Of a stretch of DNA of 64,000 bases, positions 1 through 64,000 are shown piece after piece. Each line of letters begins with the position of its first letter. The stretch's first letter is position 1. Source of the stretch: Catellatospora paridis (GTDB lineage: Bacteria; Actinomycetota; Actinomycetes; Mycobacteriales; Micromonosporaceae); assembly GCF_009720365.1 (NCBI RefSeq), contig NZ_ML769312.1:434001-498000 (forward strand). The letters are read 5' to 3'. Position numbers and translations under genes: made by a program. Under the pieces are notes generated by a model. That model was not told the DNA's origin. It searched no databases and saw only the letters and a program-made list of their open reading frames with translations.

Positions 1-346
1 GAGTGGCCATGATCCCGGCGTTGGCGACCAGCATGTGCAGCGGCCCGGACCAGGCCGAGGCGAAGGCGGCCACCGACCGCTGGTCGGCCAGGTCCAGCGG
101 GGCGACCCGGATGCGGCTGTTTCCGGTCGCCGCGATCAGGTCCTGGGCGACGCGCTCACCGGCGGCTGTGTCACGGACCGCGAGGGTGACCGCAGCACCG
201 GCTCCGGCCAGCGCGCGAGCGGTCTCGACGCCGAGGCCGGACGACCCGCCGGTCACGATCGCGGTCCGCCCGGTCAGGTCGACCCCGGCGATGACCTCGG
301 CGGCGGTCGAGGTGGCCCCGAACGGCGTACTGATGGGAGCTTCCAC
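1..346 (-). CDS. SDR-family NAD(P)-dependent oxidoreductase, N-terminal part
   Basis: The 115 visible residues form the Rossmann half of a short-chain dehydrogenase: the dinucleotide motif TGGSSGLG at residues 32-39, an acidic DLAD near 85, and the ANAG strand motif at 108-111. The catalytic Ser, Tyr and Lys lie beyond the window edge, so activity and substrate cannot be judged. The roughly 20-residue lead before the first beta strand resembles the retinol-dehydrogenase-like SDRs common in actinomycetes. The GTG start is chosen because a GGAGG ribosome site lies about ten bases upstream. The gene is read away from the tandem operator at 391-444, which probably controls it. Family assignment is firm; the reaction is unknown. 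Confidence 0.85.
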   Translation of the reverse strand, partial: MEAPISTPFGATSTAAEVIAGVDLTGRTAIVTGGSSGLGVETARALAGAGAAVTLAVRDTAAGERVAQDLIAATGNSRIRVAPLDLADQRSVAAFASAWSGPLHMLVANAGIMAT

Positions 347-390
347 GGTTCTTGATCCTCCTGGATGGGCAGCTCGCGGACCGTCAAGCC

Positions 391-444
391 AATAAACGGA
401 ACCGGCTCCGGTTAGCCTGACAATAAACGGAGGACACTCCGCTT
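391..444. promoter_or_regulatory. Tandem operator, two copies at 31-bp spacing
   Basis: Two copies of a 23-base element with pattern AATAAACGGA-N5-CTCCG-N-TT occur at 391-413 and 422-444, 31 bases apart. Each contains the inverted half-sites CGGA(G) and CTCCG. The first copy also reads AACCGG/CCGGTT. The 31-base repeat, about three helical turns, would place two dimers on the same DNA face. The element sits in the divergent gap between the SDR gene and the membrane protein gene. TetR-type regulators commonly bind such sites, but no regulator gene is visible here, so the protein is an inference; it may be encoded left of the window. Confidence 0.6.
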
Positions 445-527
445 GCCAATCGCAGCGTGACGAAGAACGCGCCGCGATGGCGATCCCGGTAACACCGGCG
501 GCCCGGCCGCGCCCGGAAGATGGACAC

Positions 528-1121
528 ATGACCAGCAGCAACGGCGCCGTACCGGTGACCATCGCCATCACGCGCCGCGCCGACCCCTCCCACGCCCGGG
601 AGATGATCGCGTGGATGCGGGCGGGCACGACGCTGGCCGAGGAGTTCCCCGGGTTCCTGGGCGCGGGGTGGGTGCGGCCGGGTCCCGGCTCGACCGAGTG
701 GCACATGCTCTACCGCTTCGCCGACGCCGACGCGCTGCAGACCTGGGAGGATTCGTCGCAGCGGCAGTGGTGGCTGTCGTCGGCCCAGGGCATCGTCGAG
801 CACGCCCGCACCGAGCGGCGTACCGGCATCGAGGGCTGGTTCGACCCGCCGCAGGAGCACAGCATCGAGGAGGCGCGTACGCCCGCGCCCCCGCGCTGGA
901 AGCAGGCGGTCACCATCTGGCTGGTGTTCTTCCCGCTCAGCCTGCTCGCCAACGTGCTGGTGGTGCGATACCTGGCCGGGACCCCGCTGGTGGTCCGGAC
1001 CCTGGCCAGCACCCTGTGCCTGACCCCGCTGATGACGTACGTGATGCTGCCGTGGATCACCCGGACGCTGGAGTGGTGGCTGCACGGCCGTCCCGCCCCC
1101 TGGCGCGCCGCGGGCCGGTAG
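528..1121 (+). CDS. Antibiotic-biosynthesis-monooxygenase-like protein with C-terminal membrane segments
   Basis: The 197-residue product has two parts. Residues 5 to about 105 form a ferredoxin-like alpha/beta domain of the ABM/quinol-monooxygenase type, with the pattern typical of the family (VTIAITRRADPSHA, then WHMLYRFADADALQTW). Residues from about 130 contain two strongly hydrophobic stretches (TIWLVFFPLSLLANVLVV and LASTLCLTPLMTYVMLPW) that should span the membrane. Such ABM plus two-TM proteins are widespread but have no assigned reaction. The ATG is preferred over an in-frame ATG at 477 because GGAAGA lies at suitable distance. It diverges from the SDR gene across the duplicated operator and may share its control. 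Confidence 0.75.
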   Translation: MTSSNGAVPVTIAITRRADPSHAREMIAWMRAGTTLAEEFPGFLGAGWVRPGPGSTEWHMLYRFADADALQTWEDSSQRQWWLSSAQGIVEHARTERRTGIEGWFDPPQEHSIEEARTPAPPRWKQAVTIWLVFFPLSLLANVLVVRYLAGTPLVVRTLASTLCLTPLMTYVMLPWITRTLEWWLHGRPAPWRAAGR

Positions 1122-1257
1122 GCGGCGACCGCGTACGGAGCACTCAGCCGGTGACCGACCGCGTGAGCGGCGTGGCGTGGGCGGAAATGGCTCGCGCCGG
1201 GGCGCGGATGGTGGTTACGTGGTCGGCGACAGGCGTCCCACGACCGAGGAGCAAGAC

Positions 1258-1371
1258 ATGCGAGCGACGTTCAACTCCCTCGAAGCTCTCTTGCCCGCTC
1301 GTTCGAAGGATTTGACGTTTGTCGCTCCGTACGCTCAATCTCGGGATCTTGGCCCATGTCGACGCCGGTAA
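1258..1371 (+). CDS. Upstream ORF (37 codons) overlapping the ribosomal-protection gene
   Basis: An ATG preceded at six bases by a strong GAGGAG (1246-1251) opens a 37-residue frame. It runs past the TTG start of the ribosomal protection gene and stops at 1369-1371, inside that gene in another frame. The peptide starts MRATFNSLEALL and ends PCRRR; I recognise no domain. Its ribosome site is better than that of the downstream gene. The arrangement resembles a leader peptide or translational-coupling element, as known for some inducible resistance genes. That it is translated or regulatory is inference. It could instead be chance, since GC-rich frames stay open easily. Confidence 0.4.
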   Translation: MRATFNSLEALLPARSKDLTFVAPYAQSRDLGPCRRR

Positions 1372-3259
1372 GACGTCCCTGACCGAGCGGCTGCTCTACG
1401 CGGCCGGGGTCATCGACGCGGTCGGCAGCGTCGACGCCGGCACGACGCAGACCGACTCGCTGGCGCTGGAACGCCAGCGGGGCATCACGATCCGTTCCGC
1501 CGTGGCGGCGCTGCGGATCGGGGACACCGCGGTCAACATCATCGACACCCCGGGGCACCCGGACTTCATCGCCGAGGTGGACCGTGTGCTCGGCGTGCTC
1601 GACGGGGCGGTGCTGGTCGTGTCGGCCGTCGAGGGGGTGCAGCCGCAGACCCGGCTGCTCATGCGCGCGCTGCGGCGGCTCGCCGTGCCCACGCTGATCT
1701 TCATCAACAAGATCGACCGTGGTGGCGCCGACGCCGGACGGACTCTCGCGGAGCTGGCGCGACGCCTCGACGTGAAAGCCGCGCCGATGACCCGGGTGTC
1801 GCGGCCCGGCGAGCGCGCGGCGGTGGCCGAGCCGGACACCCGGACCCTCGCCGACGTGCTCACCGCCGACAACGAGGCGCTGCTGGCCGCGTACGTCGCG
1901 GACGAGTCCTGCCTGACTCCCCGGCGGCTGCGCGCGGAACTCGCCGCACAGACGGCCCGGTGCGCGGTGCACCCGGTCTTCGCCGGCTCGGCGATGACCG
2001 GCGCGGGCATCGACGCCCTCATGGCGGGTCTGACGGACCTGCTGCCCGCGTCGGCCGGCGACCCCGCGGCGGGCCCGCGCGGACGGATTTTCAAGATCGA
2101 GCGCGGGCCGGCGGGGGAGAAGGTCGCCTACGTGCGGATGTTCGACGGCACCCTGCACGTGCGGGACCATCCGACCGGCGGCCGGGACCGGATCACGGCG
2201 CTGCACATGCTGGAGCACGGCGACTTGGTCCCGCGCGACCGTGTCGCCGCGGGCGGCATCGCGGCGCTGCGCGGCCTGACCGCCGTGCACGTAGGCGACG
2301 CCATCGGCGCGGCCGACGACCTGCCCGCACACCACTTCGCCCCGCCCATGCTCGAAGCGCTGCTCGTGCCCGCGCACCACGCCGACGGCGCGCGGCTGCG
2401 CTCGGCGCTGGCGCAGCTGGCCGAGCAGGACCCGCTGATCAACGTGCGGGCCGACGAGAACCTGGGCACGGCGGTCTCGCTCTACGGCGAGGTGCAGAAG
2501 GAGGTCATCCGGGCGACGCTGGCCGCGGAGTTCGGCGTCGAGGCCGACTTCCGGGAGACGACGACGCTGTGCGTCGAGCGCCCGGCGGGCGTCGGGGAGG
2601 CGGTGGAGCGGCTCAACACACCGTCCAACCCGTACCAGGCCACCATCGGGCTGCGGGTCGAGCCCGCGCCGCCGGGTTCCGGCGTCCAGGTGCGGGTGCC
2701 GGTGGACTACCGGTTCGCGCCGCTGTACGTCTACCGCACCCTCGATCTGTTCAAGGACAGCATGGGGGAGTACATCCGGGACGCGCTGCGCGCGGGCCCG
2801 CGCGGCTGGCCGGTGACCGACTGCGTGGTGACGATGACCGAGTCGCGGTACAGCGTCGCGGACGGGCCGCCGTCGCTGCGCGGGCCGGACAGCACGGCCG
2901 CGGACTTCCGCAAGCTGACCCCGCTGGTGATGACGCAGGCGCTGGCCGAATCCGGCACCACCGTGTGCGAGCCGCTGGCCCGGGTGACCCTCGACATCCC
3001 GGTTTCGGCGCTCGGCCCGGTCCTCAGTGTGCTCAGCAGGCTCCAGTCCGTCGTGGCCGACCAGGTCGTGCGCGGCGACGAGATGACCGTCGTCGCGACG
3101 CTGACCGCCGCGTATGCACAGGAACTGCACCGGGTGCTGCCGGAGGTGACCGGCGGTGAAGGCGTGTTGGAGTCGGCGTTCGCGGGCTACCGGCCGGTTC
3201 GCGGAGCGCTGCCGACCCGGCGGCGCGCGGATTCGTCTGGTGGTGACGACTCCCACTGA
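1319..3259 (+). CDS. Ribosomal protection GTPase, TetM/Otr(A)-type (tetracycline resistance family)
   Basis: The 646-residue EF-G paralogue has all GTPase motifs: G1 AHVDAGKT at 12-19, G2 RGIT at 54-57, G3 DTPGH at 76-80 and G4 NKID at 130-133. EF-G-like domains II to V follow, ending in YRPVRG, as in the Tet(M)/Otr(A) family. Its length fits the family (about 640-660) and not EF-G proper (about 700). Such proteins dislodge tetracyclines from the ribosomal A site by GTP hydrolysis; actinomycete members also occur in non-producers. The TTG start follows AAGGA by eight bases and is the only start that keeps the short N-terminus before G1. Tetracycline specificity is inferred, not seen. Confidence 0.88.
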   Translation: MSLRTLNLGILAHVDAGKTSLTERLLYAAGVIDAVGSVDAGTTQTDSLALERQRGITIRSAVAALRIGDTAVNIIDTPGHPDFIAEVDRVLGVLDGAVLVVSAVEGVQPQTRLLMRALRRLAVPTLIFINKIDRGGADAGRTLAELARRLDVKAAPMTRVSRPGERAAVAEPDTRTLADVLTADNEALLAAYVADESCLTPRRLRAELAAQTARCAVHPVFAGSAMTGAGIDALMAGLTDLLPASAGDPAAGPRGRIFKIERGPAGEKVAYVRMFDGTLHVRDHPTGGRDRITALHMLEHGDLVPRDRVAAGGIAALRGLTAVHVGDAIGAADDLPAHHFAPPMLEALLVPAHHADGARLRSALAQLAEQDPLINVRADENLGTAVSLYGEVQKEVIRATLAAEFGVEADFRETTTLCVERPAGVGEAVERLNTPSNPYQATIGLRVEPAPPGSGVQVRVPVDYRFAPLYVYRTLDLFKDSMGEYIRDALRAGPRGWPVTDCVVTMTESRYSVADGPPSLRGPDSTAADFRKLTPLVMTQALAESGTTVCEPLARVTLDIPVSALGPVLSVLSRLQSVVADQVVRGDEMTVVATLTAAYAQELHRVLPEVTGGEGVLESAFAGYRPVRGALPTRRRADSSGGDDSH

Positions 3260-3384
3260 ACCGGACAAACGACTCGAATCTGTCCTGGCCCAGACGTCAG
3301 CCGAGGACGACGGGCCGGAAGCCGACGCGGTCCGGGCGTCCTCGCGACGAATCACCTCTAAGATGAATGAAAGGAAGGAATCAT

Positions 3385-3396
3385 GCCTAACTAGGC
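3385..3396. promoter_or_regulatory. Palindrome upstream of the redoxin/VOC operon
   Basis: GCCTAACTAGGC has five-base arms GCCTA/TAGGC around a two-base centre. AGGAA (3376-3380) and TTCCT (3398-3402) flank it. It ends about 30 bases before the redoxin start. Short A/T-centred palindromes here are typical of MarR/HxlR-type operators, but no adjacent regulator is present, so this is a candidate only. Confidence 0.4.
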
Positions 3397-3428
3397 GTTC
3401 CTCCGACCGGTACAGCAAGGAACCGATC

Positions 3429-4391
3429 ATGTCTGTCACGTTCGAGCGGGTGGAACTGTCCGCGTTCGACGGGGCGTCCGAGTGGCTCGGTGTCGCGCCG
3501 CTCGGTCGCCCCGAGCTGCGCGGCCGTGCCGTCCTGGTGGACTTCTGGACGCTGACCTGCATCAACTGGCTGCGCGCGCAGCCCTATGTCCGAGCCTGGT
3601 CGCAGGCGTACCGCGACGACGGGCTGGTCGTCGTCGGCGTCCACACCCCGGAGTTCTCGTTCGAACGCGACAGCGACCTGATCCGGCAGGCGGTGGCGGC
3701 GCGGGAGATCGACTACCCGGTCGCCGTCGACAACGACTACGCGGTCTGGCAGGCGTTCGACAACCACTACTGGCCGGCGCTCTACTTCGTCGACGCCGAG
3801 GGCGTCGTCCGTGACCAGCATTTCGGCGAGGGCCGGTACGAACGGTCGGAGCAGGTGATCCAGCGACTGCTCGGCGTGGAGCGCGAGCTGGTCTCGACCT
3901 TCGTCGAAGGCCGCGGCGTGGAGGCGGAGGCGGACTGGCAGCACCTGCGCTCGCCCGAGACGTATCTCGGCTACGCGCGCGGCGAGAACTTCGCCTCGCC
4001 GGGCCGGATCGCGTACGACGAACACCGTGCCTACGAGCTCCCCGAAGACCTGCGCCTCAACCAGTGGGCGCTGGCCGGCGACTGGACGGTGGGACGCGAG
4101 AATGTCCTGCTCGACCGGGCCGGCGGGACCGTCGCCTGCCGGTTCCACGCGCGCGACGCACACCTCGTCCTGTCGTCGGGCGGCAGCGCGCCCATTCCGT
4201 TCCGGGTGCTCGTGGACGGCCACGCTCCGGGCCCCTCGCACGGCGTGGACGTCGACGAGAACGGCGACGGTGTGCTCCGGGAGGGCCGGCTGTACCAGCT
4301 CGTCCGCGAGCAGGCCGCCGTCCGCGAGCGGACCCTGGAGATCACGTTCGGTGAGCCAGGCGCCGAGGTGTACGCGTTCACGTTCGGCTGA
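3429..4391 (+). CDS. Redoxin-domain protein resembling the C-terminal half of DipZ, single-cysteine variant
   Basis: The 320-residue protein matches the periplasmic half of DipZ-type proteins: a thioredoxin/TlpA-like domain (about 30-160, with FWTLTCINW, GVHTPEFSFE and FGEGRYERSEQ), then a beta-sandwich module (about 190-320) of the kind that follows the redoxin domain in DipZ. DipZ has CxxC in this loop; here residue 44 is Cys but residue 47 is Trp, so the classical dithiol centre is missing. No signal peptide or membrane segment is visible, so it probably acts in the cytoplasm. The ATG at AAGGAA spacing is preferred over upstream frames. A VOC gene follows 15 bases later. A peroxiredoxin-like or purely binding role is possible. 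Confidence 0.75.
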   Translation: MSVTFERVELSAFDGASEWLGVAPLGRPELRGRAVLVDFWTLTCINWLRAQPYVRAWSQAYRDDGLVVVGVHTPEFSFERDSDLIRQAVAAREIDYPVAVDNDYAVWQAFDNHYWPALYFVDAEGVVRDQHFGEGRYERSEQVIQRLLGVERELVSTFVEGRGVEAEADWQHLRSPETYLGYARGENFASPGRIAYDEHRAYELPEDLRLNQWALAGDWTVGRENVLLDRAGGTVACRFHARDAHLVLSSGGSAPIPFRVLVDGHAPGPSHGVDVDENGDGVLREGRLYQLVREQAAVRERTLEITFGEPGAEVYAFTFG

Positions 4392-4406
4392 ACCCAGGAG
4401 GTCCAC

Positions 4407-4886
4407 ATGAGCACTTCGCCCGACGGCGCGGCGGATGCCGTCAACCCGCCGACGATGGACATGAAGGTCGAGGTCGTGGTCATCCCGGTGGCCGACGTCG
4501 ACCGTTCCCTCGTCTTCTACCGCGGCCTGGGGTGGCGGCTCGACGCCGACTACGAGGCCGGTCCGAAGTTCAGGATCGTGCAGCTGACGCCGCCCGGCTC
4601 GACGTGCTCGGTCCACTTCGGCCGCGGACTCACCCCGGCCGTGCCGGGCACCACCCAGGGCACCTACCTCGTCGTCGCCGATCTCGAAGCGGCCCGCGCC
4701 GACCTGCTCGGCAGGGGTGTCGAGGTGAGCAGGGTCTTCCACAACACCTATGACAACGGGTACCAGGAGCGGGTGGACGGTCCGGCTCCCGACGGGCGCA
4801 GCTACGCGTCGTTCGCCACGTTCACCGATCCGGACGGCAACGGGTGGCTGATGCAGGAGGTCAAGCAGCGGGCCCCGGGGCGGTGA
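4407..4886 (+). CDS. VOC (glyoxalase/bleomycin-resistance-like) family protein
   Basis: The 159-residue product contains one vicinal-oxygen-chelate unit pair from about residue 18 (MKVEVVVIPVADVDRSLVFY) to the end (ATFTDPDGNGWLMQEV). The FTDPDGNGW strand carrying the second metal-ligand region is very well conserved. Members bind a divalent metal or sequester drugs; substrate is not predictable here. AGGAGG lies five bases before the ATG. With the redoxin gene 15 bases upstream it forms a two-gene operon, possibly for detoxifying a reactive or electrophilic compound. Confidence 0.85.
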   Translation: MSTSPDGAADAVNPPTMDMKVEVVVIPVADVDRSLVFYRGLGWRLDADYEAGPKFRIVQLTPPGSTCSVHFGRGLTPAVPGTTQGTYLVVADLEAARADLLGRGVEVSRVFHNTYDNGYQERVDGPAPDGRSYASFATFTDPDGNGWLMQEVKQRAPGR

Positions 4887-4969
4887 CGAGTCCGCACGAT
4901 CGAGGAGGTATCGCCCCCGACGAGGCGGCCGCCGACGCGGCGCGGCACATGGAGAGGCTGCAGCGTTGA
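4883..4969 (+). CDS. Small ORF (28 codons) overlapping the VOC stop
   Basis: A GTG overlapping the VOC stop codon (GTGA) opens a 28-codon frame starting VTSPHD and ending RHMERLQR, with a strongly charged helical end. It could be a translationally coupled small protein or the remnant of a longer third operon gene; the C-terminus looks like the end of a helical protein. I recognise no family. Between it and the next gene (4970-5098) I see nothing clear. Confidence 0.25.
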   Translation: MTSPHDRGGIAPDEAAADAARHMERLQR

Positions 4970-5098
4970 CGGCCGACCGGCGACGGACCGGAGCATCGCG
5001 TCAGACGCTCGCCTGCGTTCCAGCGGCTAGGGTGGCGGTATGCACAGTTCAGCCAGGTTCGCGACATTACGGCGAGGACCGGCCGCACGACAAGCCGG

Positions 5099-6454
5099 GT
5101 GACGGACGGCTTACCGGCTGCCATGGCGATGAATCTGCGCAGATACCTCACGCAAGGCATGCAGATACTGCTGCGGCCAGGGAAACTCCTGCGCGGGTCG
5201 GGCCGGCTTGCCCGGGTGGGCCCGCGGCTGGCGGTGGCGTTCGTGCTGGTGTCCGCGCTGCTGCCGGTGATCGGCTTGATCGCCGAACGCGAGCAGCGGC
5301 TGGCTGCCGCCCGTGACGCGCAGGCCGAGGCGCAGCAACTCGCCGGGGTGATCGCCGCCGACATCGCCGACGACGTGCAGGGTGGCCGCCCGCTGGATCC
5401 CGTGACGATACGGGCTCACCTCGATCAGCTGCGCGGTCAGATCGGCGGCGACGTCGAGATCGTCGATCTGCGTCGCGACAGTGTCGCCGGCACGATGCCG
5501 GCGGGCGAGGCACGCCTCGGCGTCGACGCCGACGGCCAGATCTCCGCAACGCTGCGCGACGGGCTGATCCGCACCGTCACCCGCGAGGGCGGGGGCGCGC
5601 CTTTCAAGCTGGTCGTCGTCCCGATCCGCACCCCGGCCGACGGCATCGTCGGCGCGTTGCTGCTCGACTACACCGCCCTGTACGACGAAGTGCTGTCCGC
5701 CGGCGCGCACAGCCGCCGGTTGACGCTGGCGGCGGGCCTGGCCGGTATGGCGGCGGCACTAGGGCTGGGCTGGGCGCTCTCGCGCGGGCTGGTCCGCGAC
5801 ATCCGCCGGCTCACCCAGACGGCCGCCATGTTCGCCGAAGGCGACTACGACACCCGGGCGCAGGTGAAGTCCCGCGGTGAGCTGCGAGAACTCGCCGACG
5901 CGCTCAACGTCATGGCCGAACGCATCGCGCAGCGCAGAGCGGTGCTGGTCGACCTGGCGACGACCGATCCATTGACCGGGCTGCCCAACCGCCGTGCGCT
6001 GCGCACCGGCCTGGACCGCGATCTCGACCACGCCCGCAGGCGCGGCACGCCGCTGTCGCTGATCCTGCTCGACCTCGACCACTTCAAGGCGATCAACGAC
6101 GAGCACGGACATCTCACCGGCGACGCCGTGCTGCGCCGGGTCGCGGAGATCCTGAAGGCGCACCTGCGATCCACCGATCTCGCCGCCCGGCACGGCGGGG
6201 AGGAGTTCGCCGTGCTGCTGCCCGACACCGGCAGCGACGCGGCGATGCGCACCGCGGAACGGGTGCGGGCGGCGCTGTCCGCCGCGCCGATCGAATTCCA
6301 GGGCCACTCGGTGACGGTCACCGCGAGCCTGGGCGTGGTCGCCTATCCCGAGCACGGCCTGACCACCGCGGACCTGGTCCACCGCGCCGACGCCGCGCTC
6401 TACACCGCCAAGCGGGCCGGCCGCGACCGCGTGCACGGCCCACCCGCGACCTGA
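5099..6454 (+). CDS. Membrane diguanylate cyclase with HAMP domain
   Basis: About 451 residues. A first membrane segment lies near 43-62 (LAVAFVLVSALLPVIGLI), followed by an extracytoplasmic sensor region (about 65-205), a second membrane segment near 208-228, a HAMP domain (about 228-285) and a GGDEF domain. The active site is GGEEF at about 366-370, and the inhibitory I-site RSTD sits exactly five residues before it, so product feedback is expected. It makes c-di-GMP from two GTP, linking an outside signal to morphology or development, as known in actinomycetes. The start is uncertain: GTG 5099, ATG 5123 or ATG 5129, none with a strong ribosome site. Confidence 0.9.
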   Translation: MTDGLPAAMAMNLRRYLTQGMQILLRPGKLLRGSGRLARVGPRLAVAFVLVSALLPVIGLIAEREQRLAAARDAQAEAQQLAGVIAADIADDVQGGRPLDPVTIRAHLDQLRGQIGGDVEIVDLRRDSVAGTMPAGEARLGVDADGQISATLRDGLIRTVTREGGGAPFKLVVVPIRTPADGIVGALLLDYTALYDEVLSAGAHSRRLTLAAGLAGMAAALGLGWALSRGLVRDIRRLTQTAAMFAEGDYDTRAQVKSRGELRELADALNVMAERIAQRRAVLVDLATTDPLTGLPNRRALRTGLDRDLDHARRRGTPLSLILLDLDHFKAINDEHGHLTGDAVLRRVAEILKAHLRSTDLAARHGGEEFAVLLPDTGSDAAMRTAERVRAALSAAPIEFQGHSVTVTASLGVVAYPEHGLTTADLVHRADAALYTAKRAGRDRVHGPPAT

Positions 6455-6464
6455 CCGGGCCACC

Positions 6465-6484
6465 GCCGCCCTCCCGGGGGCGGC
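6465..6484. terminator. Possible terminator hairpin after the cyclase gene
   Basis: GCCGCC and GGCGGC flank an eight-base loop ten bases after the diguanylate cyclase stop. No U-tract follows. The rest of the gap to 6707 shows no gene. Confidence 0.35.
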
Positions 6485-6707
6485 CGCTCGGCCGTGCCGG
6501 GCGACGGGTCCTCAGCGATGGACACCGGCGCAGTCACCGCCCGCCGTACTCTTGTTACCGGCGGGTCGATCATCTTGTCAGGGTGCCCGCACGTCGGCGG
6601 ACCAGGACCGCCGGTTTCCGCGCCGTTCGTGCGGTGTCGTCACCGATGCGCGCGGTCGATCACCGGATCGGCGATGATCAACGGTGGCCGCATGGTGAAG
6701 TGGGGGC

Positions 6708-9515
6708 ATGCCGATGACGTTGTTCGGCCGTGAGCCGCAGGTACGACTGCTGCAGTCGGCGGCAGACGAGGCTGCGGCGGGGCGGGGCTCGGCGACCCTG
6801 GTCGAGGGTGAGTCGGGCATCGGCAAGTCGGCGCTGCTGGACGCGGTCGCGGCATACTGCGACCGGCTGGGGATGCGGATCCTGCGCGCGGCGGGCGAGC
6901 AGCTGGAGCAGGACCTGCCGTTCGCACTGGCCGGTGCGTGCCTGGGTGTGCTGGCGACCGGCGCCGAGCCCGGCGGGGCCCGGGTGGCGGCGCTGCTGCG
7001 CGGCGAGGGTGCCGACCGGCAGCCTGGCGCGGCCGGGCACGACTTCGTCGTCACCGAGGCGATGCTGGACCTGGTCGACGCATGGTGTGCCGCCGGGCCG
7101 GTGGCGGTGCTCGTCGACGACGTCCAGTGGGCCGATCCGCAGAGCATCGTGTTGCTGCACCGCCTGTGCCGCGGCATCGGGCAGTATCCGCTGCTGGTGG
7201 TCATCTCCGCCGCGCCGGAACCGCGGGGAGAGGCGATGAGCGCGCTGGTGCGCAGCATGGTCGCCAAGGGCGCGCAGCGCATGACGCTTCCGCCGCTGGA
7301 CCCGCAGGCAGTGGCCGAGCTGGTCGAGGCGGCGGTCGGCGCGCCCGCCGGGCCGCAGCTGGCGCAGCTGGTCGCCGCCACCGAGGGCCACCCCCTCTAC
7401 CTGGCGGAGCTGGTTGCCGGCCTGGAACGCGACGGCGCGCTGCGGATCAGTCGCGGCCGCGCCGAGACCGACCACGACACGCCTTCGGTGACATCGCTCC
7501 AGGCGATGATCATGTCGCGGCTCGGGCCGCTTCCCTCGCTGACCCAGGCCGTCCTGCACAAGGCCGCCGCGCTCGGCGGGCCCGTCGACGTGCCACTGCT
7601 GGCCGCCGTGCTCGACGTGCCCGTACTGGACCTGGCCGACGCGTGCGCCGCCGCGACCGGTGCGGGGCTGCTGGTCGAGACCGACGCCGGGCTGCAGTTC
7701 CGCCACGACCTGATCCGGCAGGGGCTCGCCGGGCAGACGCCGCCTTCGGTGCGCGGCACGCTGCACCTGCGCGCCGCGCAGGTGCTGATGGATCGGGGCG
7801 CCGACGTCGAGCGGATCGCCGAACACCTCGCCCAGACCGACCGCGCCGAGCACGGGCAGTGGCTCATGGACGTAGCGCCGCAGCTGACCGTGCGCGCGCC
7901 GGACCTGGCGGTGACCCTGCTGCGTGCCGCCGCGGCCGACAGCGCCGACGAGGCGACGGCGACCAGGCTGAACATCGCGCTGATCCGGGCCCTGCTGTGG
8001 GCCGGCCAGACCGACGAAGCCGAGCAGATCCTGCACGACCAGCTCGCCGCATACCAGCCGCCGGCCGTCCGCACGCAACTGCTCGAACTGCGCATGGACG
8101 GCTACTTCCGCCAGGGGCGGCTGCAGCAGGCCGCGGCGGCCGGCGAGGACGCGGCCCGGCTGGCACCGGTGCATCCCGGCCGCCTGTACGGCTTCGCTGC
8201 CGTGTGCCGCCTGTTGCTTGGGGAGTTCGGCGAAGGCGACCGCTTGGCCGGCGAGGCGCTGCGTTCGGGCCTGGCGTCGGGTGACGTCGTCGCGCAGGCG
8301 TACGGCCACAACACCCTCGCCGTGCTGCGGTTCGCGCAGAACCGGGTGCAGGAGGCGCTGGACCTCAACGCCGAAGCGGTGAAGGCCCTCGGCCACGCCG
8401 ACGGCGCCCTCATCGTGGACCCGCTCGTGGTGCGGGCGATGTGCCTGTTCGCCCAGGACCAACCGGCCGAACTAGACCAGGTTCTGGACGCCGCCCTGCG
8501 CCGTAACCACGACACGGGCGGCTTCTACCTCACCACCGCGCAACTGCTGCGCGCCAACGTGCTGTTTCTCCGCGGCCGCTGGGACGACGCGCTGGCCGAG
8601 ATCCGCACCAGCCTGGACAGCCCCGACCCGCTGTGCCAGGCGCCCGCGCTGCACGGTCTGGCCGCGATGGTCGACATGCACCGCGGCCAGACCCGGACCC
8701 TCGACGCCGAGCTGGCCACGCTGGCGACCTCCACCCCGCTGGAGACGAGGTTCACGGCCCCGCTGCGCTGGGCCCATTCGCTGGCAGCGGAGACGGACTC
8801 CGGTCCCCGCGCGGCCCTCGACATCCTGTACCCGATGTGGGAACAGCCGCCGACGTTCAGCCCGCGCTGCATCGGCTACCGGCTGTGCGCGGACCTGGCC
8901 CGGTTCGCCCACGCGGCCGGGGACGCCGCCCGCCTGCAGGATCTCGTCGACACCACGGCCGAGTTGCTGGCCGGGCAGCCCATCGCCAGTCTCGAAGGCA
9001 CCGTCGCGTTCTGCCGGGGGCTGCTGCACGACGACCCGTCGCAGCTGCTGGCCGCGGCGGCGTCGTTCGCGCAGGCCGGCTGGCCGCTGTACGAGGGTTA
9101 CGCCCGCGAGCACGCGGCCGTCGTGCTCGCCGGGGACGGCCGCCTGAAGCCGGCCCGGGACGAGCTGGCGGGCGCGGTGGCGCTCTACACCGGGCTGGAC
9201 GCCGCACGCGACATCGACCGTGCCCGCGCGCGCGGCCGCCAGGCGGGCATCCGGCAGGGCGTACGCGGCCCGCGCGGCCGGCCCAAGCACGGCTGGGCGG
9301 CGCTGAGCGACACCGAGTACAAGGTCGCCCTGGCCGTCGCGGAGGGCAGGTCCAACCCGGACATCGCCGCGCAGATGTTCGTGTCACCGCGGACCGTCCA
9401 GTCACACGTGTCGAGCATCCTTGCCAAGCTCGGTCTGCGCTCGCGCGTCGAGATCGCCGTCGGCGCCGCCACCGTCGAGCACCGCGAGGCGATGGCCGGC
9501 CGGCGCACGCCGTGA
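6708..9515 (+). CDS. Large ATP-binding LuxR-family (LAL) transcriptional regulator
   Basis: The 935-residue protein has the LAL layout. An N-terminal AAA/STAND ATPase carries Walker A GESGIGKS at 34-41 and Walker B VAVLVDDVQWAD near 130. A long helical, TPR-like middle (about 390-830) is rich in A/L repeats. A LuxR-type helix-turn-helix occupies about 865-925 (LSDTEYKVALAVAEGRSNPD, then SPRTVQSHVSSILAKLGL). LALs usually switch on antibiotic or sugar genes in response to small ligands. No pathway genes adjoin it (Nudix on the opposite strand, cyclase upstream), so its target is unknown. The start could also be the ATG six bases downstream. Confidence 0.92.
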   Translation: MPMTLFGREPQVRLLQSAADEAAAGRGSATLVEGESGIGKSALLDAVAAYCDRLGMRILRAAGEQLEQDLPFALAGACLGVLATGAEPGGARVAALLRGEGADRQPGAAGHDFVVTEAMLDLVDAWCAAGPVAVLVDDVQWADPQSIVLLHRLCRGIGQYPLLVVISAAPEPRGEAMSALVRSMVAKGAQRMTLPPLDPQAVAELVEAAVGAPAGPQLAQLVAATEGHPLYLAELVAGLERDGALRISRGRAETDHDTPSVTSLQAMIMSRLGPLPSLTQAVLHKAAALGGPVDVPLLAAVLDVPVLDLADACAAATGAGLLVETDAGLQFRHDLIRQGLAGQTPPSVRGTLHLRAAQVLMDRGADVERIAEHLAQTDRAEHGQWLMDVAPQLTVRAPDLAVTLLRAAAADSADEATATRLNIALIRALLWAGQTDEAEQILHDQLAAYQPPAVRTQLLELRMDGYFRQGRLQQAAAAGEDAARLAPVHPGRLYGFAAVCRLLLGEFGEGDRLAGEALRSGLASGDVVAQAYGHNTLAVLRFAQNRVQEALDLNAEAVKALGHADGALIVDPLVVRAMCLFAQDQPAELDQVLDAALRRNHDTGGFYLTTAQLLRANVLFLRGRWDDALAEIRTSLDSPDPLCQAPALHGLAAMVDMHRGQTRTLDAELATLATSTPLETRFTAPLRWAHSLAAETDSGPRAALDILYPMWEQPPTFSPRCIGYRLCADLARFAHAAGDAARLQDLVDTTAELLAGQPIASLEGTVAFCRGLLHDDPSQLLAAAASFAQAGWPLYEGYAREHAAVVLAGDGRLKPARDELAGAVALYTGLDAARDIDRARARGRQAGIRQGVRGPRGRPKHGWAALSDTEYKVALAVAEGRSNPDIAAQMFVSPRTVQSHVSSILAKLGLRSRVEIAVGAATVEHREAMAGRRTP

Positions 9516-9537
9516 CACCGGACGGCGAGCCCGCTCG

Positions 9538-10068
9538 CTAGGCCGAGTGCAGGCGGTAGAGGGTCAGCGCGGCCAGCGACGGCGCGTCCACGATCTGTCC
9601 GGAACGGATCATCTCCGAGATCTCCGCGTCGGTGCACGCCCGGTGGACCATGTCCTGCTCGCTCGCCTCCCGGTCGTGGGCGCCCGCGGCGAGGTCGGTC
9701 GCGAGGTAGACGTCGAAGCCCTGGTTCGAGAAGCCGTACGCCTCGTACAGGTGGCCCAGGTGCCGCAGGGATCCGGCGCGTAGGCCCGTCTCCTCGGCCA
9801 GCTCCTGGCGGGCGAGGGCGGCCTGGTCGCCGTCTGCCCCGCGGCCCCAGCTGCCCTGCGGGAACTCCCACGCCCGCCGCCCGACCGGATACCGGAACTG
9901 CTCCACCAGCCAGAATCCGTCCTGCCAGCGCGGCAGCACCAGCGCGAAGTCCGGCTTCTCCACGACGCCGTAGACGCCGGCACTGCCGTCGGCCCGCCTG
10001 ACCTCGTCCTCCCGCACGGTCATCCACGGATTGCGGTACACGACACGGGTGCTCACCTGCTCGATCAC
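9538..10068 (-). CDS. Nudix hydrolase, ADP-ribose pyrophosphatase-like
   Basis: The 176-residue protein has a Nudix fold with the box around residues 72-96 (GSWGRG... then QELAEETGL). The usual first Arg of the REUxEE helix is Gln 88, while the metal-binding Glu residues in EL-EE are kept; ADP-ribose-type hydrolases tolerate this. The strand VLPRWQDGFWLVEQFRYPVG is typical of ADP-sugar pyrophosphatases. It should cleave a nucleoside diphosphate linked to another moiety, in the cytoplasm. It converges with the LAL gene, with only 22 bases between stops. Confidence 0.85.
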   Translation of the reverse strand: MIEQVSTRVVYRNPWMTVREDEVRRADGSAGVYGVVEKPDFALVLPRWQDGFWLVEQFRYPVGRRAWEFPQGSWGRGADGDQAALARQELAEETGLRAGSLRHLGHLYEAYGFSNQGFDVYLATDLAAGAHDREASEQDMVHRACTDAEISEMIRSGQIVDAPSLAALTLYRLHSA

Positions 10069-10185
10069 ATGGTCATCCTATGAAATCGAGGATCGTCGTG
10101 ACCGGCCGATCGAGGAACGCGCGCACCTGACGCGGGTGCTCGTCCCCTGACGGTCGTCGCGGTGGCTGCACGTAAGGTGTTGCGC

Positions 10186-10263
10186 ATGTTCTCACCGCAC
10201 ATCCGGACCGTCCGTCCGGTCCGGACGCACGCCCGCTGCTCGACGACCCGGATCGGGGCATGA
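10186..10263 (+). CDS. Short upstream ORF containing a strong hairpin, coupled to the ion-channel gene
   Basis: A 25-codon frame (starts MFSPHIRTV, ends TTRIGA) has its TGA overlapping the ATG of the channel gene (ATGA). Inside it, 10202-10225 forms a hairpin with nine-base arms TCCGGACCG/CGGTCCGGA around a six-base loop. Ribosome movement through the short frame would open the hairpin, a layout compatible with leader control or coupling. There is no strong ribosome site for the short frame, and it may simply be an untranslated leader. Confidence 0.3.
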   Translation: MFSPHIRTVRPVRTHARCSTTRIGA

Positions 10264-11195
10264 GCCGGCTCCTCGAACGCAGCCGGCCGTCCGACGCCGA
10301 GGCTGAACAACCGTCACCGCCTCCCGGAATCACGGCCTGGTGTGCCAGGGTCGCCGCATCCCGTGGCTTCGAGGTCACCATCGTGGTCGCCATCGCGGCC
10401 AACGCGGTCCTCCTCGGCCTGGAGACCTATCCCGACCTGAGGTCGGCCGGCTGGCTGAACGCGCTCGAGTGGCTGTTCCGGGCGGTTTTCGTCGCCGAGA
10501 TCGCGGTCCGCCTGCTCAGCTACGGCAGGCGCCCGCTGGACTTCTTCCGGCACGGCTGGAACGTCTTCGACCTGGCGGTGGTCGCCGCGGCGTTCGTTCC
10601 GGGCCTGCACGGGGACTCCGCCATCCTGCGGGTCATCCGGATCGCGCGGGTGGTGCGGCTGATGCGCTTCATGCCGGGACTGCGCACGATCGTCACCGCG
10701 CTGCTGCGCAGCCTGCCGGGCGTGGGCGGCTTCCTCGCCCTGGCGATCGTCACGCTCTACATCTACGGCATGGCCGGCTGGCTGATCTTCGCCGAGCACC
10801 AGCCCGAGCAGTACGGCACGATCGGCAGCGCCGTGCTCACCCTGTTCGTGCTGCTGTCGCTGGAGAACCTGCCCGATCTCATCGAGCAGGGCATGGCCCT
10901 GTCTCCGTGGACGGTCGTCTTCTACATCAGCTACGTGCTCATCACCGCGAACCTGCTGGTCAACATCCTGGTCGGCGTCATCATCAACTCGATGGAGGAG
11001 GCCCGGCGGCTGGAGCAGGAGCCCATGCCGGGCGTCGGATCCGACCGTGACGGCATGCCGGGCGACGCCGACCAGCTCATGATCAGCCGCAGGCTGGACA
11101 GCCTGCGCGCCCTCCTGGACGACCTGGAACGTGACCTGCGCGTGGACCGGGAGCGTCCGCCCGCGCGCCCGGAGCGGGAGCCGACCCACCGCTGA
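10260..11195 (+). CDS. Single-domain voltage-gated-type ion channel (ion transport protein family)
   Basis: The 311-residue protein has six membrane segments. S4 carries five arginines at exact three-residue steps (R124, 127, 130, 133, 136), the classical voltage sensor. A pore helix (about 188-200) leads to a filter reading SLENL at 200-204, where bacterial sodium channels of the NaChBac group have a TLESW-type filter. S6 (about 216-243) ends in a charged helix and a likely cytoplasmic coiled region (about 245-311, rich in R/E/L). As a tetramer it should conduct cations on depolarisation; the filter Glu suggests Na+ or Ca2+ rather than K+, but ion choice is not provable here. The ATG overlaps the stop of the short upstream frame. 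Confidence 0.85.
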   Translation: MSRLLERSRPSDAEAEQPSPPPGITAWCARVAASRGFEVTIVVAIAANAVLLGLETYPDLRSAGWLNALEWLFRAVFVAEIAVRLLSYGRRPLDFFRHGWNVFDLAVVAAAFVPGLHGDSAILRVIRIARVVRLMRFMPGLRTIVTALLRSLPGVGGFLALAIVTLYIYGMAGWLIFAEHQPEQYGTIGSAVLTLFVLLSLENLPDLIEQGMALSPWTVVFYISYVLITANLLVNILVGVIINSMEEARRLEQEPMPGVGSDRDGMPGDADQLMISRRLDSLRALLDDLERDLRVDRERPPARPEREPTHR

Positions 11196-11301
11196 CCGCG
11201 GAGTTCCGGAACCACCTCGGGTCGGCGGCCGAGCCCTGGAGCGGCAGGGTGGCCGAGCCGCCATACCCTTCGATGGCTGAAAGGTCGATCGAAGGGATGT
11301 C

Positions 11302-11754
11302 ATGGCCGACGCTGCGGAGCCGAAGGAACGCGGGCTGATCCCCGGCCTGGTGATCGTCGTGTTGCTGCTGTGCGTGGGCACTCCGGCGTGGGTGCTCTAC
11401 CGGCAGTGGGCCGACCCGCGGACCAAGGCGGGCATGACCGAGGCCGCCACGGCCTACCTCGACGCGCTCCGCGACGCCGACTACCCCGCCGCTTACCGGT
11501 GGGTCTGCGCGAGCGAGCAGAAGAAGTATCCGCTGGACCAGTGGACGCGCTACCACGTCGAGCCCGACATCGAGAGCTACGAGATCACCGACGTCGTGAT
11601 CGAGGATCTCACGGAGGCTCCCACGAGCTACTCCGTCGACGCCGACGTCCGCTATGCCGACGGGCGGACGCAGCTGTGGCACTACGTGCTGTACGACGAG
11701 AGCGACGGCTGGCGCATCTGCTACGAGACCGGCATCGCGCGGCCCCGCAAGTAG
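11302..11754 (+). CDS. Hypothetical single-pass membrane protein with extracytoplasmic alpha/beta domain
   Basis: 150 residues. One membrane helix at about 13-33 (IPGLVIVVLLLCVGTPAWVL) is followed by a domain (about 40-145) beginning with a helix TKAGMTEAATAYLDALRDADYPAAYRWVC and ending in beta strands (YADGRTQLWHYVLYDESDGW), an NTF2/DUF4878-like pattern common in actinobacterial surface proteins. No catalytic motif is seen. It converges with the long metzincin-like gene, 25 bases apart. Function unknown. Confidence 0.7.
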   Translation: MADAAEPKERGLIPGLVIVVLLLCVGTPAWVLYRQWADPRTKAGMTEAATAYLDALRDADYPAAYRWVCASEQKKYPLDQWTRYHVEPDIESYEITDVVIEDLTEAPTSYSVDADVRYADGRTQLWHYVLYDESDGWRICYETGIARPRK

Positions 11755-11779
11755 GAGGGAAAGCGGACGGGGCGTCCGG

Positions 11780-14668
11780 TCAGGGTGCGGCGCACTCCAC
11801 GCTCTTCACCGTGAAGCTCGCCGCGCTCTGGAGGATGATCACCAGGTAGGAGACGTTCGAGAAGTCCTGCCCGCCGGTGCCGCCGAAGGTCTCGAAGGTC
11901 AGGTCGGCGACGCCCGAGCCGGCGAACAGGGTGACGCCGTTGGTGGTCCACAACCCGCCCGAGGCGACGGTGGCGTTGACGTGCACGGCTCCTCCGGTGG
12001 CGGAGGACACCACGACCCGCAGCCGGTCGGCGCCGTCCTGGCGCAGGTCGACGCCGAGGTGCTGCACCGTGCCGTCGGCGTCGAGTCCGTACACCAGGTG
12101 TGTCACCGCGAACTGGCCGGGGGCCTGGGCGAGGGTGAGCTCGCCGTCGACGGTGTCGACCGTGGCGACGGCACCGGTCCCGCCCTCGTAACGGATGCTC
12201 TGCACCGACAGCGTGCGCACCCCGCCGAGCACTTCGCCGCTCTTGCGCGTCGTCGCCGTCTGGCCGGACTCGACGGGCAGGCTGGCGGGGCCGGTGCGGA
12301 AGTCGTCGATGATCATGCCGCGGCCGCGCAGGAAGGCGACGCTGATGTTCTCGTTGCCCGAGCCGCGCCAGGCCACGGCGATCCGGGACCGGTGGGAGGT
12401 CAGGGCCGGGGCGTCGTCGGACGTCTCCGGGAACACCCGTCTGGTGTACGTTCCGGTGCTGTCCAGCGGCACCGCTACGCTGAGCTCGCCGTCGCCCTCG
12501 CCGGCCCAGGCGAGCGCCAGCCGGCCCCGGTCGGCGGTGAGCGCGGGACCGAACGGGCTGGTGTCGGGCAGGGTGCGCACCGGCAGCATGCCCTCGCACA
12601 CGGGGTGCTTGCTGTCGCCGCCCTTGAGCTCGATGTCGAGTCGCGCCACGTTGAGGTTCTCGTTGCCGGAGCCCTTCCACGCCAGGTACATCCGTCCCCC
12701 GGCGTAGGAGACGAGTGCGGGGCCGTGGGTCGAGGTCTGGCCGAAGACCTTTTTCTCGTCGCGGAACCAGGTCTGCCCGCGGTCGGGGGAGATGAGCAGG
12801 TTGAGCTGGCCGCCGCCGTGCCCGGTCCAGGCCAGATACAGGTTGCCGTGCAGGTCGGCGGCCAGCGCCGGCCGCACCGGGCTGGTCTCGGGCAGCGTGA
12901 CCTTGTCGAACAGGCCGATCTGGGCCGCGGGGGTCTGCACGTGCGCGACCCGCGCGACGTTGAGGGTGCCGTCATCCTGGCCGGCCCACGCGATGTAGAC
13001 GACGCCTGCGCACAGTGCGAGCGCGGGCGCGTCCCGTGACGTCTCGGGGCTGGTGTGCCGGGCGGTGAAGGTCGCGCCGTCGTCGGTGGACACCAACAGG
13101 TTGAGCTGGCCGGGGCCCGCACCGGTCCAGGCGAGGAACACCCGGTCGTGGTCGGAGACGAGTGCCGGGCTGTGCGGGCTGGTCTGCGGCAGGATCTGCT
13201 TGTTCACCAGGTCGCCGACGGTGGGCAGGGGGTCGCTGTCGAGCCGCACCACCACGGTGCCCCGGGCCGGGTCGCGGCTGACGGTGGTGATGCGGGCCAT
13301 GGCATCGGGGATGTAGGCGGTCGAGCCGGGGGCGTCGGACAGCTGCGCGACCAGCAGCGAGCTGACCCCGGGCGGTGCGCCGTTGGTCAGATGGACCAGC
13401 ACCCAGCCGCCGGTGCCCGGGGCCGAGTCGGGCAGTGCCACGTCCCAGCTCTCGTCGGTGCGGTACTCGACGAGCAGGCGGTCGTTGGCGACCCGGTCAG
13501 CCCAGGCCAGGGCGGGTGGCTGTGAGAACGCGCCGCGTGGGGCGCCGCGCAGCCGGAAGAGCTCCACGGTGACGGTGCCGGGGCGGGTGCGCAGCGCCGG
13601 GCCGATGTCGGCGCCGTGCGCCCGTACGTCCAGCCACCCTCCGCCGACCAGGCTGGAGGCGATGAGGCCGGGCCCGGTCATGTCGTGTTCTGCCAGCGAG
13701 TGCGGCAGGACGTAGTTCGGGCCGCCCGCGGCGGGAGTGTGCGCGGCGCCGGCGGCGCAGACGCCCTGAGCGGGGTTGCCGGCGAAGTACATCGCGTGGC
13801 ACTTGGCACACCTGCGCCAGTCCGGCTGGCCGGGGTCGGTGACGTCGTGGGCGAGCGTGTAATCCAGGGCGAGGCTCAGGCTGTGCACGCTTCCGGCGGG
13901 GCAGGGGCCGTCGCCGGGCTCGGGTTCGAACACGAGCAGCCGGCACCGGTTGCAGTAACGCCAGCCGTTCTGCTGCTGGGCCGTCGCGGGCGGGCGGTGC
14001 GGCAGCACGAACTCGAATCCCTGTGCGACGTGCCCGACGGGGATCATCACGCCGGGGCATACGCCCTTCTGGATCGGGTCGCCGTCGTGGAACATGCCGG
14101 AGCAGTTCTGGCAGTAGCGCCAGGCGACCTGGCCGAAGTCGGTGCGGAAGTCCAGGTTGCCGTCGGGGAACGAGTACTTGAAACCCTCCGCGCCCATGAC
14201 GCAGAACGGGTCGAGGTATTCGGCCGGACCGAAGGGCCGGTCGGCGTTGGCGTGGTTGCACCCGAACGGATGGCCGAACTCGTGCTGCAGCAGCGCCGGG
14301 TTCAGGCTCTGCGCGCCCACGTGGAGGAACCGGTAGTCCGACGCGGGCGCCCAGGCCGCCGACTGTGCCTCCTGCACATCGGTCACGAACACGACCCGGG
14401 CGTACGTGGCGAGGTCGATGCCGCGGTCCCGCTTGTACAGGGGCGTGATGATGGTGCCCAGGTTCCAGCCGGCGTTCTTCCACTCGTCGTCGGTGAGGGG
14501 TGCGCGATACCAGTCGAACACCTCGAACGGGTGGCCGACCGCGCGGCCGCCGGACTGGGCGTCGAAGTAGGGGTTGACCCTGCTCACGACCTTCTCGACG
14601 AAGTCGCGCGTCAGGTAGGTGACCCGTGGTCGGTTCGGCGCGGTCAGCAGCACGACGGCGATCGCCAT
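11780..14668 (-). CDS. Metzincin-like metalloprotease with three WRxC zinc-ribbon-like repeats and a six-repeat propeller
   Basis: 962 residues. HEFGHPFGCNH at 129-139 is an exact metzincin zinc motif (HExxHxxGxxH), and YLDPFCVMG at about 151-159 supplies the Met-turn. Three repeats at about 183, 236 and 284 share W-R-x-C-x2-C, a later C, and H, resembling small metal-binding ribbons. About 493-790 holds six repeats of roughly 50 residues with (P/Q)(E/D)TS..PAL and AWxGxGxxxLN(V/L), suggesting a six-bladed propeller. The end (about 795-962) is a beta-rich, possibly carbohydrate-binding module. No signal peptide is visible, which is unusual for such a protein. The ATG is chosen because GGAGG (14674-14678) lies upstream; a GTG at 14680 overlaps that site. 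Peptidase activity is inferred. Confidence 0.8.
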   Translation of the reverse strand: MAIAVVLLTAPNRPRVTYLTRDFVEKVVSRVNPYFDAQSGGRAVGHPFEVFDWYRAPLTDDEWKNAGWNLGTIITPLYKRDRGIDLATYARVVFVTDVQEAQSAAWAPASDYRFLHVGAQSLNPALLQHEFGHPFGCNHANADRPFGPAEYLDPFCVMGAEGFKYSFPDGNLDFRTDFGQVAWRYCQNCSGMFHDGDPIQKGVCPGVMIPVGHVAQGFEFVLPHRPPATAQQQNGWRYCNRCRLLVFEPEPGDGPCPAGSVHSLSLALDYTLAHDVTDPGQPDWRRCAKCHAMYFAGNPAQGVCAAGAAHTPAAGGPNYVLPHSLAEHDMTGPGLIASSLVGGGWLDVRAHGADIGPALRTRPGTVTVELFRLRGAPRGAFSQPPALAWADRVANDRLLVEYRTDESWDVALPDSAPGTGGWVLVHLTNGAPPGVSSLLVAQLSDAPGSTAYIPDAMARITTVSRDPARGTVVVRLDSDPLPTVGDLVNKQILPQTSPHSPALVSDHDRVFLAWTGAGPGQLNLLVSTDDGATFTARHTSPETSRDAPALALCAGVVYIAWAGQDDGTLNVARVAHVQTPAAQIGLFDKVTLPETSPVRPALAADLHGNLYLAWTGHGGGQLNLLISPDRGQTWFRDEKKVFGQTSTHGPALVSYAGGRMYLAWKGSGNENLNVARLDIELKGGDSKHPVCEGMLPVRTLPDTSPFGPALTADRGRLALAWAGEGDGELSVAVPLDSTGTYTRRVFPETSDDAPALTSHRSRIAVAWRGSGNENISVAFLRGRGMIIDDFRTGPASLPVESGQTATTRKSGEVLGGVRTLSVQSIRYEGGTGAVATVDTVDGELTLAQAPGQFAVTHLVYGLDADGTVQHLGVDLRQDGADRLRVVVSSATGGAVHVNATVASGGLWTTNGVTLFAGSGVADLTFETFGGTGGQDFSNVSYLVIILQSAASFTVKSVECAAP

Positions 14669-14841
14669 CCGAACCTCCACACCAAGTCACAAAGCTCGCG
14701 AAACGAACATAACACCGCATGGCAGGCGCTCGGCACCGGTTTAACCGACCGGGTGGTTGCGGTGGCGACAGCGGGGGATTGGCGAGCTTCCGGAGGTCGT
14801 CCGCTTGCTCGAAATTCTTTCGGCCGAAGCGATCGACAGTC

Positions 14842-14871
14842 TTGACACCCTGAATGTTATCGCTAACATTC
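14842..14871 (+). promoter_or_regulatory. Promoter overlapped by a LacI-type operator, for the GH43 operon
   Basis: TTGACA at 14842-14847 and TAACAT at 14864-14869, 16 bases apart, form a sigma-70-like promoter. Between and over them lies a 20-base perfect palindrome (14852-14871) with arms GAATGTTA/TAACATTC around TCGC. The core GTTAnCGnTAAC type is well known for LacI-family regulators of arabinose/xylan genes in actinobacteria. A weaker related site (GAACGTTAAC) lies near 14990. The position implies direct repression of the downstream GH43 genes. The rest of 14669-15142 holds the leader hairpin listed separately and no gene. Confidence 0.7.
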
Positions 14872-15003
14872 TCTTAACACGGACCTAACCTCCCCGTGAG
14901 GTACGGGAAACACCGCGCCCGCACCTGCAGTTGAACAGGCTCAACCCTGGATCCATGTCGGAACCGAGGGCCTCCTGGCGGGCGGGTGTGAACGTTAACA
15001 GCC

Positions 15004-15041
15004 GATCCACCTCGGCGCCCTGCCGTGCTCCGAGGTGGATC
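15004..15041 (+). other. Long leader hairpin before the first GH43 gene
   Basis: Perfect 12-base arms GATCCACCTCGG (15004-15015) and CCGAGGTGGATC (15030-15041) enclose a 14-base loop, within the roughly 270-base leader between the promoter and the GH43 start. It could stabilise the mRNA or attenuate transcription; no U-tract follows. Confidence 0.5.
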
Positions 15042-15142
15042 CTTCCGACTGCAGCGATGCCGGTGGCGCGTGCCGCCATACCGTCGTGCGCTGAAGTCCG
15101 GACCCGTTCATCAGGCCCGCACCGACGTTCCTAGGAGAACGC

Positions 15143-16591
15143 ATGACACACCGGTTGCGGCGGCTCGGGCTCGGCGGACTTGCCGCCACCCTGCTGCTGT
15201 CCCTCGGCCTCGCCGCGCTGCCGCAGCCCGCGGCCGCCGCCGAGACCTACGCGGCATACCTCATGGCCCACTTCACCGGCGAGAGCGCCAGCGGCGAGCA
15301 GATCTACTTCTCCGCCAGCACCGACGGCCTGCACTGGACCGACCTCAACTACTCCCAGCCGGTGCTGCGCTCCACCGTCGGCGAGCTCGGCGTACGCGAT
15401 CCCAGCATCGTGCGCTCGCCGGCCGGTGACAGGTTCTTCCTGCTCGCCACCGACCTGCGCATCGCCAGCGGCAAGGGCTGGGACGCCGCCCAGCACGCCG
15501 GCAGCACCTCCCTGGTCGTCTGGGAGTCCACCGACCTGGTCACCTGGTCCGCGCCGCGGATGGTCAACGTCGCCGGCGGCATCGCCGGGGCAGGCTGCGC
15601 CTGGGCACCCGAGGCGATCTGGGACCCGGCCGCCGGCAACTACCTCGTCTACTGGGCGACCATCTCGCCGCGCAACGGCGTCGACAAGGCCCGGATCTGG
15701 TACTCCCGGACCACCGACTTCCGCACCTTCACCGCCGCCCAGCCCTACATCGACCGGCCCGGCACCCAGGGCATCATCGACACCCAGATCATCGAGATCC
15801 CGGGCAGCGTCGGCGGCTACCGCTACATCCGCGCATCCGGCGACGGGCAGATCTCGGTCGAGGGCAGCAACCAGCTCGTCAGCGGCTGGACCAGGCTCGG
15901 CGACATCTCCCACCTCGGCATGACCGGCGCGCAGGTCGAAGGCCCGATCCTGCACCAGTACAACGGCCGCAACGAGTGGGGGCTGTGGGTCGACCAGTAC
16001 GCCACCGGCCGCGGCTACCTCCCGCTGACCTCGACCAACCTGGCCGGCACCAGCACCTACCGGGTCCGCGCCGCCTCCGAGTACGCGCTCGGGGCCAGCC
16101 ACAAGCGGCACGGCTCCATCATCGGCATCACCCAGGCACAGTACGACCGGCTGCGCACCAAGTGGGGCACGGGCAGCGCCCGGCGGGTGCAGTCGTTCAA
16201 CTTCGCCGACCGGTACGTCCGCCACGCCAACTTCGACGTGCGCATCGACCCGAACGTCAACCCGCTCGCCGACTCGCAGTGGCGGCTCGTGCCGGGCCTG
16301 GCCAACGCGGCCTCCGGATACGTGTCGTTCGAGTCGGTGAACTTCCCCGGCCACTACCTGCGGCACACCAACTACGACCTCGCCCTGGTCCGCGGCGACG
16401 GCTCGGCGCAGTTCGCCGCGGACGCGACGTTCCGGCAGGTCGCCGGGCTGGCGGATGCCTCGGCGGTGTCGTTCCAGTCCTACAACAACACCAGCCGGTA
16501 CATCCGCCACTACAACTACCTGCTGCGCCTGGACCCGATCAGCACGGCAACCGAACGCTCCGATGCCACCTTCCGCCTCATCACCAGCTGA
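15143..16591 (+). CDS. Secreted GH43-type glycoside hydrolase with C-terminal AbfB (CBM42) domain
   Basis: 482 residues: a signal peptide (about 1-33, Arg-rich start, AAAA cleavage region), a five-bladed GH43-like catalytic domain (about 36-340), then an AbfB arabinose-binding domain (about 345-482) with repeated YVRHxNFDVR / YLRHTNYDLAL / YIRHYNYLLRL units. Candidate catalytic residues are the Asp in VRDPSIV (base), the Asp in DTQIIE and the Glu in EGPIL (acid). Together these suggest an arabinofuranosidase or related enzyme acting on arabinoxylan outside the cell. AGGAG precedes the ATG. It is first in a two-gene unit with another GH43 protein and lies behind a LacI-type operator. The exact substrate is inference. 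Confidence 0.85.
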   Translation: MTHRLRRLGLGGLAATLLLSLGLAALPQPAAAAETYAAYLMAHFTGESASGEQIYFSASTDGLHWTDLNYSQPVLRSTVGELGVRDPSIVRSPAGDRFFLLATDLRIASGKGWDAAQHAGSTSLVVWESTDLVTWSAPRMVNVAGGIAGAGCAWAPEAIWDPAAGNYLVYWATISPRNGVDKARIWYSRTTDFRTFTAAQPYIDRPGTQGIIDTQIIEIPGSVGGYRYIRASGDGQISVEGSNQLVSGWTRLGDISHLGMTGAQVEGPILHQYNGRNEWGLWVDQYATGRGYLPLTSTNLAGTSTYRVRAASEYALGASHKRHGSIIGITQAQYDRLRTKWGTGSARRVQSFNFADRYVRHANFDVRIDPNVNPLADSQWRLVPGLANAASGYVSFESVNFPGHYLRHTNYDLALVRGDGSAQFAADATFRQVAGLADASAVSFQSYNNTSRYIRHYNYLLRLDPISTATERSDATFRLITS

Positions 16592-16600
16592 TCCGTGGAT

Positions 16601-16624
16601 GCCCCGGGCAGCCGTGCCCGGGGC
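16601..16624 (+). terminator. Intercistronic hairpin between the two GH43 genes
   Basis: Perfect ten-base arms GCCCCGGGCA/TGCCCGGGGC with a four-base loop lie nine bases after the first GH43 stop. Without a U-tract it may terminate only partly, or protect the upstream mRNA, so the second gene could be expressed at a lower level. Confidence 0.55.
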
Positions 16625-16650
16625 ACCCCCCGTTCCGAGAGCGAGGCCCC

Positions 16651-18048
16651 GTGACAACAGTCCATCGCAGGCGCAGGGTGGTCTCCCGAGCGCTCACCGT
16701 CTGCCTGGCTGCCTCCCTGCTGACCGTGGCGGCCGGTGAACCGGCAGTGGCCGCCGAGATCCCGACCGGCGCCCGGTCGCTGCAGTCGGTCAACACCCCC
16801 GGCTCGTACGTCCGGCACAGCAACTATCTCGGCAGTGTCGCCGCGGTCGGCTCGGGCAGTTCCGCGCAGGCCAAGAGCGACGCCACCTTCACCGTCACGC
16901 CCGGCCTGGCCGGCGGCACGGGCTGCGTGTCGTTCCAGGCGGCCAACGGCATGTGGCTGCGCCACCGGGACTTCCGCGTACGGCTGGAGACCAACAGCGG
17001 CAGCACGACGTTCCTGGCGGACGCGACCTTCTGCGTACGGGACGGGTCGGTAGCCGGTTCCGTGCGCCTGGAGTCGTCCAACTTCCCGGGCCGCTACCTC
17101 CGGCACCGCAACAGCGAGTTGTGGCTGGACCCGTCGACCACCAACCCCGGCACCTTCGCCGCGGACAGCTCGTACCAGGTCACCGCGCCGTGGACAGCCG
17201 GCCGCCGCAGCCCTGTCATCAAGGGCCTGTACGGCGACCCGAACATCGCCTACCTCAACGGCCGCTACTACCTCTATCCCACCACCGACGGCTACAGCGG
17301 CTGGAGTTCGACGCGGTTCAAGGCGTTCTCCTCCACCGATCTGCTCAACTGGACCGATCACGGCACGATCCTGGACCTCGGACCGCAGATCAGCTGGTCG
17401 GACAGCAGGGCCTGGGCGCCGACGATCGCCTACCGCAACGGCCGGTACTACTTCTACTTCTGCGCCGACACCAACATCGGCGTCGCGACGTCGACCAGCC
17501 CGACCGGCCCGTTCACCGACCCCCTCGGGCGGCCGCTGGTGGCTGCCGGGTTCCGCAGCGGCCAGATGATCGACCCGCACGTCTTCACCGACGACGACGG
17601 CGAGGCCTACCTGTACTGGGGCAACGGCTCGGCGTACGGGGTGCGCCTCAACGCGGACATGATCTCCTTCGACGCGGCGCAGGTGCGTACGTTCAGCCTG
17701 CCCAACTTCCGGGAGGCCCCGTTCGCGTTCAAGCGCAACGGCGTCTATTACATGTCGTACTCGGTCGACGACACCCGCTCGGAGAACTACCACGTCGAGT
17801 ACGCCACCGCGACGTCGCCGTTCGGGCCGTGGACGCATCGCGGCACGATCCTGTCCAAGAACCTCAGCCTCGGCGTCAAGGGCCCCGGCCACCACTCCGT
17901 GGTGAAGGCCCCGAACAGCGACACCTGGCACATCGCCTACCACCGGTTCGCCATCCCGGCCGGAGACGGCATGAACCGGGAGGTCACCGTGGACGCGCTG
18001 CGGTTCAACGCCGACGGCACCATCCAGCCCGTCGTGCCGACCCTCTGA
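16651..18048 (+). CDS. Secreted GH43-type glycoside hydrolase with N-terminal AbfB domain
   Basis: 465 residues: a twin-Arg-rich signal peptide (RRRRVVSRAL, cleavage near 35), an AbfB domain (about 40-185, with YVRHSNY, WLRHRDFRVR, YLRHRNSELWL), then GH43 (about 192-465). Catalytic candidates: Asp in GDPNIAY, Asp in IDPHVF and Glu in REAPFAFK. Domain order is the reverse of the gene before it. The overall sequence resembles beta-xylosidase/arabinofuranosidase members. The GTG start has GAGGC-like pairing and sits exactly before a good signal peptide. The pair probably removes arabinose side chains and short oligomers from arabinoxylan. Specificity is not provable from sequence. Confidence 0.85.
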   Translation: MTTVHRRRRVVSRALTVCLAASLLTVAAGEPAVAAEIPTGARSLQSVNTPGSYVRHSNYLGSVAAVGSGSSAQAKSDATFTVTPGLAGGTGCVSFQAANGMWLRHRDFRVRLETNSGSTTFLADATFCVRDGSVAGSVRLESSNFPGRYLRHRNSELWLDPSTTNPGTFAADSSYQVTAPWTAGRRSPVIKGLYGDPNIAYLNGRYYLYPTTDGYSGWSSTRFKAFSSTDLLNWTDHGTILDLGPQISWSDSRAWAPTIAYRNGRYYFYFCADTNIGVATSTSPTGPFTDPLGRPLVAAGFRSGQMIDPHVFTDDDGEAYLYWGNGSAYGVRLNADMISFDAAQVRTFSLPNFREAPFAFKRNGVYYMSYSVDDTRSENYHVEYATATSPFGPWTHRGTILSKNLSLGVKGPGHHSVVKAPNSDTWHIAYHRFAIPAGDGMNREVTVDALRFNADGTIQPVVPTL

Positions 18049-18055
18049 GAAGCCC

Positions 18056-18087
18056 GGGCGCAGGAGGTGTCGACACCTCCTGCGCCC
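18056..18087. terminator. Bidirectional terminator, 32-base perfect palindrome
   Basis: The stretch is identical to its reverse complement, with 16-base arms centred on TCGA. It lies between the convergent GH43 and BrkB genes, eight bases after one stop and 15 before the other, so it can serve both strands. Confidence 0.75.
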
Positions 18088-18102
18088 GCCCGGCAACCCG
18101 GG

Positions 18103-19098
18103 TCAGAGCTGCTGCTTGTCGCCCTGATCGAGCGCGGAGCTGTCCCGCATCTGCAGGTAGGGCTCGCTGTCGGCGGGGTGGCCGGCGGCGATGGCGCGCT
18201 GGCGTTCGAGTTCGGCGTCGAGTTCGGCGCCGAACAGGATCGCCAGATTGGAGATCCACAGCCAGATGAGGAACACGATGATGCCGCCCAGGCTGCCGTA
18301 GGTCTCGGCATACGAGCCGAAGCGGGCCACGTAGAACCCGAATCCGGCCGACGCGGCGATCCACAGCACGACGGCGACCAGCCCGCCGGGACTGATCCAC
18401 CGGAAGCCGCCCTGCCGCGCGTTGGGGGAGGCCCAGTACAGGATCGCGAACAGCAGCGCGATCAGCGCGACCAGCAGCGGCCACTTGCCGATCTGCCAGG
18501 CCGTCACCACCGGGCCGGACAGGCCGAGCACGCCGCCGAGCGCCTCGGCCAGCCGTCCGCTGACCACGACGACGAGGACGCTCGCGACCAGCAGCACCCC
18601 GGTCGCCAGGGTCACCGCGAGCCGGATCGGCAGCCGCTTCCACAGCGGCCGGCCCTCGGGCACGTCGTAGATCGCGTTGGACGCCTGCATGAACGCGTCG
18701 ACGTAGCCCGACGCCGACCACATCGCCACCGCCAGACCGATGATCGCGGCGATGCCCGCCTTGCTGTCGTTGGCCTGCACGTTGTCGAGCGCGGCGGTGA
18801 AGACCTCCCGCACCGCGGTCGGCATGATCGGGGTGACGTCGTCGAGGACGTCGTTCACCAGCCGGTCGTCGAACAGGCCGACGACCGCGGCCAGCACGAG
18901 GATGCCCGGAAACAGCGACAGCACGCCGTAGTAGGTCAGGGCGGCGGCCCATACCTGCAGGCTGTCGGTGTCGAACTCCTTGGCGGTCCGGCGCAGCACC
19001 TTCCACCAGGACCGCAGGCTGAGCTGGGTGGGACTGCGCGGGCCGGCGTCGGGCGGCGGCGCGGGCACGGCGCCCGGCGGCCGGGGATCCTGAGTCAT
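18103..19098 (-). CDS. YihY/BrkB-family inner membrane protein
   Basis: 331 residues with about six hydrophobic segments and the YihY/BrkB core: the family signature WAAALTYYGVLSLFPGILVLAAVVG near residue 50, a central SGYVDAFMQASNAIYDVPEGRPLW, and the C-terminal GSLGGIIVFLIWLWISNLAILFGAELDAEL. The charged C-terminal tail and Pro-rich N-terminus face the cytoplasm. The family was once called ribonuclease BN in error; its true function (a transporter or envelope role) is unclear. The ATG stands alone upstream of the MMPL gene on the other strand. Confidence 0.88.
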   Translation of the reverse strand: MTQDPRPPGAVPAPPPDAGPRSPTQLSLRSWWKVLRRTAKEFDTDSLQVWAAALTYYGVLSLFPGILVLAAVVGLFDDRLVNDVLDDVTPIMPTAVREVFTAALDNVQANDSKAGIAAIIGLAVAMWSASGYVDAFMQASNAIYDVPEGRPLWKRLPIRLAVTLATGVLLVASVLVVVVSGRLAEALGGVLGLSGPVVTAWQIGKWPLLVALIALLFAILYWASPNARQGGFRWISPGGLVAVVLWIAASAGFGFYVARFGSYAETYGSLGGIIVFLIWLWISNLAILFGAELDAELERQRAIAAGHPADSEPYLQMRDSSALDQGDKQQL

Positions 19099-19300
19099 GC
19101 CCCTGCCATACCGCCGGCCGGGCCGGCGCTAACCCGCCGTCCGCCGCGACGCGCGCTGACGCCCGGCTGCCTCCGTTTGCCGGGCAACCGGCCGGGTACC
19201 CGACTCACGAAATCCCATCGCCGGTCGAACCGCCCCGCGCGAAGCGGCCCTGTGCTGCTGCGCGAGGCGGCCCGACCGGTGCCGCCACAGGAGGAACACC

Positions 19301-19351
19301 ATGCGGATGAGGCAGTCTGACCCCGTCGCCGCCGAGCGGGTGCACCGGTGA
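19301..19351 (+). CDS. 16-codon upstream ORF coupled to the MMPL gene
   Basis: ATG preceded by AGGAGGAACACC, a near-ideal ribosome site, opens the peptide MRMRQSDPVAAERVHR, whose TGA overlaps the GTG start of the MMPL gene (GTGA). The MMPL GTG itself has no clear ribosome site, so ribosomes may load on this ORF and re-initiate. The peptide itself has no recognised function. Read as a coupling leader; translation is not proven. Confidence 0.45.
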   Translation: MRMRQSDPVAAERVHR

Positions 19352-21651
19352 GCGGGGTAGCGCCGCCGTCGGGTGTGGACAGGCCGGTGCGCAGCCGCTG
19401 GCGCCCGAGCCGGCTGCTGGAGTACTACGCGATATCGGTGGTCTGGCTGCGCTGGGTCGTGGTGGCGCTGTGGGTCGCGGCCGTGGCGGCGTCGGTGCTG
19501 TACCTGCCGGCCATCGGCCACGGCGGCAGCGACCTCGGGCAGCTCGTGTCCGCCGACAACGCCGCGGTCCGCAGCGAGATCCGCTCTTTCGAGAAGTTCG
19601 GGTTCCCGCTGCTGAGCCGGGTCTCGGTGGTGCAGCGCAACCCCGACGGCCTGCCCCTGTCGGTCCAGGCCGAAGCGGTCGCCCGCGCGCGCGACGTGAC
19701 GGAGGGCAAGTATTCCGACGCCGCGCCCATCCTCGCCGCCGTGCCGGTGACCAACACGCTGCAGCTGATGCCGGGCTCGCAGGAGAACGGCACGACCGTC
19801 ATCACCATGCTGTTCACCGCACCCGACGTGACCTTCGCCGGCCAGCTGGCGGCCGCCGAGAAGTTCGTGGCGGCACACTACGACGCCGACGACGCCGTGG
19901 TCGGGGTGACCGGGTCGGTTCCGGCCCGGGTCGAGCAGGGCGACCTCGTACTGTCGACGCTGCCCTGGCTGGAGGCGGTGACCGTCGCCGCCGTGTTCCT
20001 CATCGTCGCGATCGCGTTCCGGTCGCTGATCGCACCGCTGCTGGCCCTCGGGGTGGCCGGGGTCGCGATCGTGCTGACCCTGCATGTCGGCGGCGCGCTC
20101 GCCGACAGGCTCGGCGTGCCGGTGCCGCAGGAGACTCAACCGCTGCTGGTGGCGCTGCTGCTCGGCGTGGTCACCGACTACGTCGTGTTCTACCTGGCCG
20201 CGGTCCGCACCCAGCTCGCCTCGGGCGCGGGCCGGCTGGAGGCGGCGGAGCACGCGACCGCCCGGTTCACCCCGATCATCGCCACCGCGGGCGCGACCGC
20301 CGCCGCCGGCACCGGCGCGCTGGTGGTCGCCGGCTCGGCGGCGTTCCGCGCGTTCGGGCCGGGCATGGCGCTGGCCGTGCTCATCGGCATGCTCGTGGCG
20401 GTGACCCTCGTGCCCGCGCTGCTGGCCATCATGGGGCGCGCGGTGCTGTGGTCGCCGCGCCGCGCCGGGTCCACCGAACCCGACGCGGCACCGGAGGTCG
20501 GCAGCGGGCGCTGGTCACGGCTGCTGACCCGGCCCTGGGTCGCCGCACCCGTGCTGCTGCTGTGCGTGGGCGGCCTCGTCGCGGCCGCGCTGCCCGTACG
20601 TGACCTGGCCCTGGGGGTGTCGTTCGTCGAGGCGCTGCCCGCCGACCACCCGACCCGCCAGGCCGCCGTCCAGGCCCAGACCGGATTCGCCGAGGGCATC
20701 CTGTCACCGACCGAACTGCTCCTCGAAGGCCCTGGGGTGGCCGCGAAGGAGAAGGAACTCGACGGGCTGCAGCAGGCGCTGCGGAAGGTGCCCGGGGTGG
20801 CCGCCGTGCTCGGACCCGGCGACGACATCGTCCCGCAGGACCTGCACGTGTTCCGCACTCCCGACGACACCGCGGCCCGCTACCTGCTGGTCCTGTCCGA
20901 CGAACCGCTCGGCGCCCGCGCCGTGCAGACCCTGTCGCGCCTGCAGCAGGACCTCCCGGGTCTCGTGCGCGCGGCCGGGTTGACCGACGTGCAGACCAGC
21001 CTCGGCGGCGACACCGCGATCGCGCAGCTCATCGTCGACCAGACCAGACAGGACCTCGGCCGTATCGCGCTCGCGGCGCTCGTGGCCAACCTGCTGTTCC
21101 TCATGCTGTTCCTGCGCGCGCTGGTGGCCCCGATCGGCCTGCTCGCCTGCAGCGTGCTCGCCATCGGCGCCACGCTCGGGGTGACCACCTGGCTGTTCCA
21201 GGACGTCCTCGGCGCCGACGGGCTGACCTTCTACGTTCCCTTCGCCGCCGCGGTGCTGCTGGTCGCGCTCGGCTCGGACTACAACATCTTCGGGATCGGA
21301 CCCGCCTGGAAGGAGGCCCGGGGACGACCGCTGCGCGAAGCGCTGGCGATCACACTGCCGCAGTCGGCGCACGCGATCCGCATCGCCGCGTTCACCCTCG
21401 CGGTCAGCTTCGGGCTGCTGGCGATGGTGCCGCTGCGCCCGTTCCGGGAACTCGCGTTCGCACTGTCGGTGGGCATCCTGATCGACGCGTTCATCGTCCG
21501 GTCGATTCTCGCCCCCGCGCTGCTCACGGTGCTTGGATCGGCCAGCGAGTGGCCGAGCCGCCGGCTGTTCGGCCGGTTCGCCGCGCTGCGCCGCCCGCAC
21601 GCCGCGCCACTGCCGGGCGAAGAGCCGGCTAGCGCCGCCTTCACCGAATGA
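19348..21651 (+). CDS. MMPL/RND-family transporter
   Basis: 767 residues with the two-fold MMPL layout: TM1 near 35-52, a large exposed loop (about 55-200), a membrane block (about 205-350), a second loop (about 420-575) and a second block (about 580-740). The VTDYVVFYL and GSDYNIFGI segments are the conserved TM4/TM10 Asp-Tyr motifs that carry protons in this family. Such proteins export lipids, polyketides or drugs using the proton gradient. Two small membrane-associated proteins are encoded immediately downstream in the same direction and may assist. Substrate unknown. Confidence 0.9.
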   Translation: MSGVAPPSGVDRPVRSRWRPSRLLEYYAISVVWLRWVVVALWVAAVAASVLYLPAIGHGGSDLGQLVSADNAAVRSEIRSFEKFGFPLLSRVSVVQRNPDGLPLSVQAEAVARARDVTEGKYSDAAPILAAVPVTNTLQLMPGSQENGTTVITMLFTAPDVTFAGQLAAAEKFVAAHYDADDAVVGVTGSVPARVEQGDLVLSTLPWLEAVTVAAVFLIVAIAFRSLIAPLLALGVAGVAIVLTLHVGGALADRLGVPVPQETQPLLVALLLGVVTDYVVFYLAAVRTQLASGAGRLEAAEHATARFTPIIATAGATAAAGTGALVVAGSAAFRAFGPGMALAVLIGMLVAVTLVPALLAIMGRAVLWSPRRAGSTEPDAAPEVGSGRWSRLLTRPWVAAPVLLLCVGGLVAAALPVRDLALGVSFVEALPADHPTRQAAVQAQTGFAEGILSPTELLLEGPGVAAKEKELDGLQQALRKVPGVAAVLGPGDDIVPQDLHVFRTPDDTAARYLLVLSDEPLGARAVQTLSRLQQDLPGLVRAAGLTDVQTSLGGDTAIAQLIVDQTRQDLGRIALAALVANLLFLMLFLRALVAPIGLLACSVLAIGATLGVTTWLFQDVLGADGLTFYVPFAAAVLLVALGSDYNIFGIGPAWKEARGRPLREALAITLPQSAHAIRIAAFTLAVSFGLLAMVPLRPFRELAFALSVGILIDAFIVRSILAPALLTVLGSASEWPSRRLFGRFAALRRPHAAPLPGEEPASAAFTE

Positions 21652-21721
21652 TCGGCGCTGCATAAGGAGCGGGCGCACGGGTATCGGTCCGCCATCACCA
21701 CACCTCGAAGGGGAGACGACC

Positions 21722-22084
21722 ATGCCAAGCAAGGACGACGCCATCGCCGGCGCGCACGACGCGCTCAATACGGCCTCCGCCGCCGTCGCCGAGAAGGCAG
21801 CGGAGGCCAAGCAGGCGGCGATCGACACCGGACACGCCCTGGCCGCCGGTGCCGGCGAGCTCAAGGCCAACGTCAGCAACACCGCGGTCGCGGCCAAGGA
21901 CGCGGCCACGGAGGCCCTGTCGGCGGTCAACGAGCGGATTCCGCACACGGCCGACGAGTGGGAGAGCGCCGGACGCGACCTGTTGGCCAGCATCCGCCGC
22001 AACCCCACGCCGTGGGCGACCGGGGCCGCGGTGTTCCTCGTCGGCTGGCTGCTCGGCCGGAACTCGGCCGGGTCGAAGAAGTAG
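21722..22084 (+). CDS. Small alanine-rich amphipathic-helix protein with C-terminal membrane anchor
   Basis: 120 residues. Residues 1-80 are A/K/E/T-rich and strongly helical, with 11-residue-like periodicity resembling LEA or apolipoprotein-type helices (AVAEKAAEAKQAAIDTG, ELKANVSNTAVAAKDAATEA). One hydrophobic segment near 97-112 (TGAAVFLVGWLLG) ends in a basic tail. IRRNPTPW before the membrane segment is typical of DUF3618-type actinobacterial proteins. A GGGGAGA ribosome site precedes the ATG. It lies 70 bases after the MMPL gene and just before another small membrane protein. Function unknown. Confidence 0.75.
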   Translation: MPSKDDAIAGAHDALNTASAAVAEKAAEAKQAAIDTGHALAAGAGELKANVSNTAVAAKDAATEALSAVNERIPHTADEWESAGRDLLASIRRNPTPWATGAAVFLVGWLLGRNSAGSKK

Positions 22085-22090
22085 CCGCAG

Positions 22091-22489
22091 ATGTCGGGTA
22101 CGGAGATCGCGGCGCTGGTCGCCTCGGGAGCCTTCGCGATGCTCGTGCTGGTGCTCGCGGTGCCGATCCTGCGGCTGCGGCGCACCGTCGACGCGACCAC
22201 CGACATGATCCGTGAGGTGACCGCCAAGACGGGTCCGCTGCTGGACAACGTCAACAACACCGTCGACGGGGTGAACACCACCGTCGGCCAGGTGCAGACC
22301 ACGCTGGACGGCATCAACCTCCAGCTGGTCCGGGTCGACGCGGTGACCGGGCCGCTGTCGGCCGCCGCGGCGAACATCGCCAAGGTCGCGAACACGGTCA
22401 CCGAGGCGTCGGCGACGCCGCTGGGCAAGGCCGCCGCGTTGGCGTTCGGCATCCGCCGCGCTGTCGCGGCGCGATCCCACCGGCAGTGA
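22091..22489 (+). CDS. DUF948-like membrane-anchored coiled-coil protein
   Basis: 132 residues. An N-terminal membrane helix (about 5-27, IAALVASGAFAMLVLVLAVPI) is followed by a long helix with regular N/V/T spacing (LLDNVNNTVDGVNTTVGQVQ, TLDGINLQLVRVDAVTG) typical of DUF948 proteins, which resemble the coiled region of methyl-accepting proteins. It follows its neighbour by six bases, so the MMPL gene and both small genes probably form one operon. Role unknown; a membrane scaffold is plausible. Confidence 0.78.
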   Translation: MSGTEIAALVASGAFAMLVLVLAVPILRLRRTVDATTDMIREVTAKTGPLLDNVNNTVDGVNTTVGQVQTTLDGINLQLVRVDAVTGPLSAAAANIAKVANTVTEASATPLGKAAALAFGIRRAVAARSHRQ

Positions 22490-22495
22490 CGTGAC

Positions 22496-22524
22496 TGGCC
22501 GGGCCCGGCACACGGGTCCGGCCA
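22496..22524 (+). terminator. Terminator hairpin of the MMPL operon
   Basis: TGGCCGG/CCGGCCA and an inner CCCG/CGGG pair around a five-base loop, with one mismatched pair, begin seven bases after the DUF948-like stop. Confidence 0.6.
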
Positions 22525-22599
22525 CGCGTCGATGTGGTGTGCTGCAATGGTGGCCGTGCAATCAGGACACAAGGCGCTGCTCTCGGCTGGGGCATTCCG

Positions 22600-23355
22600 A
22601 TGAGCGGTGTCTACGACAGCGCCGACCTGGCCCGTGGCTATGCCTTCGACCGGCCCGCGGTGCATCACCGCCTGCTGGCCGCGGCGCGGCTGGCCGGCAC
22701 GGCCCGGCGGGCGCTCGACGTCGGATGCGGCGCCGGGGTGTCGACCGCCGCGCTGCGCCCACTGGCCGCACAGGTGATCGGAGTCGAGCCCGCCGCCGCC
22801 ATGCTGGTCCATCGCGACGCGGTCGCGCCCGGTACGTCGTTCGCCGTCGCCCGGGCCGAGGCGCTGCCGTTTCCCGACGCGTCGTTCGACCTGGTCACGG
22901 CGGCCGGGGCGCTCAACTACACCGACCTGACCCGGTCGCTCCCGCAGTTGCGGCGGGTGCTCGCCCCGTCCGGCCGGCTGGTCGTGTACGACTTCAGTGA
23001 GGCGCGCCATGCCGCGGAGGGGCCTGCGCTGAACACGTGGTTCGCCCGATTCGAGCAGCGCTTCCCGTGGCCGCCTGGGTGGCGGCCACTCGATCCGCGC
23101 GACCTGCCCGGCATCGAGCCCGGCCTGCGGCTGCTGGACTACCGTGACGAGGTCGTCGCGGTGCGGATGACCGGCGAGGCCTATCAGCGGTACGCGCTCA
23201 GCGAGGTCAACGTCGACCGGGCCGTCCGCGCCGGTGTCCTCTCCCGGCACGATGCTCGTACCTGGTGCGAGCAGACCCTTGCCGAGGTGTTCGGGGCAGG
23301 GGAGCTGACCGTGCGGTTCCCCGGCCACGTCGCGACGTTCGTCCTCGCCCGTTAG
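22600..23355 (+). CDS. Class I SAM-dependent methyltransferase
   Basis: 251 residues with the class I fold: motif I ALDVGCGAGVSTAAL at about 40-54, the acidic motif II end VEPAAAML, motif III AEALPFPDASFDLVT and motif IV GALNYTDL, as in UbiE/Methyltransf_11 members. Residues 140-251 vary between family members and set the substrate, which I cannot name. The ATG at GGGGC is chosen over an upstream in-frame ATG (22534) because the family starts close to VYDSADLARGY. The stop overlaps the convergent MarR stop by four bases. Confidence 0.85.
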   Translation: MSGVYDSADLARGYAFDRPAVHHRLLAAARLAGTARRALDVGCGAGVSTAALRPLAAQVIGVEPAAAMLVHRDAVAPGTSFAVARAEALPFPDASFDLVTAAGALNYTDLTRSLPQLRRVLAPSGRLVVYDFSEARHAAEGPALNTWFARFEQRFPWPPGWRPLDPRDLPGIEPGLRLLDYRDEVVAVRMTGEAYQRYALSEVNVDRAVRAGVLSRHDARTWCEQTLAEVFGAGELTVRFPGHVATFVLAR

Positions 23356-23888
23356 CCGGTGTCGGATCGGGCGGCTTTAGCCTGCGCCGCCGAACCGCGC
23401 TGCCTGCCCGCGGCGCTGAGACGGGCCCGGAGCGTGGCGGCGAGGTCGCCTGCCGCGATGAGCTGTTCGTGCGTGAGCGCGTCGACGAACAGCTCGCGCA
23501 CGGCGCGCAGGTGCGGCACCGTCGCCTGCCGGAACGACTGAAGGCCGGTGGGGGTCAGCACGATCTCGGCGCCACGGCTGTCGGCGGCGCACTCCTCGCG
23601 GCGGATGAGGTCGCGCCGCTCCATCCGGCCCAGGTGATGTGAGAGGCGGCTGCGCTCCCAGTCGATGTGGGCCGCGAGTTCGGAGGAGCGCATCCGGTGT
23701 CCTTCGGCCTCGTTGAGGGCGAGCAGCACCGCGTAGTCGCCCGACGAGAGCGAGGACTCGCTCTGCAGGCGTGCGGTGAGCTCGGACCGGAGAGTGTCGG
23801 CCGTCTCGATGAAGTCGCGCCAGATCCGCAGCTCTTCGGTGGTGGGCAGCTGCCGTGCCCGCCGCGGTCGTGGTGTGTCGTGCGTCAT
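23352..23888 (-). CDS. MarR-family transcriptional regulator
   Basis: 178 residues with a MarR winged helix: LSSGDYAVLLALNEAEG, the recognition part MRSSELAAHIDWERSRLSHHLGRMERRDLI (about 68-97) and a wing with the conserved Asp-Ser-Arg-Gly (ADSRGAEIVLTPTG). It should dimerise and bind the twin palindromes just upstream of its own gene, repressing itself and the divergent LLM operon, and release DNA on ligand binding. The ATG is set by GGAGG eight bases upstream; an upstream in-frame ATG falls within the operator. The C-terminal A/R-rich tail is variable. Confidence 0.9.
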   Translation of the reverse strand: MTHDTPRPRRARQLPTTEELRIWRDFIETADTLRSELTARLQSESSLSSGDYAVLLALNEAEGHRMRSSELAAHIDWERSRLSHHLGRMERRDLIRREECAADSRGAEIVLTPTGLQSFRQATVPHLRAVRELFVDALTHEQLIAAGDLAATLRARLSAAGRQRGSAAQAKAARSDTG

Positions 23889-23897
23889 TCCGCCTCC

Positions 23898-23942
23898 GAT
23901 TGACATGTCAATCATACCGGACTACATAATTGACATGTCAAT
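23898..23942. promoter_or_regulatory. Twin MarR operators in the divergent promoter region
   Basis: Two copies of the perfect palindrome ATTGACATGTCAAT lie at 23899-23912 and 23929-23942, centres 30 bases apart; the left one extends to GATTGACATGTCAATC. They occupy the space between the MarR gene and the LLM oxidoreductase operon. Each TTGACA can also act as a -35 element, so bound protein would block RNA polymerase in both directions. Assignment to the adjacent MarR protein is inference supported by position. Confidence 0.8.
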
Positions 23943-23986
23943 CAGCGCCGCCGAAGGTGCGGCCCGGATCGGAGCAGGGGGAGACC

Positions 23987-25036
23987 ATGACCAGCGAGAG
24001 CTTCGAACTGGGCCTCAACTCGTTCGGTGAACTGGCCACCGACGGCGACCGGCTGCTGAGCGACGCCGAGACCGTGCGGCTGATCGTCGAGGAGGCGCAG
24101 CTCGCCGACTCGGTCGGGCTCGACGTGTTCAGCGTGGGCGAGCACTACCGGGACGGCTTCACCGACTCCGCGACACCCGTGCTGCTCGCCGCCATCGCGC
24201 GAGCCACCGAGCGGATCCGGCTCGGCACCTCGGTCACCGTGCTGAGCACCAACGACCCCGTGCGGCTCTACCACGAGTTCTCGACGCTGGACGCCGTGTC
24301 CGGCGGCCGTGCCCAGCTCGTCCTCGGCCGGGCCTCGGCGACCGAGTCGTTCCCGCTGTTCGGCTACGACCTGGCCGACTACGAGCGCCTGTTCGAGGAG
24401 AAGCTCGACCTGTTCATGCGGCTCCAGCGCCAGGACACGGTCACCTGGTCGGGCACCGTACGCAGCCCGCTCACCGCGCAGCGGCTGCACCCGCGTATGC
24501 CCGAGGGTGGCATCCCCACCTGGATCGGCGTGGGCGGCAGCCCGAACTCGGTGCTGCGGGCCGCCCGCTACGGGCTGCCGCTCATGATGGCGATCATCGG
24601 CGGCCGGCCGCAACGCTTCGCCGGCAACGTCGCGCTGTACCTGCGCGCCCTCGAGCAGTACGGGCACGCCCCGCTGCCGATCGGGCAGCACTCACTCGGC
24701 CTGGTCGCCGACACCGACGAAGAGGCCGTCGAGACCTGGTGGCACTACTGGCAACCGGTCGTCGCGGACCTCGCCCGCGAACGCGGCTTCTACAAGCCGA
24801 CCCGCGAACGCTACGAGGCCGAGATCGACGGCGGGGCACTGTTCGTCGGATCGCCCGAGACGGTCGCACGCAAGATCGCCACGATGGCCCGCGACCTGCG
24901 GATCAGCCGCTTCGACCTCAAGTACGACATCATGCGCCTGCCCCGCCGGGCCCGCGCCCGCAGCATCGAGCTGTTCGGCCGCGAAGTCGCCCCGCGGGTG
25001 CGGGAACTGCTCACGAAGGAGCCTACCCATGTCTGA
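23987..25036 (+). CDS. LLM-class flavin-dependent oxidoreductase (first of a tandem pair)
   Basis: 349 residues with the luciferase-like TIM barrel: FELGLNSFGEL, AQLADSVGLDVFSVGEHY, ERIRLGTSVTVLSTNDPVR and SGGRAQLVLGRAS are diagnostic. Members use FMNH2 or reduced F420 for monooxygenation or hydride transfer. It is about half identical by eye to the next gene, as in tandem duplication followed by specialisation. An F420-reductase-like gene follows, which suggests F420 chemistry. Control is probably by the divergent MarR protein. The ATG with GGGGGA is chosen over an upstream in-frame start within the operator. Confidence 0.88.
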   Translation: MTSESFELGLNSFGELATDGDRLLSDAETVRLIVEEAQLADSVGLDVFSVGEHYRDGFTDSATPVLLAAIARATERIRLGTSVTVLSTNDPVRLYHEFSTLDAVSGGRAQLVLGRASATESFPLFGYDLADYERLFEEKLDLFMRLQRQDTVTWSGTVRSPLTAQRLHPRMPEGGIPTWIGVGGSPNSVLRAARYGLPLMMAIIGGRPQRFAGNVALYLRALEQYGHAPLPIGQHSLGLVADTDEEAVETWWHYWQPVVADLARERGFYKPTRERYEAEIDGGALFVGSPETVARKIATMARDLRISRFDLKYDIMRLPRRARARSIELFGREVAPRVRELLTKEPTHV

Positions 25037-26060
25037 CCTCGTGTTCGGCCTCGACACCTTCGGCGACGTGCCGGACGACGACGCCGGCCGCCCGATCTCG
25101 TACGCCGCCGCGATCCGGGCGGTCGTCGACGAGGCCGTGCTCGCCGACGAACTCGGCGTCGACGCCATCGCCGTCGGCGAGCACCACCGGCCGGAGTACT
25201 CGGTCTCCACGCCCGAGACCGTGCTGGCCGGGATCGCGACGCGCACGTCGCGCATCCGCCTCGGGTCCGGGGTGACCGTGCTCAGCTCCGACGACCCGGT
25301 GCGGGTGTTCCAGCGCTTCGCCACGGTCGACGCGCTGTCGCACGGCCGGGCCGAGGTCATCCTGGGCCGCGGCTCGTTCACCGAGTCGTTCCCGCTGTTC
25401 GGCTACGACCTGGCCGACTACGACGTGCTGTTCGAGGAGAAGATCGACCTCTTCGTCAAGCTGCTCGACGAGCAGCCGGTGACCTGGAGCGGCACCGTGC
25501 GCGCCCCGCTGCGCAACGCCGACGTGTTCCCCAAGACCGAGTCCGGCCGCCTGACCACCTGGGTGGGCGTCGGCGGCTCGCCGCAGTCGGTGGTGCGCAC
25601 CGCGCGCTACGGCCTGCCGCTCATGCTCGCGATCATCGGTGGGCAGCCTGGCCGCTTCGCGCCCTACATCGACCTGTACCGGCGCGCCGCCGACCAGCTC
25701 GGCACCACCGCGCACCCGGTCGGCATGCACTCGCCCGGCTTCGTCGCCGACACCGACGAGCAGGCCAAGGAGATCTTCTGGCCGCACTACCGGGTCATCC
25801 GCGACCGGATCGGTGCCCTGCGCGGCTGGCCGCCCATCCGCCGCGCCGAGTTCGACGCCGAGGTCGAGCACGGGTCCCTTTACATCGGCTCCCCGGAGAC
25901 CGTCGCCAGGAAGATCGCCCGTACCGTCAAGGCGCTCGGCGTCGGCCGGTTCGACCTGATCTACACCGCGGGCGCGCAGCCGGCCGGCGCCCGCCTGCGC
26001 GCCGTCGAGCTGTACGGCGCGAAGGTGATCCCCATGGTCCGCGACATGCTCGCCGGCTGA
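25029..26060 (+). CDS. LLM-class flavin-dependent oxidoreductase (second of a tandem pair)
   Basis: 343 residues, a paralogue of the preceding gene: [61 protein letters not shown] and the shared [11 protein letters not shown]. The His pair in GEHHRPEY is the usual LLM form, whereas the first copy has GEHYRDGF, so the two may differ in activity. It overlaps the previous gene by eight bases, so translation is coupled; GAAGGAG lies within the upstream gene. The two may form a heterodimer, as bacterial luciferase does. Substrate unknown. Confidence 0.88.
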
Positions 26061-26094
26061 CTCGCCGGCCGGACTCGACCCCGAAGGACTCGAC

Positions 26095-26874
26095 ATGAAC
26101 GACACCGCCCAGGGCGGTCCCCGGACCCTCGGCATCCTCGGCGCGGGCAAGCTCGGCACGGTCCTCGGCCGGCTCGCCCTGGCCGCCGGTTACCGGGTGC
26201 TCGTCGCCGGCTCCGGCGACCCCGCGAAGATCGCGCTGACCGTCGAGGTGCTCACCCCCGGCGCGGTCGCGACCACCGCCGCCGACGTGGCGGCCCGCGC
26301 CGACATCGTCGTGCTCGCCCTGCCGCTCGGCAAACACCGCAGCGTCGCCGCGGACGCGCTGCGCGGCAAGCTCGTCGTCGACGCCATGAACTACTGGTGG
26401 GAGGTCGACGGCATCCGCGACGACCTCACCGACCCGCGGACGTCCTCCAGCGAGACCGTGCAGGCCTACCTGTCCGGTGCCCGGGTCGTGAAGGCGTTCA
26501 ACCACGTGGGCTACCACGACATCGAGGACCAGGCCCGACCCGCAGGCGCCGCCGGACGCACGGCCGTCGCGATCGCGGGGGACGTCCCCGCCGACGTGGC
26601 CGCCGTCGCCGCGCTGGTCGACGCGCTGGGCTTCGACCCGGTCATCGCCGGGCCGCTGGCCGAGGGCGTACGTTTCGAACCGGGCACCGAGCTCTTCGGC
26701 GCCGACGTCGACGCGGCCGAGGTCCGGGCCCGCCTCGACCGCTTCCCGGAAACGGAGCGCGGACACGCCGTCGCCCAGGCGCGTGGGCAGCTGCGGGCCA
26801 CGGACTCGGTGCCGGCTCCGCGCGAACCCCTGACGCCGTCGAGCCCGCCCGAGAGCGCTGGTCTGGTCTCGTGA
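26095..26874 (+). CDS. NADPH-dependent F420 reductase-like (Fno family) protein
   Basis: 259 residues. A Rossmann domain opens with [20 protein letters not shown] at about 13-32, followed by VLVAGSGDP (NADP-type loop) and [13 protein letters not shown], then [13 protein letters not shown] and [14 protein letters not shown] as in the Fno/NADP oxidoreductase family. These proteins move hydride between NADPH and F420 or a related flavin. Standing 34 bases after two LLM oxidoreductases, it may recycle their cofactor. The last 35 residues are low-complexity and not part of the fold. F420 dependence of the operon is inference. Confidence 0.82.
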
Positions 26875-26917
26875 AATCGGGCAGACGGGATCGCGTCGCG
26901 GCGGCTATGGTCGCCCG

Positions 26918-27718
26918 GTGCTGCCCCAGGAACATCTGATCACCCGTATCCGGGAACTGTGTCTCGACGACGAGGACCTCGTCGCCGCACTCACCTACGG
27001 CTCGTTCGCGCAGGGCGAGGGCGACGCCCACAGCGATGTCGAGTTCTGGCTGTTCTTCGGGGCGGAGCAGGCCGCGGTGCTCGACCGTCGGGCCTGGCTC
27101 GACCGGATCGGGCCCATCCGGCACGTGGTCGTCAACGAGTTCGGTTCCCACGTGGTGTTCTTCCCGAACCTGATCCGCGGGGAGTTCCACTTCGCGACGG
27201 CCGACGACATCGGCTCCGTCGCGACCTGGCCCGCGCGCAGCGCGCCGACCGACCGCATGATCGTGCTGGACCGCACCGGCGCCCTCCGCCGCGCCCTGGA
27301 TGCCCTGCCCGCTCGGCCTGAGCTGCCGACCAGCGCCAAGGACGTCGATGAACTCTGCGGTCGTTTCGCCAACTGGCTGGTCCTGGCCCACCACGTCGCG
27401 CAGCGCGGCGAACTCCTGCGCGCCGTCGACGCGCTGTCGCAGGCCCAGCGGTATCTGCTCTGGATGGCCCGCCTCGCCGACGGCCGGACCGAGCACTGGC
27501 TGACGCCGTCACGCCGGGCGGAGACCGACCTCGGCGCCGAGGTGGTCGACAACCTCCGCCACACCGTCACCGTGGCCGAGGTCGACGCGGTCGTCGGGGC
27601 GGTCGCCGCCGCCTGGACCTGCGGCCGCGACTACTGGGTCAGGCTGGCCGACCGCGTCGGCTGCGAGACTCCCCGCGAACTGTTCGCCGAGCTCGACTCG
27701 GCGACGGCGAGGATCTGA
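26918..27718 (+). CDS. Nucleotidyltransferase, lincosamide nucleotidyltransferase Lnu(B/F)-like
   Basis: 266 residues. The N-terminus is a Pol-beta-type nucleotidyltransferase: TYGSFAQGEGD with GS at 28-29 and SDVEFWLF supplying acidic metal ligands at D40 and E42, then VVVNEFGSHVVFFPNLIRGEFHF. The all-helical C-terminus (about 145-266) has FANWLVLAHHVAQRGELLRAVDAL and LLWMARLADG, as in the Lnu(F)/Lnu(B) group that adenylylates lincosamides. Resistance is a family inference; environmental homologues may modify other compounds. The GTG start has no strong ribosome site. Its last 210 bases are overlapped on the opposite strand by the HD-domain frame. Confidence 0.8.
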   Translation: MLPQEHLITRIRELCLDDEDLVAALTYGSFAQGEGDAHSDVEFWLFFGAEQAAVLDRRAWLDRIGPIRHVVVNEFGSHVVFFPNLIRGEFHFATADDIGSVATWPARSAPTDRMIVLDRTGALRRALDALPARPELPTSAKDVDELCGRFANWLVLAHHVAQRGELLRAVDALSQAQRYLLWMARLADGRTEHWLTPSRRAETDLGAEVVDNLRHTVTVAEVDAVVGAVAAAWTCGRDYWVRLADRVGCETPRELFAELDSATARI

Positions 27719-28393
27719 GCCCGGCCCGGGCGGCAGAGGCGATCCTGCGCCGGGTGGCGAATCTCCGTCAGCGGCCCGCGGGTGCCGGTGCTGCTCCGCC
27801 AGCCGGGTGAGGTCCGGCTCGCCGTGATGCGCCACCATTGCGGTGAACCGGGCGGCCTTGTCCTCGCCGAACCGGCGTACGTCGGCCGTGTAGGCGGCCG
27901 CGGTCACGAACGTCGGCGGCGTCGTCTTGCTGTGGAACTTGTCGGCGTACATGACAAGCTGCTCCTCGCCGGTCTCGGCGACGTAGTCGGCGGCGGGCAG
28001 AGGCAGCTGCTGGCGCAGCACGTCCTCGCGGGTGAGCCCGACGCCGGTGTGGCAGGAGCAGAACCGGCACAGCGCCTCGGGGAAGCCGAGTCCGCGCAGC
28101 AGGTCATGCCCGAGCAGCCCGTGGCGGACGTAGTTGCGGTGGTCGAGCCGGCCGCGGGTGTCGTACAGCCGGTAGACGCCGATGTCGTGCAGCAGGCTGC
28201 CCGCCCGGACCAGGTCGACGTCGTATGCCGAGTGCCGGCCGTCGAGCAGCTGCTCGGCCACCGCACAGACGATCAGGCAGTGGGTGTAGACGAGGTCGAA
28301 CGCCTCCGGGGTCGGCGCGAACCGTTCGTGCAGTTCCCGGATCTGCTCGTCGGTGGGGACGGCTGGTCGTCTGCCGACGCTCCGAACGGCCAT
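27509..28393 (-). CDS. HD-domain hydrolase with an antisense-derived C-terminal extension
   Basis: The first 210 or so residues are an HD-fold protein: HCLIVCAVAEQLL, the metal motif in AGSLLHDIGVYRLYD, HGLLGHDLLRGLGFPEAL and CSCHTGVGLTREDV, common in predicted phosphohydrolases. After HHGEPDLTRLAEQHRHP, where relatives end, the frame stays open for about 80 low-complexity residues, most of them encoded antisense to the Lnu-like gene. This suggests a lost stop codon or a frameshift near 27780. AGGA is best spaced for the ATG used here; in-frame ATGs at 28411 and 28399 are alternatives. Natural substrate unknown. Confidence 0.7.
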   Translation of the reverse strand: MAVRSVGRRPAVPTDEQIRELHERFAPTPEAFDLVYTHCLIVCAVAEQLLDGRHSAYDVDLVRAGSLLHDIGVYRLYDTRGRLDHRNYVRHGLLGHDLLRGLGFPEALCRFCSCHTGVGLTREDVLRQQLPLPAADYVAETGEEQLVMYADKFHSKTTPPTFVTAAAYTADVRRFGEDKAARFTAMVAHHGEPDLTRLAEQHRHPRAADGDSPPGAGSPLPPGPGSDPRRRRVELGEQFAGSLAADAVGQPDPVVAAAGPGGGDRPDDRVDLGHGDGVAEVVDHLGAEVGLRPA

Positions 28394-28539
28394 CTGCATT
28401 CCTGACGACATGGGCTGCGGTGGCAGCCGAACGCCATTCTACGAACAGGTGGCCGCACCCGACGGACCGTCGTGGGTGGGCCAGGCGCTCGCCGAGCAGC
28501 TTTCGGGCGGGCCGGAACCGGTCGGTGCGCGGCCGCAGC

Positions 28540-29811
28540 CTACGTCGCGGTGTCGGCCCTGTCCGCGGTGCGGGCCGAGGTGAGTACGGGTGCCGCGGCC
28601 AGGACGAGGCAGGCCGCCGCGATGGCGCATGCGGTGCCGACCAGGGCCAGGACCGGGGTGTAGGTGCCCGCGGTGAGGTAGAGGGTGGCGGCCGCCAGGG
28701 GTGCGAAGGCTTTGGCGACGGTGGTCGGCAGGGTCAGGGCGGCGGCGATGGTGGCGTAGCCGGTGGTGCCGTACCGCTGGGCGAGCAGCGCCGGCCGGGC
28801 GATGGTGCCGACGCCGAAGCCCGTGCCGAACAGCACGACACAGCAGATCGCGCCGGTCCGGGTGGCGCCGAACGCGGGCAGGGCTGCCGCGGCCGCTGCC
28901 TGGATGCCGAACACGGCGGCGGTGACGGCCGCGGTGGAGTGGCGGCGGGTCAGGCCGGTGGTGACGATCCGGCCGGTGACGGACATGACGCCGAGCAGCC
29001 CCGCGACGGCGGCGGCGAATGCGGCGGGGTGCCCGAGGCCGGTGAGGAAGGTGATCAGGTGTACGGACACGACGGCGACGGCGCTGCCGTGTACCACGAA
29101 CGCCGCGGTGAGCAGCCAGAACCCGCGATGGCGCAGCGCAGCGCGGACGGCGGACCGTCGCGCCTCGTGGTCGACGGCCCCTGCTGCCGCATCGCGGCGC
29201 GGCCGTGCCGGGACGGCCAGCGCATGCAGGGGGACGGCGATGAAGCAGTAGCCCAGCGCGAGGATGACCAGCGTGGTCCGCCAGCCGTGGTGTTCCTGCA
29301 GGCCCGCGGCCAGGGGCAGGAAGATCGTGCTGGCGAAGCCGGCCACGACCGTGATCGCCAGCAGGGCGCCGGCCCGTTGCGACGCGGTGCTCGTGGCGAC
29401 GACGACCGCGAACGCCGCCTCGTAGAGGACCATCGCGGAGGCGATGCCCAGCATCGTGAACACGGCATACAGCTGACGGACGTCGGTGACCTGCGACCAG
29501 GCCAGGACCGCGCCGGTGCCCAGGAGCGAGCCGAAGGTCATGAGGCTGCGGCCGCCGCGCCGGTCGAGCCACCGTCCGACCGGGACGGCGGCCGCAGCGG
29601 TGGTGAGCACGGCGACGGTCAGCGCGCCGGTGACCGTGGCGGGGGAGGTGTGCAGGTCGGCGGTCATGGGCGCGAGGAAGACGCTGAACACGTAGTACAG
29701 CACGCCGTACCCGACGGTCTGGGTGACGGTCAGCGCGGCCACGACGGACCGCAGGCGGTGCCGGCCGCCGGCCTCGATGGAGGCGGCGGCCGGCGTGGTG
29801 ACGGCCGGCAT
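28540..29811 (-). CDS. MFS transporter of the arsenic cluster
   Basis: 423 residues with about twelve membrane helices and MFS marks: GRWLDRRGGRSLM between helices 2 and 3, and a second half beginning near RAALRHRGFWLLTAAF. It resembles the YnfM/monocarboxylate-type group rather than ArsB or Acr3. Its ATG overlaps the TGA of the ArsO-like gene (ATGA), so the two are coupled; the transporter may export an arsenical or the product of the flavoprotein. No ArsB or Acr3 pump is present in the cluster. The arsenic link rests on context. Confidence 0.75.
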   Translation of the reverse strand: MPAVTTPAAASIEAGGRHRLRSVVAALTVTQTVGYGVLYYVFSVFLAPMTADLHTSPATVTGALTVAVLTTAAAAVPVGRWLDRRGGRSLMTFGSLLGTGAVLAWSQVTDVRQLYAVFTMLGIASAMVLYEAAFAVVVATSTASQRAGALLAITVVAGFASTIFLPLAAGLQEHHGWRTTLVILALGYCFIAVPLHALAVPARPRRDAAAGAVDHEARRSAVRAALRHRGFWLLTAAFVVHGSAVAVVSVHLITFLTGLGHPAAFAAAVAGLLGVMSVTGRIVTTGLTRRHSTAAVTAAVFGIQAAAAAALPAFGATRTGAICCVVLFGTGFGVGTIARPALLAQRYGTTGYATIAAALTLPTTVAKAFAPLAAATLYLTAGTYTPVLALVGTACAIAAACLVLAAAPVLTSARTADRADTAT

Positions 29812-31208
29812 CAGCCGCAGCATCCGCCGGTCTCGGCCTCGGCCGTGACGGCCTGCACGACCGGCAGGGTCAGCAGGCCGCCTGCGATCCCGGTGGCCAG
29901 CCCTCGGGGCGCGTCGGCGGCGGCCGGTTCGGGTGTGCCGCAGCAGGCCGCCTCGTCGTCGGCGCCCAGCGCGGCGCTGCTGGAGCACACCCCGGTCTCG
30001 GGCAGTTCGAGCCGTACGTCGCGAGCGGCGTCCCAGTCCCCGGCGAGCGCGGCGACCACGGACCGGACCTGCTCGTATCCGGTGGCCATGAGGAACGTCG
30101 GCGCGCGGCCGTACGACTTCGCACCGACGGCGTAGTAGCCGGGCTCGGGCTGGGTGAGCTCGTCGACGCCGTGTGGTGGCACCGTGCCGCAGGAGTGCTG
30201 GTTCGGGTCGATGAGCGGGGCCAGGGCGCGGGTCGAGCCGAGGATCGGGTCGAGGTCCAGGCGCAGCTCGGACGCGATGGTGTGGTCGGGCCGGAAGCCG
30301 GTGGCCGACACGATCCGGTGCGCGGTCACGCGCGCACCGCTGCGGGCGGTCACCGTCACCTGGTCGCCGTGGACGGTGAGGGCGTGTGCCGAGAACCCGG
30401 CGTGCAGGGTGATCGCACCGGACTCGACCAGCGCCCGCACCCGGGAGCCGAGCGCGCCGCGGGCGGACAGGGCGTCGGCGTCGCCGCCGCCGTACGTGCG
30501 GGTCGCCGCGCCGGTGCGGATCGCCCAGCTCACCGTGGTGCCGGGTGTTTCGGACGCGAGCTGCGCGAGGGCGAGCAGCGTGTTGGCGGCGGAGTGGCCC
30601 GCGCCGACGACGAGGGTGTGCCGTCCGGCGAAGCGGTCGCGGTCGGCGCCGAGCACGTCGGGCAGCGCGGTCTCGACGAATGCCGCGGCCTCGGGCTCAC
30701 CGTGCGCGGGCAGGCCGGAGCCGCCGAGCACGTTGGGGGTGGGCCAGGTGCCGGAGGCGTCGACGACCGCTCGTGCGGTGATTTCTTCGCCGGTGGCGAG
30801 GCGGATCAGGAACGGAGCACTGTCGCGGCCCGTGGTCCGAATGCGGTCGAGGCCGTCACGGCTGATCGCGACCACCTTCGCGTCGTAGCGGACTCGTCCG
30901 GCCAGGGCGGGCAGTTTGGTCAGCGGCTCGAGGTAGTCGGTGACGAGTTGCGCGCCCAGCGGCAGCTCGGCCTGGTTCGGCGCGATCCAGCCGTCGGCCT
31001 CCAGCAGGCGGCGGGCGGCGTGGTCGAGGTTGAACCGCCACGGGCTGAACACCCGCACGTGGCCCCAGCTCGCCATCGCCGCGGCCGGGCCACCGCCTGC
31101 CTCCAGGACCAGGAAGTCGAGACCCCGCTCGGCCAGGTGGGCGGCGGCGGCGAGGCCGACCGGTCCGGCGCCGACCACCACGATCGGGAGGGTGTCCTGC
31201 TGATGCAT
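29811..31208 (-). CDS. ArsO-like FAD/NADPH flavoprotein with Cys-rich C-terminus
   Basis: 465 residues with an FAD-binding VVGAGPVGLAAAAHLAERG near the N-terminus, the family segment SWGHVRVFSPWRFNLDHAARRLL, and a second dinucleotide site VVGAGHSAANTLLALA near 205, as in flavin monooxygenases including ArsO of ars operons. Unusually, the last 55 residues carry VC, ACCGTPE and terminal GGCCG, i.e. vicinal Cys pairs suited to bind As(III) or another soft metal. AAGGAG is correctly spaced for the second of two adjacent ATGs. Divergent from arsR across repeated operator-like DNA. The ArsO reaction is itself not firmly known. Confidence 0.75.
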   Translation of the reverse strand: MHQQDTLPIVVVGAGPVGLAAAAHLAERGLDFLVLEAGGGPAAAMASWGHVRVFSPWRFNLDHAARRLLEADGWIAPNQAELPLGAQLVTDYLEPLTKLPALAGRVRYDAKVVAISRDGLDRIRTTGRDSAPFLIRLATGEEITARAVVDASGTWPTPNVLGGSGLPAHGEPEAAAFVETALPDVLGADRDRFAGRHTLVVGAGHSAANTLLALAQLASETPGTTVSWAIRTGAATRTYGGGDADALSARGALGSRVRALVESGAITLHAGFSAHALTVHGDQVTVTARSGARVTAHRIVSATGFRPDHTIASELRLDLDPILGSTRALAPLIDPNQHSCGTVPPHGVDELTQPEPGYYAVGAKSYGRAPTFLMATGYEQVRSVVAALAGDWDAARDVRLELPETGVCSSSAALGADDEAACCGTPEPAAADAPRGLATGIAGGLLTLPVVQAVTAEAETGGCCG

Positions 31209-31253
31209 CATGGCTCCTTGTTTCGAAGTTTCTCTAAGCGACTCTGTTTAGAG

Positions 31254-31347
31254 TGCCGCCTACTTAGATATCTGTCAACTCAAGCAGGTGCAGTGCCTGG
31301 TCGAGGTGAGCAAACCAGGCGTTGCCGCCTGCTTCGAAATCTGTCAA
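31254..31347. promoter_or_regulatory. 25-bp imperfect direct repeats in the divergent ars promoter
   Basis: Two 25-base copies (31254-31278 and 31323-31347), 69 bases apart, differ at only four positions. Both start TGCCGCCT and end ATCTGTCAA. Read on the minus strand each begins TTGACA, a good -35. The left copy contains AGATATCT and the right TTCGAA; a further TTCGAA lies at about 31232. They fill the space between the ArsO-like and first arsR genes and are the likely ArsR binding region, although the exact half-sites are unclear. Confidence 0.65.
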
Positions 31348-31356
31348 CCTAGGGGC

Positions 31357-31710
31357 ATGGCGAAGCAGTTGACCGTGCTCGAACCCGAGGTGTGCTGCAC
31401 ACCCCTGGCCGCCGCCACCGTGCCGGCCGAGGCCGCCGTGGACCTCGCGGCCGCGTTCAAGGCCATGGGCGACCCGGTGCGCCTGCAGCTGCTGTCGATG
31501 ATCGCCTCCGCCGACGGGGGAGAAGTCTGCGTCTGCGATCTGACCCCCGCGTTCGACCTGACCGGTCCCACGATCTCGCACCACCTGAAGGTGCTGCGCG
31601 AGGCCGGTCTGGTCGAGTCCGATCGGCGCGGCACCTGGGTCTGGTACCGGGCGAACCGCCCGCGCATGGCCGCCCTGTCCGCTGTCCTGGACATCGCGCC
31701 CGCCGCTTGA
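31357..31710 (+). CDS. arsR: ArsR-family arsenic-responsive repressor
   Basis: 117 residues. The winged helix includes FKAMGDPVRLQLLSMIA and TGPTISHHLKVLREAGLVESDRRGTWVWYR. Metal-site cysteines are visible: C13-C14 near the N-terminus and C58, C60 in GEVCVCDL. The N-terminal Cys pair with a Cys at the DNA-binding helix matches the Corynebacterium-type As(III) site, distinct from the E. coli one. It starts a gene set arsR-arsR2-aquaporin-arsC and probably represses both directions. The ATG after AGGGGC is chosen; an upstream in-frame ATG would put the start inside the operator repeats. Confidence 0.88.
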   Translation: MAKQLTVLEPEVCCTPLAAATVPAEAAVDLAAAFKAMGDPVRLQLLSMIASADGGEVCVCDLTPAFDLTGPTISHHLKVLREAGLVESDRRGTWVWYRANRPRMAALSAVLDIAPAA

Positions 31711-31792
31711 GCCGGACGCCGTCGGTCGGCGTCACCCAATGTTCATGATCACGAAGTTGCGGGGCTGACCGACCGGACTGTTTGATAACCGC

Positions 31793-32110
31793 GTGGTGAT
31801 ATCAGTTTCCGGTGATGCTCCGGCGGAGGTCGTGCGCCTGCTGGCAGACCCCGCTCGCGCCGCCATCGTCGACGTACTGGCCGCGGGTCCCGCCTGCACC
31901 TGCCACCTCGTCGAGGACCTCGGCCTGACCCAACCAAACGTCTCCAACCACCTGCGCGCGCTGCGCCACGCCGGATTGGTCAGCGCCGAACCCCACGGCC
32001 GCTACACCTACTACCACCTCAACGCCGACGCCCTCGACGCCGCGGCCGCGCACCTTTCCGCCCTGGCCGCCCGCGCTCGCGCTGCCGCCGGCAGCCGCCG
32101 GGAGTGCTGA
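31793..32110 (+). CDS. Second ArsR-family regulator
   Basis: 105 residues: VVRLLADPARAAIVDVLA, a metal-type helix GPACTCHLVEDLGL with C35 and C37, recognition helix TQPNVSNHLRALRHAGLV and wing EPHGRYTYYHL. The CxC in helix 3 is the classic As(III)/Sb(III) site form, differing from the first ArsR, so the cluster carries two sensors with different metal sites. Its TGA overlaps the ATG of the aquaporin gene, which suggests coupled expression. There is no good ribosome site before the GTG GTG start, and a leaderless transcript is possible. Confidence 0.85.
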   Translation: MVISVSGDAPAEVVRLLADPARAAIVDVLAAGPACTCHLVEDLGLTQPNVSNHLRALRHAGLVSAEPHGRYTYYHLNADALDAAAAHLSALAARARAAAGSRREC

Positions 32111-32856
32111 TGCCCGCCACCCTGTCCCGCCGCCTGCTCGCCGAGTTCCTGGGGACCATGCTGCTGGTGACCGCCGTCGTCGGCTCCGGCATCATGGCCA
32201 CCCGGCTGTCGCCGAACGACGTCGGCCTGCAACTGCTCGAGAACTCGACGGCGACGGTGTTCGCCCTCGCCGTGCTGATCCTGATCCTCGGACCGCTGTC
32301 CGGAGCCCACTTCAACCCGGTGGTGACCATCGCGGCATGGTGGTCGGACCGTCCTGGCCGCGCAGGCTTTCCGGGCAGCGACGTCGGCCCCTACATCGTG
32401 GCCCAGACCTGCGGCGCGGTCGCCGGGTCGATACTGGCCAACGCCATGTTCGGGGTCGCGCAGGGCCTGTCGGCCACCGGACGTGACGAGCCCCGACTGT
32501 GGCTGGGCGAGGTCGTCGCGACCGCCGGTCTGCTGCTGGTCGTCTTCGCGCTGGCCCGCACCGGCCGAGCGGCGCTGGCGGCCCCGGCCGTCGCCGCCTA
32601 CATCGGCGCGGCGTACTGGTTCACCAGCTCCACCAGCTTCGCCAACCCCGCCGTCACCATCGGCCGCGTGTTCACCGACACCTTCGCCGGCATCGCACCG
32701 ACCTCGGTCCCGGCGTTCGTCGCCGCGCAGGTGGTCGGGGCGCTGATCGGCGTCGGCCTGGTGCTGGCCCTGTACCCGGCCTCGGCCGGCACCGTGGCGG
32801 CCGTCGAACCCGCACCGCAGCAGCTCGCCCGCGCCGAGGCCGCCGCAGCGCCGTGA
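32110..32856 (+). CDS. Aquaglyceroporin (MIP family), probable arsenite channel AqpS-like
   Basis: 248 residues, six membrane helices and two half-helices. The first signature is NPV (69-71, HFNPVVT) rather than NPA; the second is NPA (179-181) followed by the pore Arg 186. The segment EFLGTMLLVTAVVGSGIMA is a standard MIP helix 1. In some ars operons, as in Sinorhizobium, an aquaglyceroporin takes the place of a pump: ArsC makes As(III) and the channel lets it leave down its gradient. Position between arsR and arsC supports that role here. Channel selectivity itself cannot be read. Confidence 0.85.
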   Translation: MPATLSRRLLAEFLGTMLLVTAVVGSGIMATRLSPNDVGLQLLENSTATVFALAVLILILGPLSGAHFNPVVTIAAWWSDRPGRAGFPGSDVGPYIVAQTCGAVAGSILANAMFGVAQGLSATGRDEPRLWLGEVVATAGLLLVVFALARTGRAALAAPAVAAYIGAAYWFTSSTSFANPAVTIGRVFTDTFAGIAPTSVPAFVAAQVVGALIGVGLVLALYPASAGTVAAVEPAPQQLARAEAAAAP

Positions 32857-32930
32857 CCGTGGCCCCGCCGACCTCGACAGCATCGGGGTGGGTGACGCGT
32901 CGAACCCGAACCGAGTCAAGGAGAACCAGG

Positions 32931-33341
32931 ATGACCGAGACCAAGCCCAGCGTGCTGTTCGTGTGCGTGCACAACGCCGGCCGCTCCCAGATGGCCGCCG
33001 GGTGGCTGCGCCATCTCGCCGGTGACGCCGTCGAGGTCCGCTCGGCGGGCTCCGCGCCCGCGGACCGGATCAATCCCGTCGCCGTCGAGGCCATGCGTGA
33101 GGTCGGCATCGACATCACCGGCCAGACCCCGAAGATCCTCACCCCGGAGGACTCTGCGGCCTCCACCGTGGTCGTCACCATGGGCTGCGGCGACGTCTGC
33201 CCCTACTTCCCCGGCCAGCGCCACGAGGACTGGAAGCTCGACGATCCCGCCGGACAGGGCATCGACGCGGTGCGCCCGATCCGCGACGAGATCCGCGGCC
33301 GGGTCCAGGCACTCGTCGACGATCTGCTGCGCGGCGACTGA
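32931..33341 (+). CDS. arsC: Arsenate reductase, LMW-phosphatase type, probably mycothiol dependent
   Basis: 136 residues with the phosphatase-like P-loop CVHNAGRS (C12 to R18) and the arsenate-family stretch TMGCGDVCPYFPGQRHEDWK, then DPAGQGIDAVRPIRDEIRGRV. This group in actinobacteria (Corynebacterium ArsC1/ArsC2) joins arsenate to mycothiol and releases arsenite through mycoredoxin. AAGGAGAACCAGG precedes the ATG. It is the last gene of the rightward ars set, followed at once by a terminator hairpin. Mycothiol use is a family inference. Confidence 0.87.
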   Translation: MTETKPSVLFVCVHNAGRSQMAAGWLRHLAGDAVEVRSAGSAPADRINPVAVEAMREVGIDITGQTPKILTPEDSAASTVVVTMGCGDVCPYFPGQRHEDWKLDDPAGQGIDAVRPIRDEIRGRVQALVDDLLRGD

Positions 33342-33365
33342 CCGCGGCCCCTCCAGCGGCCGCGG
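33342..33365. terminator. Terminator after arsC
   Basis: Eight-base arms CCGCGGCC/GGCCGCGG with an eight-base loop begin directly after the arsC stop. The nearest downstream gene points the other way. Confidence 0.6.
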
Positions 33366-33420
33366 GCGGGCGATGTCGGGCTTCCGACGGCCCATCGACG
33401 CTGCCCAATTCAGGCAGGAA

Positions 33421-33975
33421 TCAGGCACGCCCGATCCGCGGTTGCCGACGATCGGTCAGCCGCAGCCCGACCCCGCGCACCGCGTCGATGGTGGCGCCGG
33501 TGCCGAGCTGGCGCAGCTTGTGCCGCAGCCGCTTGACCACGGACTGCACGTCGGACTTGCCGTCGAGGCCTTCGTCGCGCCATACCGTGCGGTGTAGTTC
33601 GGCGTAGCTCCAGACCCGGACCGGCTCGGTGGTCAGGCAGGTCAGCAGGTCGAGTTCGAGCCGGGTGAGGTCGACCTCGCGGTTGCGGCAGCGCGCCATG
33701 GCCCGGGTCGAGTCGATGACCAGGGAGGTGTCGACCGCCGCGGTCGGCGTCTCGGCCCGCTGCGGCGAGGGCGCGATCAGCCGGCGCAGCTCGTCGAGGT
33801 CGGCCACCAGTAGCAGTGGTGCGATGCCGTCGAGTTGCTCCGCGAGCCGGATCCGTTCATCCGCCGACGGTGCCACGGCTATCAGCAGCGGGAACGGCCC
33901 GCCGTCCGGATCGGACCCCGTCGCCGTTCTCGTGTCGTCCTCGGTCACCGTTACCGCCCGGGATCGATGGGGCAT
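33421..33975 (-). CDS. Winged-helix (OmpR/PhoB-type) regulator without a normal receiver domain, copy 1
   Basis: 184 residues. The C-terminal DNA-binding domain (about 85-180) matches the response-regulator winged helix: REVDLTRLELDLLTCLTTEP, VWSYAELHRTVW, SDVQSVVKRLRHKL and DAVRGVGLRLT. The N-terminal 75 residues (FPLLIAVAPSADERIRLAEQL) look like a shrunken receiver-like fold but lack the phospho-acceptor Asp pocket, so control by a kinase is unlikely. A second, clearly related gene lies at 40079-40591. It diverges from the large protease gene and may control it. Start uncertain; a TTG at 34014 would add 13 residues. Confidence 0.78.
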   Translation of the reverse strand: MPHRSRAVTVTEDDTRTATGSDPDGGPFPLLIAVAPSADERIRLAEQLDGIAPLLLVADLDELRRLIAPSPQRAETPTAAVDTSLVIDSTRAMARCRNREVDLTRLELDLLTCLTTEPVRVWSYAELHRTVWRDEGLDGKSDVQSVVKRLRHKLRQLGTGATIDAVRGVGLRLTDRRQPRIGRA

Positions 33976-34238
33976 GGTGCCCACTTTCGTCTTGGTCCTG
34001 ACAGTGATGGGCAAGTGCGCCGCTTACCCGGCAACCGTTAGCGACAAGTTGCTCACGTCAAGTTATTGATCGTCCTTTCTGCCCGATCATAGTGTCCAAA
34101 CGGGCAACCGGCGTGACCCGCGCGGTTTTGTTTGGTGGGCATGGAGGGGGTTCGTCGGTTCGCTGTGGCGCGACGGTTCCCCCTGCACCCTCACCGTGGC
34201 TCGTTTCACTCTGGGTCGTTCTGAGGGAGGTAGCACCG

Positions 34239-37200
34239 ATGTTCAGACGTCCACCATGGCGGCGGCGCGCAGCCAGATCACTGGTCAGCGCCGGAACGGC
34301 GATGATCCTCGCCGTGACAGGCGTGGCCGCGGCGGGCTCCGGCGCGCAGGCCGCGTCGGGGACCGGAACCGCTGTCGGCGACAAGATACGACCGGAGCTC
34401 GCCAAGCAGCTCCAGGCCAAGAGCGAGGGAGACTTCTGGATCCGGTTCACCGACCGGGCCGACCTCAGCAAGGCCAAGGACATCAAGGACTGGGCCCAGC
34501 GCGGCACCGCCGTTGTGGAAGCCCTACGCAAGACGGCCGAGCGGAGCCAGGCCAAGATCCGGGCGGACCTCGACGCCGCGGGCGTGAAGTACCAGACCTT
34601 CTGGGCGACCAACGCCATCAAGGTGAGCACCGGCTCGCTGGCCATGGTGCAGAAGTACGCCGCGCACGCCGAGGTCGAGGGCCTGTACGCCCCGATCGCC
34701 TACAAGATTCCCGAGACCACCAAGGGCACCGACGAGCAGACCGTCAACGCCCTCGAGTGGGGCATCGCGAACATCAACGCCGACGACGTCTGGTCCCAGT
34801 ACGGCGTCAAGGGCGAGGGCATCACCATCGCCAACATCGACACCGGGGTCCAGTTCGACCACCCGGCGCTGGTCGCCTCCTACCGCGGCAACAACGGCGA
34901 CGGCACGTTCGACCACAACTACAACTGGTTCAACGCGGCGGACACCTGTGACACGCCCTGCGACGACGACGGCCACGGCACGCACACCATGGGCACCATG
35001 GCGGGCGCGGACGGCGCGAACCAGATCGGCGTCGCCCCGGGCGTCAAGTGGATCGCGGCGAACGGCTGCTGCCCCAGCGACGCCGCGCTGGTCACCTCCG
35101 GTGAGTGGATGCTGGAGCCGACCGACCTCAACGGCCAGAACCCCAACGCCGCCAAGCGCCCGAACATCATCAACAACTCGTGGGGAAGCGAGTTGCCCTC
35201 CAACGACCCGTTCATGGAGGACGTGACGCTGGCCTGGGCCGCGTCGGGCATCTTCGGCACCTGGTCCAACGGCAACAACGGGTCCGCGTGCCAGACCAGC
35301 GGCTCGCCGGGCAGCCGGATCAGCAACTACTCGACCGGCGCGTACGACGTCAACAACAACATCGCCGGCTTCTCGTCCCGGGGCACCGGGCAGAACGGGG
35401 AGATCAAGCCGAACATCTCCGCGCCCGGCGTGAACGTGCGATCGAGCGTGCCAGGTGACGGTTATGCCAGCTTCAGCGGCACGTCCATGGCCGCACCGCA
35501 CCTCGCGGGCGCGATCGCGCTGCTGTGGTCGGCGGCTCCGGCCCTGGCCGGTGACATCGACGCGACGCGCGCGCTGCTCAACGGCGCGGCGATCGACAAG
35601 GCCGACAGCCAGTGCGGCGGCACCTCGGCCGACAACAACGTCTACGGCGAAGGCCGGCTGGACGCGCTGGTACTGCTCAACTCCGCCCCGATCGGCGACA
35701 CCGGCACCCTGGCCGGCACCGTCACCGACGCGTCCACCGGCACCCCTCTCGCCGGTGCGACGGTGACCATCACCGGATCGGTCGGCCGCGAGGTGACCAC
35801 CGGCGCGGACGGCAAGTTCTCCACCCTGCTCCCGGTCGGTGCCTACCAGGTCGCCGTGGCGGCGTTCGGGTACACCGGCGTGACGCGGTCGGCGACCCTC
35901 ACCGACGGCGCGACGACCACCGTCGACGTGGCACTGAGCCCGGTGCCCAGCGTCAACGTCAGCGGTTCGGTCACCGACGGTTCCGGGCACGGCTGGCCGC
36001 TGTACGCCAAGGTCACCGTGGAAGGCCCGTCGGGCGTCTACGACCACACCACCCCGGTCAACGGCCGCTACAGCGTGAAGCTGCCGGCCGGGGCGACGTA
36101 CAACCTGAAGGTCGAGACGCTGTACCCGGGCTACCAGACCGTGACCAGGCAGGTCGTGGTCGGTTCGGGCAACGTCACGGCGAACGTCTCCGTGCCGGTC
36201 GACGCCACCAAGTGCACCACGGCGCCCGGCTACACCTACGGCTCGGACGGCGAGTACGAGACCTTCGACGGCACGACCGTGCCGGCGGGCTGGTCCGTGG
36301 TGGACAACGCGGGCACCGGCCAGGTCTGGAAGTTCACCGACGACGGCAACCGCGGCAACCTCACCGGCGGCAGCGGCAACTTCGCGATGATCGACAGCGA
36401 CGACTACGGGATCGGCGGGGCGCAGGACAGCTCCCTGGTCAGCCCCGTGGTCAACCTGACGGCCGTCGCGGCTCCGGTCATCCGGTTCAACCAGGACTTC
36501 AACCAGCTCGGCTCCGACCGGGCCGACGTCGACTTGAGCCTCGACGGTGGAGCCACCTGGAGCAACGTGCTCCGGCAGGCGGCGGACTTCCGCGGGCCGC
36601 GCACGACCGAGATCGCGATCCCGCAGGCCGCGGGCAAGGCACAGGTCCAGGTCCGCTTCCACTACTACGACGCGTCGTACGAGTGGTGGTGGGAGGTCGA
36701 CAACGTGCTGATCGGCAGCCAGGTCCTCTGCGCTCCGGTCGACGGCGGCCTGGTGGTCGGCAACGTCCGCGACAAGAACGACAGCAGCTACGTCAACGGC
36801 GCGACCGTCGCCAGCGACGCCAAGCCGGCCGAGAAGGCCGTCACCGCGGCCACCCCGGACGACCCGGCGCTGGAGGACGGCTTCTACTGGCTGTTCTCGT
36901 CGCTGACCGGCACCCACCCGTTCACCGCGCGGGCCGGCAACTACGTCAGCCTGACCAAGCAGGTCGACGTGCAGCCCGACTGGGCGACCGCGGCGAACTA
37001 CGCGCTCGCGGCAGGCCAGCTGAAGGTGTCCCCGGCCGCGGTCAGCGCGACGGTCCAGATGCCCACCGGCAAGGCGGCCAAGACGTTCACGGTGACCAAC
37101 ACCGGCGGGGCGCCGGTCGAGGTCGAGTTCAGCGAGCGCGAGGGCGGGTTCGAACTGCTGCGGGCCGACGGGTCGCGTACCACCAAGCAGGAGGTCCTCG

Positions 37201-38645
37201 GCAGTGCCGGGGCGCCTGAGCAGCGGCTCGACGCGCCGACGTCGTTCGCCGCGAACGCGGCGTCCGGCAAGTCGGCGAACGCGGCGTCCCCTGCGGTCGG
37301 CCCCCAGGCCGAACCGTGGACGGACATCGCCGACTACCCGGCCAACGTGATGGACAACCGGGTGGTGACCCTCGACGGCAAGGTCTACTCGATCGCGGGC
37401 GGCAACGGGTCGGCTTCTTCGACGAAGAACTTCGTCTACGACCCGGTCGCCCAGACCTGGACGGCGATCGCCGATCTGCCCGGGGCCCGCAACGCCATGA
37501 CCGTCGGCGTCGTCGGCGGGAAGATCATCGCGACCGGCGGCTGGGGTGCCTCCGGCCCCGATGCCGGCACCTGGTCCTACGACCCGGCGGCGAACACCTG
37601 GACGGCGAAGGCCGCCAACCCCGCGCCGCGGTCCGCGGCCGGGCAGGCGGTCGCCGACGGCAAGCTGTACGCCATCGGCGGCTGCACCACCGCCGCCTGC
37701 ACCCCGATGTCGAACGACGTGGTCCGCTACGACCCCGCCACCGACACCTGGACGGCCGTGGCCGACTACCCGAAGTCGGTGGCGTTCGTCTCCTGCGGCG
37801 GGATCGACGGCACGGTCTACTGCACCGGCGGCAACGACGGAACCGCCGCGCAGAAGGCCGGCTACGCCTACGACCCGGGCGCCGACGCGTGGACGCCCAT
37901 CGCCGACGCGCCGACCGACAACTGGGCCAGCTCCTTCGCCGTCGCCAGCGGAAAGCTGCTGGTCGTCGGCGGGTCGCAGGGTGGGGCCATCACGAACGCG
38001 GGCTTCGCCTACGACCCGGCCCTCAACTCGTGGTCCAACCTGCCCAACGCCAACACCGCGCGCTACCGCGGCGGCGCGGCGTGCGGCTTCTACAAGATCG
38101 GCGGTTCGTCGGGCAACTTCAGCGCGATGCCCGACAGCGAGGTGCTGCCGGGTCTGGAAGGTTGCGCCGAGGCGGCCGCCGACGTCAGCTGGCTGACGCT
38201 CGACAAGACCGCCGTCACGCTGGCGCCGGGCGCGAAGGTCGTCGTCACCGTCACCATGACGGCGAACGTGGACCAGCCGGGCACCTACACCGCCTCGGTC
38301 GGCATCAAGGAGAACACGCCGTACTCGGTGTCGCCGGTGGCCGTCACGATGACCGTGACACCGCCGAAGACCTGGGGCAAGCTGCTGGGCACCGTCACCG
38401 GGACCAGCTGCCAGGGCGTGGGCTCGCCGATCGTCGGCGCGGTGGTCCAGGTCGACTCGTGGGCGAACTCGTGGACCTTCGCCACCGACGCCCAGGGCAA
38501 GTACGCCTACTGGATGGACCGCCGCAACAACCCGCTGACGCTGATCGTCGCCAAGGACGGCTGGAAGCCCCAGACCCGTCAGACGAGGATCAACACCAGC
38601 ACACCCACGGTGGAGGACTTCGCGTTGTCTCCCATCCGGTGTTGA
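34239..38645 (+). CDS. Secreted subtilisin-family (S8) protease with kelch-like and carboxypeptidase-regulatory-like domains
   Basis: 1468 residues. Signal peptide about 1-38 (RRPPWRRRAARSL, then GAQA). Then a propeptide-like region to about 165. The S8 domain has Asp 201 (NIDTGVQ), His 246 (GHGTHTMG) and Ser 416 (GTSMAAPHLAG), plus NNSWGS. Two carboxypeptidase-regulatory-like beta domains follow (about 485-655), then a galactose-binding-type jelly roll (about 665-830), a kelch propeller of about five or six repeats (about 1026-1305, WTAIADLP, YDPATDTW), an Ig-like stretch and a last regulatory-like domain. It should be a large extracellular protease that binds a matrix. GGGAGG sets the ATG; the gene is framed by twin winged-helix regulators. 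Confidence 0.9.
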   Translation: MFRRPPWRRRAARSLVSAGTAMILAVTGVAAAGSGAQAASGTGTAVGDKIRPELAKQLQAKSEGDFWIRFTDRADLSKAKDIKDWAQRGTAVVEALRKTAERSQAKIRADLDAAGVKYQTFWATNAIKVSTGSLAMVQKYAAHAEVEGLYAPIAYKIPETTKGTDEQTVNALEWGIANINADDVWSQYGVKGEGITIANIDTGVQFDHPALVASYRGNNGDGTFDHNYNWFNAADTCDTPCDDDGHGTHTMGTMAGADGANQIGVAPGVKWIAANGCCPSDAALVTSGEWMLEPTDLNGQNPNAAKRPNIINNSWGSELPSNDPFMEDVTLAWAASGIFGTWSNGNNGSACQTSGSPGSRISNYSTGAYDVNNNIAGFSSRGTGQNGEIKPNISAPGVNVRSSVPGDGYASFSGTSMAAPHLAGAIALLWSAAPALAGDIDATRALLNGAAIDKADSQCGGTSADNNVYGEGRLDALVLLNSAPIGDTGTLAGTVTDASTGTPLAGATVTITGSVGREVTTGADGKFSTLLPVGAYQVAVAAFGYTGVTRSATLTDGATTTVDVALSPVPSVNVSGSVTDGSGHGWPLYAKVTVEGPSGVYDHTTPVNGRYSVKLPAGATYNLKVETLYPGYQTVTRQVVVGSGNVTANVSVPVDATKCTTAPGYTYGSDGEYETFDGTTVPAGWSVVDNAGTGQVWKFTDDGNRGNLTGGSGNFAMIDSDDYGIGGAQDSSLVSPVVNLTAVAAPVIRFNQDFNQLGSDRADVDLSLDGGATWSNVLRQAADFRGPRTTEIAIPQAAGKAQVQVRFHYYDASYEWWWEVDNVLIGSQVLCAPVDGGLVVGNVRDKNDSSYVNGATVASDAKPAEKAVTAATPDDPALEDGFYWLFSSLTGTHPFTARAGNYVSLTKQVDVQPDWATAANYALAAGQLKVSPAAVSATVQMPTGKAAKTFTVTNTGGAPVEVEFSEREGGFELLRADGSRTTKQEVLGSAGAPEQRLDAPTSFAANAASGKSANAASPAVGPQAEPWTDIADYPANVMDNRVVTLDGKVYSIAGGNGSASSTKNFVYDPVAQTWTAIADLPGARNAMTVGVVGGKIIATGGWGASGPDAGTWSYDPAANTWTAKAANPAPRSAAGQAVADGKLYAIGGCTTAACTPMSNDVVRYDPATDTWTAVADYPKSVAFVSCGGIDGTVYCTGGNDGTAAQKAGYAYDPGADAWTPIADAPTDNWASSFAVASGKLLVVGGSQGGAITNAGFAYDPALNSWSNLPNANTARYRGGAACGFYKIGGSSGNFSAMPDSEVLPGLEGCAEAAADVSWLTLDKTAVTLAPGAKVVVTVTMTANVDQPGTYTASVGIKENTPYSVSPVAVTMTVTPPKTWGKLLGTVTGTSCQGVGSPIVGAVVQVDSWANSWTFATDAQGKYAYWMDRRNNPLTLIVAKDGWKPQTRQTRINTSTPTVEDFALSPIRC

Positions 38646-38663
38646 CGGCTGACCGCTAACTGA

Positions 38664-38698
38664 TCCGGCCCGCCTGGTCGCCGACCAGGCGGGCCGGA
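38664..38698. terminator. Bidirectional terminator after the protease gene
   Basis: Perfect 16-base arms (inner part CGCCTGGTC/GACCAGGCG) enclose a GCC loop, 18 bases after the protease stop and 25 before the stop of the convergent membrane gene. It can act on both strands. Confidence 0.75.
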
Positions 38699-38723
38699 CC
38701 ATGTCCGGGAGGCCTGCAGCCTC

Positions 38724-39701
38724 TCATCGCCCCGCCGCAGCCGGACCGGACACGGGCTCCGACGCGGCCGCCGCCGGCGACCGGCGGCGCGCCGTGGCGA
38801 ACGCGTACGCCAGCAGGTACGGGGTGAACGCCAAGTACAGGTATGGGCTCAGGTCGACCAGGTCCCCGACATACCACATGTCTTCCTGCGACGGTCCTAT
38901 GCCTACGAGCGGACCCAGATAGAGCAGCGGCAGCCAGAGCACCGCCCAGGCCCGGGAGACTCCGGGCTCGAAGCCGCCCTCGATGACGACGTAGTGGGCG
39001 GGAGTGTGATTCAGGACGGTGAACACCACTCCCAGGTCCGCCACCACGAACGCGCCCATCAGGCCCACGCACCAGGCCAGCCGTAGGTGTCCGAGGGCGG
39101 CGGCCCGAGCGGCGAGCCAGAGCACACCCACCATGCCCGCGGACCACAGCACCAGTTCGGGCAGGACCCGCCACAACTTGTCGCTCTGCATGAAGGTGGC
39201 GATGAACAGCGCGACGGTGATGCCGCACGGCACGACGAGCCCGACCGCCAGTGGCAGCGGCCCGGCCGGCACGCCCCACCTGGCCAGCCGCGCGGCGAGC
39301 AGGGCCAACAGCACCGCGAAGAAGGCGACGAACACGGTGGCCGTGATCTCCTGTAGATAGAACGCCAGGTCGGGGCGCGAGTGCAGCAGCGAGCCGTTCA
39401 CGGTGAGGCTCATCAGCCAAAGCCCGAGACCGGCGGCAACGGTCGCGGCCAGTGGCGCGAGGAGGAGGAAGGCCGCGGTGCGCAGGACGGGGCCGGTCAT
39501 CGTGCTCCGATCGAGGACAGGGTCGGCGGCGGGGCGGGACAGGGCGAGGCTGGCCGCGTACGCCAGCATCGGGGCGGTTCGGCCCCGCTCGGCCAGGACA
39601 TGCAGCTCGGCCTGCCACTCGCGGTGCAGGTCGGCGCGGATCGCGGCGGGCCAGCGCCGGGCGGCGACCCGCAACAGCACCGCGCACAGCCTGGTCACCA
39701 T
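38724..39701 (-). CDS. Multi-pass membrane protein paired with PadR (copy 1)
   Basis: 325 residues. A cytoplasmic N-terminal helix pair (RAADLHREWQAEL-like: AAIRADLHREWQAELHVLAERGR) is followed by about seven or eight membrane segments from residue 72 on. No transport or catalytic motif is visible. It overlaps the PadR gene by seven bases, so the regulator and membrane protein are co-translated, an arrangement widely seen in actinobacteria where PadR controls a membrane partner. A second such pair is at 57633-59377, but the membrane parts are not obviously alike. Function unknown. Confidence 0.75.
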   Translation of the reverse strand: MVTRLCAVLLRVAARRWPAAIRADLHREWQAELHVLAERGRTAPMLAYAASLALSRPAADPVLDRSTMTGPVLRTAAFLLLAPLAATVAAGLGLWLMSLTVNGSLLHSRPDLAFYLQEITATVFVAFFAVLLALLAARLARWGVPAGPLPLAVGLVVPCGITVALFIATFMQSDKLWRVLPELVLWSAGMVGVLWLAARAAALGHLRLAWCVGLMGAFVVADLGVVFTVLNHTPAHYVVIEGGFEPGVSRAWAVLWLPLLYLGPLVGIGPSQEDMWYVGDLVDLSPYLYLAFTPYLLAYAFATARRRSPAAAASEPVSGPAAAGR

Positions 39702-40018
39702 GCGGGCCTCGCCTGGCCGCGGCCAGGTTCGGTGTTCGGCTGGGTGGCGGCGTGCAACTCGGCGAGAGCATGGCGCCCGTCGGTGACGCCCTGCGGGGTG
39801 AGCCGGTAGTAGCGGCGCGCCGGGCGACCTTCGGCGGCGGGGTCGATCTGCTCCCAGTGCGCGGCGACCCAGCCCGCCTGCTGCAGCCGTTGCAGCACCG
39901 GGTAGAGCGTGCCGCTCGGCAGTTCGGTGGCCTTCATCAGGTCGAGGCCGTAGCGCTCGGCGTCAGGGTCGGCCAGCAGAGCGGCGACGACTTTCGCCAC
40001 GGGAACGGTGAGACGCAT
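39695..40018 (-). CDS. PadR-family transcriptional regulator (copy 1)
   Basis: 107 residues: the short PadR form with winged helix VAKVVAALLADPDAERYGLDLMKATELPSGTLYPVLQRLQQAGWV, wing EGRPARRYYRLTPQG and a brief C-terminal dimer helix. It should repress its own operon by binding the palindrome that touches its start codon. No ribosome site precedes the ATG, while a promoter sits six bases before it, so its mRNA is probably leaderless. Confidence 0.88.
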   Translation of the reverse strand: MRLTVPVAKVVAALLADPDAERYGLDLMKATELPSGTLYPVLQRLQQAGWVAAHWEQIDPAAEGRPARRYYRLTPQGVTDGRHALAELHAATQPNTEPGRGQARPAW

Positions 40019-40054
40019 GAATGCATTCTCTGTCCATTAACTACATAGGGTCAA
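40019..40054 (-). promoter_or_regulatory. Leaderless promoter and operator of the first padR
   Basis: On the minus strand TTGACC (40054-40049), 18 bases, then GAGAAT (40030-40025) and six bases to the ATG, so transcription should begin at or next to the start codon. The perfect ten-base palindrome GAATGCATTC (40019-40028) overlaps the -10 and is the likely PadR site. Confidence 0.6.
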
Positions 40055-40078
40055 GCCTGTGCGAACCGCGGACGGCGA

Positions 40079-40591
40079 TCAGGCTGCGGCGAGCCGGAAA
40101 CCCACGCCGCGGACCGCGTGGACCGTCACCGGGGCGTTCAGCCGGGCGAGTTTGCGCCGCACCCGCCGTACCACCGAGTGCATGTCGGAGCCGCGGCCGA
40201 GGTGCTTGTTGCCCCATACCTCGAGGTGCAGCCGCTCGTAGGTCCAGACCTGGCCGGGCGTCTCGGTCAGGCAGATCAGGAAGTCGTGTTCCAGGCGGGT
40301 CAGATCGACCTCCCGTCCGCGCCAGCGCAGCATCCGCCGGTCGGAGTCGACGGCCAGATCGGCCGAGGGCGTCGTGGCGGGCTCCGCGGTGCGCACCGGC
40401 GCGGGTTGCACCGGGGGAGGGGGCGTGGCGGCGGCGGGCGGGCCGGCCACGCCGAGGAATTCGCGGGCCTGCTCGACGCTGGACACGATCAGCAGGGCCG
40501 GGCTGCCGCCGAGCGTGCGAGCCAGGTGGCGGCGTTCCGCAGGCGAGGACGCGATGCCGATGACCAGCGAGGCGACCGGAATTCCCCGCAT
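40079..40591 (-). CDS. Winged-helix (OmpR/PhoB-type) regulator without a normal receiver domain, copy 2
   Basis: 170 residues. The C-terminal winged helix (about 78-168) closely follows copy 1: REVDLTRLEHDFLICLTETPG, VWTYERLHLEVWG, SDMHSVVRRVRRKL and HAVRGVGFRL. A Pro-rich linker (about 52-70) joins it to an N-terminal half with VASLVIGIASSPAERRHLARTL, which keeps the receiver-like start but lacks the Asp pocket. GGAGGGG about nine bases upstream sets the ATG; an upstream in-frame start is less likely. It diverges from the HelD-family gene. Signal and targets unknown. Confidence 0.78.
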   Translation of the reverse strand: MRGIPVASLVIGIASSPAERRHLARTLGGSPALLIVSSVEQAREFLGVAGPPAAATPPPPVQPAPVRTAEPATTPSADLAVDSDRRMLRWRGREVDLTRLEHDFLICLTETPGQVWTYERLHLEVWGNKHLGRGSDMHSVVRRVRRKLARLNAPVTVHAVRGVGFRLAAA

Positions 40592-40765
40592 CTGCCCACC
40601 CCTCCGGTTCTCCGTGATTGCGCGTGATTTCCATACCGCCGACCGAAAGATCCGCAATCGGTGCCCTGACCTTAGCGGCAGAGCCCCGTGATGGAAATAT
40701 TCACCGCCATGATTCTCGGTGAAAGGCGTGGTGAAGGTCCGGGTCGCGGCACCGGGTACAGCGAA

Positions 40766-40800
40766 CGGGAGGTGTGCAAGCCCTCGGCTTGTCCCTCCCG
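40766..40800 (+). other. Two-tier hairpin upstream of the HelD-family gene
   Basis: Outer arms CGGGAGG/CCTCCCG, a small internal loop, and inner arms CAAGCC/GGCTTG around CTC. It lies about 120 bases before the HelD-family start. It could be a structured leader or an operator-like inverted repeat. I see no gene in the remaining parts of the 327-base gap 40592-40918. Confidence 0.45.
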
Positions 40801-40918
40801 CGGTTTCAGTCTAACGGACGGACCCCCCGTGTCGAATCGGCCCGAATGACGATCTTTGTGCGCTGAGACGCACATATGCTCGTCACTCAACCCCATTCGC
40901 CACTCACCGGGGAGCACT

Positions 40919-43225
40919 GTGCCTGACGCACGAACGCAGGAGATCGCCAGTGAACAGCAGGTCGTCGGCCGGGTCTACGACCGGTCCGACGCCATGCGCG
41001 CCCAGGCCGAGCAGTTGGCCCGCGAGGGTCACGGCCGGGCCGCCGCCGGGCCCGCCGGTGGACTCGTGGAACGCGACGCGATGGTCCACCACGCGGCGGG
41101 CAAGCTGCGGGCGCTGGACGCCGAAGCCGAAGGGCTCGTGTTCGGCCGGCTCGACTTCGACGACGGCGAGACCTACCACATCGGGCGGCTCGGCATCCGC
41201 GACGAGGACCGCGAGCCACTCCTGATCGACTGGCGGGCGCCCGCCGCGGCGGCCTTCTACCGGGCGACGCCCGGCGAACCGCTCGGCGTCGTCCGCCGCC
41301 GCGTCATCATCAGCCGCGGCCGCGAGGTCGTCGACCTCGACGACGACCTGCTGTCCCCGGACGACGCCGGCGAGTTGCGCGTACTCGGCGAGGGCTCGCT
41401 GCTCGCAGCGCTGCAGCGCGCCCGCGGCCCGCAGATGCGCGACATCGTCACCACCATCCAGCGCGAGCAGGACGAGGCGATCCGGGCGCCCGCCCGCGGC
41501 GTCACGCTCATCACCGGCGGGCCGGGCACCGGCAAGACGCAGGTCGCGCTGCACCGCGCCGCGTACCTGCTCTACTCCGACCGGGGCCGGTTCGCCGACG
41601 GCCGGGTCCTGGTCGTCGGGCCGTCCACGGTCTTCACCAACTACATCAGCCGGGTGCTGCCCGCGCTCGGCGAGGACAGCATCCACCTGCGCGCCATCGG
41701 CGAACTCGTCGAGGGGGTGACCGCCGTCCGGCGCGATCCCGCGCCGGTGGCCGAGATCAAGGGCAGCACCCGCATGGACGCGGTGCTGGCCGAGCTGATC
41801 TGGCAGGCCCCGCCGGCCGCACCGGACCAGCTGAAACTGGTGTACGCGGGCCAGGTCCTCAAACTCGCACCCGCCGACCTGTCCGCCGTTCGCGAGCGGG
41901 TCCGCACCACGGCCACGGCATCCGGCACGCTGCCCAACGCCGCCCGGCCCGTCGCCGCCAAGGCGCTGCTGGAGGCGCTGTGGGCTGAGGTCGACGGCGA
42001 ACACCTGGATCGGGAGCTGTTCACCGAGGACGTCGGCGACCGCCCCGAGTTCCGGCGCTTCCTCGCCGCCTGGTGGTCCCGGCTGAGCCCGCCGGACGTG
42101 CTGGCGTGGCTCGGCGACGCCGACCGGGTCCGCGGCGTGCTCGGCGACGACGCGGCCCACGTCCTCGCGGCGTCGTACCGCGGTGGCGGCGACTGGTCGA
42201 TCGACGACGTGCCGCTGCTCGACGAGCTCACCGAGCTGCTGGGCGAGCCGCCCGCCGCCCCGAAGGCACCCGTCGAGCACGCCCGGCTGCGGGAGCTGAC
42301 CATGGGCCCGCAACTGGTGGACATGTTCGTGCTCAGCCTCGGGCTGCACGACGGCTGGAGCCTGTACGCGCCCGGCCTGCCCACCCCGATGGCCGTCGCC
42401 GGGCAGACGATCGACAACGACGCGACGGCACAGGCGCAGCGCTGGGCCGCCGCGGTCATCCTGCGCGAGGGCCACCAGGTGGTCAGCTGGATCGACGGGT
42501 CCGACCCGTACGGCGAGGACGGCTACGTGCCTGTGCTGGCCGAGCCGCTGCCGGTCGCCGAGCCGGACGACGAGCCGGCCACCTGGGACGACTACGCGCA
42601 CGTGATCCTCGACGAGTCCCAGGACCTGTCGCCGATGGAGTGCCGGATGATCGCGCGCCGGGCGGCGTACGCGTCGATGACGATCGTCGGCGACCTCGGT
42701 CAGGCGACCCACCCGCTGGCCGCCGCGTCGTGGGAGGAGCTGCTGTCGCGGCTCGACCGGCGCGACGCGCGAATGCTGGACCTGCGCACCGGCTACCGGG
42801 TGCCGCAGGTCCTCGCGGACTTCGCGGCGCGGGCGCTCGCCCCGGGCATCGCGCCGACCCGGTCCTACCGGCCCGGGGGAGAGCTGTCGGTGCGGCAGGT
42901 CGACGACCTCGCCGCGGCCGTGCGCGAGGCCGTGCGCCGTGCGCCGAGCGACGGCAGCGCCGCGGTCGTCGCGGCCGATCACCTGATCGAGGCGCTCGGG
43001 CCGGTCGTGGACGCGCCCCACGTCACGCTGGTGCCCGCGGGCCTCGTCAAAGGCCTCGAATACGACCACGTGATCGTCGTGGAGCCCGGCGAGATCGTGG
43101 CCGCCGAACCGCGCGGGCAGCAGCGGCTGTACGTCGTGCTGACCCGCGCGGTCGCCCGCCTGGAGGTCCTGCACCGCGAGCCGCTGCCCGCAGTCCTGGC
43201 GGCGGAGGCGACACCCGCCGGGTAG
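40919..43225 (+). CDS. HelD/HelR-family UvrD-like motor acting on RNA polymerase
   Basis: 768 residues. An N-terminal coiled-coil arm region (about 1-70) is followed by IGRLGIRDEDREPLLIDWRAPAAAAFYRA, a HelD-family mark. Walker A GGPGTGKTQVALHR lies at about 199-206, Walker B HVILDESQDLSP near 560, then VGDLGQATHPLA, LRTGYRVPQVL and the UvrD-type end GLEYDHVIVVEP plus RLYVVLTRA. These proteins pry stalled RNA polymerase from DNA; the HelR branch protects it from rifamycins. Which branch this is I cannot settle. The GTG with GGGGAG is chosen; an upstream frame start lacks support. It diverges from winged-helix regulator copy 2. Confidence 0.85.
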   Translation: MPDARTQEIASEQQVVGRVYDRSDAMRAQAEQLAREGHGRAAAGPAGGLVERDAMVHHAAGKLRALDAEAEGLVFGRLDFDDGETYHIGRLGIRDEDREPLLIDWRAPAAAAFYRATPGEPLGVVRRRVIISRGREVVDLDDDLLSPDDAGELRVLGEGSLLAALQRARGPQMRDIVTTIQREQDEAIRAPARGVTLITGGPGTGKTQVALHRAAYLLYSDRGRFADGRVLVVGPSTVFTNYISRVLPALGEDSIHLRAIGELVEGVTAVRRDPAPVAEIKGSTRMDAVLAELIWQAPPAAPDQLKLVYAGQVLKLAPADLSAVRERVRTTATASGTLPNAARPVAAKALLEALWAEVDGEHLDRELFTEDVGDRPEFRRFLAAWWSRLSPPDVLAWLGDADRVRGVLGDDAAHVLAASYRGGGDWSIDDVPLLDELTELLGEPPAAPKAPVEHARLRELTMGPQLVDMFVLSLGLHDGWSLYAPGLPTPMAVAGQTIDNDATAQAQRWAAAVILREGHQVVSWIDGSDPYGEDGYVPVLAEPLPVAEPDDEPATWDDYAHVILDESQDLSPMECRMIARRAAYASMTIVGDLGQATHPLAAASWEELLSRLDRRDARMLDLRTGYRVPQVLADFAARALAPGIAPTRSYRPGGELSVRQVDDLAAAVREAVRRAPSDGSAAVVAADHLIEALGPVVDAPHVTLVPAGLVKGLEYDHVIVVEPGEIVAAEPRGQQRLYVVLTRAVARLEVLHREPLPAVLAAEATPAG

Positions 43226-43507
43226 CCGCCACGGGTGACGGCGTCGTTCATCGGCCGGACCCGTGCGGCTGACGGCTCGGCCCGCTCGTTGCGTGCCGAT
43301 CGTGGTCGGACCTGCCGCGTTCGCGCCTTCGGTGGTACTGACCAGCACTAACGTGATCTGTGCCGGGATGCGACTCGGGGCCGCGAGCCTTGCGGACCGC
43401 TCACCGAACCCGGCACAGCCGAGGACCTGTCCGGCTGGCTGCGAGAACCCCGCCGCACCCTGGGTTCGACAGGCGCTCCAACCGCTGGGACGGAAGGACA
43501 GAGGGCA
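43226..43507. other. Intergenic stretch with no recognised element
   Basis: Between the HelD-family gene and the SDR gene I find no frame with coding character, no long hairpin and no convincing promoter. A ribosome site (GGAAGGACAGAGGGC) for the SDR gene lies at its right end. Confidence 0.5.
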
Positions 43508-44227
43508 ATGAGGCTGCAGGGGAAGGTCGCGCTGGTCTCGGGCGGCGCCAACGGTATCGGCCACGCGGTGGTGGAGTTGTTCGCCAAGGAGGGCGCGACC
43601 GTCATCTCGGGCGACATCACCTCGCCGAAGGAGCCGTTCGCCGATGGTGTCGAGTCCGTGCGGCTCGACGTCACCAGTGAGGACGAGTGGGCGAGCGTGG
43701 TCGGCGACGTCGTCAAGAAGCACGGCCGCCTGGACGTGCTGATCAACAACGCCGGGATCATCGCGTACGAGCCGCTCGACGAGCTGGACATGACGAACTG
43801 GGAGAAGATGATCGCGGTGGACCAGACGGGTGTCTTCCTCGGCATGCGCGAGGCGGTCCGCGTCATGCGGAAGAACAGGTCCGGCTCGATCGTCAACGTC
43901 TCGTCGATCTGGGGCAACTCGGCGGTCAGCGGAGCGTTCTCTTACCACGCCGCGAAGGGCGCGGTACGCAACATGACGAAGAACGCGGCGATGACATACG
44001 TCGGTGAGGGGATCCGGGTCAACTCTGTCCATCCCGGTTTCATCGACACGCCGCTGACCCAGGCCCAGGCGCCGGACCTGAACAAGCTCGTCATCGATCA
44101 GACCCCGATGAAACGGCCGGGCCAGCCGATGGAGATAGCCTACGGCTGCCTCTACCTGGCCTCCGACGAGTCGAGCTTCGTGACGGGCACCGAACTGGTC
44201 ATCGACGGCGGCTACCTGGCCCAGTAG
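43508..44227 (+). CDS. SDR-family oxidoreductase, classical type
   Basis: 239 residues, complete classical short-chain dehydrogenase: cofactor motif GGANGIG at 12-18, NNAG in VLINNAGIIAYE, catalytic Ser in IVNVSSIWG, Tyr 146 and Lys 150 in YHAAK, and the C-terminal VTGTELVIDGGYLAQ. The Asp at the end of beta 2 (SGDI) favours NAD(H). The sequence resembles 3-alpha/20-beta-hydroxysteroid or cyclopentanol dehydrogenases. It stands alone between intergenic DNA and a terminator, so its pathway is unknown. Confidence 0.9.
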   Translation: MRLQGKVALVSGGANGIGHAVVELFAKEGATVISGDITSPKEPFADGVESVRLDVTSEDEWASVVGDVVKKHGRLDVLINNAGIIAYEPLDELDMTNWEKMIAVDQTGVFLGMREAVRVMRKNRSGSIVNVSSIWGNSAVSGAFSYHAAKGAVRNMTKNAAMTYVGEGIRVNSVHPGFIDTPLTQAQAPDLNKLVIDQTPMKRPGQPMEIAYGCLYLASDESSFVTGTELVIDGGYLAQ

Positions 44228-44301
44228 CCGACGACAACGGGGGCTCGGGACGGCGCTCAGCTGGGCTGTTCGGAGCCGCCCAAGACCGCAGCCGGTTGAT
44301 G

Positions 44302-44337
44302 GGGGCACCCTCCGCCACGGATAGCGGAGGGTGCCCC
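44302..44337. terminator. Bidirectional terminator between the SDR gene and argG
   Basis: Perfect 14-base arms GGGGCACCCTCCGC/GCGGAGGGTGCCCC enclose an eight-base loop. It lies 18 bases from the argG stop and 75 from the SDR stop. Confidence 0.75.
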
Positions 44338-44354
44338 ATCTTGTGTCGGCGGGG

Positions 44355-45844
<1,490 letters not shown>

Positions 45845-45967
45845 GCCGACTCGATTGAGTGAGTCGCAGGCCTCATCCCCGCGACGGTCCGGCGATTGCG
45901 GCGACCGGCCCGGCTGTCGCCCCGGTGCGGTCTAGCCTGTGAACTACAGGCCGAGCGAGGGCTGGTG

Positions 45968-47977
45968 ATGGTGATGTCGCAGGCACGGCTGGCACTGCTC
46001 GACGGCAGCACCTTCTTCACCACGAACGGGCTCGGCGACACCGACACGGCTGACGACGGCCTGTACTTCGCCGACACACGGCACCTGTCGTCGTGGCGGC
46101 TGACTCTCGACGGCGCGGAACTGCACCTGCTCAGCTATGACACGCCGCAGTACTACTCGGCCCGTATCCACGCGACGCTGCCGTCGGTGAGCGTCGGCGT
46201 CAACCCGACGGTGTCGGTCCGGCGCGACCGGATCGTCGCGACCGGCGTGCACGAGGACCTGGTCCTGGAGAACTACAGCGACGAGGAGCGGGACCTGGTC
46301 GTGGAGCTGGCGCTGGACGCCGACTTCGCGGACATCTTCGAAGTCAAGGACGACAAGATCGGCTCCAGGCAGGTGGCCGTCGCCGTCGACACGGACACGA
46401 TCACCTTCGGGTACCGCAACGGCGACTTCACCCGCGCGACGAAGGTCGTCTTCTCCGAACCGGGCACCCTCCAGCCGACGGGCATGCGGTGGGCGATCCG
46501 GCTGCCCGCCCGCGGCACCTGGACCACCTGCATCGACGTGATCTGCTCCGACCACGACGGCGAGCACAAGCTCCGGGTGGGGCACGGCGGGTTCGGGCGG
46601 CTGCAGCCGGACATGCCGCAGACGATGCAGCAGTGGCTGGACGAGGCCCCGGTGCTGCACACGACCTTCGACCCGGCCCGGCACGCCTACCACCATGCCC
46701 TGCAGGACCTGGCCGCGCTGCGGTTCCATCCGATCCAGGGCTGCGTGCACTCGGTGCCGGCCGCCGGCGCACCGTGGTTCATGGCACTGTTCGGCCGGGA
46801 CAGCCTCATCACCGCCTACCAGGCGCTGCCGTTCCACCCCCAACTCGCCCGGACGACCCTGGACGCGTTGGCCATGGTCCAGGCGACCCAGGTCGACGAC
46901 TTTCGCGACGCCGATCCTGGCAAGATCCCACACGAACTCCGGCACGGTGAGCTGACCGCCACCGGCCGCACCCCGCACAGCCCGTATTACGGCTCGCACG
47001 ACGCGACCCTGCTGTTCCTCATCCTGCTCGACGAGTACGAGCGGTGGACCGCCGACACCGAAGTGGTCCACCGCCTGGAACCGGCGGCGCGCGCCGCCGT
47101 GGCCTGGATGCAGGGCCCGGCCGACCCCGACGGCGACGGCTACCTGGAATACCGCACCCGATCCCCGCAGGGCCTGGCCAACCAGTGCTGGAAGGACTCC
47201 TGGAACTCGATCATGTTCGCCGACGGCCGGGTCGCCGACCCGCCGATCGCCACCTGCGAGATCCAGGGGTACGCCTACGACGCGCGCCTGCGCACCGCGC
47301 GGCTGGCCAGGGAGTTCTGGCACGACACGGACTTCGCCGACCGGCTCGAACAGGAGGCGGCCGCGCTGCGGCAGCGGTTCAACACCGACTTCTGGATCGC
47401 CGAGCGCGGCCACTTCGCGCTCGCCCTCGACGGCGGCAAACGCCAGGTCGACGCGGCCACCTCGAACATCGGACACCTGCTGTGGAGCGGCATCGTCGAC
47501 GACGAGCATGCCGAGGCCACCGTCGCGCTGCTGCTCGACCCGAAGATGCACTCCGGTTGGGGGGTGCGGACCATGTCCAGCGCCGACCACGGCTACAACC
47601 CGATCGAATACCACAACGGCACGGTCTGGCCGCACGACACCGCGATCATCGCCGAGGGACTGCGCCGCTACGGGCACCGCGAACAGGCCGCCGAGCTCGC
47701 GGTCAAACTGCTGGAAGCAGCGGCGGCGTTCGGATACCGGCTGCCCGAGGTCTTCGCGGGCTTCAAGCGCCAGGGCAACAAGCCGGTCGAGTACCCCACG
47801 CCTTCCTCACCGCAGGCCTGGTCGGCGGGATCGGTGCTGCTGGTGCTGCGCACGCTGTTCGGCCTCGACGTCGAAGGCGGGACGCTGCGCTGGGCGGCGC
47901 GCCCCGCGGGGTTCGACGGCCCGATGCGCTTGGAGAACGTGCCCGTCCGCGGTCGGAGGCACACCGTCGAGATCTGA
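45968..47977 (+). CDS. Amylo-alpha-1,6-glucosidase / glycogen debranching-type enzyme
   Basis: 669 residues. The N-terminal beta domain (about 1-215) is the GDE N-terminal type: SQARLALLDGSTFFTTNGLGD, GLYFADTRHLSSWRL. The rest is a six-hairpin (alpha/alpha)6 barrel with APWFMALFGRDSLITAYQALPF, GTVWPHDTAIIAEGL and QAWSAGSVLL. The Asp in FGRDS and the Glu or Asp residues near the second and third segments would form the active site. It should trim alpha-1,6 branches or related glucans in the cytoplasm. GAGCGAGGG best fits the first ATG of an alternating GTG/ATG run. It stands alone, divergent from argG. Confidence 0.85.
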   Translation: MVMSQARLALLDGSTFFTTNGLGDTDTADDGLYFADTRHLSSWRLTLDGAELHLLSYDTPQYYSARIHATLPSVSVGVNPTVSVRRDRIVATGVHEDLVLENYSDEERDLVVELALDADFADIFEVKDDKIGSRQVAVAVDTDTITFGYRNGDFTRATKVVFSEPGTLQPTGMRWAIRLPARGTWTTCIDVICSDHDGEHKLRVGHGGFGRLQPDMPQTMQQWLDEAPVLHTTFDPARHAYHHALQDLAALRFHPIQGCVHSVPAAGAPWFMALFGRDSLITAYQALPFHPQLARTTLDALAMVQATQVDDFRDADPGKIPHELRHGELTATGRTPHSPYYGSHDATLLFLILLDEYERWTADTEVVHRLEPAARAAVAWMQGPADPDGDGYLEYRTRSPQGLANQCWKDSWNSIMFADGRVADPPIATCEIQGYAYDARLRTARLAREFWHDTDFADRLEQEAAALRQRFNTDFWIAERGHFALALDGGKRQVDAATSNIGHLLWSGIVDDEHAEATVALLLDPKMHSGWGVRTMSSADHGYNPIEYHNGTVWPHDTAIIAEGLRRYGHREQAAELAVKLLEAAAAFGYRLPEVFAGFKRQGNKPVEYPTPSSPQAWSAGSVLLVLRTLFGLDVEGGTLRWAARPAGFDGPMRLENVPVRGRRHTVEI

Positions 47978-48057
47978 CCGGCCAGCCCCTGCCTGCTCTA
48001 CCGGCCAGCAGCAGCGCCCGTCGTCCGCGGATCCCGGACGGCGCGCACAGCCCGTCG

Positions 48058-50643
48058 TCAGGCGGCGATGCCCTCGACCGGGCGGTCGAAGTGGCGGTGC
48101 GCGGCGATCGCGGCCGACAGGTCGGACAGGAACATGCCGTCGGCGACCTTGCCGGGAGCGAGGAAGACGACCCCGTCGAGCGCACCGGCGGCAGGCTTGC
48201 TGGGCGGCCCGGCGAGCCGGTCCGACGCCTCGTACACCGGCAGCCGTGCCGCCCGCACGAGCCGGTCGCCGACCCCGAGCACGCCGAGCGCCTTGCCGTG
48301 CTTGTACGCCTCCGCGACGAAGTGCACCGCACAGCCGTCGTTGACCAGCAGGTCCACTGCCGCATCGCCGTCGGCGACGACGACGGCGTCGTAGAGCACC
48401 GAGGCGACGGTGTTCATCGCCCGGTCCACCGGCAGCGCCCCGCCCGTCGACACGGTCACCGGCCCGTCGACCAGGCCGAGCACTTCCACCACCGCGCCGT
48501 CCAGGGTGAGGGCATCGCGGACGGTCTCCACACCGCCGTCGACGCCGTCCGCGACGAGCACCGCGACCTTGCGGCCGACGACGCCGGTGCTTCCGGGCAG
48601 GCCGGCCTGGCTCAGCGCCGGTGACATCCGGCCGTGGTTGGGCGGCCCCGCGGTCGGTGACGCCACCCCGATCCCCGCCGCCACCGCCACGGCGAGCTGG
48701 TGATCGATGTGGTTGAGATGCTCGACCATCCGCTCGCGGATGTGCGGGTGCGCGACCTTGCCGAGTTCGAAGCGGTACGCCGCGACGATGTGCTCCTTCT
48801 CCCAGGCGGCCATGCTGTTCCAGAACAGGGTGGCCTGGCTGTAGTGGTCGGAGAAGGTCTCCGAGCGCTTGCGCTCCTTGATCCCGTCCACATGTTCCGG
48901 CGTGTGCACGAACGCTCCGCCGCCCGCGCCCGGGACGATCGGGCAGCCGCCGCCCAGCGAGTTCGGGTGGTAGTTGGCCTGGCCGAGCGGAATGTCGTCC
49001 TGGTGGAAGCCGTCCTGCTGGTGGTTGCGCACCGGCGCGAGCGGCCGGTTGATCGGGATCTGTGCGAAGTTGGGCCCGCCGAGCCGGGTCAGCTGGGTGT
49101 CGAGGTAGGAGAACAGGCGCGACTGCAGCAGCGGGTCGTCGGTGAAGTCGAGGCCCGGCACGATGTTCTGCACGCAGAAGGCGACCTGCTCGGTCTCGGC
49201 GAAGAAGTTGTCCGGATTACGGTCCAGCACCATCCGTCCCACGGGGACGACCGGCACGACCTCCTCCGGGATGATCTTCGTCGAGTCCAGCAGGTCTATG
49301 TCGTCGAAGGCGAACTCGTCGTGCTCGGCGATCAGCTGCACGCCGAGCTCGTACTCCGGGTAGACGCCGGCCTCGATCGACTCCCACAGGTCGCGGCGGT
49401 TGAAGTCCGGGTCCTTGCCGGAGATCTTCTGCGCCTCGTCCCAGACCAGGGAGTGCACGCCCGCCACCGGTGTCCAGTGGAACTTGACGAACGTGCGGGT
49501 GCCGTCGGCGGCCACCAGCCGGAAGGTGTGCACGCCGAAGCCCTGCATGGTCCGGAAGCTGCGCGGCAGCGCCCGGTCCGACATCAGCCATATGACGTGG
49601 TGCATCGTCTCCGGCTGGAGCGTGACGAAGTCCCAGAACGTGTCGTGGGCCGAGGCCGCCTGGGGGATCTCGTTGTGCGGCTCGGGCTTCACCGCGTGGA
49701 TGACGTCGGGGAACTTGATGCCGTCCTGGATGAAGAACACCGGCATGTTGTTGCCGACGAGGTCGAAGTTGCCCTGGTCGGTGTAGAACTTCACGGCGAA
49801 CCCGCGCACGTCGCGCGGGGTGTCGGTCGAGCCGCGCGACCCCTGCACCGTGGAGAACCGCACGAACACCGGCGTGCGCACCCCCGGGTCGGTGAGGAAC
49901 CGTGCCGCGCACAGCCGCGCCAGCGTGCTGTCGTACGGCTGGAAGTAGCCGTGCGCGCCCGAGCCTCGGGCGTGCACCACCCGCTCCGGGATGCGCTCGT
50001 GGTCGAAGCGCATGATCTTCTCGCGGCCGTGGAAGTCCTCCAACAGGGCGGGCCCGCGCGGGCCCGCCCGCAGCCAGTTGTCGGTGTCCTCGACGCCGAT
50101 GCCCTGGTCGGTCGTCAGCTCGGTGTCGAGCTTGGCCATCCGGTGGGGGTCGAGCTGTGCCACCTTGGTGTCGCCGCCAGGCGCGGGTTGCGCGGCTGCG
50201 AGCCGCTCGGCGCGGGCGAGCGCCTCGGCGACAGCAGCCGGGGCCAGGCGGGATCCGGCCTTCTTGGCCGGGACGGTCTTAGCCTTGGGTCCGGCCTTGG
50301 CAGCGGTCTTCTTGGCCGGGATGGTCTTAGCCCTGGGCCCGGTCTTGGTAGCGGCTTTCTTGGCCGGGACGGCCTTCGCCCCCGGCCCGGCCTTGGCTGC
50401 GGCGACTTGAGCGGCGCCCTTCTTGGCCGTGGGCCTGCGCGAGGGGGCCGCCTTCGCGGCAGGGGCCGTCGTCGAGCCTGCGGTCTTGGCTGCGCGGGCA
50501 CCGGACGGGGCGGGCGGCGGTGCGGCCGCGCGCTTGGCGGCCGTCTTCTTCGCCGGGCTGCTCTTCGCGGCCGCTTTCACGGCACCGGCCTTCTTCGCGG
50601 TCGGCTCGTCCGGGCCTGTAGACCTGCGCTGCCTGGCTGTCAT
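48058..50643 (-). CDS. katE: Large-subunit (KatE/HPII-type) catalase with histone-H1-like N-terminal tail
   Basis: 861 residues. Residues 1 to about 130 are almost only A, K, P, T, G and R, with PAKK motifs and a 16-residue unit repeated three times, like histone H1 or mycobacterial HupB tails. The catalase core begins near 160: the distal His 224 ([14 protein letters not shown]), GNNMPVFF at 297-304 and the proximal Tyr in [16 protein letters not shown]-terminal DJ-1/PfpI-like domain (about 710-861, [14 protein letters not shown]) is usual for large catalases. The core should remove hydrogen peroxide; the tail probably binds DNA. Its ATG overlaps the stop of the hemerythrin gene, so both are made together. 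Confidence 0.92.
50261..50404 (-). repeat. Three tandem 48-bp repeats encoding the catalase tail
   Basis: Exact 48-base periodicity: units at 50261-50308, 50309-50356 and 50357-50404 each begin TTCTTGGCCGGGA on the plus strand. In the protein each unit is a 16-residue block of pattern GPxAK-x2-PAKK-x5, so the repeat expands the basic tail in frame. Such repeats can change length by slippage between strains. Confidence 0.85.
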
Positions 50644-51209
50644 GACCGTACCCCGCTTCCCCCTGCTGACTGCGCGAGCAGCTCACGGACCCGATCGAAC
50701 ACCTCGTCCGGAGGTCCCGCCAACGGCCGGGACTCGCCGGTGGCCACGTCCGGATGGGCGGCGGACGGGGCCAGCAGCTGCGCGGCCTGCACGACCGCTT
50801 CCATACGGGCCAGCTCGGCGGGGTCGGTGACCTCGCGCAGCCGCAGGAACTCCAGCTCCTCCTCGGCTTCCGCGTGGGCGGCCACGGCGTCGCGCAGCAC
50901 GGCGAGCTGAGCGTCGAAACCGGCGTCCGCCACGCCCCGGGCGTACAGGTCGGACAGCGCCTGCCTCGCCTCGTCCTCCTCGGCCAGCCGCGCCGGCACG
51001 AGCTTCGGCCCGTCCGGCAGATCCCGCTCCGCGAGCGGGTGCACCAGGTGCTGCTCCACGGTCTCGTGCACCGCCAGCGTGGCGACGAGCTCGGTGAACA
51101 GTTCCTGCTTGTGCTCCCGGGTGGCGGACTCGACCTGAGCGAACAGCAGTTTGATCTGCTGATGCTGGCCGAGCAGGGTGTCGATGACATCTTGCCGGGC
51201 TGTGGTCAT
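50640..51209 (-). CDS. Hemerythrin HHE-domain protein
   Basis: 189 residues. Helices with DTLLGQHQQIKLLF, LVATLAVHETVEQHLVHPLAE and AAHAEAEEELEFLRL give the His/Glu ligand set of a di-iron hemerythrin four-helix bundle (about 8-135). The C-terminal 50 residues (HPDVATGESRPLAGPPDEVFDRVREL) are typical of actinobacterial members. These proteins handle oxygen, peroxide or nitric oxide. Four-base overlap with the catalase start indicates coupled translation and a shared oxidative-stress role. GGAG six bases before the ATG sets the start; a longer frame to 51434 has no support. Confidence 0.88.
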   Translation of the reverse strand: MTTARQDVIDTLLGQHQQIKLLFAQVESATREHKQELFTELVATLAVHETVEQHLVHPLAERDLPDGPKLVPARLAEEDEARQALSDLYARGVADAGFDAQLAVLRDAVAAHAEAEEELEFLRLREVTDPAELARMEAVVQAAQLLAPSAAHPDVATGESRPLAGPPDEVFDRVRELLAQSAGGSGVRS

Positions 51210-51419
51210 GATGCGCTCCGTTCGGCCGACGGTCTGGGTCCGTCGCCGACAGCGAGCCGGTGTCCCCGGTGAACCGGGCTGCGGAGAAGTGCCTGGACCA
51301 GTCTGAATGCACGGTACCCAACCGCTACCTGCGCAAATGCGACTTTGCCCAATGTCTGGGGACGTCCAGCTTTCACCGGGCCGGGTGGCTTCGGTGGCGC
51401 GCGTTCGGCTGGTGGCACG

Positions 51420-51449
51420 GCAGGCGGCGGCCAAGCGGCCGCCGCCTGC
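51420..51449 (-). terminator. Terminator of the SRPBCC gene
   Basis: Perfect 13-base arms GCAGGCGGCGGCC/GGCCGCCGCCTGC with a four-base AAGC loop lie seven bases after the SRPBCC stop. The remainder of 51210-51419 carries the start region of the hemerythrin gene and no frame I would call. Confidence 0.7.
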
Positions 51450-51455
51450 TGATGA

Positions 51456-51929
51456 TCAGGCCCGGTGGGCTCCGGGCGCGTCGATCTCGCCGCGCCAGGC
51501 GCCCGTCTCGTGGCCGAGGTCCTCGATGAACTCCTTGAAGCCCGCGACGTCGGCCTTGACCTGGCGGCTGTCCACGCCGATGGCGCTGCCGAGGTTCTCC
51601 ACGAATCCCTCCGGCTCCCAGTCCAGCTGGACGGTCACCCGGGTGTCGTCGTCGCTCAGGCGCTGGAACGTGACGACTCCGGCGTGGTGCATCTCGCCGC
51701 CGATGCTCTTCCAGGCGATCCGCTCGTCCGGATGCTGTTCGGTGATCTCGGTGTCGAACTCCCGCACCGCCCCGGCGATGTCGACCACCCAGCGGCTGTG
51801 CGTCTCATCGATCTGCCGGACCGACTCCACACCCTTCATGAAGTGCGGGAACGACTCGAACTGGGTCCACTGGTTGTAGGCCGTGCGGACAGGCACATGC
51901 ACGTCGACGGACTCGGTCACGGTGCTCAT
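51456..51929 (-). CDS. SRPBCC (cyclase/dehydrase-like) family protein
   Basis: 157 residues with the START/Bet v 1-like fold of the polyketide cyclase-like group: VTESVDVHVPVRTAYNQWTQFESFPHFMKGV, then DETHSRWVVDIAGAVREFDTEITEQHPDERIAWKS. Members of this subgroup are common stress- or membrane-associated proteins in actinobacteria, without a known reaction. GGAGG before the second possible ATG sets the start. An inverted TTGAC...GTCAA (51941-51957) lies just upstream and may be its operator or promoter part. Confidence 0.85.
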   Translation of the reverse strand: MSTVTESVDVHVPVRTAYNQWTQFESFPHFMKGVESVRQIDETHSRWVVDIAGAVREFDTEITEQHPDERIAWKSIGGEMHHAGVVTFQRLSDDDTRVTVQLDWEPEGFVENLGSAIGVDSRQVKADVAGFKEFIEDLGHETGAWRGEIDAPGAHRA

Positions 51930-51998
51930 CAGGGTCCTCCTTGACAAATCAGGTCAAAAGACGGCTACCCCGATCGCGCTCCGTCAAACAGCAGACCG

Positions 51999-52928
51999 TC
52001 AGGTCGGCGGCCAGGAGCCGGTGATGTCGTCGGCGACCTCGTGCAGCAACCGCAGGAACGTCGCCACCATGGGCGTGACGCCGTGGTCGGCCGCGGTGAC
52101 GGCGTAGAGGCTGCGGCTCAGCTCCGACCCAGCCAGTCCGCGGTGGACGGTGCCGGGCAGGTGCGTCAGCGCCAGGCGCGACACCAGCGCCACCCCGACG
52201 CCCGTGGCCACGAACGCCTGCGCGACGTCATAGGACTCGGTCTCGAATCGCACCCGCGGCACGAAGCCCGCCGCGGCGGCGGCCCGGTCGAACTGGGCGC
52301 GGGCCGCATGACCCGCCCGGATCGTCACCCACGCCTCGTCGCGCAGCCGCCCGAGGTCGATCGCGGACGCCGACGCGTCCCGCGCCAACTCGTGGTCGTC
52401 CGGCAGCACGACCACCATGGGGTCGATGAGCAGCGGATGCAGCCGGACGTGGTCCGGCGGCACGGGCGGCCGATCCCACGCCGCGACGACCGCGACGTCC
52501 ATCTCGCCCGCCGCGACCGCGGGAACACCACGATCGGACGTGATGTCCATGATCGATAGATCGGTGGCCGGATACCTGTGCCGCAGCGCGGTGAGCGCGG
52601 CCGGCAGCACGTGCAGGGCCGCGGCCTGGAACGCCCCGATCCGCAGCCGCAGCGACAGCCGCCCGAGCAGGCCGTCCAGGTCGGTTGCAGCCCTGGCGGT
52701 CTCCTCGTCGATCACCCGGCCGTGGCCGGCCAGCAGCATCCCGGCCTCGGTCAGCGTGGCTCCCCGCGGTCCGCGCCGCACCAGGCGCGCCCGGCAGTCG
52801 CGCTCCGCCTTCGCCACCTGCTGGGTCACCGCCGCCGGTGTCAGCCCGAGCGCCTGCGCGGCCGCCGCCAGCGACCCGTGCCGGTCGATGAGCGCGAGCA
52901 GCCGCAGCGCCTCGGGGCCTAGTGCCAT
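51999..52928 (-). CDS. LysR-family transcriptional regulator
   Basis: 309 residues. The helix-turn-helix is at the N-terminus (ALIDRHGSLAAAAQALGLTPAAVTQQVAKAER), followed by a substrate-binding domain of two lobes (about 90-300) with LRIGAFQAAALHVLPAAL and ESYDVAQAFVATGVGVALVSRLAL. It is divergent from a LysE-type exporter gene 70 bases away, the standard arrangement in which the regulator senses the exported amino acid or related compound. The gap (52929-52998) has A/T-rich TTAA pieces but no operator I can define. Confidence 0.9.
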   Translation of the reverse strand: MALGPEALRLLALIDRHGSLAAAAQALGLTPAAVTQQVAKAERDCRARLVRRGPRGATLTEAGMLLAGHGRVIDEETARAATDLDGLLGRLSLRLRIGAFQAAALHVLPAALTALRHRYPATDLSIMDITSDRGVPAVAAGEMDVAVVAAWDRPPVPPDHVRLHPLLIDPMVVVLPDDHELARDASASAIDLGRLRDEAWVTIRAGHAARAQFDRAAAAAGFVPRVRFETESYDVAQAFVATGVGVALVSRLALTHLPGTVHRGLAGSELSRSLYAVTAADHGVTPMVATFLRLLHEVADDITGSWPPT

Positions 52929-52998
52929 TCACAAAGCTTAAGTCAGGCGTCATGATCTTTAACTTCTCTGAACACCGGTTCCTTGCCATCGTGGAGGC

Positions 52999-53625
52999 AT
53001 GCCTACGCACCTTCCGCTGTTCATCGGCACCACCTGGCTGCTGGCCATGCTGCCCGGCGCCGGACAGGCGCTGATGCTGCGCCAGACCCTGCACGGTGGA
53101 CCCCGCGCGGCGTGGGCGAGCATCGCCGGCACCTGCACCGGCCTGCTCACCTGGACCGTCGCCGCCGCTGCGGGGCTGTCGGCGGTGCTGCTGGCCAACC
53201 CGCACGCCTACACCCTGCTGCGGCTGGCCGGCGGTGTCGTGCTCGCCCTGCTCGGCGTCAGCACGCTGCGCGCCATGCGCCGGCAGCCGGCGACCGGCCC
53301 GGCACCCTCACCCGTGATCGACACCCGCGGCCGCTGGGGCGCGTACACCGCCGGACTGGCCACCAATCTCGGCAACCCCAAGGCCGGCGTCTTCGCCGTC
53401 TCCCTGCTGCCGCAGTTCGTCACCCACAACGGGCCGGTGTTCGCCTCGAGCGTCGCCCTCGGTGCGCTGTGGGCACTGGTCACCGCCGGCTGGTACGTGC
53501 TGTTCACCTGGGCGGTCAACCGCGGTCGCACTCTCGTGTCGAAGCCGGCGGTCCACCGCAGGCTGCAACTGCTCACCGGCGGCACGCTCGTGTGCCTCGG
53601 CGCGGCGGTGGCGCTGGGCGGGTGA
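52999..53625 (+). CDS. LysE/RhtB-family exporter
   Basis: 208 residues with five or six membrane helices and the LysE/RhtB pattern: an N-terminal LPGAGQALMLRQTLHGGPRAAWASIAGTCTG (normally PGP), a central GVVLALLGVSTL and the second conserved piece GLATNLGNPKAGVFAVSLLPQFV. It should export an amino acid or derivative; the divergent LysR gene probably controls it. GGAGG lies before the ATG. The last 318 bases are overlapped by the frame of the convergent MFS gene. Confidence 0.88.
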   Translation: MPTHLPLFIGTTWLLAMLPGAGQALMLRQTLHGGPRAAWASIAGTCTGLLTWTVAAAAGLSAVLLANPHAYTLLRLAGGVVLALLGVSTLRAMRRQPATGPAPSPVIDTRGRWGAYTAGLATNLGNPKAGVFAVSLLPQFVTHNGPVFASSVALGALWALVTAGWYVLFTWAVNRGRTLVSKPAVHRRLQLLTGGTLVCLGAAVALGG

Positions 53626-54837
53626 GGCCCGACCGGGTCGCCCCGGCGTCGACGGCGGCAGCACGACGGCGGCCACGGCCGCTGTGCCCAGCACCGCGGC
53701 GCTGAACGCGATCAGGGCCGTGCCCAGTCCGGCGAGCGCCACGACTGCCGGGGCGATCAGCGCGCCGACGACCGCCGCCGTGGAGTCGCCGGCGTAGAAG
53801 GCGGCGGAGACCCGTCCGAGCACCTCATCCGGCGTCGACGCCTGCACCCGGTGCCCGGTGACGATCTGCGCCACCGCCCCGGGCACCCCGCAGACCGTCA
53901 CGGCGATGACAGCGGCCTGCGGCGTCGTCGCCGTGAACATCGCCAGGAAGCAGAGCCCGACCGCCGCGTACGCGATCGTGAGGACCGTGCGGGTCGCATA
54001 CCGCGAGATCAGGGTCTTGCTGATCGCGGATCCACACAGATAGCCGACGCCCAGGCCGGCGATGAGGTGGCCCAGGGTCTGACCGGAGGCGTGGAGCCGG
54101 TCGGCGACGAAGGGGATCAGCAGCGCAGTGAGCGAGGCGTTGGCGGTCCAGTAGATCCCGCTGGTCGTCAGCAGGCCCCGCAGCAGGGGAGTGCGGACTA
54201 TGTGACGCATCCCTGCGCGCAACTCGGCGGTGATCCGCCGGGTGGTCCTGCGCGGCGGCGCGACCGGGATGGCGGTGATGGTCATGACGATCGCGGCGGC
54301 GGCGAGGTAACTCGCGACGTCGACGAGGACGACGGCCTGGAACCAGCCGCGGGCCACGAGATAGGTGCCCAGCAGTGGGCCGAGCATCCGGAAGGCGCTG
54401 TTGACGAAGGCCGACAGGGCGTTGGCCGAGGCGAGGTCGGGTTCGTTGCCCACGACTGCCGGTGTCACGGCCGCGAGCGCGGGCCGCAGGAAGCAGACCG
54501 CGACACTCTCCACGAGCAGGCCCACGTAGATGAAGGCCAGGCGGTCGGCGTCGGTGGCCAGTGTCATCAGAGCCACGCCCACCGCGCTCGCCAGGTTGGC
54601 GATGACGATGATCCTCCTGCGATGCCACCGGTCGGTCACCACACCCGCCCACGGCCCGATCGCCACCGCGGGCAGTGCCTGGACGGCCAGGGCGATCCCG
54701 GTCGACATCGCCGACCCGGTCAGCAGGAAGGCCTGCAGCGGCACCGCCATCACCAGCAGCCAGGAGCCGAAAGAGTCGATCGTGGAGGCTGCCCAGAGGC
54801 GCCGGAAGCTCGGGTTGCGCAGCACGTTCGGCCACAT
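53308..54837 (-). CDS. MFS transporter with antisense-derived C-terminal extension
   Basis: The first 400 or so residues form a twelve-helix MFS protein of the macrolide-exporter/enterobactin-exporter type: NPSFRRLWAASTIDSFGSWLLVMAVPL, GPWAGVVTDRWHRRRIIVIAN and RVSAAFYAGDSTAAVVGAL. After VVLPPSTPG, where relatives end, the frame stays open for another 110 or so low-complexity residues encoded antisense to the LysE gene. A lost stop codon or a frameshift near 53640 would explain it. The XRE-type gene is divergent, 48 bases away, and may regulate this exporter. Substrate unknown. Confidence 0.8.
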   Translation of the reverse strand: MWPNVLRNPSFRRLWAASTIDSFGSWLLVMAVPLQAFLLTGSAMSTGIALAVQALPAVAIGPWAGVVTDRWHRRRIIVIANLASAVGVALMTLATDADRLAFIYVGLLVESVAVCFLRPALAAVTPAVVGNEPDLASANALSAFVNSAFRMLGPLLGTYLVARGWFQAVVLVDVASYLAAAAIVMTITAIPVAPPRRTTRRITAELRAGMRHIVRTPLLRGLLTTSGIYWTANASLTALLIPFVADRLHASGQTLGHLIAGLGVGYLCGSAISKTLISRYATRTVLTIAYAAVGLCFLAMFTATTPQAAVIAVTVCGVPGAVAQIVTGHRVQASTPDEVLGRVSAAFYAGDSTAAVVGALIAPAVVALAGLGTALIAFSAAVLGTAAVAAVVLPPSTPGRPGRASPAQRHRRAEAHERAAGEQLQPAVDRRLRHESATAVDRPGEQHVPAGGDQCPQRTEGDARGEHRPVVGDELRQQGDGEDAGLGVAEIGGQSGGVRAPAAAGVDHG

Positions 54838-54885
54838 GGCTGCCGACCCTATTCCTACGGAACACTTTATGGCAAGATCTGTCCT

Positions 54886-55329
54886 GTGAGGATAGAAGAT
54901 CTCGGTGTACGGCTCCGTATGCGCCGTACGGCGGCGGGCCGCACGATCGCCTCCGTCGCGGTGGATGCGGGATTGTCCGTGCCCTACATCGCCAATCTGG
55001 AGAACGGACGGGGAAACCCGACGCTGTCCGCCGTGAGCAACCTCGCCGGTGCGCTCGGCGCGCGTCTCATCGTCGAGCTGGCCGACGGCGATCAGCGGGC
55101 GATCGAGGCGCCCACTGCGCTGCCCGACGCGCTGCTGCAGTTCTCCCGGTCCGCGCGGTTCGCGACCGAGGCCGCACGCATGGCGAAAGCGACCGGGACG
55201 CCCGAGACGACGCTGCGGGAACGCCTGCTCCATGCCATGGCGGGCATGGGTTCGCTGGCGACGCGGCCCCTGGAGGAGTCCGACTGGCACCGGATCCTCG
55301 ACACCGCTGTGCTGACCACGCGCGCCTGA
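54886..55329 (+). CDS. XRE-family helix-turn-helix regulator
   Basis: 147 residues. The N-terminal Cro/C1-type helix-turn-helix is clear: LGVRLRMRRTAAGRTIASVAVDAGLSVPYIANLENGRGNPTLSAVSNLAGAL. The rest (about 65-147) is helical and unrecognised. The GTG has no obvious ribosome site and the transcript may be leaderless. It faces the MFS gene across 48 bases, so one short region must hold both promoters; likely a local repressor of the exporter. Confidence 0.85.
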   Translation: MRIEDLGVRLRMRRTAAGRTIASVAVDAGLSVPYIANLENGRGNPTLSAVSNLAGALGARLIVELADGDQRAIEAPTALPDALLQFSRSARFATEAARMAKATGTPETTLRERLLHAMAGMGSLATRPLEESDWHRILDTAVLTTRA

Positions 55330-55360
55330 CCTCGGCCGCTCGCGCGGATATCCTGCGAAC

Positions 55361-55852
55361 ATGTCGGGTGCCACGAACCGTCCGTTGCTGTTCCTCGACG
55401 TCGACGGGCCGCTGCTTCCGTTCGGCATGACCGAGCAGCCCGAACGTCCCGCAGCACCCCCGCAACCAGGCGTACATCCCTTGCTGGCCCGGCTAGTCCC
55501 CGAGCACGGGCGCGCACTGTCGCGGTTGCCGTGCGATCTGGTATGGGCCACGACCTGGATGGACGATGCCAACGAGGTGATCGCGCCGAGGCTCGGGCTG
55601 CCGGAACTGCCCGTCGTGACCTGGCCCGGCGAGGACGATGAGGACACCCGGCTGCACTGGAAGACCCGTGGCCTGGTCGAGTGGGCGGCAGGTCGTTCGT
55701 TCGTCTGGGTCGACGACGAGATCACCGACGCGGACCGTGCCTGGGTGTCCGCGCATCATCACGGGCACGCACTGCTGCACCGCGTCGACGCCCGCACCGG
55801 TCTCACCGATGCCGACTTCGCCGTCATCGGCCGCTGGCTGACAGGGCTCTGA
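55361..55852 (+). CDS. HAD-like hydrolase domain protein
   Basis: 163 residues. LLFLDVDGPLLPFGM near the N-terminus holds the DxDGxL nucleophile motif (HAD motif I), LVWATTWMDDANEVIAPRLGLPELPVV has the Thr of motif II, and FVWVDDEITDADRAWV supplies the acidic motif IV pair. The short cap-less form is found in many actinobacteria annotated only as HAD-like. It starts 31 bases after the XRE gene, possibly in one transcript. Substrate unknown. Confidence 0.78.
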   Translation: MSGATNRPLLFLDVDGPLLPFGMTEQPERPAAPPQPGVHPLLARLVPEHGRALSRLPCDLVWATTWMDDANEVIAPRLGLPELPVVTWPGEDDEDTRLHWKTRGLVEWAAGRSFVWVDDEITDADRAWVSAHHHGHALLHRVDARTGLTDADFAVIGRWLTGL

Positions 55853-55990
55853 CGCTCCTGTCACACGCGTCAGCGCTTCCGTTGTCGGAATGCCGTCGTG
55901 GCGTTGTGAGGGCTCTGTCCGGGTGCCACAGTGCGTTGGCCTGCGGCGGTGTTCGCCCCGGGCGTTGCGGTAGCACGGTGGAGGGAACCA

Positions 55991-56563
55991 GTGAGTTTCA
56001 CGAAGGACGACGGCCCGGCGCTCGCCGGGTTCACGGCCGCGCTGCAGGCCGGCGGTTACGGGCTGCCCGATCCGTCGGTGGCCGGTCATGGGCACGCGCA
56101 CGGCACGGACGGCGTGTCGACGTCGGTGCGCACCGCGGTGCACCGCGGGCGGGAGATCCGGATCGAGACCACCTACAAGATCACGATCGACGGCAAGCCG
56201 CTGGAGGGCGGCCTGGAGGTGCTCGACAACGGCGCGGTGCACTACCACGGGCTGCCGCAGTACGCGCTGCCGTCGGCGATCGACATGTGCAAGCGGGTGC
56301 TGGACTACTTCGGCACCGAGCCGCCGGCCGTCGACGAGCTCGGCTGCCTGCTCGGCGAGCACGGCGAGCACTGCGGCAACGGCACCACCTGCTGCGTGGA
56401 CGACAAGGACCACCAGCACGGCACGGAGCACGAGCACGGTGCGGAGCACGAGCACGGTGCGGAGCAGGAGCACGGTGCGCAGCCGCAGCCGGCGGCGCCG
56501 GTCCCGGCGCAGCCGTCGCACGACCACGACCGGCACCAGCACCACGGGGAGGGGCACCGGTGA
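55991..56563 (+). CDS. MelC1-like tyrosinase copper chaperone with His-rich tail
   Basis: 190 residues. The middle (about 40-112) follows the MelC1 caddie pattern: HRGREIRIETTYKITIDGKPL, a turn, then DNGAVHYHGLPQYALPSAIDMCKRVLDYF, matching the part of MelC1 that feeds copper into tyrosinase. Classical MelC1 is shorter and has a signal peptide; none is seen here. The C-terminus (about 125-190) is an unusual His-rich tail including CC and three EHEHGA-type repeats, probably binding several coppers. GGAGGG sets the GTG. Its stop overlaps the tyrosinase GTG, so the two are coupled. Confidence 0.72.
   Translation: MSFTKDDGPALAGFTAALQAGGYGLPDPSVAGHGHAHGTDGVSTSVRTAVHRGREIRIETTYKITIDGKPLEGGLEVLDNGAVHYHGLPQYALPSAIDMCKRVLDYFGTEPPAVDELGCLLGEHGEHCGNGTTCCVDDKDHQHGTEHEHGAEHEHGAEQEHGAQPQPAAPVPAQPSHDHDRHQHHGEGHR
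56426..56479 (+). repeat. Three tandem 18-bp repeats in the His-rich tail
   Basis: Units GAGCACGAGCACGGTGCG at 56426 and 56444 are identical; the third at 56462 has one change (CAC to CAG). Each encodes EHEHGA or EQEHGA. Confidence 0.85.
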
Positions 56564-57552
56564 CCGCCGTCCGCGCTGACATCCAGACCTCCGACGCCGC
56601 CCGCGAGCGCTTCCTCGCCGGGGCCGTCGCGCTCAACGCCGAGCCGTCGGGCTACACCACCGCACAGCTCAACCAGCTGCTGTCGCCGTCGGTCCCGGGT
56701 TTTCGCCTGTACGGCGTGGACCAGCAGCTGACCACCTGGGACCTGTTCGTGCTGTGGCACTTCGTGGCGATGCAGATGCCCAGTAGTCCGACCCGCCCGA
56801 TGCGCAACCTGGCCCACGGCGGCCCGATCTTCCTGCCCTGGCACCGGATGTTCCTGCTGCGCCTGGAGCAGCAGATCCAGCGAGTCACCGGCGATCCGGA
56901 GGCCGGTCTGCCGTACTGGGACTGGACCGTCGACGGCGGGCTGCCCGCCGACCAGCAGCACACCAGTTCGCTGTGGGGCGCTGCGGCGCTGGGCGACGCG
57001 CGTGGCGACGTGGTCAGCGGCCCGCTGGCCGCGATGCGGGTGCGGCTGATGGGTTACGGCACGCAGCTGTGGTCGGTCGCGCCGCGCCCGCTGCAGCGCA
57101 ACGCCGGCACCGACGCCGACGTGCCCGGCCTGCCCGTCGCCGACGACGCCAAGTGGGTTCTCGAGGACGGGCTGGGCTACGACAGCGCGCCGTGGGACGT
57201 GAGCTCCGACGGGTTCCGCAACCGGGTGGAGGGCTGGCTCGATCCACGCCGGGTGGGCCAGGCGGGCAGCCCGCAGATGCACAACCGGGTGCACGTGTGG
57301 GTCGGCGGTGACATGGGCCCGGGCACCTCGCCCAACGATCCGCTGTTCTACCTCAACCACTGCAACGTGGACCGGTTGTGGGAGGCGTGGCTGACCCGCC
57401 GTGGGCGCAGCTACTCCCCGGGCGACGGCGACGAGCAGGTGCCGAGCGGGCAGGGTCTGAACGACACGATGGTCACGCTGCTCGGCGACCCGCTGACCCC
57501 GGCGCAGGTCCTCGATGCGTCAGCCTGGTACGGCTACGACTCGATCGGGTAG
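56560..57552 (+). CDS. Tyrosinase (type-3 copper oxidase)
   Basis: 330 residues. The dicopper ligands are visible: CuA His 67 (LWHF), His 86 (LAHGG) and His 95 (PWHRMFLLRLE); CuB His 241 and His 245 (HNRVHVWVGG) and His 267 (DPLFYLNHCNVDRLW). Length and spacing fit bacterial tyrosinases, slightly longer than Streptomyces MelC2 (about 275) because of extra residues between 130 and 230. It should oxidise monophenols or catechols to quinones. GGGGAGGGG and overlap with the MelC1-like stop show coupled translation with its probable chaperone. A strong terminator follows. Confidence 0.92.
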   Translation: MTAVRADIQTSDAARERFLAGAVALNAEPSGYTTAQLNQLLSPSVPGFRLYGVDQQLTTWDLFVLWHFVAMQMPSSPTRPMRNLAHGGPIFLPWHRMFLLRLEQQIQRVTGDPEAGLPYWDWTVDGGLPADQQHTSSLWGAAALGDARGDVVSGPLAAMRVRLMGYGTQLWSVAPRPLQRNAGTDADVPGLPVADDAKWVLEDGLGYDSAPWDVSSDGFRNRVEGWLDPRRVGQAGSPQMHNRVHVWVGGDMGPGTSPNDPLFYLNHCNVDRLWEAWLTRRGRSYSPGDGDEQVPSGQGLNDTMVTLLGDPLTPAQVLDASAWYGYDSIG

Positions 57553-57571
57553 ACCTGTCGAGCGAGTCCCC

Positions 57572-57617
57572 GAACGTTCGATGGCGCGGCTGGAATCTGC
57601 CGCGCCATCGAACGTTC
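57572..57617. terminator. Bidirectional terminator after the tyrosinase gene
   Basis: Perfect 18-base arms, the right one CCGCGCCATCGAACGTTC, enclose a ten-base loop, starting 20 bases after the tyrosinase stop and ending 15 before the convergent membrane gene stop. TTG follows. Confidence 0.8.
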
Positions 57618-57632
57618 TTGCGTGACCTGTGG

Positions 57633-59006
57633 TCAGGCGAAGTCGAACAGGGGCGGGAACGCCAGCACGACGATCCAGGCCCAGGCCGCGTACACCACGA
57701 GGTAGCGGGTCTGCCAGTGCTCCATCCTGCCGAAGGGCAGCCGGCCGCGGACGAAGCCGAGGAACAGCCAGGCCGACCAGGACAGGTTGGCCAGCAGGAC
57801 GAGGTTCTCGCCGAGTGCGGCCGTCTTGTTGGCGGTGAATCCGAATTCGGTGATCCGGCCGGTGATCGCGGCCAGCACCAGCACGTCGATGACGAGCGCG
57901 GTGACCACGAGGGCGAGCTGCAGCTTGTCGAAGACGCCGGGCTTGGCCGCGGGGTCGCGGGCCGAGATGGCGTACAGCAGCAGGCCGAGCACCACGACCA
58001 GCAGCAGGTCGAAGATGATGAGCACGTCGCGCTCGACGTCGATGCCGTTGCTGGTCCAGACGATCGCGCCGAGCAGGACCAGCAGCGTGACCGTGAACAG
58101 CGGGGTGAACACCCGGGTCAGCACCGGTGCCATGTTCTCGACGACGCTCTGCTTGGCCTCCACGAGCCAGGCCGCGACCACGACCCCGGCCATGGCGCCA
58201 CAGGGCACCAGCCACTGCCCGACGAACGTCTCCGCGTTCAGGCCGATGGCCGAGAAGGTGCCGACGGTGAAGGCGGTCAGCACACCGCCGCCGAGGGCGA
58301 TGAGCACGAAGTAGATGAACCATTCGCCGGTGAACCGGATGAAGTCCATCCGCCGCCGGTCGGACCGCCACTCGCCGCCGGTATAGGCGACACCCACCAC
58401 CAGCCACAGCGCGATCGGCAGGTGGATCATGGTCAGCACGATGGTCTGCGAGTCCATGGCCATCGGGTACGCGTTGGCCGCCACCGCGCCGAGGGCGAAC
58501 AGCGCGACCAGCACACCGATGACGCCGGGGCTGACCCGTCGCCGCCACGCGAAGTAGGCCGCCAGCGGAGCCAGCGCGAACAGGCCGAAGTTGCGCAGGT
58601 AGAAGCCGCCGTTGTTGTCGTCGGTGAAGTCCACGCCGAACAGGGTCGGCACCTTGAACGCCACCGCCGCGCCGACCGCGAAGGCGATCATGGTCGGCAG
58701 CTCGCGCCGCTTGCGGGAGGTCGGCGTGCCGGCGTCGTCGCCGGTCAGCACCAGCTGCTTCCAGAGGCGCTCGGAGTGCTCCCGGGCGAATTCGCGGGAC
58801 AGTTCGTCGAGGCTGCCCATGCGCTTGACGGCGATGAGGAACGCCTCGTCGCTGTGCAGGCCCGCCGCCGTGAGCTCGGCGATCCGGTCGCGCAGGTGGT
58901 CCTCCAGCTCCTCGGCGTCAGGCTGGTGCAGCTCCCGGCGGCGGCGCATGTAGGCGCGCCACTCGGCGATCTGCTTCTCGAGGTCGTTGTTGCTGTCGAC
59001 GGTCAT
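57633..59006 (-). CDS. Permease-prefix-domain membrane protein paired with PadR (copy 2)
   Basis: 457 residues. The N-terminal 80 residues are the helical permease prefix domain (IAEWRAYMRRRRELHQPDAEELEDHLRDRIAEL, FLIAVKRMGSLDELSREFA), followed by about ten hydrophobic segments without a known transporter motif. The ATG overlaps the stop of the PadR gene by four bases. Prefix domains are thought to let PadR-linked membrane proteins interact with cytoplasmic partners; the transported substance is unknown. Compare the pair at 38724-40018. Confidence 0.8.
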   Translation of the reverse strand: MTVDSNNDLEKQIAEWRAYMRRRRELHQPDAEELEDHLRDRIAELTAAGLHSDEAFLIAVKRMGSLDELSREFAREHSERLWKQLVLTGDDAGTPTSRKRRELPTMIAFAVGAAVAFKVPTLFGVDFTDDNNGGFYLRNFGLFALAPLAAYFAWRRRVSPGVIGVLVALFALGAVAANAYPMAMDSQTIVLTMIHLPIALWLVVGVAYTGGEWRSDRRRMDFIRFTGEWFIYFVLIALGGGVLTAFTVGTFSAIGLNAETFVGQWLVPCGAMAGVVVAAWLVEAKQSVVENMAPVLTRVFTPLFTVTLLVLLGAIVWTSNGIDVERDVLIIFDLLLVVVLGLLLYAISARDPAAKPGVFDKLQLALVVTALVIDVLVLAAITGRITEFGFTANKTAALGENLVLLANLSWSAWLFLGFVRGRLPFGRMEHWQTRYLVVYAAWAWIVVLAFPPLFDFA

Positions 59007-59377
59007 CCGGTCACGCCCCACGCGGATGCGGGGATCGGGCGCAGCGACGCCCCGGCGTTCCACACCCCGCGCAGGGTGTCGACGACCGCGGCCCACTGGC
59101 GGCGCTGCTCAGCCAGCTCCTTCAGGCCTTGGTCGGTGATGCGGTAGTACTTGCGGCGCCGCCCCTCCGCCGGGGTCTGCCACGTCGACTCGACGTGACC
59201 CAGCCGTTCCAGCCGGTGCAGCAGCGGGTAGAGCAAGCCGTCGGTCCATTCGAGATGGCCGCCGGACATTTCGTTGACCTGTTTGAGGATCGCGTAGCCA
59301 TAGCTCTCACCATCGGCCAGGATGCCCAGCACGAGGGGGGTAGCCGAGGCTGCGACGAGATCTTTCGTGATGTGCAC
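59003..59377 (-). CDS. PadR-family transcriptional regulator (copy 2)
   Basis: 124 residues: winged helix ASATPLVLGILADGESYGYAILKQVNEMSGGHLEWTDGLLYPLLHRLERLGHVES, wing EGRRRKYYRITDQG, then a helical end of about 30 residues. It likely binds the 36-base palindrome upstream and represses itself with the coupled membrane gene. The GTG is chosen because the PadR fold starts immediately after it; the ribosome site is weak. Confidence 0.88.
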   Translation of the reverse strand: MHITKDLVAASATPLVLGILADGESYGYAILKQVNEMSGGHLEWTDGLLYPLLHRLERLGHVESTWQTPAEGRRRKYYRITDQGLKELAEQRRQWAAVVDTLRGVWNAGASLRPIPASAWGVTG

Positions 59378-59390
59378 GAGGACACCGCCT

Positions 59391-59426
59391 ATACCTAGAA
59401 CTGCTATGCATACTAGTTCTAGGTAT
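59391..59426. promoter_or_regulatory. 36-bp near-perfect palindrome, probable PadR operator
   Basis: Perfect 12-base arms ATACCTAGAACT (59391-59402) and AGTTCTAGGTAT (59415-59426) surround a 12-base centre containing the palindrome TATGCATA; only two base pairs break the symmetry of the whole. It lies 13 bases from the PadR start and 26 bases before the divergent TPR gene, so it may control both. Length suits two PadR dimers. Confidence 0.75.
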
Positions 59427-59452
59427 GAGGCCGCGCAACATCCTCCGCGATC

Positions 59453-60583
59453 ATGGTGTGGGACCCTGGGCGGGTGCAGCAGGATCCACTCACCTCGGCC
59501 CAGCGGCTCGCGAGCCTCGGCGATCACGCCGGTGCGCTCCGGCTCGCCCGCGAGCTGGAGGCGCAGTACGCGCTGGAGGGCGACGACGGCGCGACCATGC
59601 TGGTCTGGGTCCGTCTCTTCATGGCGCGCTGGCTGGCCGTGCAGCAGGAGCCCGATCGGCCGGCCGCGCTGACCGTGCTCGACGCGGCCGAGACCGCCTG
59701 GCGCTCCCCGGCCGTCCAGGGGTCGGAGCTGGTGCACGTGCTGGGCGCCGAACTCATGTCCCTGCGCAGCTTCGTGCTGCGCCAGCTCGGCCACGCCGCG
59801 GCGAGCCTCGCGGCGGTCGAGCAGGCCCTGGAGCTGTTCACCGAGCTGGAGCAGACCGCGCCGGAGGTGCTGTCCGCGGTGGGACGGGTGCCGCTGCTGC
59901 TCAACCGGGGCGCGGCGTTGGCCGACCTGGGCCGGACCGCCGAGTCCCTCGCACCGCTGGCCCAGGCCCTCGACGTGCTGCGGGCCACCGCCCCCGGCAG
60001 CCACCGGGAGATCGAGATCGAGCTGCTCGTGCTGCAGGGCACGTCGCTGACCCTGCTCGGCCGCTTCGCCGACGCCGAGGCCGCCGAGGCGGAGGCGATC
60101 GCCCTTGCCCGCACGGAGACCGACCGGCCCGCTCGACACCTGCTCGCCACCGCGCTGACCAACCACGCCACCACGCTGACCCGCACCCGGCGCCTCGACG
60201 AGGCGCTCGCCGCCGTCGGTGAGGCGATGAGCGTGCTGCGGGCGCTCGACGGTGAGCCGGTGACGGCCGCGCAGCGCCGCCGCTGGGCGATGCCGCTGTC
60301 CACCGAGGCCGAGGTGCTGCTCGCGCAGGGACGCCGGGCCGACGCGGCGAGGTCCGCGCGGCGGGCCGAGCCCATCCTGCGCGAGTACGCCGAGCACGCG
60401 CCGATGCTGGTGGCGGGCTCCCTGGCCAACGTCTGCCTGCTCATCGGCGAGGCCGAGGACGACCCGGTTTACGCGGCGGAGGCGTTCGAGCGCCTGAACA
60501 CGTTGAACGACCTGTTCCCGGGCCGCTACGAGTACTGGTGGCGGCGTGCCGGGGAACTGGTCGCCCGGCTGCGGGCGAGCTGA
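59453..60583 (+). CDS. TPR-like helical repeat protein
   Basis: 376 residues, almost wholly helical, with TPR-type repeats: SAQRLASLGDHAGALRLARELEAQY, FVLRQLGHAAASLAAVEQALELF, GAALADLGRTAESLAPLAQALDVL, GTSLTLLGRFADAEAAEAEAIALA and EALAAVGEAMSVLRAL. It resembles the repeat part of LuxR/BTAD-type regulators without their DNA-binding domain, so it is probably a protein-binding scaffold. The start lies just to the right of the PadR-type operator. Function unknown. Confidence 0.72.
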   Translation: MVWDPGRVQQDPLTSAQRLASLGDHAGALRLARELEAQYALEGDDGATMLVWVRLFMARWLAVQQEPDRPAALTVLDAAETAWRSPAVQGSELVHVLGAELMSLRSFVLRQLGHAAASLAAVEQALELFTELEQTAPEVLSAVGRVPLLLNRGAALADLGRTAESLAPLAQALDVLRATAPGSHREIEIELLVLQGTSLTLLGRFADAEAAEAEAIALARTETDRPARHLLATALTNHATTLTRTRRLDEALAAVGEAMSVLRALDGEPVTAAQRRRWAMPLSTEAEVLLAQGRRADAARSARRAEPILREYAEHAPMLVAGSLANVCLLIGEAEDDPVYAAEAFERLNTLNDLFPGRYEYWWRRAGELVARLRAS

Positions 60584-60836
60584 CCACACCACGGGACGGC
60601 CCGCCATTGTCGGGCTGACGCGTCGGCGCTTGCGCCGCCGCGGACCGCGCCCGCCGCCGTCACGGCGTCAAGAACCGGGCCGCTGCCGTAGCGACCGCGT
60701 CAAGGCGCTGGCCGCCGGGTGTCCGGGCCGGGTGTCATGGGGCGGTGACACCGACAGCCTCTCCGGCGGAGCCCGCCGACACCGCGGCCCGACCGGCCCT
60801 CCGCACGCCCACCGCCCTGCCGCGGGAGGGGTTGCG

Positions 60837-62150
60837 ATGACCCTCGCCGACGTCATCCCCTCACTGCGCTCCTCCCTGCCGCCGCGCGGACTGGACCGAG
60901 CGCTGTGGCCGCTGACCACCGAACACGGCCGGGGCGGCGTCAGCATCGGCGGCGTGCCGCTGATGGCGATCGAAGAGGAGTTCGGCACCCCCGCCTACGT
61001 CCTGGACGAAGCCGACGTCCGCGAACGCTGCGCCGCGTACGGTGCCGCGTTCGGCCCTGCGCAGGTCGTCTATGCCGCGAAGGCGCTGCTCAGCCGCGGC
61101 CTGCTGCGGTGGATCGACGAAGCGGGCCTCGGCCTGGCCGTGTACTCGACCGGCCAGTGGCAGCTGGCCATGGCCGCGGGCTTCCCGCCCGAACGCGTCG
61201 TCGTGCACGGCGACGTCGACGCCCGCGGCGCGGGCCGGGTCGTCATCGAGTCCGCCGCCGACATCGCCCGGCTGACCTGCACCCGCCGCCCCCGACGCCA
61301 GCAGGTCATGCTCCGGCTGCTGCCCGCGCAACTCGGCTTCACCGAGCCAGGACTGCCTGCCTGCCCGAGCGAGGACCGATTCGGCGTGCCCACCACCGGT
61401 GCCGAACTGGCCGAACTCGTCGACGAGATCACGTCCAGCCCCCTGCTGGAACTCGTCGGCCTCGACGTCTACCTCGGCTCGCAGCTCGCCCAGTTCGGGG
61501 GCTACGAACACGCCATCACCCAGCTCATCGCCACCAGCGCCGAGCTGCGCCGCGCCCACGGCGTGCAGATCGAGGAGATCAACCTCGGCGGCGGGTTCGC
61601 GGTCGCGCACACCGGACGCGAGACCACCCTGCCCGTCGACCCGTTCGCCGCCCGGATGCGCCGCGTGCTCGCCCTGGCCTGCGACCGCGCCTCGGCACCG
61701 CGGCCACGGCTGTCGGTCACCCCCGGCCGCGCCGTCGTCGCCCGCGCGGGCGTGGCCCTCTACCGCGTCCTGGCCGTCCGCCACGAACAGGGCCACCAGC
61801 TCGTCGCCGTCGACGGCGGCCTGAGCGACAACCCCCGCCCCGCCCTGTACGGCGCCCGCTACACGGCGGTCCTGGTCGGCCGGGCCAGCCAGGCCGGCAC
61901 CGTGTCCACGACCGTGGTCGGCCGCCACGACGAGACCGGCGACGTGCTCGTGCGCGATGAGCCGCTGCCCGACGACCTGCGGCCCGGCGACCTGCTCGCC
62001 GTGCCCGGCTGCGGCGCCTACCACTTCCCGCTGGCGTCCAACTACGACCTCGTGGGCCGTCCACCGCTCATCGCGGTCCGTGACGGGCAGGCGCGCGTGC
62101 TCGTACGCCGCGAGACCCTCGACGACGTCCTGCGCCGCGACGCGGCGTGA
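60837..62150 (+). CDS. PLP-dependent decarboxylase, diaminopimelate decarboxylase (LysA)-like
   Basis: 437 residues of the fold III group. Lys 82 in VYAAKALL should carry PLP; HGDVDA at 124-129 stands where LysA has HGNNK; INLGGGFAVAH binds the phosphate and PGCGAYHF is the C-terminal active-site Cys motif. DVYLGSQLAQF replaces the usual IGSQ. Several changes from housekeeping LysA (TPGRAVVA for EPGR, extra N-terminal 40 residues) suggest a paralogue that may act on another diamino acid or serve a special pathway. GGGAGGGG sets the ATG. I cannot tell whether it is the cell's main LysA. Confidence 0.78.
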   Translation: MTLADVIPSLRSSLPPRGLDRALWPLTTEHGRGGVSIGGVPLMAIEEEFGTPAYVLDEADVRERCAAYGAAFGPAQVVYAAKALLSRGLLRWIDEAGLGLAVYSTGQWQLAMAAGFPPERVVVHGDVDARGAGRVVIESAADIARLTCTRRPRRQQVMLRLLPAQLGFTEPGLPACPSEDRFGVPTTGAELAELVDEITSSPLLELVGLDVYLGSQLAQFGGYEHAITQLIATSAELRRAHGVQIEEINLGGGFAVAHTGRETTLPVDPFAARMRRVLALACDRASAPRPRLSVTPGRAVVARAGVALYRVLAVRHEQGHQLVAVDGGLSDNPRPALYGARYTAVLVGRASQAGTVSTTVVGRHDETGDVLVRDEPLPDDLRPGDLLAVPGCGAYHFPLASNYDLVGRPPLIAVRDGQARVLVRRETLDDVLRRDAA

Positions 62151-62152
62151 GC

Positions 62153-62181
62153 CGGCGCGGCGGCCGTGGGCCGCCGCGCCG
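62153..62181. terminator. Bidirectional terminator between the LysA-like and GH11 genes
   Basis: Perfect 13-base arms CGGCGCGGCGGCC/GGCCGCCGCGCCG with a GTG loop, two bases after the LysA-like stop and 24 before the convergent xylanase stop. Confidence 0.75.
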
Positions 62182-62205
62182 CTGGTGCGGTGTCGGGGAT
62201 CGGGG

Positions 62206-63189
62206 TCAGCCTGCGCTGCAGGAGACGGTCGGCCAGGTGTAGTTCCCGTTGTGCTGGATGGTCACGCCCCAGTTGTTGCCGCTGCCGTTGGGTCTGGCGA
62301 CAAGCTGCTGGGCCGTCGGGTAGCTCGCGCTGATGTTCCAGGTGGAGAGGACCTTGGCGGGGGAGGGCACGTTCATGGACACGGTCCAGTTGGTCGCGCC
62401 GCTGACCGAGACGCTGAGGTTGTACCGGTCGCTCCACTGCTGGCCCGCGGACAGCGTCGCGGTGCAACCGCCGCCGCCGCCGCCGCCTCCGCCGCCTCCG
62501 CCACCGGTGGAGCCCAGCGTGATGTTGGAGTTGCCGCTGCTCTGGTAGCCCTCGGTAGCCATGATCATGTAGTTGTGGCTGCCGAGGCTCATGCCCTTGC
62601 TCGCCCACGCGTCGAAGTGAATGCCGGAGGTGATCGTCCCGCCGGTCTTCTTCGACTGCCGCACACTCCAGTACTGGTTGAAGGTCCTGGTGCCTTCGAT
62701 GGAGGGGGCGTTGTACCGCGTCGTCTGGTAGATGTCGTACGTGCCGCCGTCGCTGGTGACCGTGCCCTTGTAGGTGCCGGTGGGCCGGTAGGTGCCCCAG
62801 TTGTCGACGATGTAGTACTCGACGAGCGGGTTCGTCGTCCAGCCGTAGAGGGTCAGGTAGGCGTTGCCGGACGGGTTGAAGCTGCCGGAGTAGGTGACGG
62901 ACCGGCGTCCGCCGGTGCTCCAGCCCCTGCCGGCGACGAAGTTGCCGGTGTTGCTCCACGAAGTGCTGTAGTTGCCGCCGGACCCCAGCTCCATGGAGAC
63001 CGTGCCGGGGCTGTCGGTCCAGAACGAGTAGAAGTAGCCGTTGTTGGTGCCGGTCTGGTTCGAGGTCACGGCCGCGCTGGCGGCGCCGGGCAGCATCGTG
63101 GTGGCCGCGACCATCGCCGCGATGCAGACTGCGCCGAGCAGAAGCCTGGCGCGGCCGCGGCTGGTCGGGGGAGCGGGTGCGTCGATCAT
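62206..63189 (-). CDS. Secreted GH11 endo-1,4-beta-xylanase with CBM2
   Basis: 327 residues: signal peptide about 1-39 ([22 protein letters not shown] cleavage), a GH11 jelly roll (about 41-226) with nucleophile Glu 124 ([12 protein letters not shown]) and acid/base Glu 213 ([10 protein letters not shown]), [16 protein letters not shown] of the thumb, a run of 13 glycines as linker (about 229-241), and a CBM2 cellulose- or xylan-binding module (about 242-327, bracketed by Cys). It cuts the xylan backbone outside the cell. Control is suggested by CGAAA-type palindromes upstream. Together with the two GH43 enzymes it supports arabinoxylan use. Confidence 0.93.
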
Positions 63190-63305
63190 GGGTGTGCTTC
63201 CTCCTCGGGAGAGGCCGACGGGCAGGCCGGTCGTCGGGCGCGCGACGCCCGGTGGAGCAGATCGGGTGACCCGGATCGACGATGTCGAACTTCGTCGATG
63301 GCGAA

Positions 63306-63484
63306 AGTATTTGTCCCGTGTCGTCGAGCTGTCAACGACTTCCGGAAACTTTCGGATAACCAGCAGGCAAGAACCGAGTCTGGTGGATGTATCGTGCCAG
63401 GTTGAGAACGGCTGGATGCCATGCTGGCAACGGGAAACCGGAACGTAATGATCCTCATTAGACGGGGAAATCCGAAAGTTTCGG
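63306..63484 (-). promoter_or_regulatory. Xylanase promoter with two GAAA-type palindromic operators
   Basis: On the minus strand TTGACA (63335-63330), 18 bases, then AATACT (63311-63306) form a promoter about 115 bases from the start codon. CCGGAAACTTTCGG (63342-63355) lies just upstream of it and the perfect 13-base palindrome CCGAAAGTTTCGG at 63472-63484. CGAAA-type elements are known near actinomycete xylanase genes and bind LacI-type repressors. No gene lies in 63190-63588. Confidence 0.65.
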
Positions 63485-63588
63485 CGTACTTCCGGGTCGT
63501 GTCGACAGGCGCGGTCAGGCATCCCGCGTCGGGCCACCTGTGTCGCGCGGTGCGCCAAAAGCAGTGGCGTCCGCGTGCCGACGGCGGC

Positions 63589-64000
63589 ATGCTGCTCGTC
63601 GTGATCGAAATGCGCGTGCTGACCTCGGATGACTGGCCGATCTGGCGGGAGTTGCGGCTCGCCGCGCTGGCGGATGCGCCCTACGCCTTCGGATCCCGGC
63701 TGGCGGACTGGCAGGGCGAGGGCGATCGCAGCGAGCGGTGGCGGGCGCGGCTGGAGATTCCCGGCTCCTACAACCTCGTGGCGGTGCTCGACGGCCGCCC
63801 GGTCGGCATGGCCAGCGGTGTGCCGACCGACGACCGCGGTGTGGTGGAGCTGATCTCGATGTGGGTGGATCCCGCTGCCCGGGGCCGAGGCGTGGCCGAC
63901 CACCTGCTGGCGGCGGTGGAGCGGTGGGCCGAGCAGGTGGGCGCGGACGTGTTGAAACTGGCTGTGGCGGAGGGCAACGATGCCGCCGCCGCCGTGTACC
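63589..64000 (+). CDS. GNAT-family N-acetyltransferase, cut by the window end
   Basis: About 137 residues are visible. [30 protein letters not shown] at the start, [15 protein letters not shown], then [22 protein letters not shown] with the acetyl-CoA loop R/Q-x-x-G-x-G/A (ARGRGVA) are GNAT marks. The final strand and helix are missing. The ATG is chosen, but a GTG at 63601 is equally possible. Substrate unknown. Confidence 0.85.

Follow-up and report, generated by a model that had tools for sequence, protein, structure and literature searches.

Why would a large catalase carry, at its N terminus, a lysine-rich tail that resembles part of a histone, and why is its gene joined to one for a hemerythrin-like protein? 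The question is raised by a katE-like gene of Catellatospora paridis, which lies in a 64,000-nucleotide stretch of DNA (assembly GCF_009720365.1, contig NZ_ML769312.1, positions 434,001 to 498,000), here called the window, from a genome of 9.0 Mb. A first-pass annotation made from the letters of the window had likened the tail to those of mycobacterial HupB and histone H1 and had suggested that it might hold the enzyme at the nucleoid. The features that bear on this suggestion are as follows, in window coordinates.

48058-50643, minus strand: katE-like gene for an HPII-type large-subunit catalase of 861 aa (ORF list; Pfam, NCBIfam and PDB sequence matches)
48058-50151, minus strand: catalase core, residues 165-861, plus the stop codon (Pfam and homolog alignment)
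50152-50238, minus strand: junction segment, residues 136-164, with an alanine-rich stretch of 18 letters (alignment; conserved in the tailed Catellatospora rows)
50239-50643, minus strand: Lys/Ala/Pro-rich tail, residues 1-135, net charge +31 (composition)
50256-50403, minus strand: 48-bp tandem repeat in frame with katE, encoding three 16-aa blocks that end in PAKK (tandem repeat call)
50640-51209, minus strand: hemerythrin-like (HHE) gene, 189 aa, which overlaps the katE start by ATGA (Pfam PF01814)
51314-51338, minus strand: candidate sigma-B-like promoter, ATTTGC-N13-GGGTAC, some 129 nt upstream of the hemerythrin ATG (alignment and pattern scan)

Catalase core

The katE ORF opened with ATG at 50643. 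Its product contained the Pfam Catalase domain at residues 177-564 of the 861, followed by Catalase-rel and a C-terminal Catalase_C/DJ-1-like domain, with all three above the Pfam cut-offs, which places it among the large-subunit catalases. The score against the NCBIfam equivalog for E. coli HPII (NF008422) was below the curated cut-off (985.3 vs 1102 bits). The top PDB sequence matches were KatE/HPII enzymes, whose alignments began at residue 156 or 157, and the nearest named catalase, that of Catellatospora citrea, was 92% identical to the katE product. In a 34-row homolog alignment, numbered one lower than the protein as its first row is without Met1, H224 and Y513 were invariant, while in the VGNN motif N298 was nearly invariant and N299 invariant. 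We take the active-site roles of these His, Asn and Tyr residues to be those of HPII, and given this conservation the enzyme looks intact. The core (residues 165-861) had a net charge of -29, so that an entire subunit is near neutral. An Rfam scan of positions 47500-53000 gave no matches.

Composition of the cationic tail

The tail (residues 1-135) was 32.6% A, 17.8% K, 12.6% P and 9.6% T, with one D and one E. The first-pass annotation had counted about 130 extra residues of A, K, P, T and G and had traced three blocks to an in-frame 48-bp repeat; both descriptions held, with about 135 residues and a tandem repeat of period 48 (3.1 copies, 84% matches, score 212). The repeated A/K/P/T blocks, KK pairs and high positive charge of actinobacterial lysine-repeat tails were all found in katE. 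Across 807 windows of 135 aa drawn from the 44 codon-like ORFs of the 64 kb, the mean net charge was -2.4 (sd 6.2); every one of the six windows richest in lysine fell within katE, and the highest net charge elsewhere was +21. Repeat number, counted by eye, varied among relatives, with three copies of the 16-aa block in the window and in locus L003 (C. vulcania) and a single copy in L006 (C. sichuanensis), L008 and L004.

Translation and selection of the tail

Translation might begin downstream of the tail, leaving a mature enzyme without it, and the first-pass annotation had named such a start as fatal to its proposal. Within the tail the only in-frame ATG, GTG or TTG was GTG at codon 22; the next were GTG 161 and ATG 169, and a start at either would give a protein of 701 or 693 aa, close to the size of tail-less homologs. 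However, ATG 169 lies within a block that aligns with tail-less homologs, and the ATGA at 50640-50643 is common to the katE start and the hemerythrin stop, an overlap kept with GTG in L003 and with ATG in L006, while the tail frame is open in tailed relatives. Six pairwise comparisons gave a dN/dS of 0.26-0.46 for the first 164 residues, a range made rough by gaps and repeats in the tail alignments, vs 0.13-0.16 for the core. The tail thus evolves under purifying selection. On these four grounds we rejected a downstream start, which we regard as highly improbable. Chance composition or a wrong reading frame was ruled out by the 807-window comparison together with the dN/dS values. GC contents at codon positions 1/2/3 were 0.68/0.72/0.84 in the tail and 0.71/0.43/0.96 in the core, a difference that makes codon-position GC alone a weak proof.

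Lysine clusters elsewhere in the genome

The whole 9-Mb genome was scanned with two patterns that describe clusters of AAGAAG codons; these gave 28 and 22 matches, all in seven genes, against 0 for the reversed-pattern controls in the same genome. The genes were katE and those for a long-tailed HU, an H1-like protein of 400 aa, Ku, topoisomerase I (TopA), the principal sigma factor and a phasin-like protein, which at 27.2 bits fell short of its 28.8 cut-off. The second pattern matched katE by design, its gap range having been widened to take in the katE spacing, so that its result is the other genes; it matched in each of the 11 genomes of the genus. Codon choice and spacing affect what either pattern can match, and further carriers may therefore be missed. 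The 400-aa protein, at C7:94839-95627 (L063), is almost entirely K/T/A/P repeats and matched the histone H1-like Hc2 family (48.0 bits, cut-off 40).

In segments cut by eye, net charge per residue was 0.33 for the H1-like protein, 0.30 for TopA, 0.27 for HU, 0.23 for katE, 0.21 for Ku, 0.15 for the sigma factor and 0.14 for the phasin-like protein. The katE tail is within the range of the lysine-rich segments of its own genome in both composition and charge density. The likeness to HupB and histone H1 was therefore borne out within the genome, where lysine clusters of this kind are found on HU, the Hc2-like H1 protein, Ku, TopA and the principal sigma factor. This gene list is close to that of the lysine repeats reported for Streptomyces, in TopA, HrdB, Ku and HupS (PMC7398561), and the lysine-repeat tails of mycobacterial HupB and HbhA are reported to bind DNA (PMC10665949).

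However, cationic repeats lack specificity for DNA; the PAKK-type tail in HbhA, for one, is known as a heparin-binding adhesin tail too (PMC3293801). The katE tail might bind a polyanion other than DNA (RNA or ribosomes, polyphosphate, envelope or spore polymers), which would place the catalase off the nucleoid. The presence of a phasin-like protein among the seven matched genes would agree with this, but five of the six genes other than katE belong to DNA-handling families, and we consider such a role unlikely, if less so than the other alternatives weighed here.

Distribution of the tail

Tails were measured in the best 120 of 7998 scored homologs, and a core tree was built from 66 rows, namely the window, two loci and 63 of the 120 homologs. 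In it a 32-row clade (SH-aLRT 97) held 26 with a net tail charge of +4 to +34 and 6 without a tail, including 4 Catellatospora rows; outside it a cationic tail was found in 1/34 rows. The search for the tail in other large catalases, which the first-pass annotation had called for, thus shows it to be lineage-specific. Among the best homologs the named carriers were Catellatospora, Longispora, Allocatelliglobosispora and Catelliglobosispora. In Catellatospora itself, 11 genomes contained 12 large catalases, 8 of them tailed (in 7 genomes) and 4 tail-less, and 2/40 further Micromonosporaceae loci were tailed; these 40 had been chosen by eye from the lower-scoring part of the matches listed, and two of them (L159, L177) proved distant. 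The 52 loci compared leave out 30 (L110-L139) of a second, higher-scoring Micromonosporaceae type of large catalase. On the tree of the 52 there was a single tail change. In C. sichuanensis we observed two tailed katE genes (L006 and L008; 836 and 792 aa), both accompanied by a hemerythrin gene of their own.

A homology search with the tail alone was of little use, since the sequence is of low complexity, and the two codon patterns took its place. In the genome of the window, with 150 of 557 candidates scored, it returned katE as well as weak matches at three places (E 0.02-0.83), none of which has a lysine tail, and in the protein database four catalases, all from Catellatospora, among 7993 candidates scored.

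The absence of a tail from 6/32 clade rows indicates that it is not essential to the enzyme, and the tail could simply be a tolerated low-complexity expansion, or an aid to solubility or stability, with no localizing role. Tail length (26 to 164 aa among the tailed proteins of the best 120) and repeat number vary, several clade tails are short and weak (+4), and the tail dN/dS exceeds the core value about two- to threefold. Yet the tail is under purifying selection, its charge stays positive in the 26 rows despite sequence drift, acidic residues are rare in the long tails, and lysine is preferred over arginine in a GC-rich genome, with K/(K+R) at 0.73 vs 0.30 in the core. Set against these observations a neutral or merely stabilizing tail appears distinctly unlikely.

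The hemerythrin partner

The gene that overlaps the katE start encodes an HHE-domain protein (PF01814, 45.5 bits vs a cut-off of 25.3). The coupling proposed in the first-pass annotation is thus supported by the domain and by the ATGA overlap, and it is conserved in tailed relatives. An intact hemerythrin gene was directly upstream in 9/10 tailed loci and in 0/42 tail-less loci, where absence means no tblastn match (E <= 1e-3) in a locus of about 4 kb and where the contig of L169 ends at the gene, with its upstream side unseen. The Fisher value for this association (2.7e-9) was set aside, there being a single tail change and one independent pair; since the tail arises once on the 52-locus tree, the link amounts to one event, not ten. 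In the tenth tailed locus (L049, genome G007) the upstream hemerythrin gene is cut to 44 residues, and the tail has thus outlasted its partner there. Outside the 52 loci, in an Actinomycetota MAG (L020), a catalase that has no such tail adjoins a divergent hemerythrin gene on the opposite strand. Contigs of equal length suggest that the hemerythrin-katE pair is also present in Longispora urticae and several metagenome contigs, and one catalase of this group (P0022) was recorded without a tail.

Within 5-kb flanks, a debranching-enzyme gene was common to the window, L003 and L006, LysR and LysE genes to the window and L006, and an SRPBCC gene to the window and L008; none of these was found within the 5-kb flanks of L004, L005 or L014.

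The first-pass annotation had proposed that the partner was an oxidant sensor or scavenger. We found no support for a sensor. Mycobacterial hemerythrin-like proteins are reported to have weak catalase and NO-peroxidase activity (PMC8913304), and by analogy a second scavenger is the likelier role.

Candidate promoter motif

The pattern used for SigB-family promoters was of the Streptomyces type (GTTT/GNNT at -35, GGGTAC/G-like at -10, spacer of 12-15 nt; PMC8346170). The motif was first spotted in the alignment, and relatives that match it are not independent. A relaxed form of the pattern matched upstream of the pair in 6/10 tailed loci: in the window, where A replaces G at the first -35 base, and in L003, L006, L054, L004 and L005, where GTTT is paired with GGGTAC or GGGTAG at -112 to -130. 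The regions upstream of the pair in L008, L014, L140 and L049 were unmatched. Dinucleotide shuffles of each 300-bp region matched in 0.1-0.7%. The motif is consistent in form with the SigB-family promoters known from S. coelicolor (PMC8346170); dpsA is among the genes that promoters of this class drive (PMC3184153).

A second sigma-B-like motif, GTTTGAC...GGGGTAG, was observed at 51965-51989 (minus strand) before the SRPBCC gene (51456-51932) that adjoins the unit; its pattern had only three matches in the 64-kb window, both strands included.

A histidine-rich ORF in the window

At 55931-56563 (plus strand) a 210-aa ORF has a histidine-rich tail of GAEHEH repeats, with an 18-bp tandem repeat at 56407-56483, and gave no Pfam match. 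It lies directly before a tyrosinase gene (PF00264, 56560-57552); its product is a possible partner of the enzyme in copper handling.

Discussion

Our preferred reading, which we hold to be about evenly balanced between true and false, is that the hemerythrin and katE genes form a stress-induced unit in which the histone-like tail tethers the catalase to the nucleoid, where it would guard DNA. Stress or development would lead to the hemerythrin-like protein and the catalase being made together. The catalase subunits would assemble, presumably as tetramers by analogy with HPII, so that each oligomer would carry several flexible cationic tails, and these could make non-specific, multivalent contact with the chromosome in the manner of the lysine tails of actinobacterial HU, TopA and Ku. 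Kept beside DNA, the enzyme would destroy peroxide before it met DNA-bound iron, with less local Fenton damage as a result. We infer that the enzyme is tetrameric, that the tail is disordered, binds DNA and places the enzyme at the nucleoid, that control of the unit is of sigma-B type and that DNA is protected. The selection on the tail, its kept positive charge and the hemerythrin link count in favour of a tether, as do its composition and charge density; the acidic core, the variable strength of the tail and the tail-less sister species call for caution. It is a more tentative proposition, which we rather doubt, that the catalase has become a nucleoid-associated protein outright, with peroxide-destroying oligomers on the chromosome in stress or sporulation under sigma-B-like control such as that of dpsA, a hemerythrin-like scavenger made in step, and DNA protection built into one polypeptide.

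Nucleoid fractions of S. coelicolor contain SODs and AhpC, and the 'armour hypothesis' stated in that work holds that antioxidant enzymes in nucleoid preparations protect DNA, such fractions also carrying much unavoidable contamination (PMC3784963); catalase is not named in the main text of the survey. A term search of the main text of a bacterial catalase survey (PMC8017148) did not find 'extension' or 'fusion', and the best-ranked matches in the open-access literature, to which our search was confined, contained no catalase with a histone-like tail.

The katE product shares its domains and conserved core with the HPII/KatE catalases, but most relatives are without such a basic tail. Its partner has the HHE domain expected of a hemerythrin-like non-haem catalase of the Rv2633c type; the mycobacterial hemerythrin-like proteins Rv2633c and Mka HLP are tied to peroxide chemistry (PMC8913304). 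With the tails of HupB/HupS, TopA, Ku and HrdB the katE tail has in common the A/K/P/T-rich composition, the PAKK or AKK motifs and the scarcity of acidic residues, and the same protein classes bear lysine tails in the genome of the window. However, the katE tail is on a metabolic enzyme and is N-terminal; the lysines of HU, TopA and Ku in this genome are C-terminal and those of the sigma factor N-terminal. E. coli MnSOD (PMC3784963) and Dps with its lysine-rich N-terminus (PMC10536872) provide superoxide or peroxide defence on DNA, as predicted for the katE tether, but neither is a haem catalase and the parts of these sources that we cite describe no dedicated histone-like repeat tail of such length. 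The katE product brings known parts together in a new way, as a catalase that bears a histone-like lysine-repeat tail. On our preferred reading it would exemplify, within a single protein, the 'tethered antioxidant' idea already in print. What we propose as the tether is a peptide that can be separated from the enzyme and that varies in nature, and since one genus offers both tailed and tail-less related catalases (8 and 4 loci), removal or transplantation of the tail tests directly whether the site of peroxide destruction matters for DNA. If the tether is real, lysine-repeat tails would extend from DNA-handling proteins to a detoxifying enzyme.
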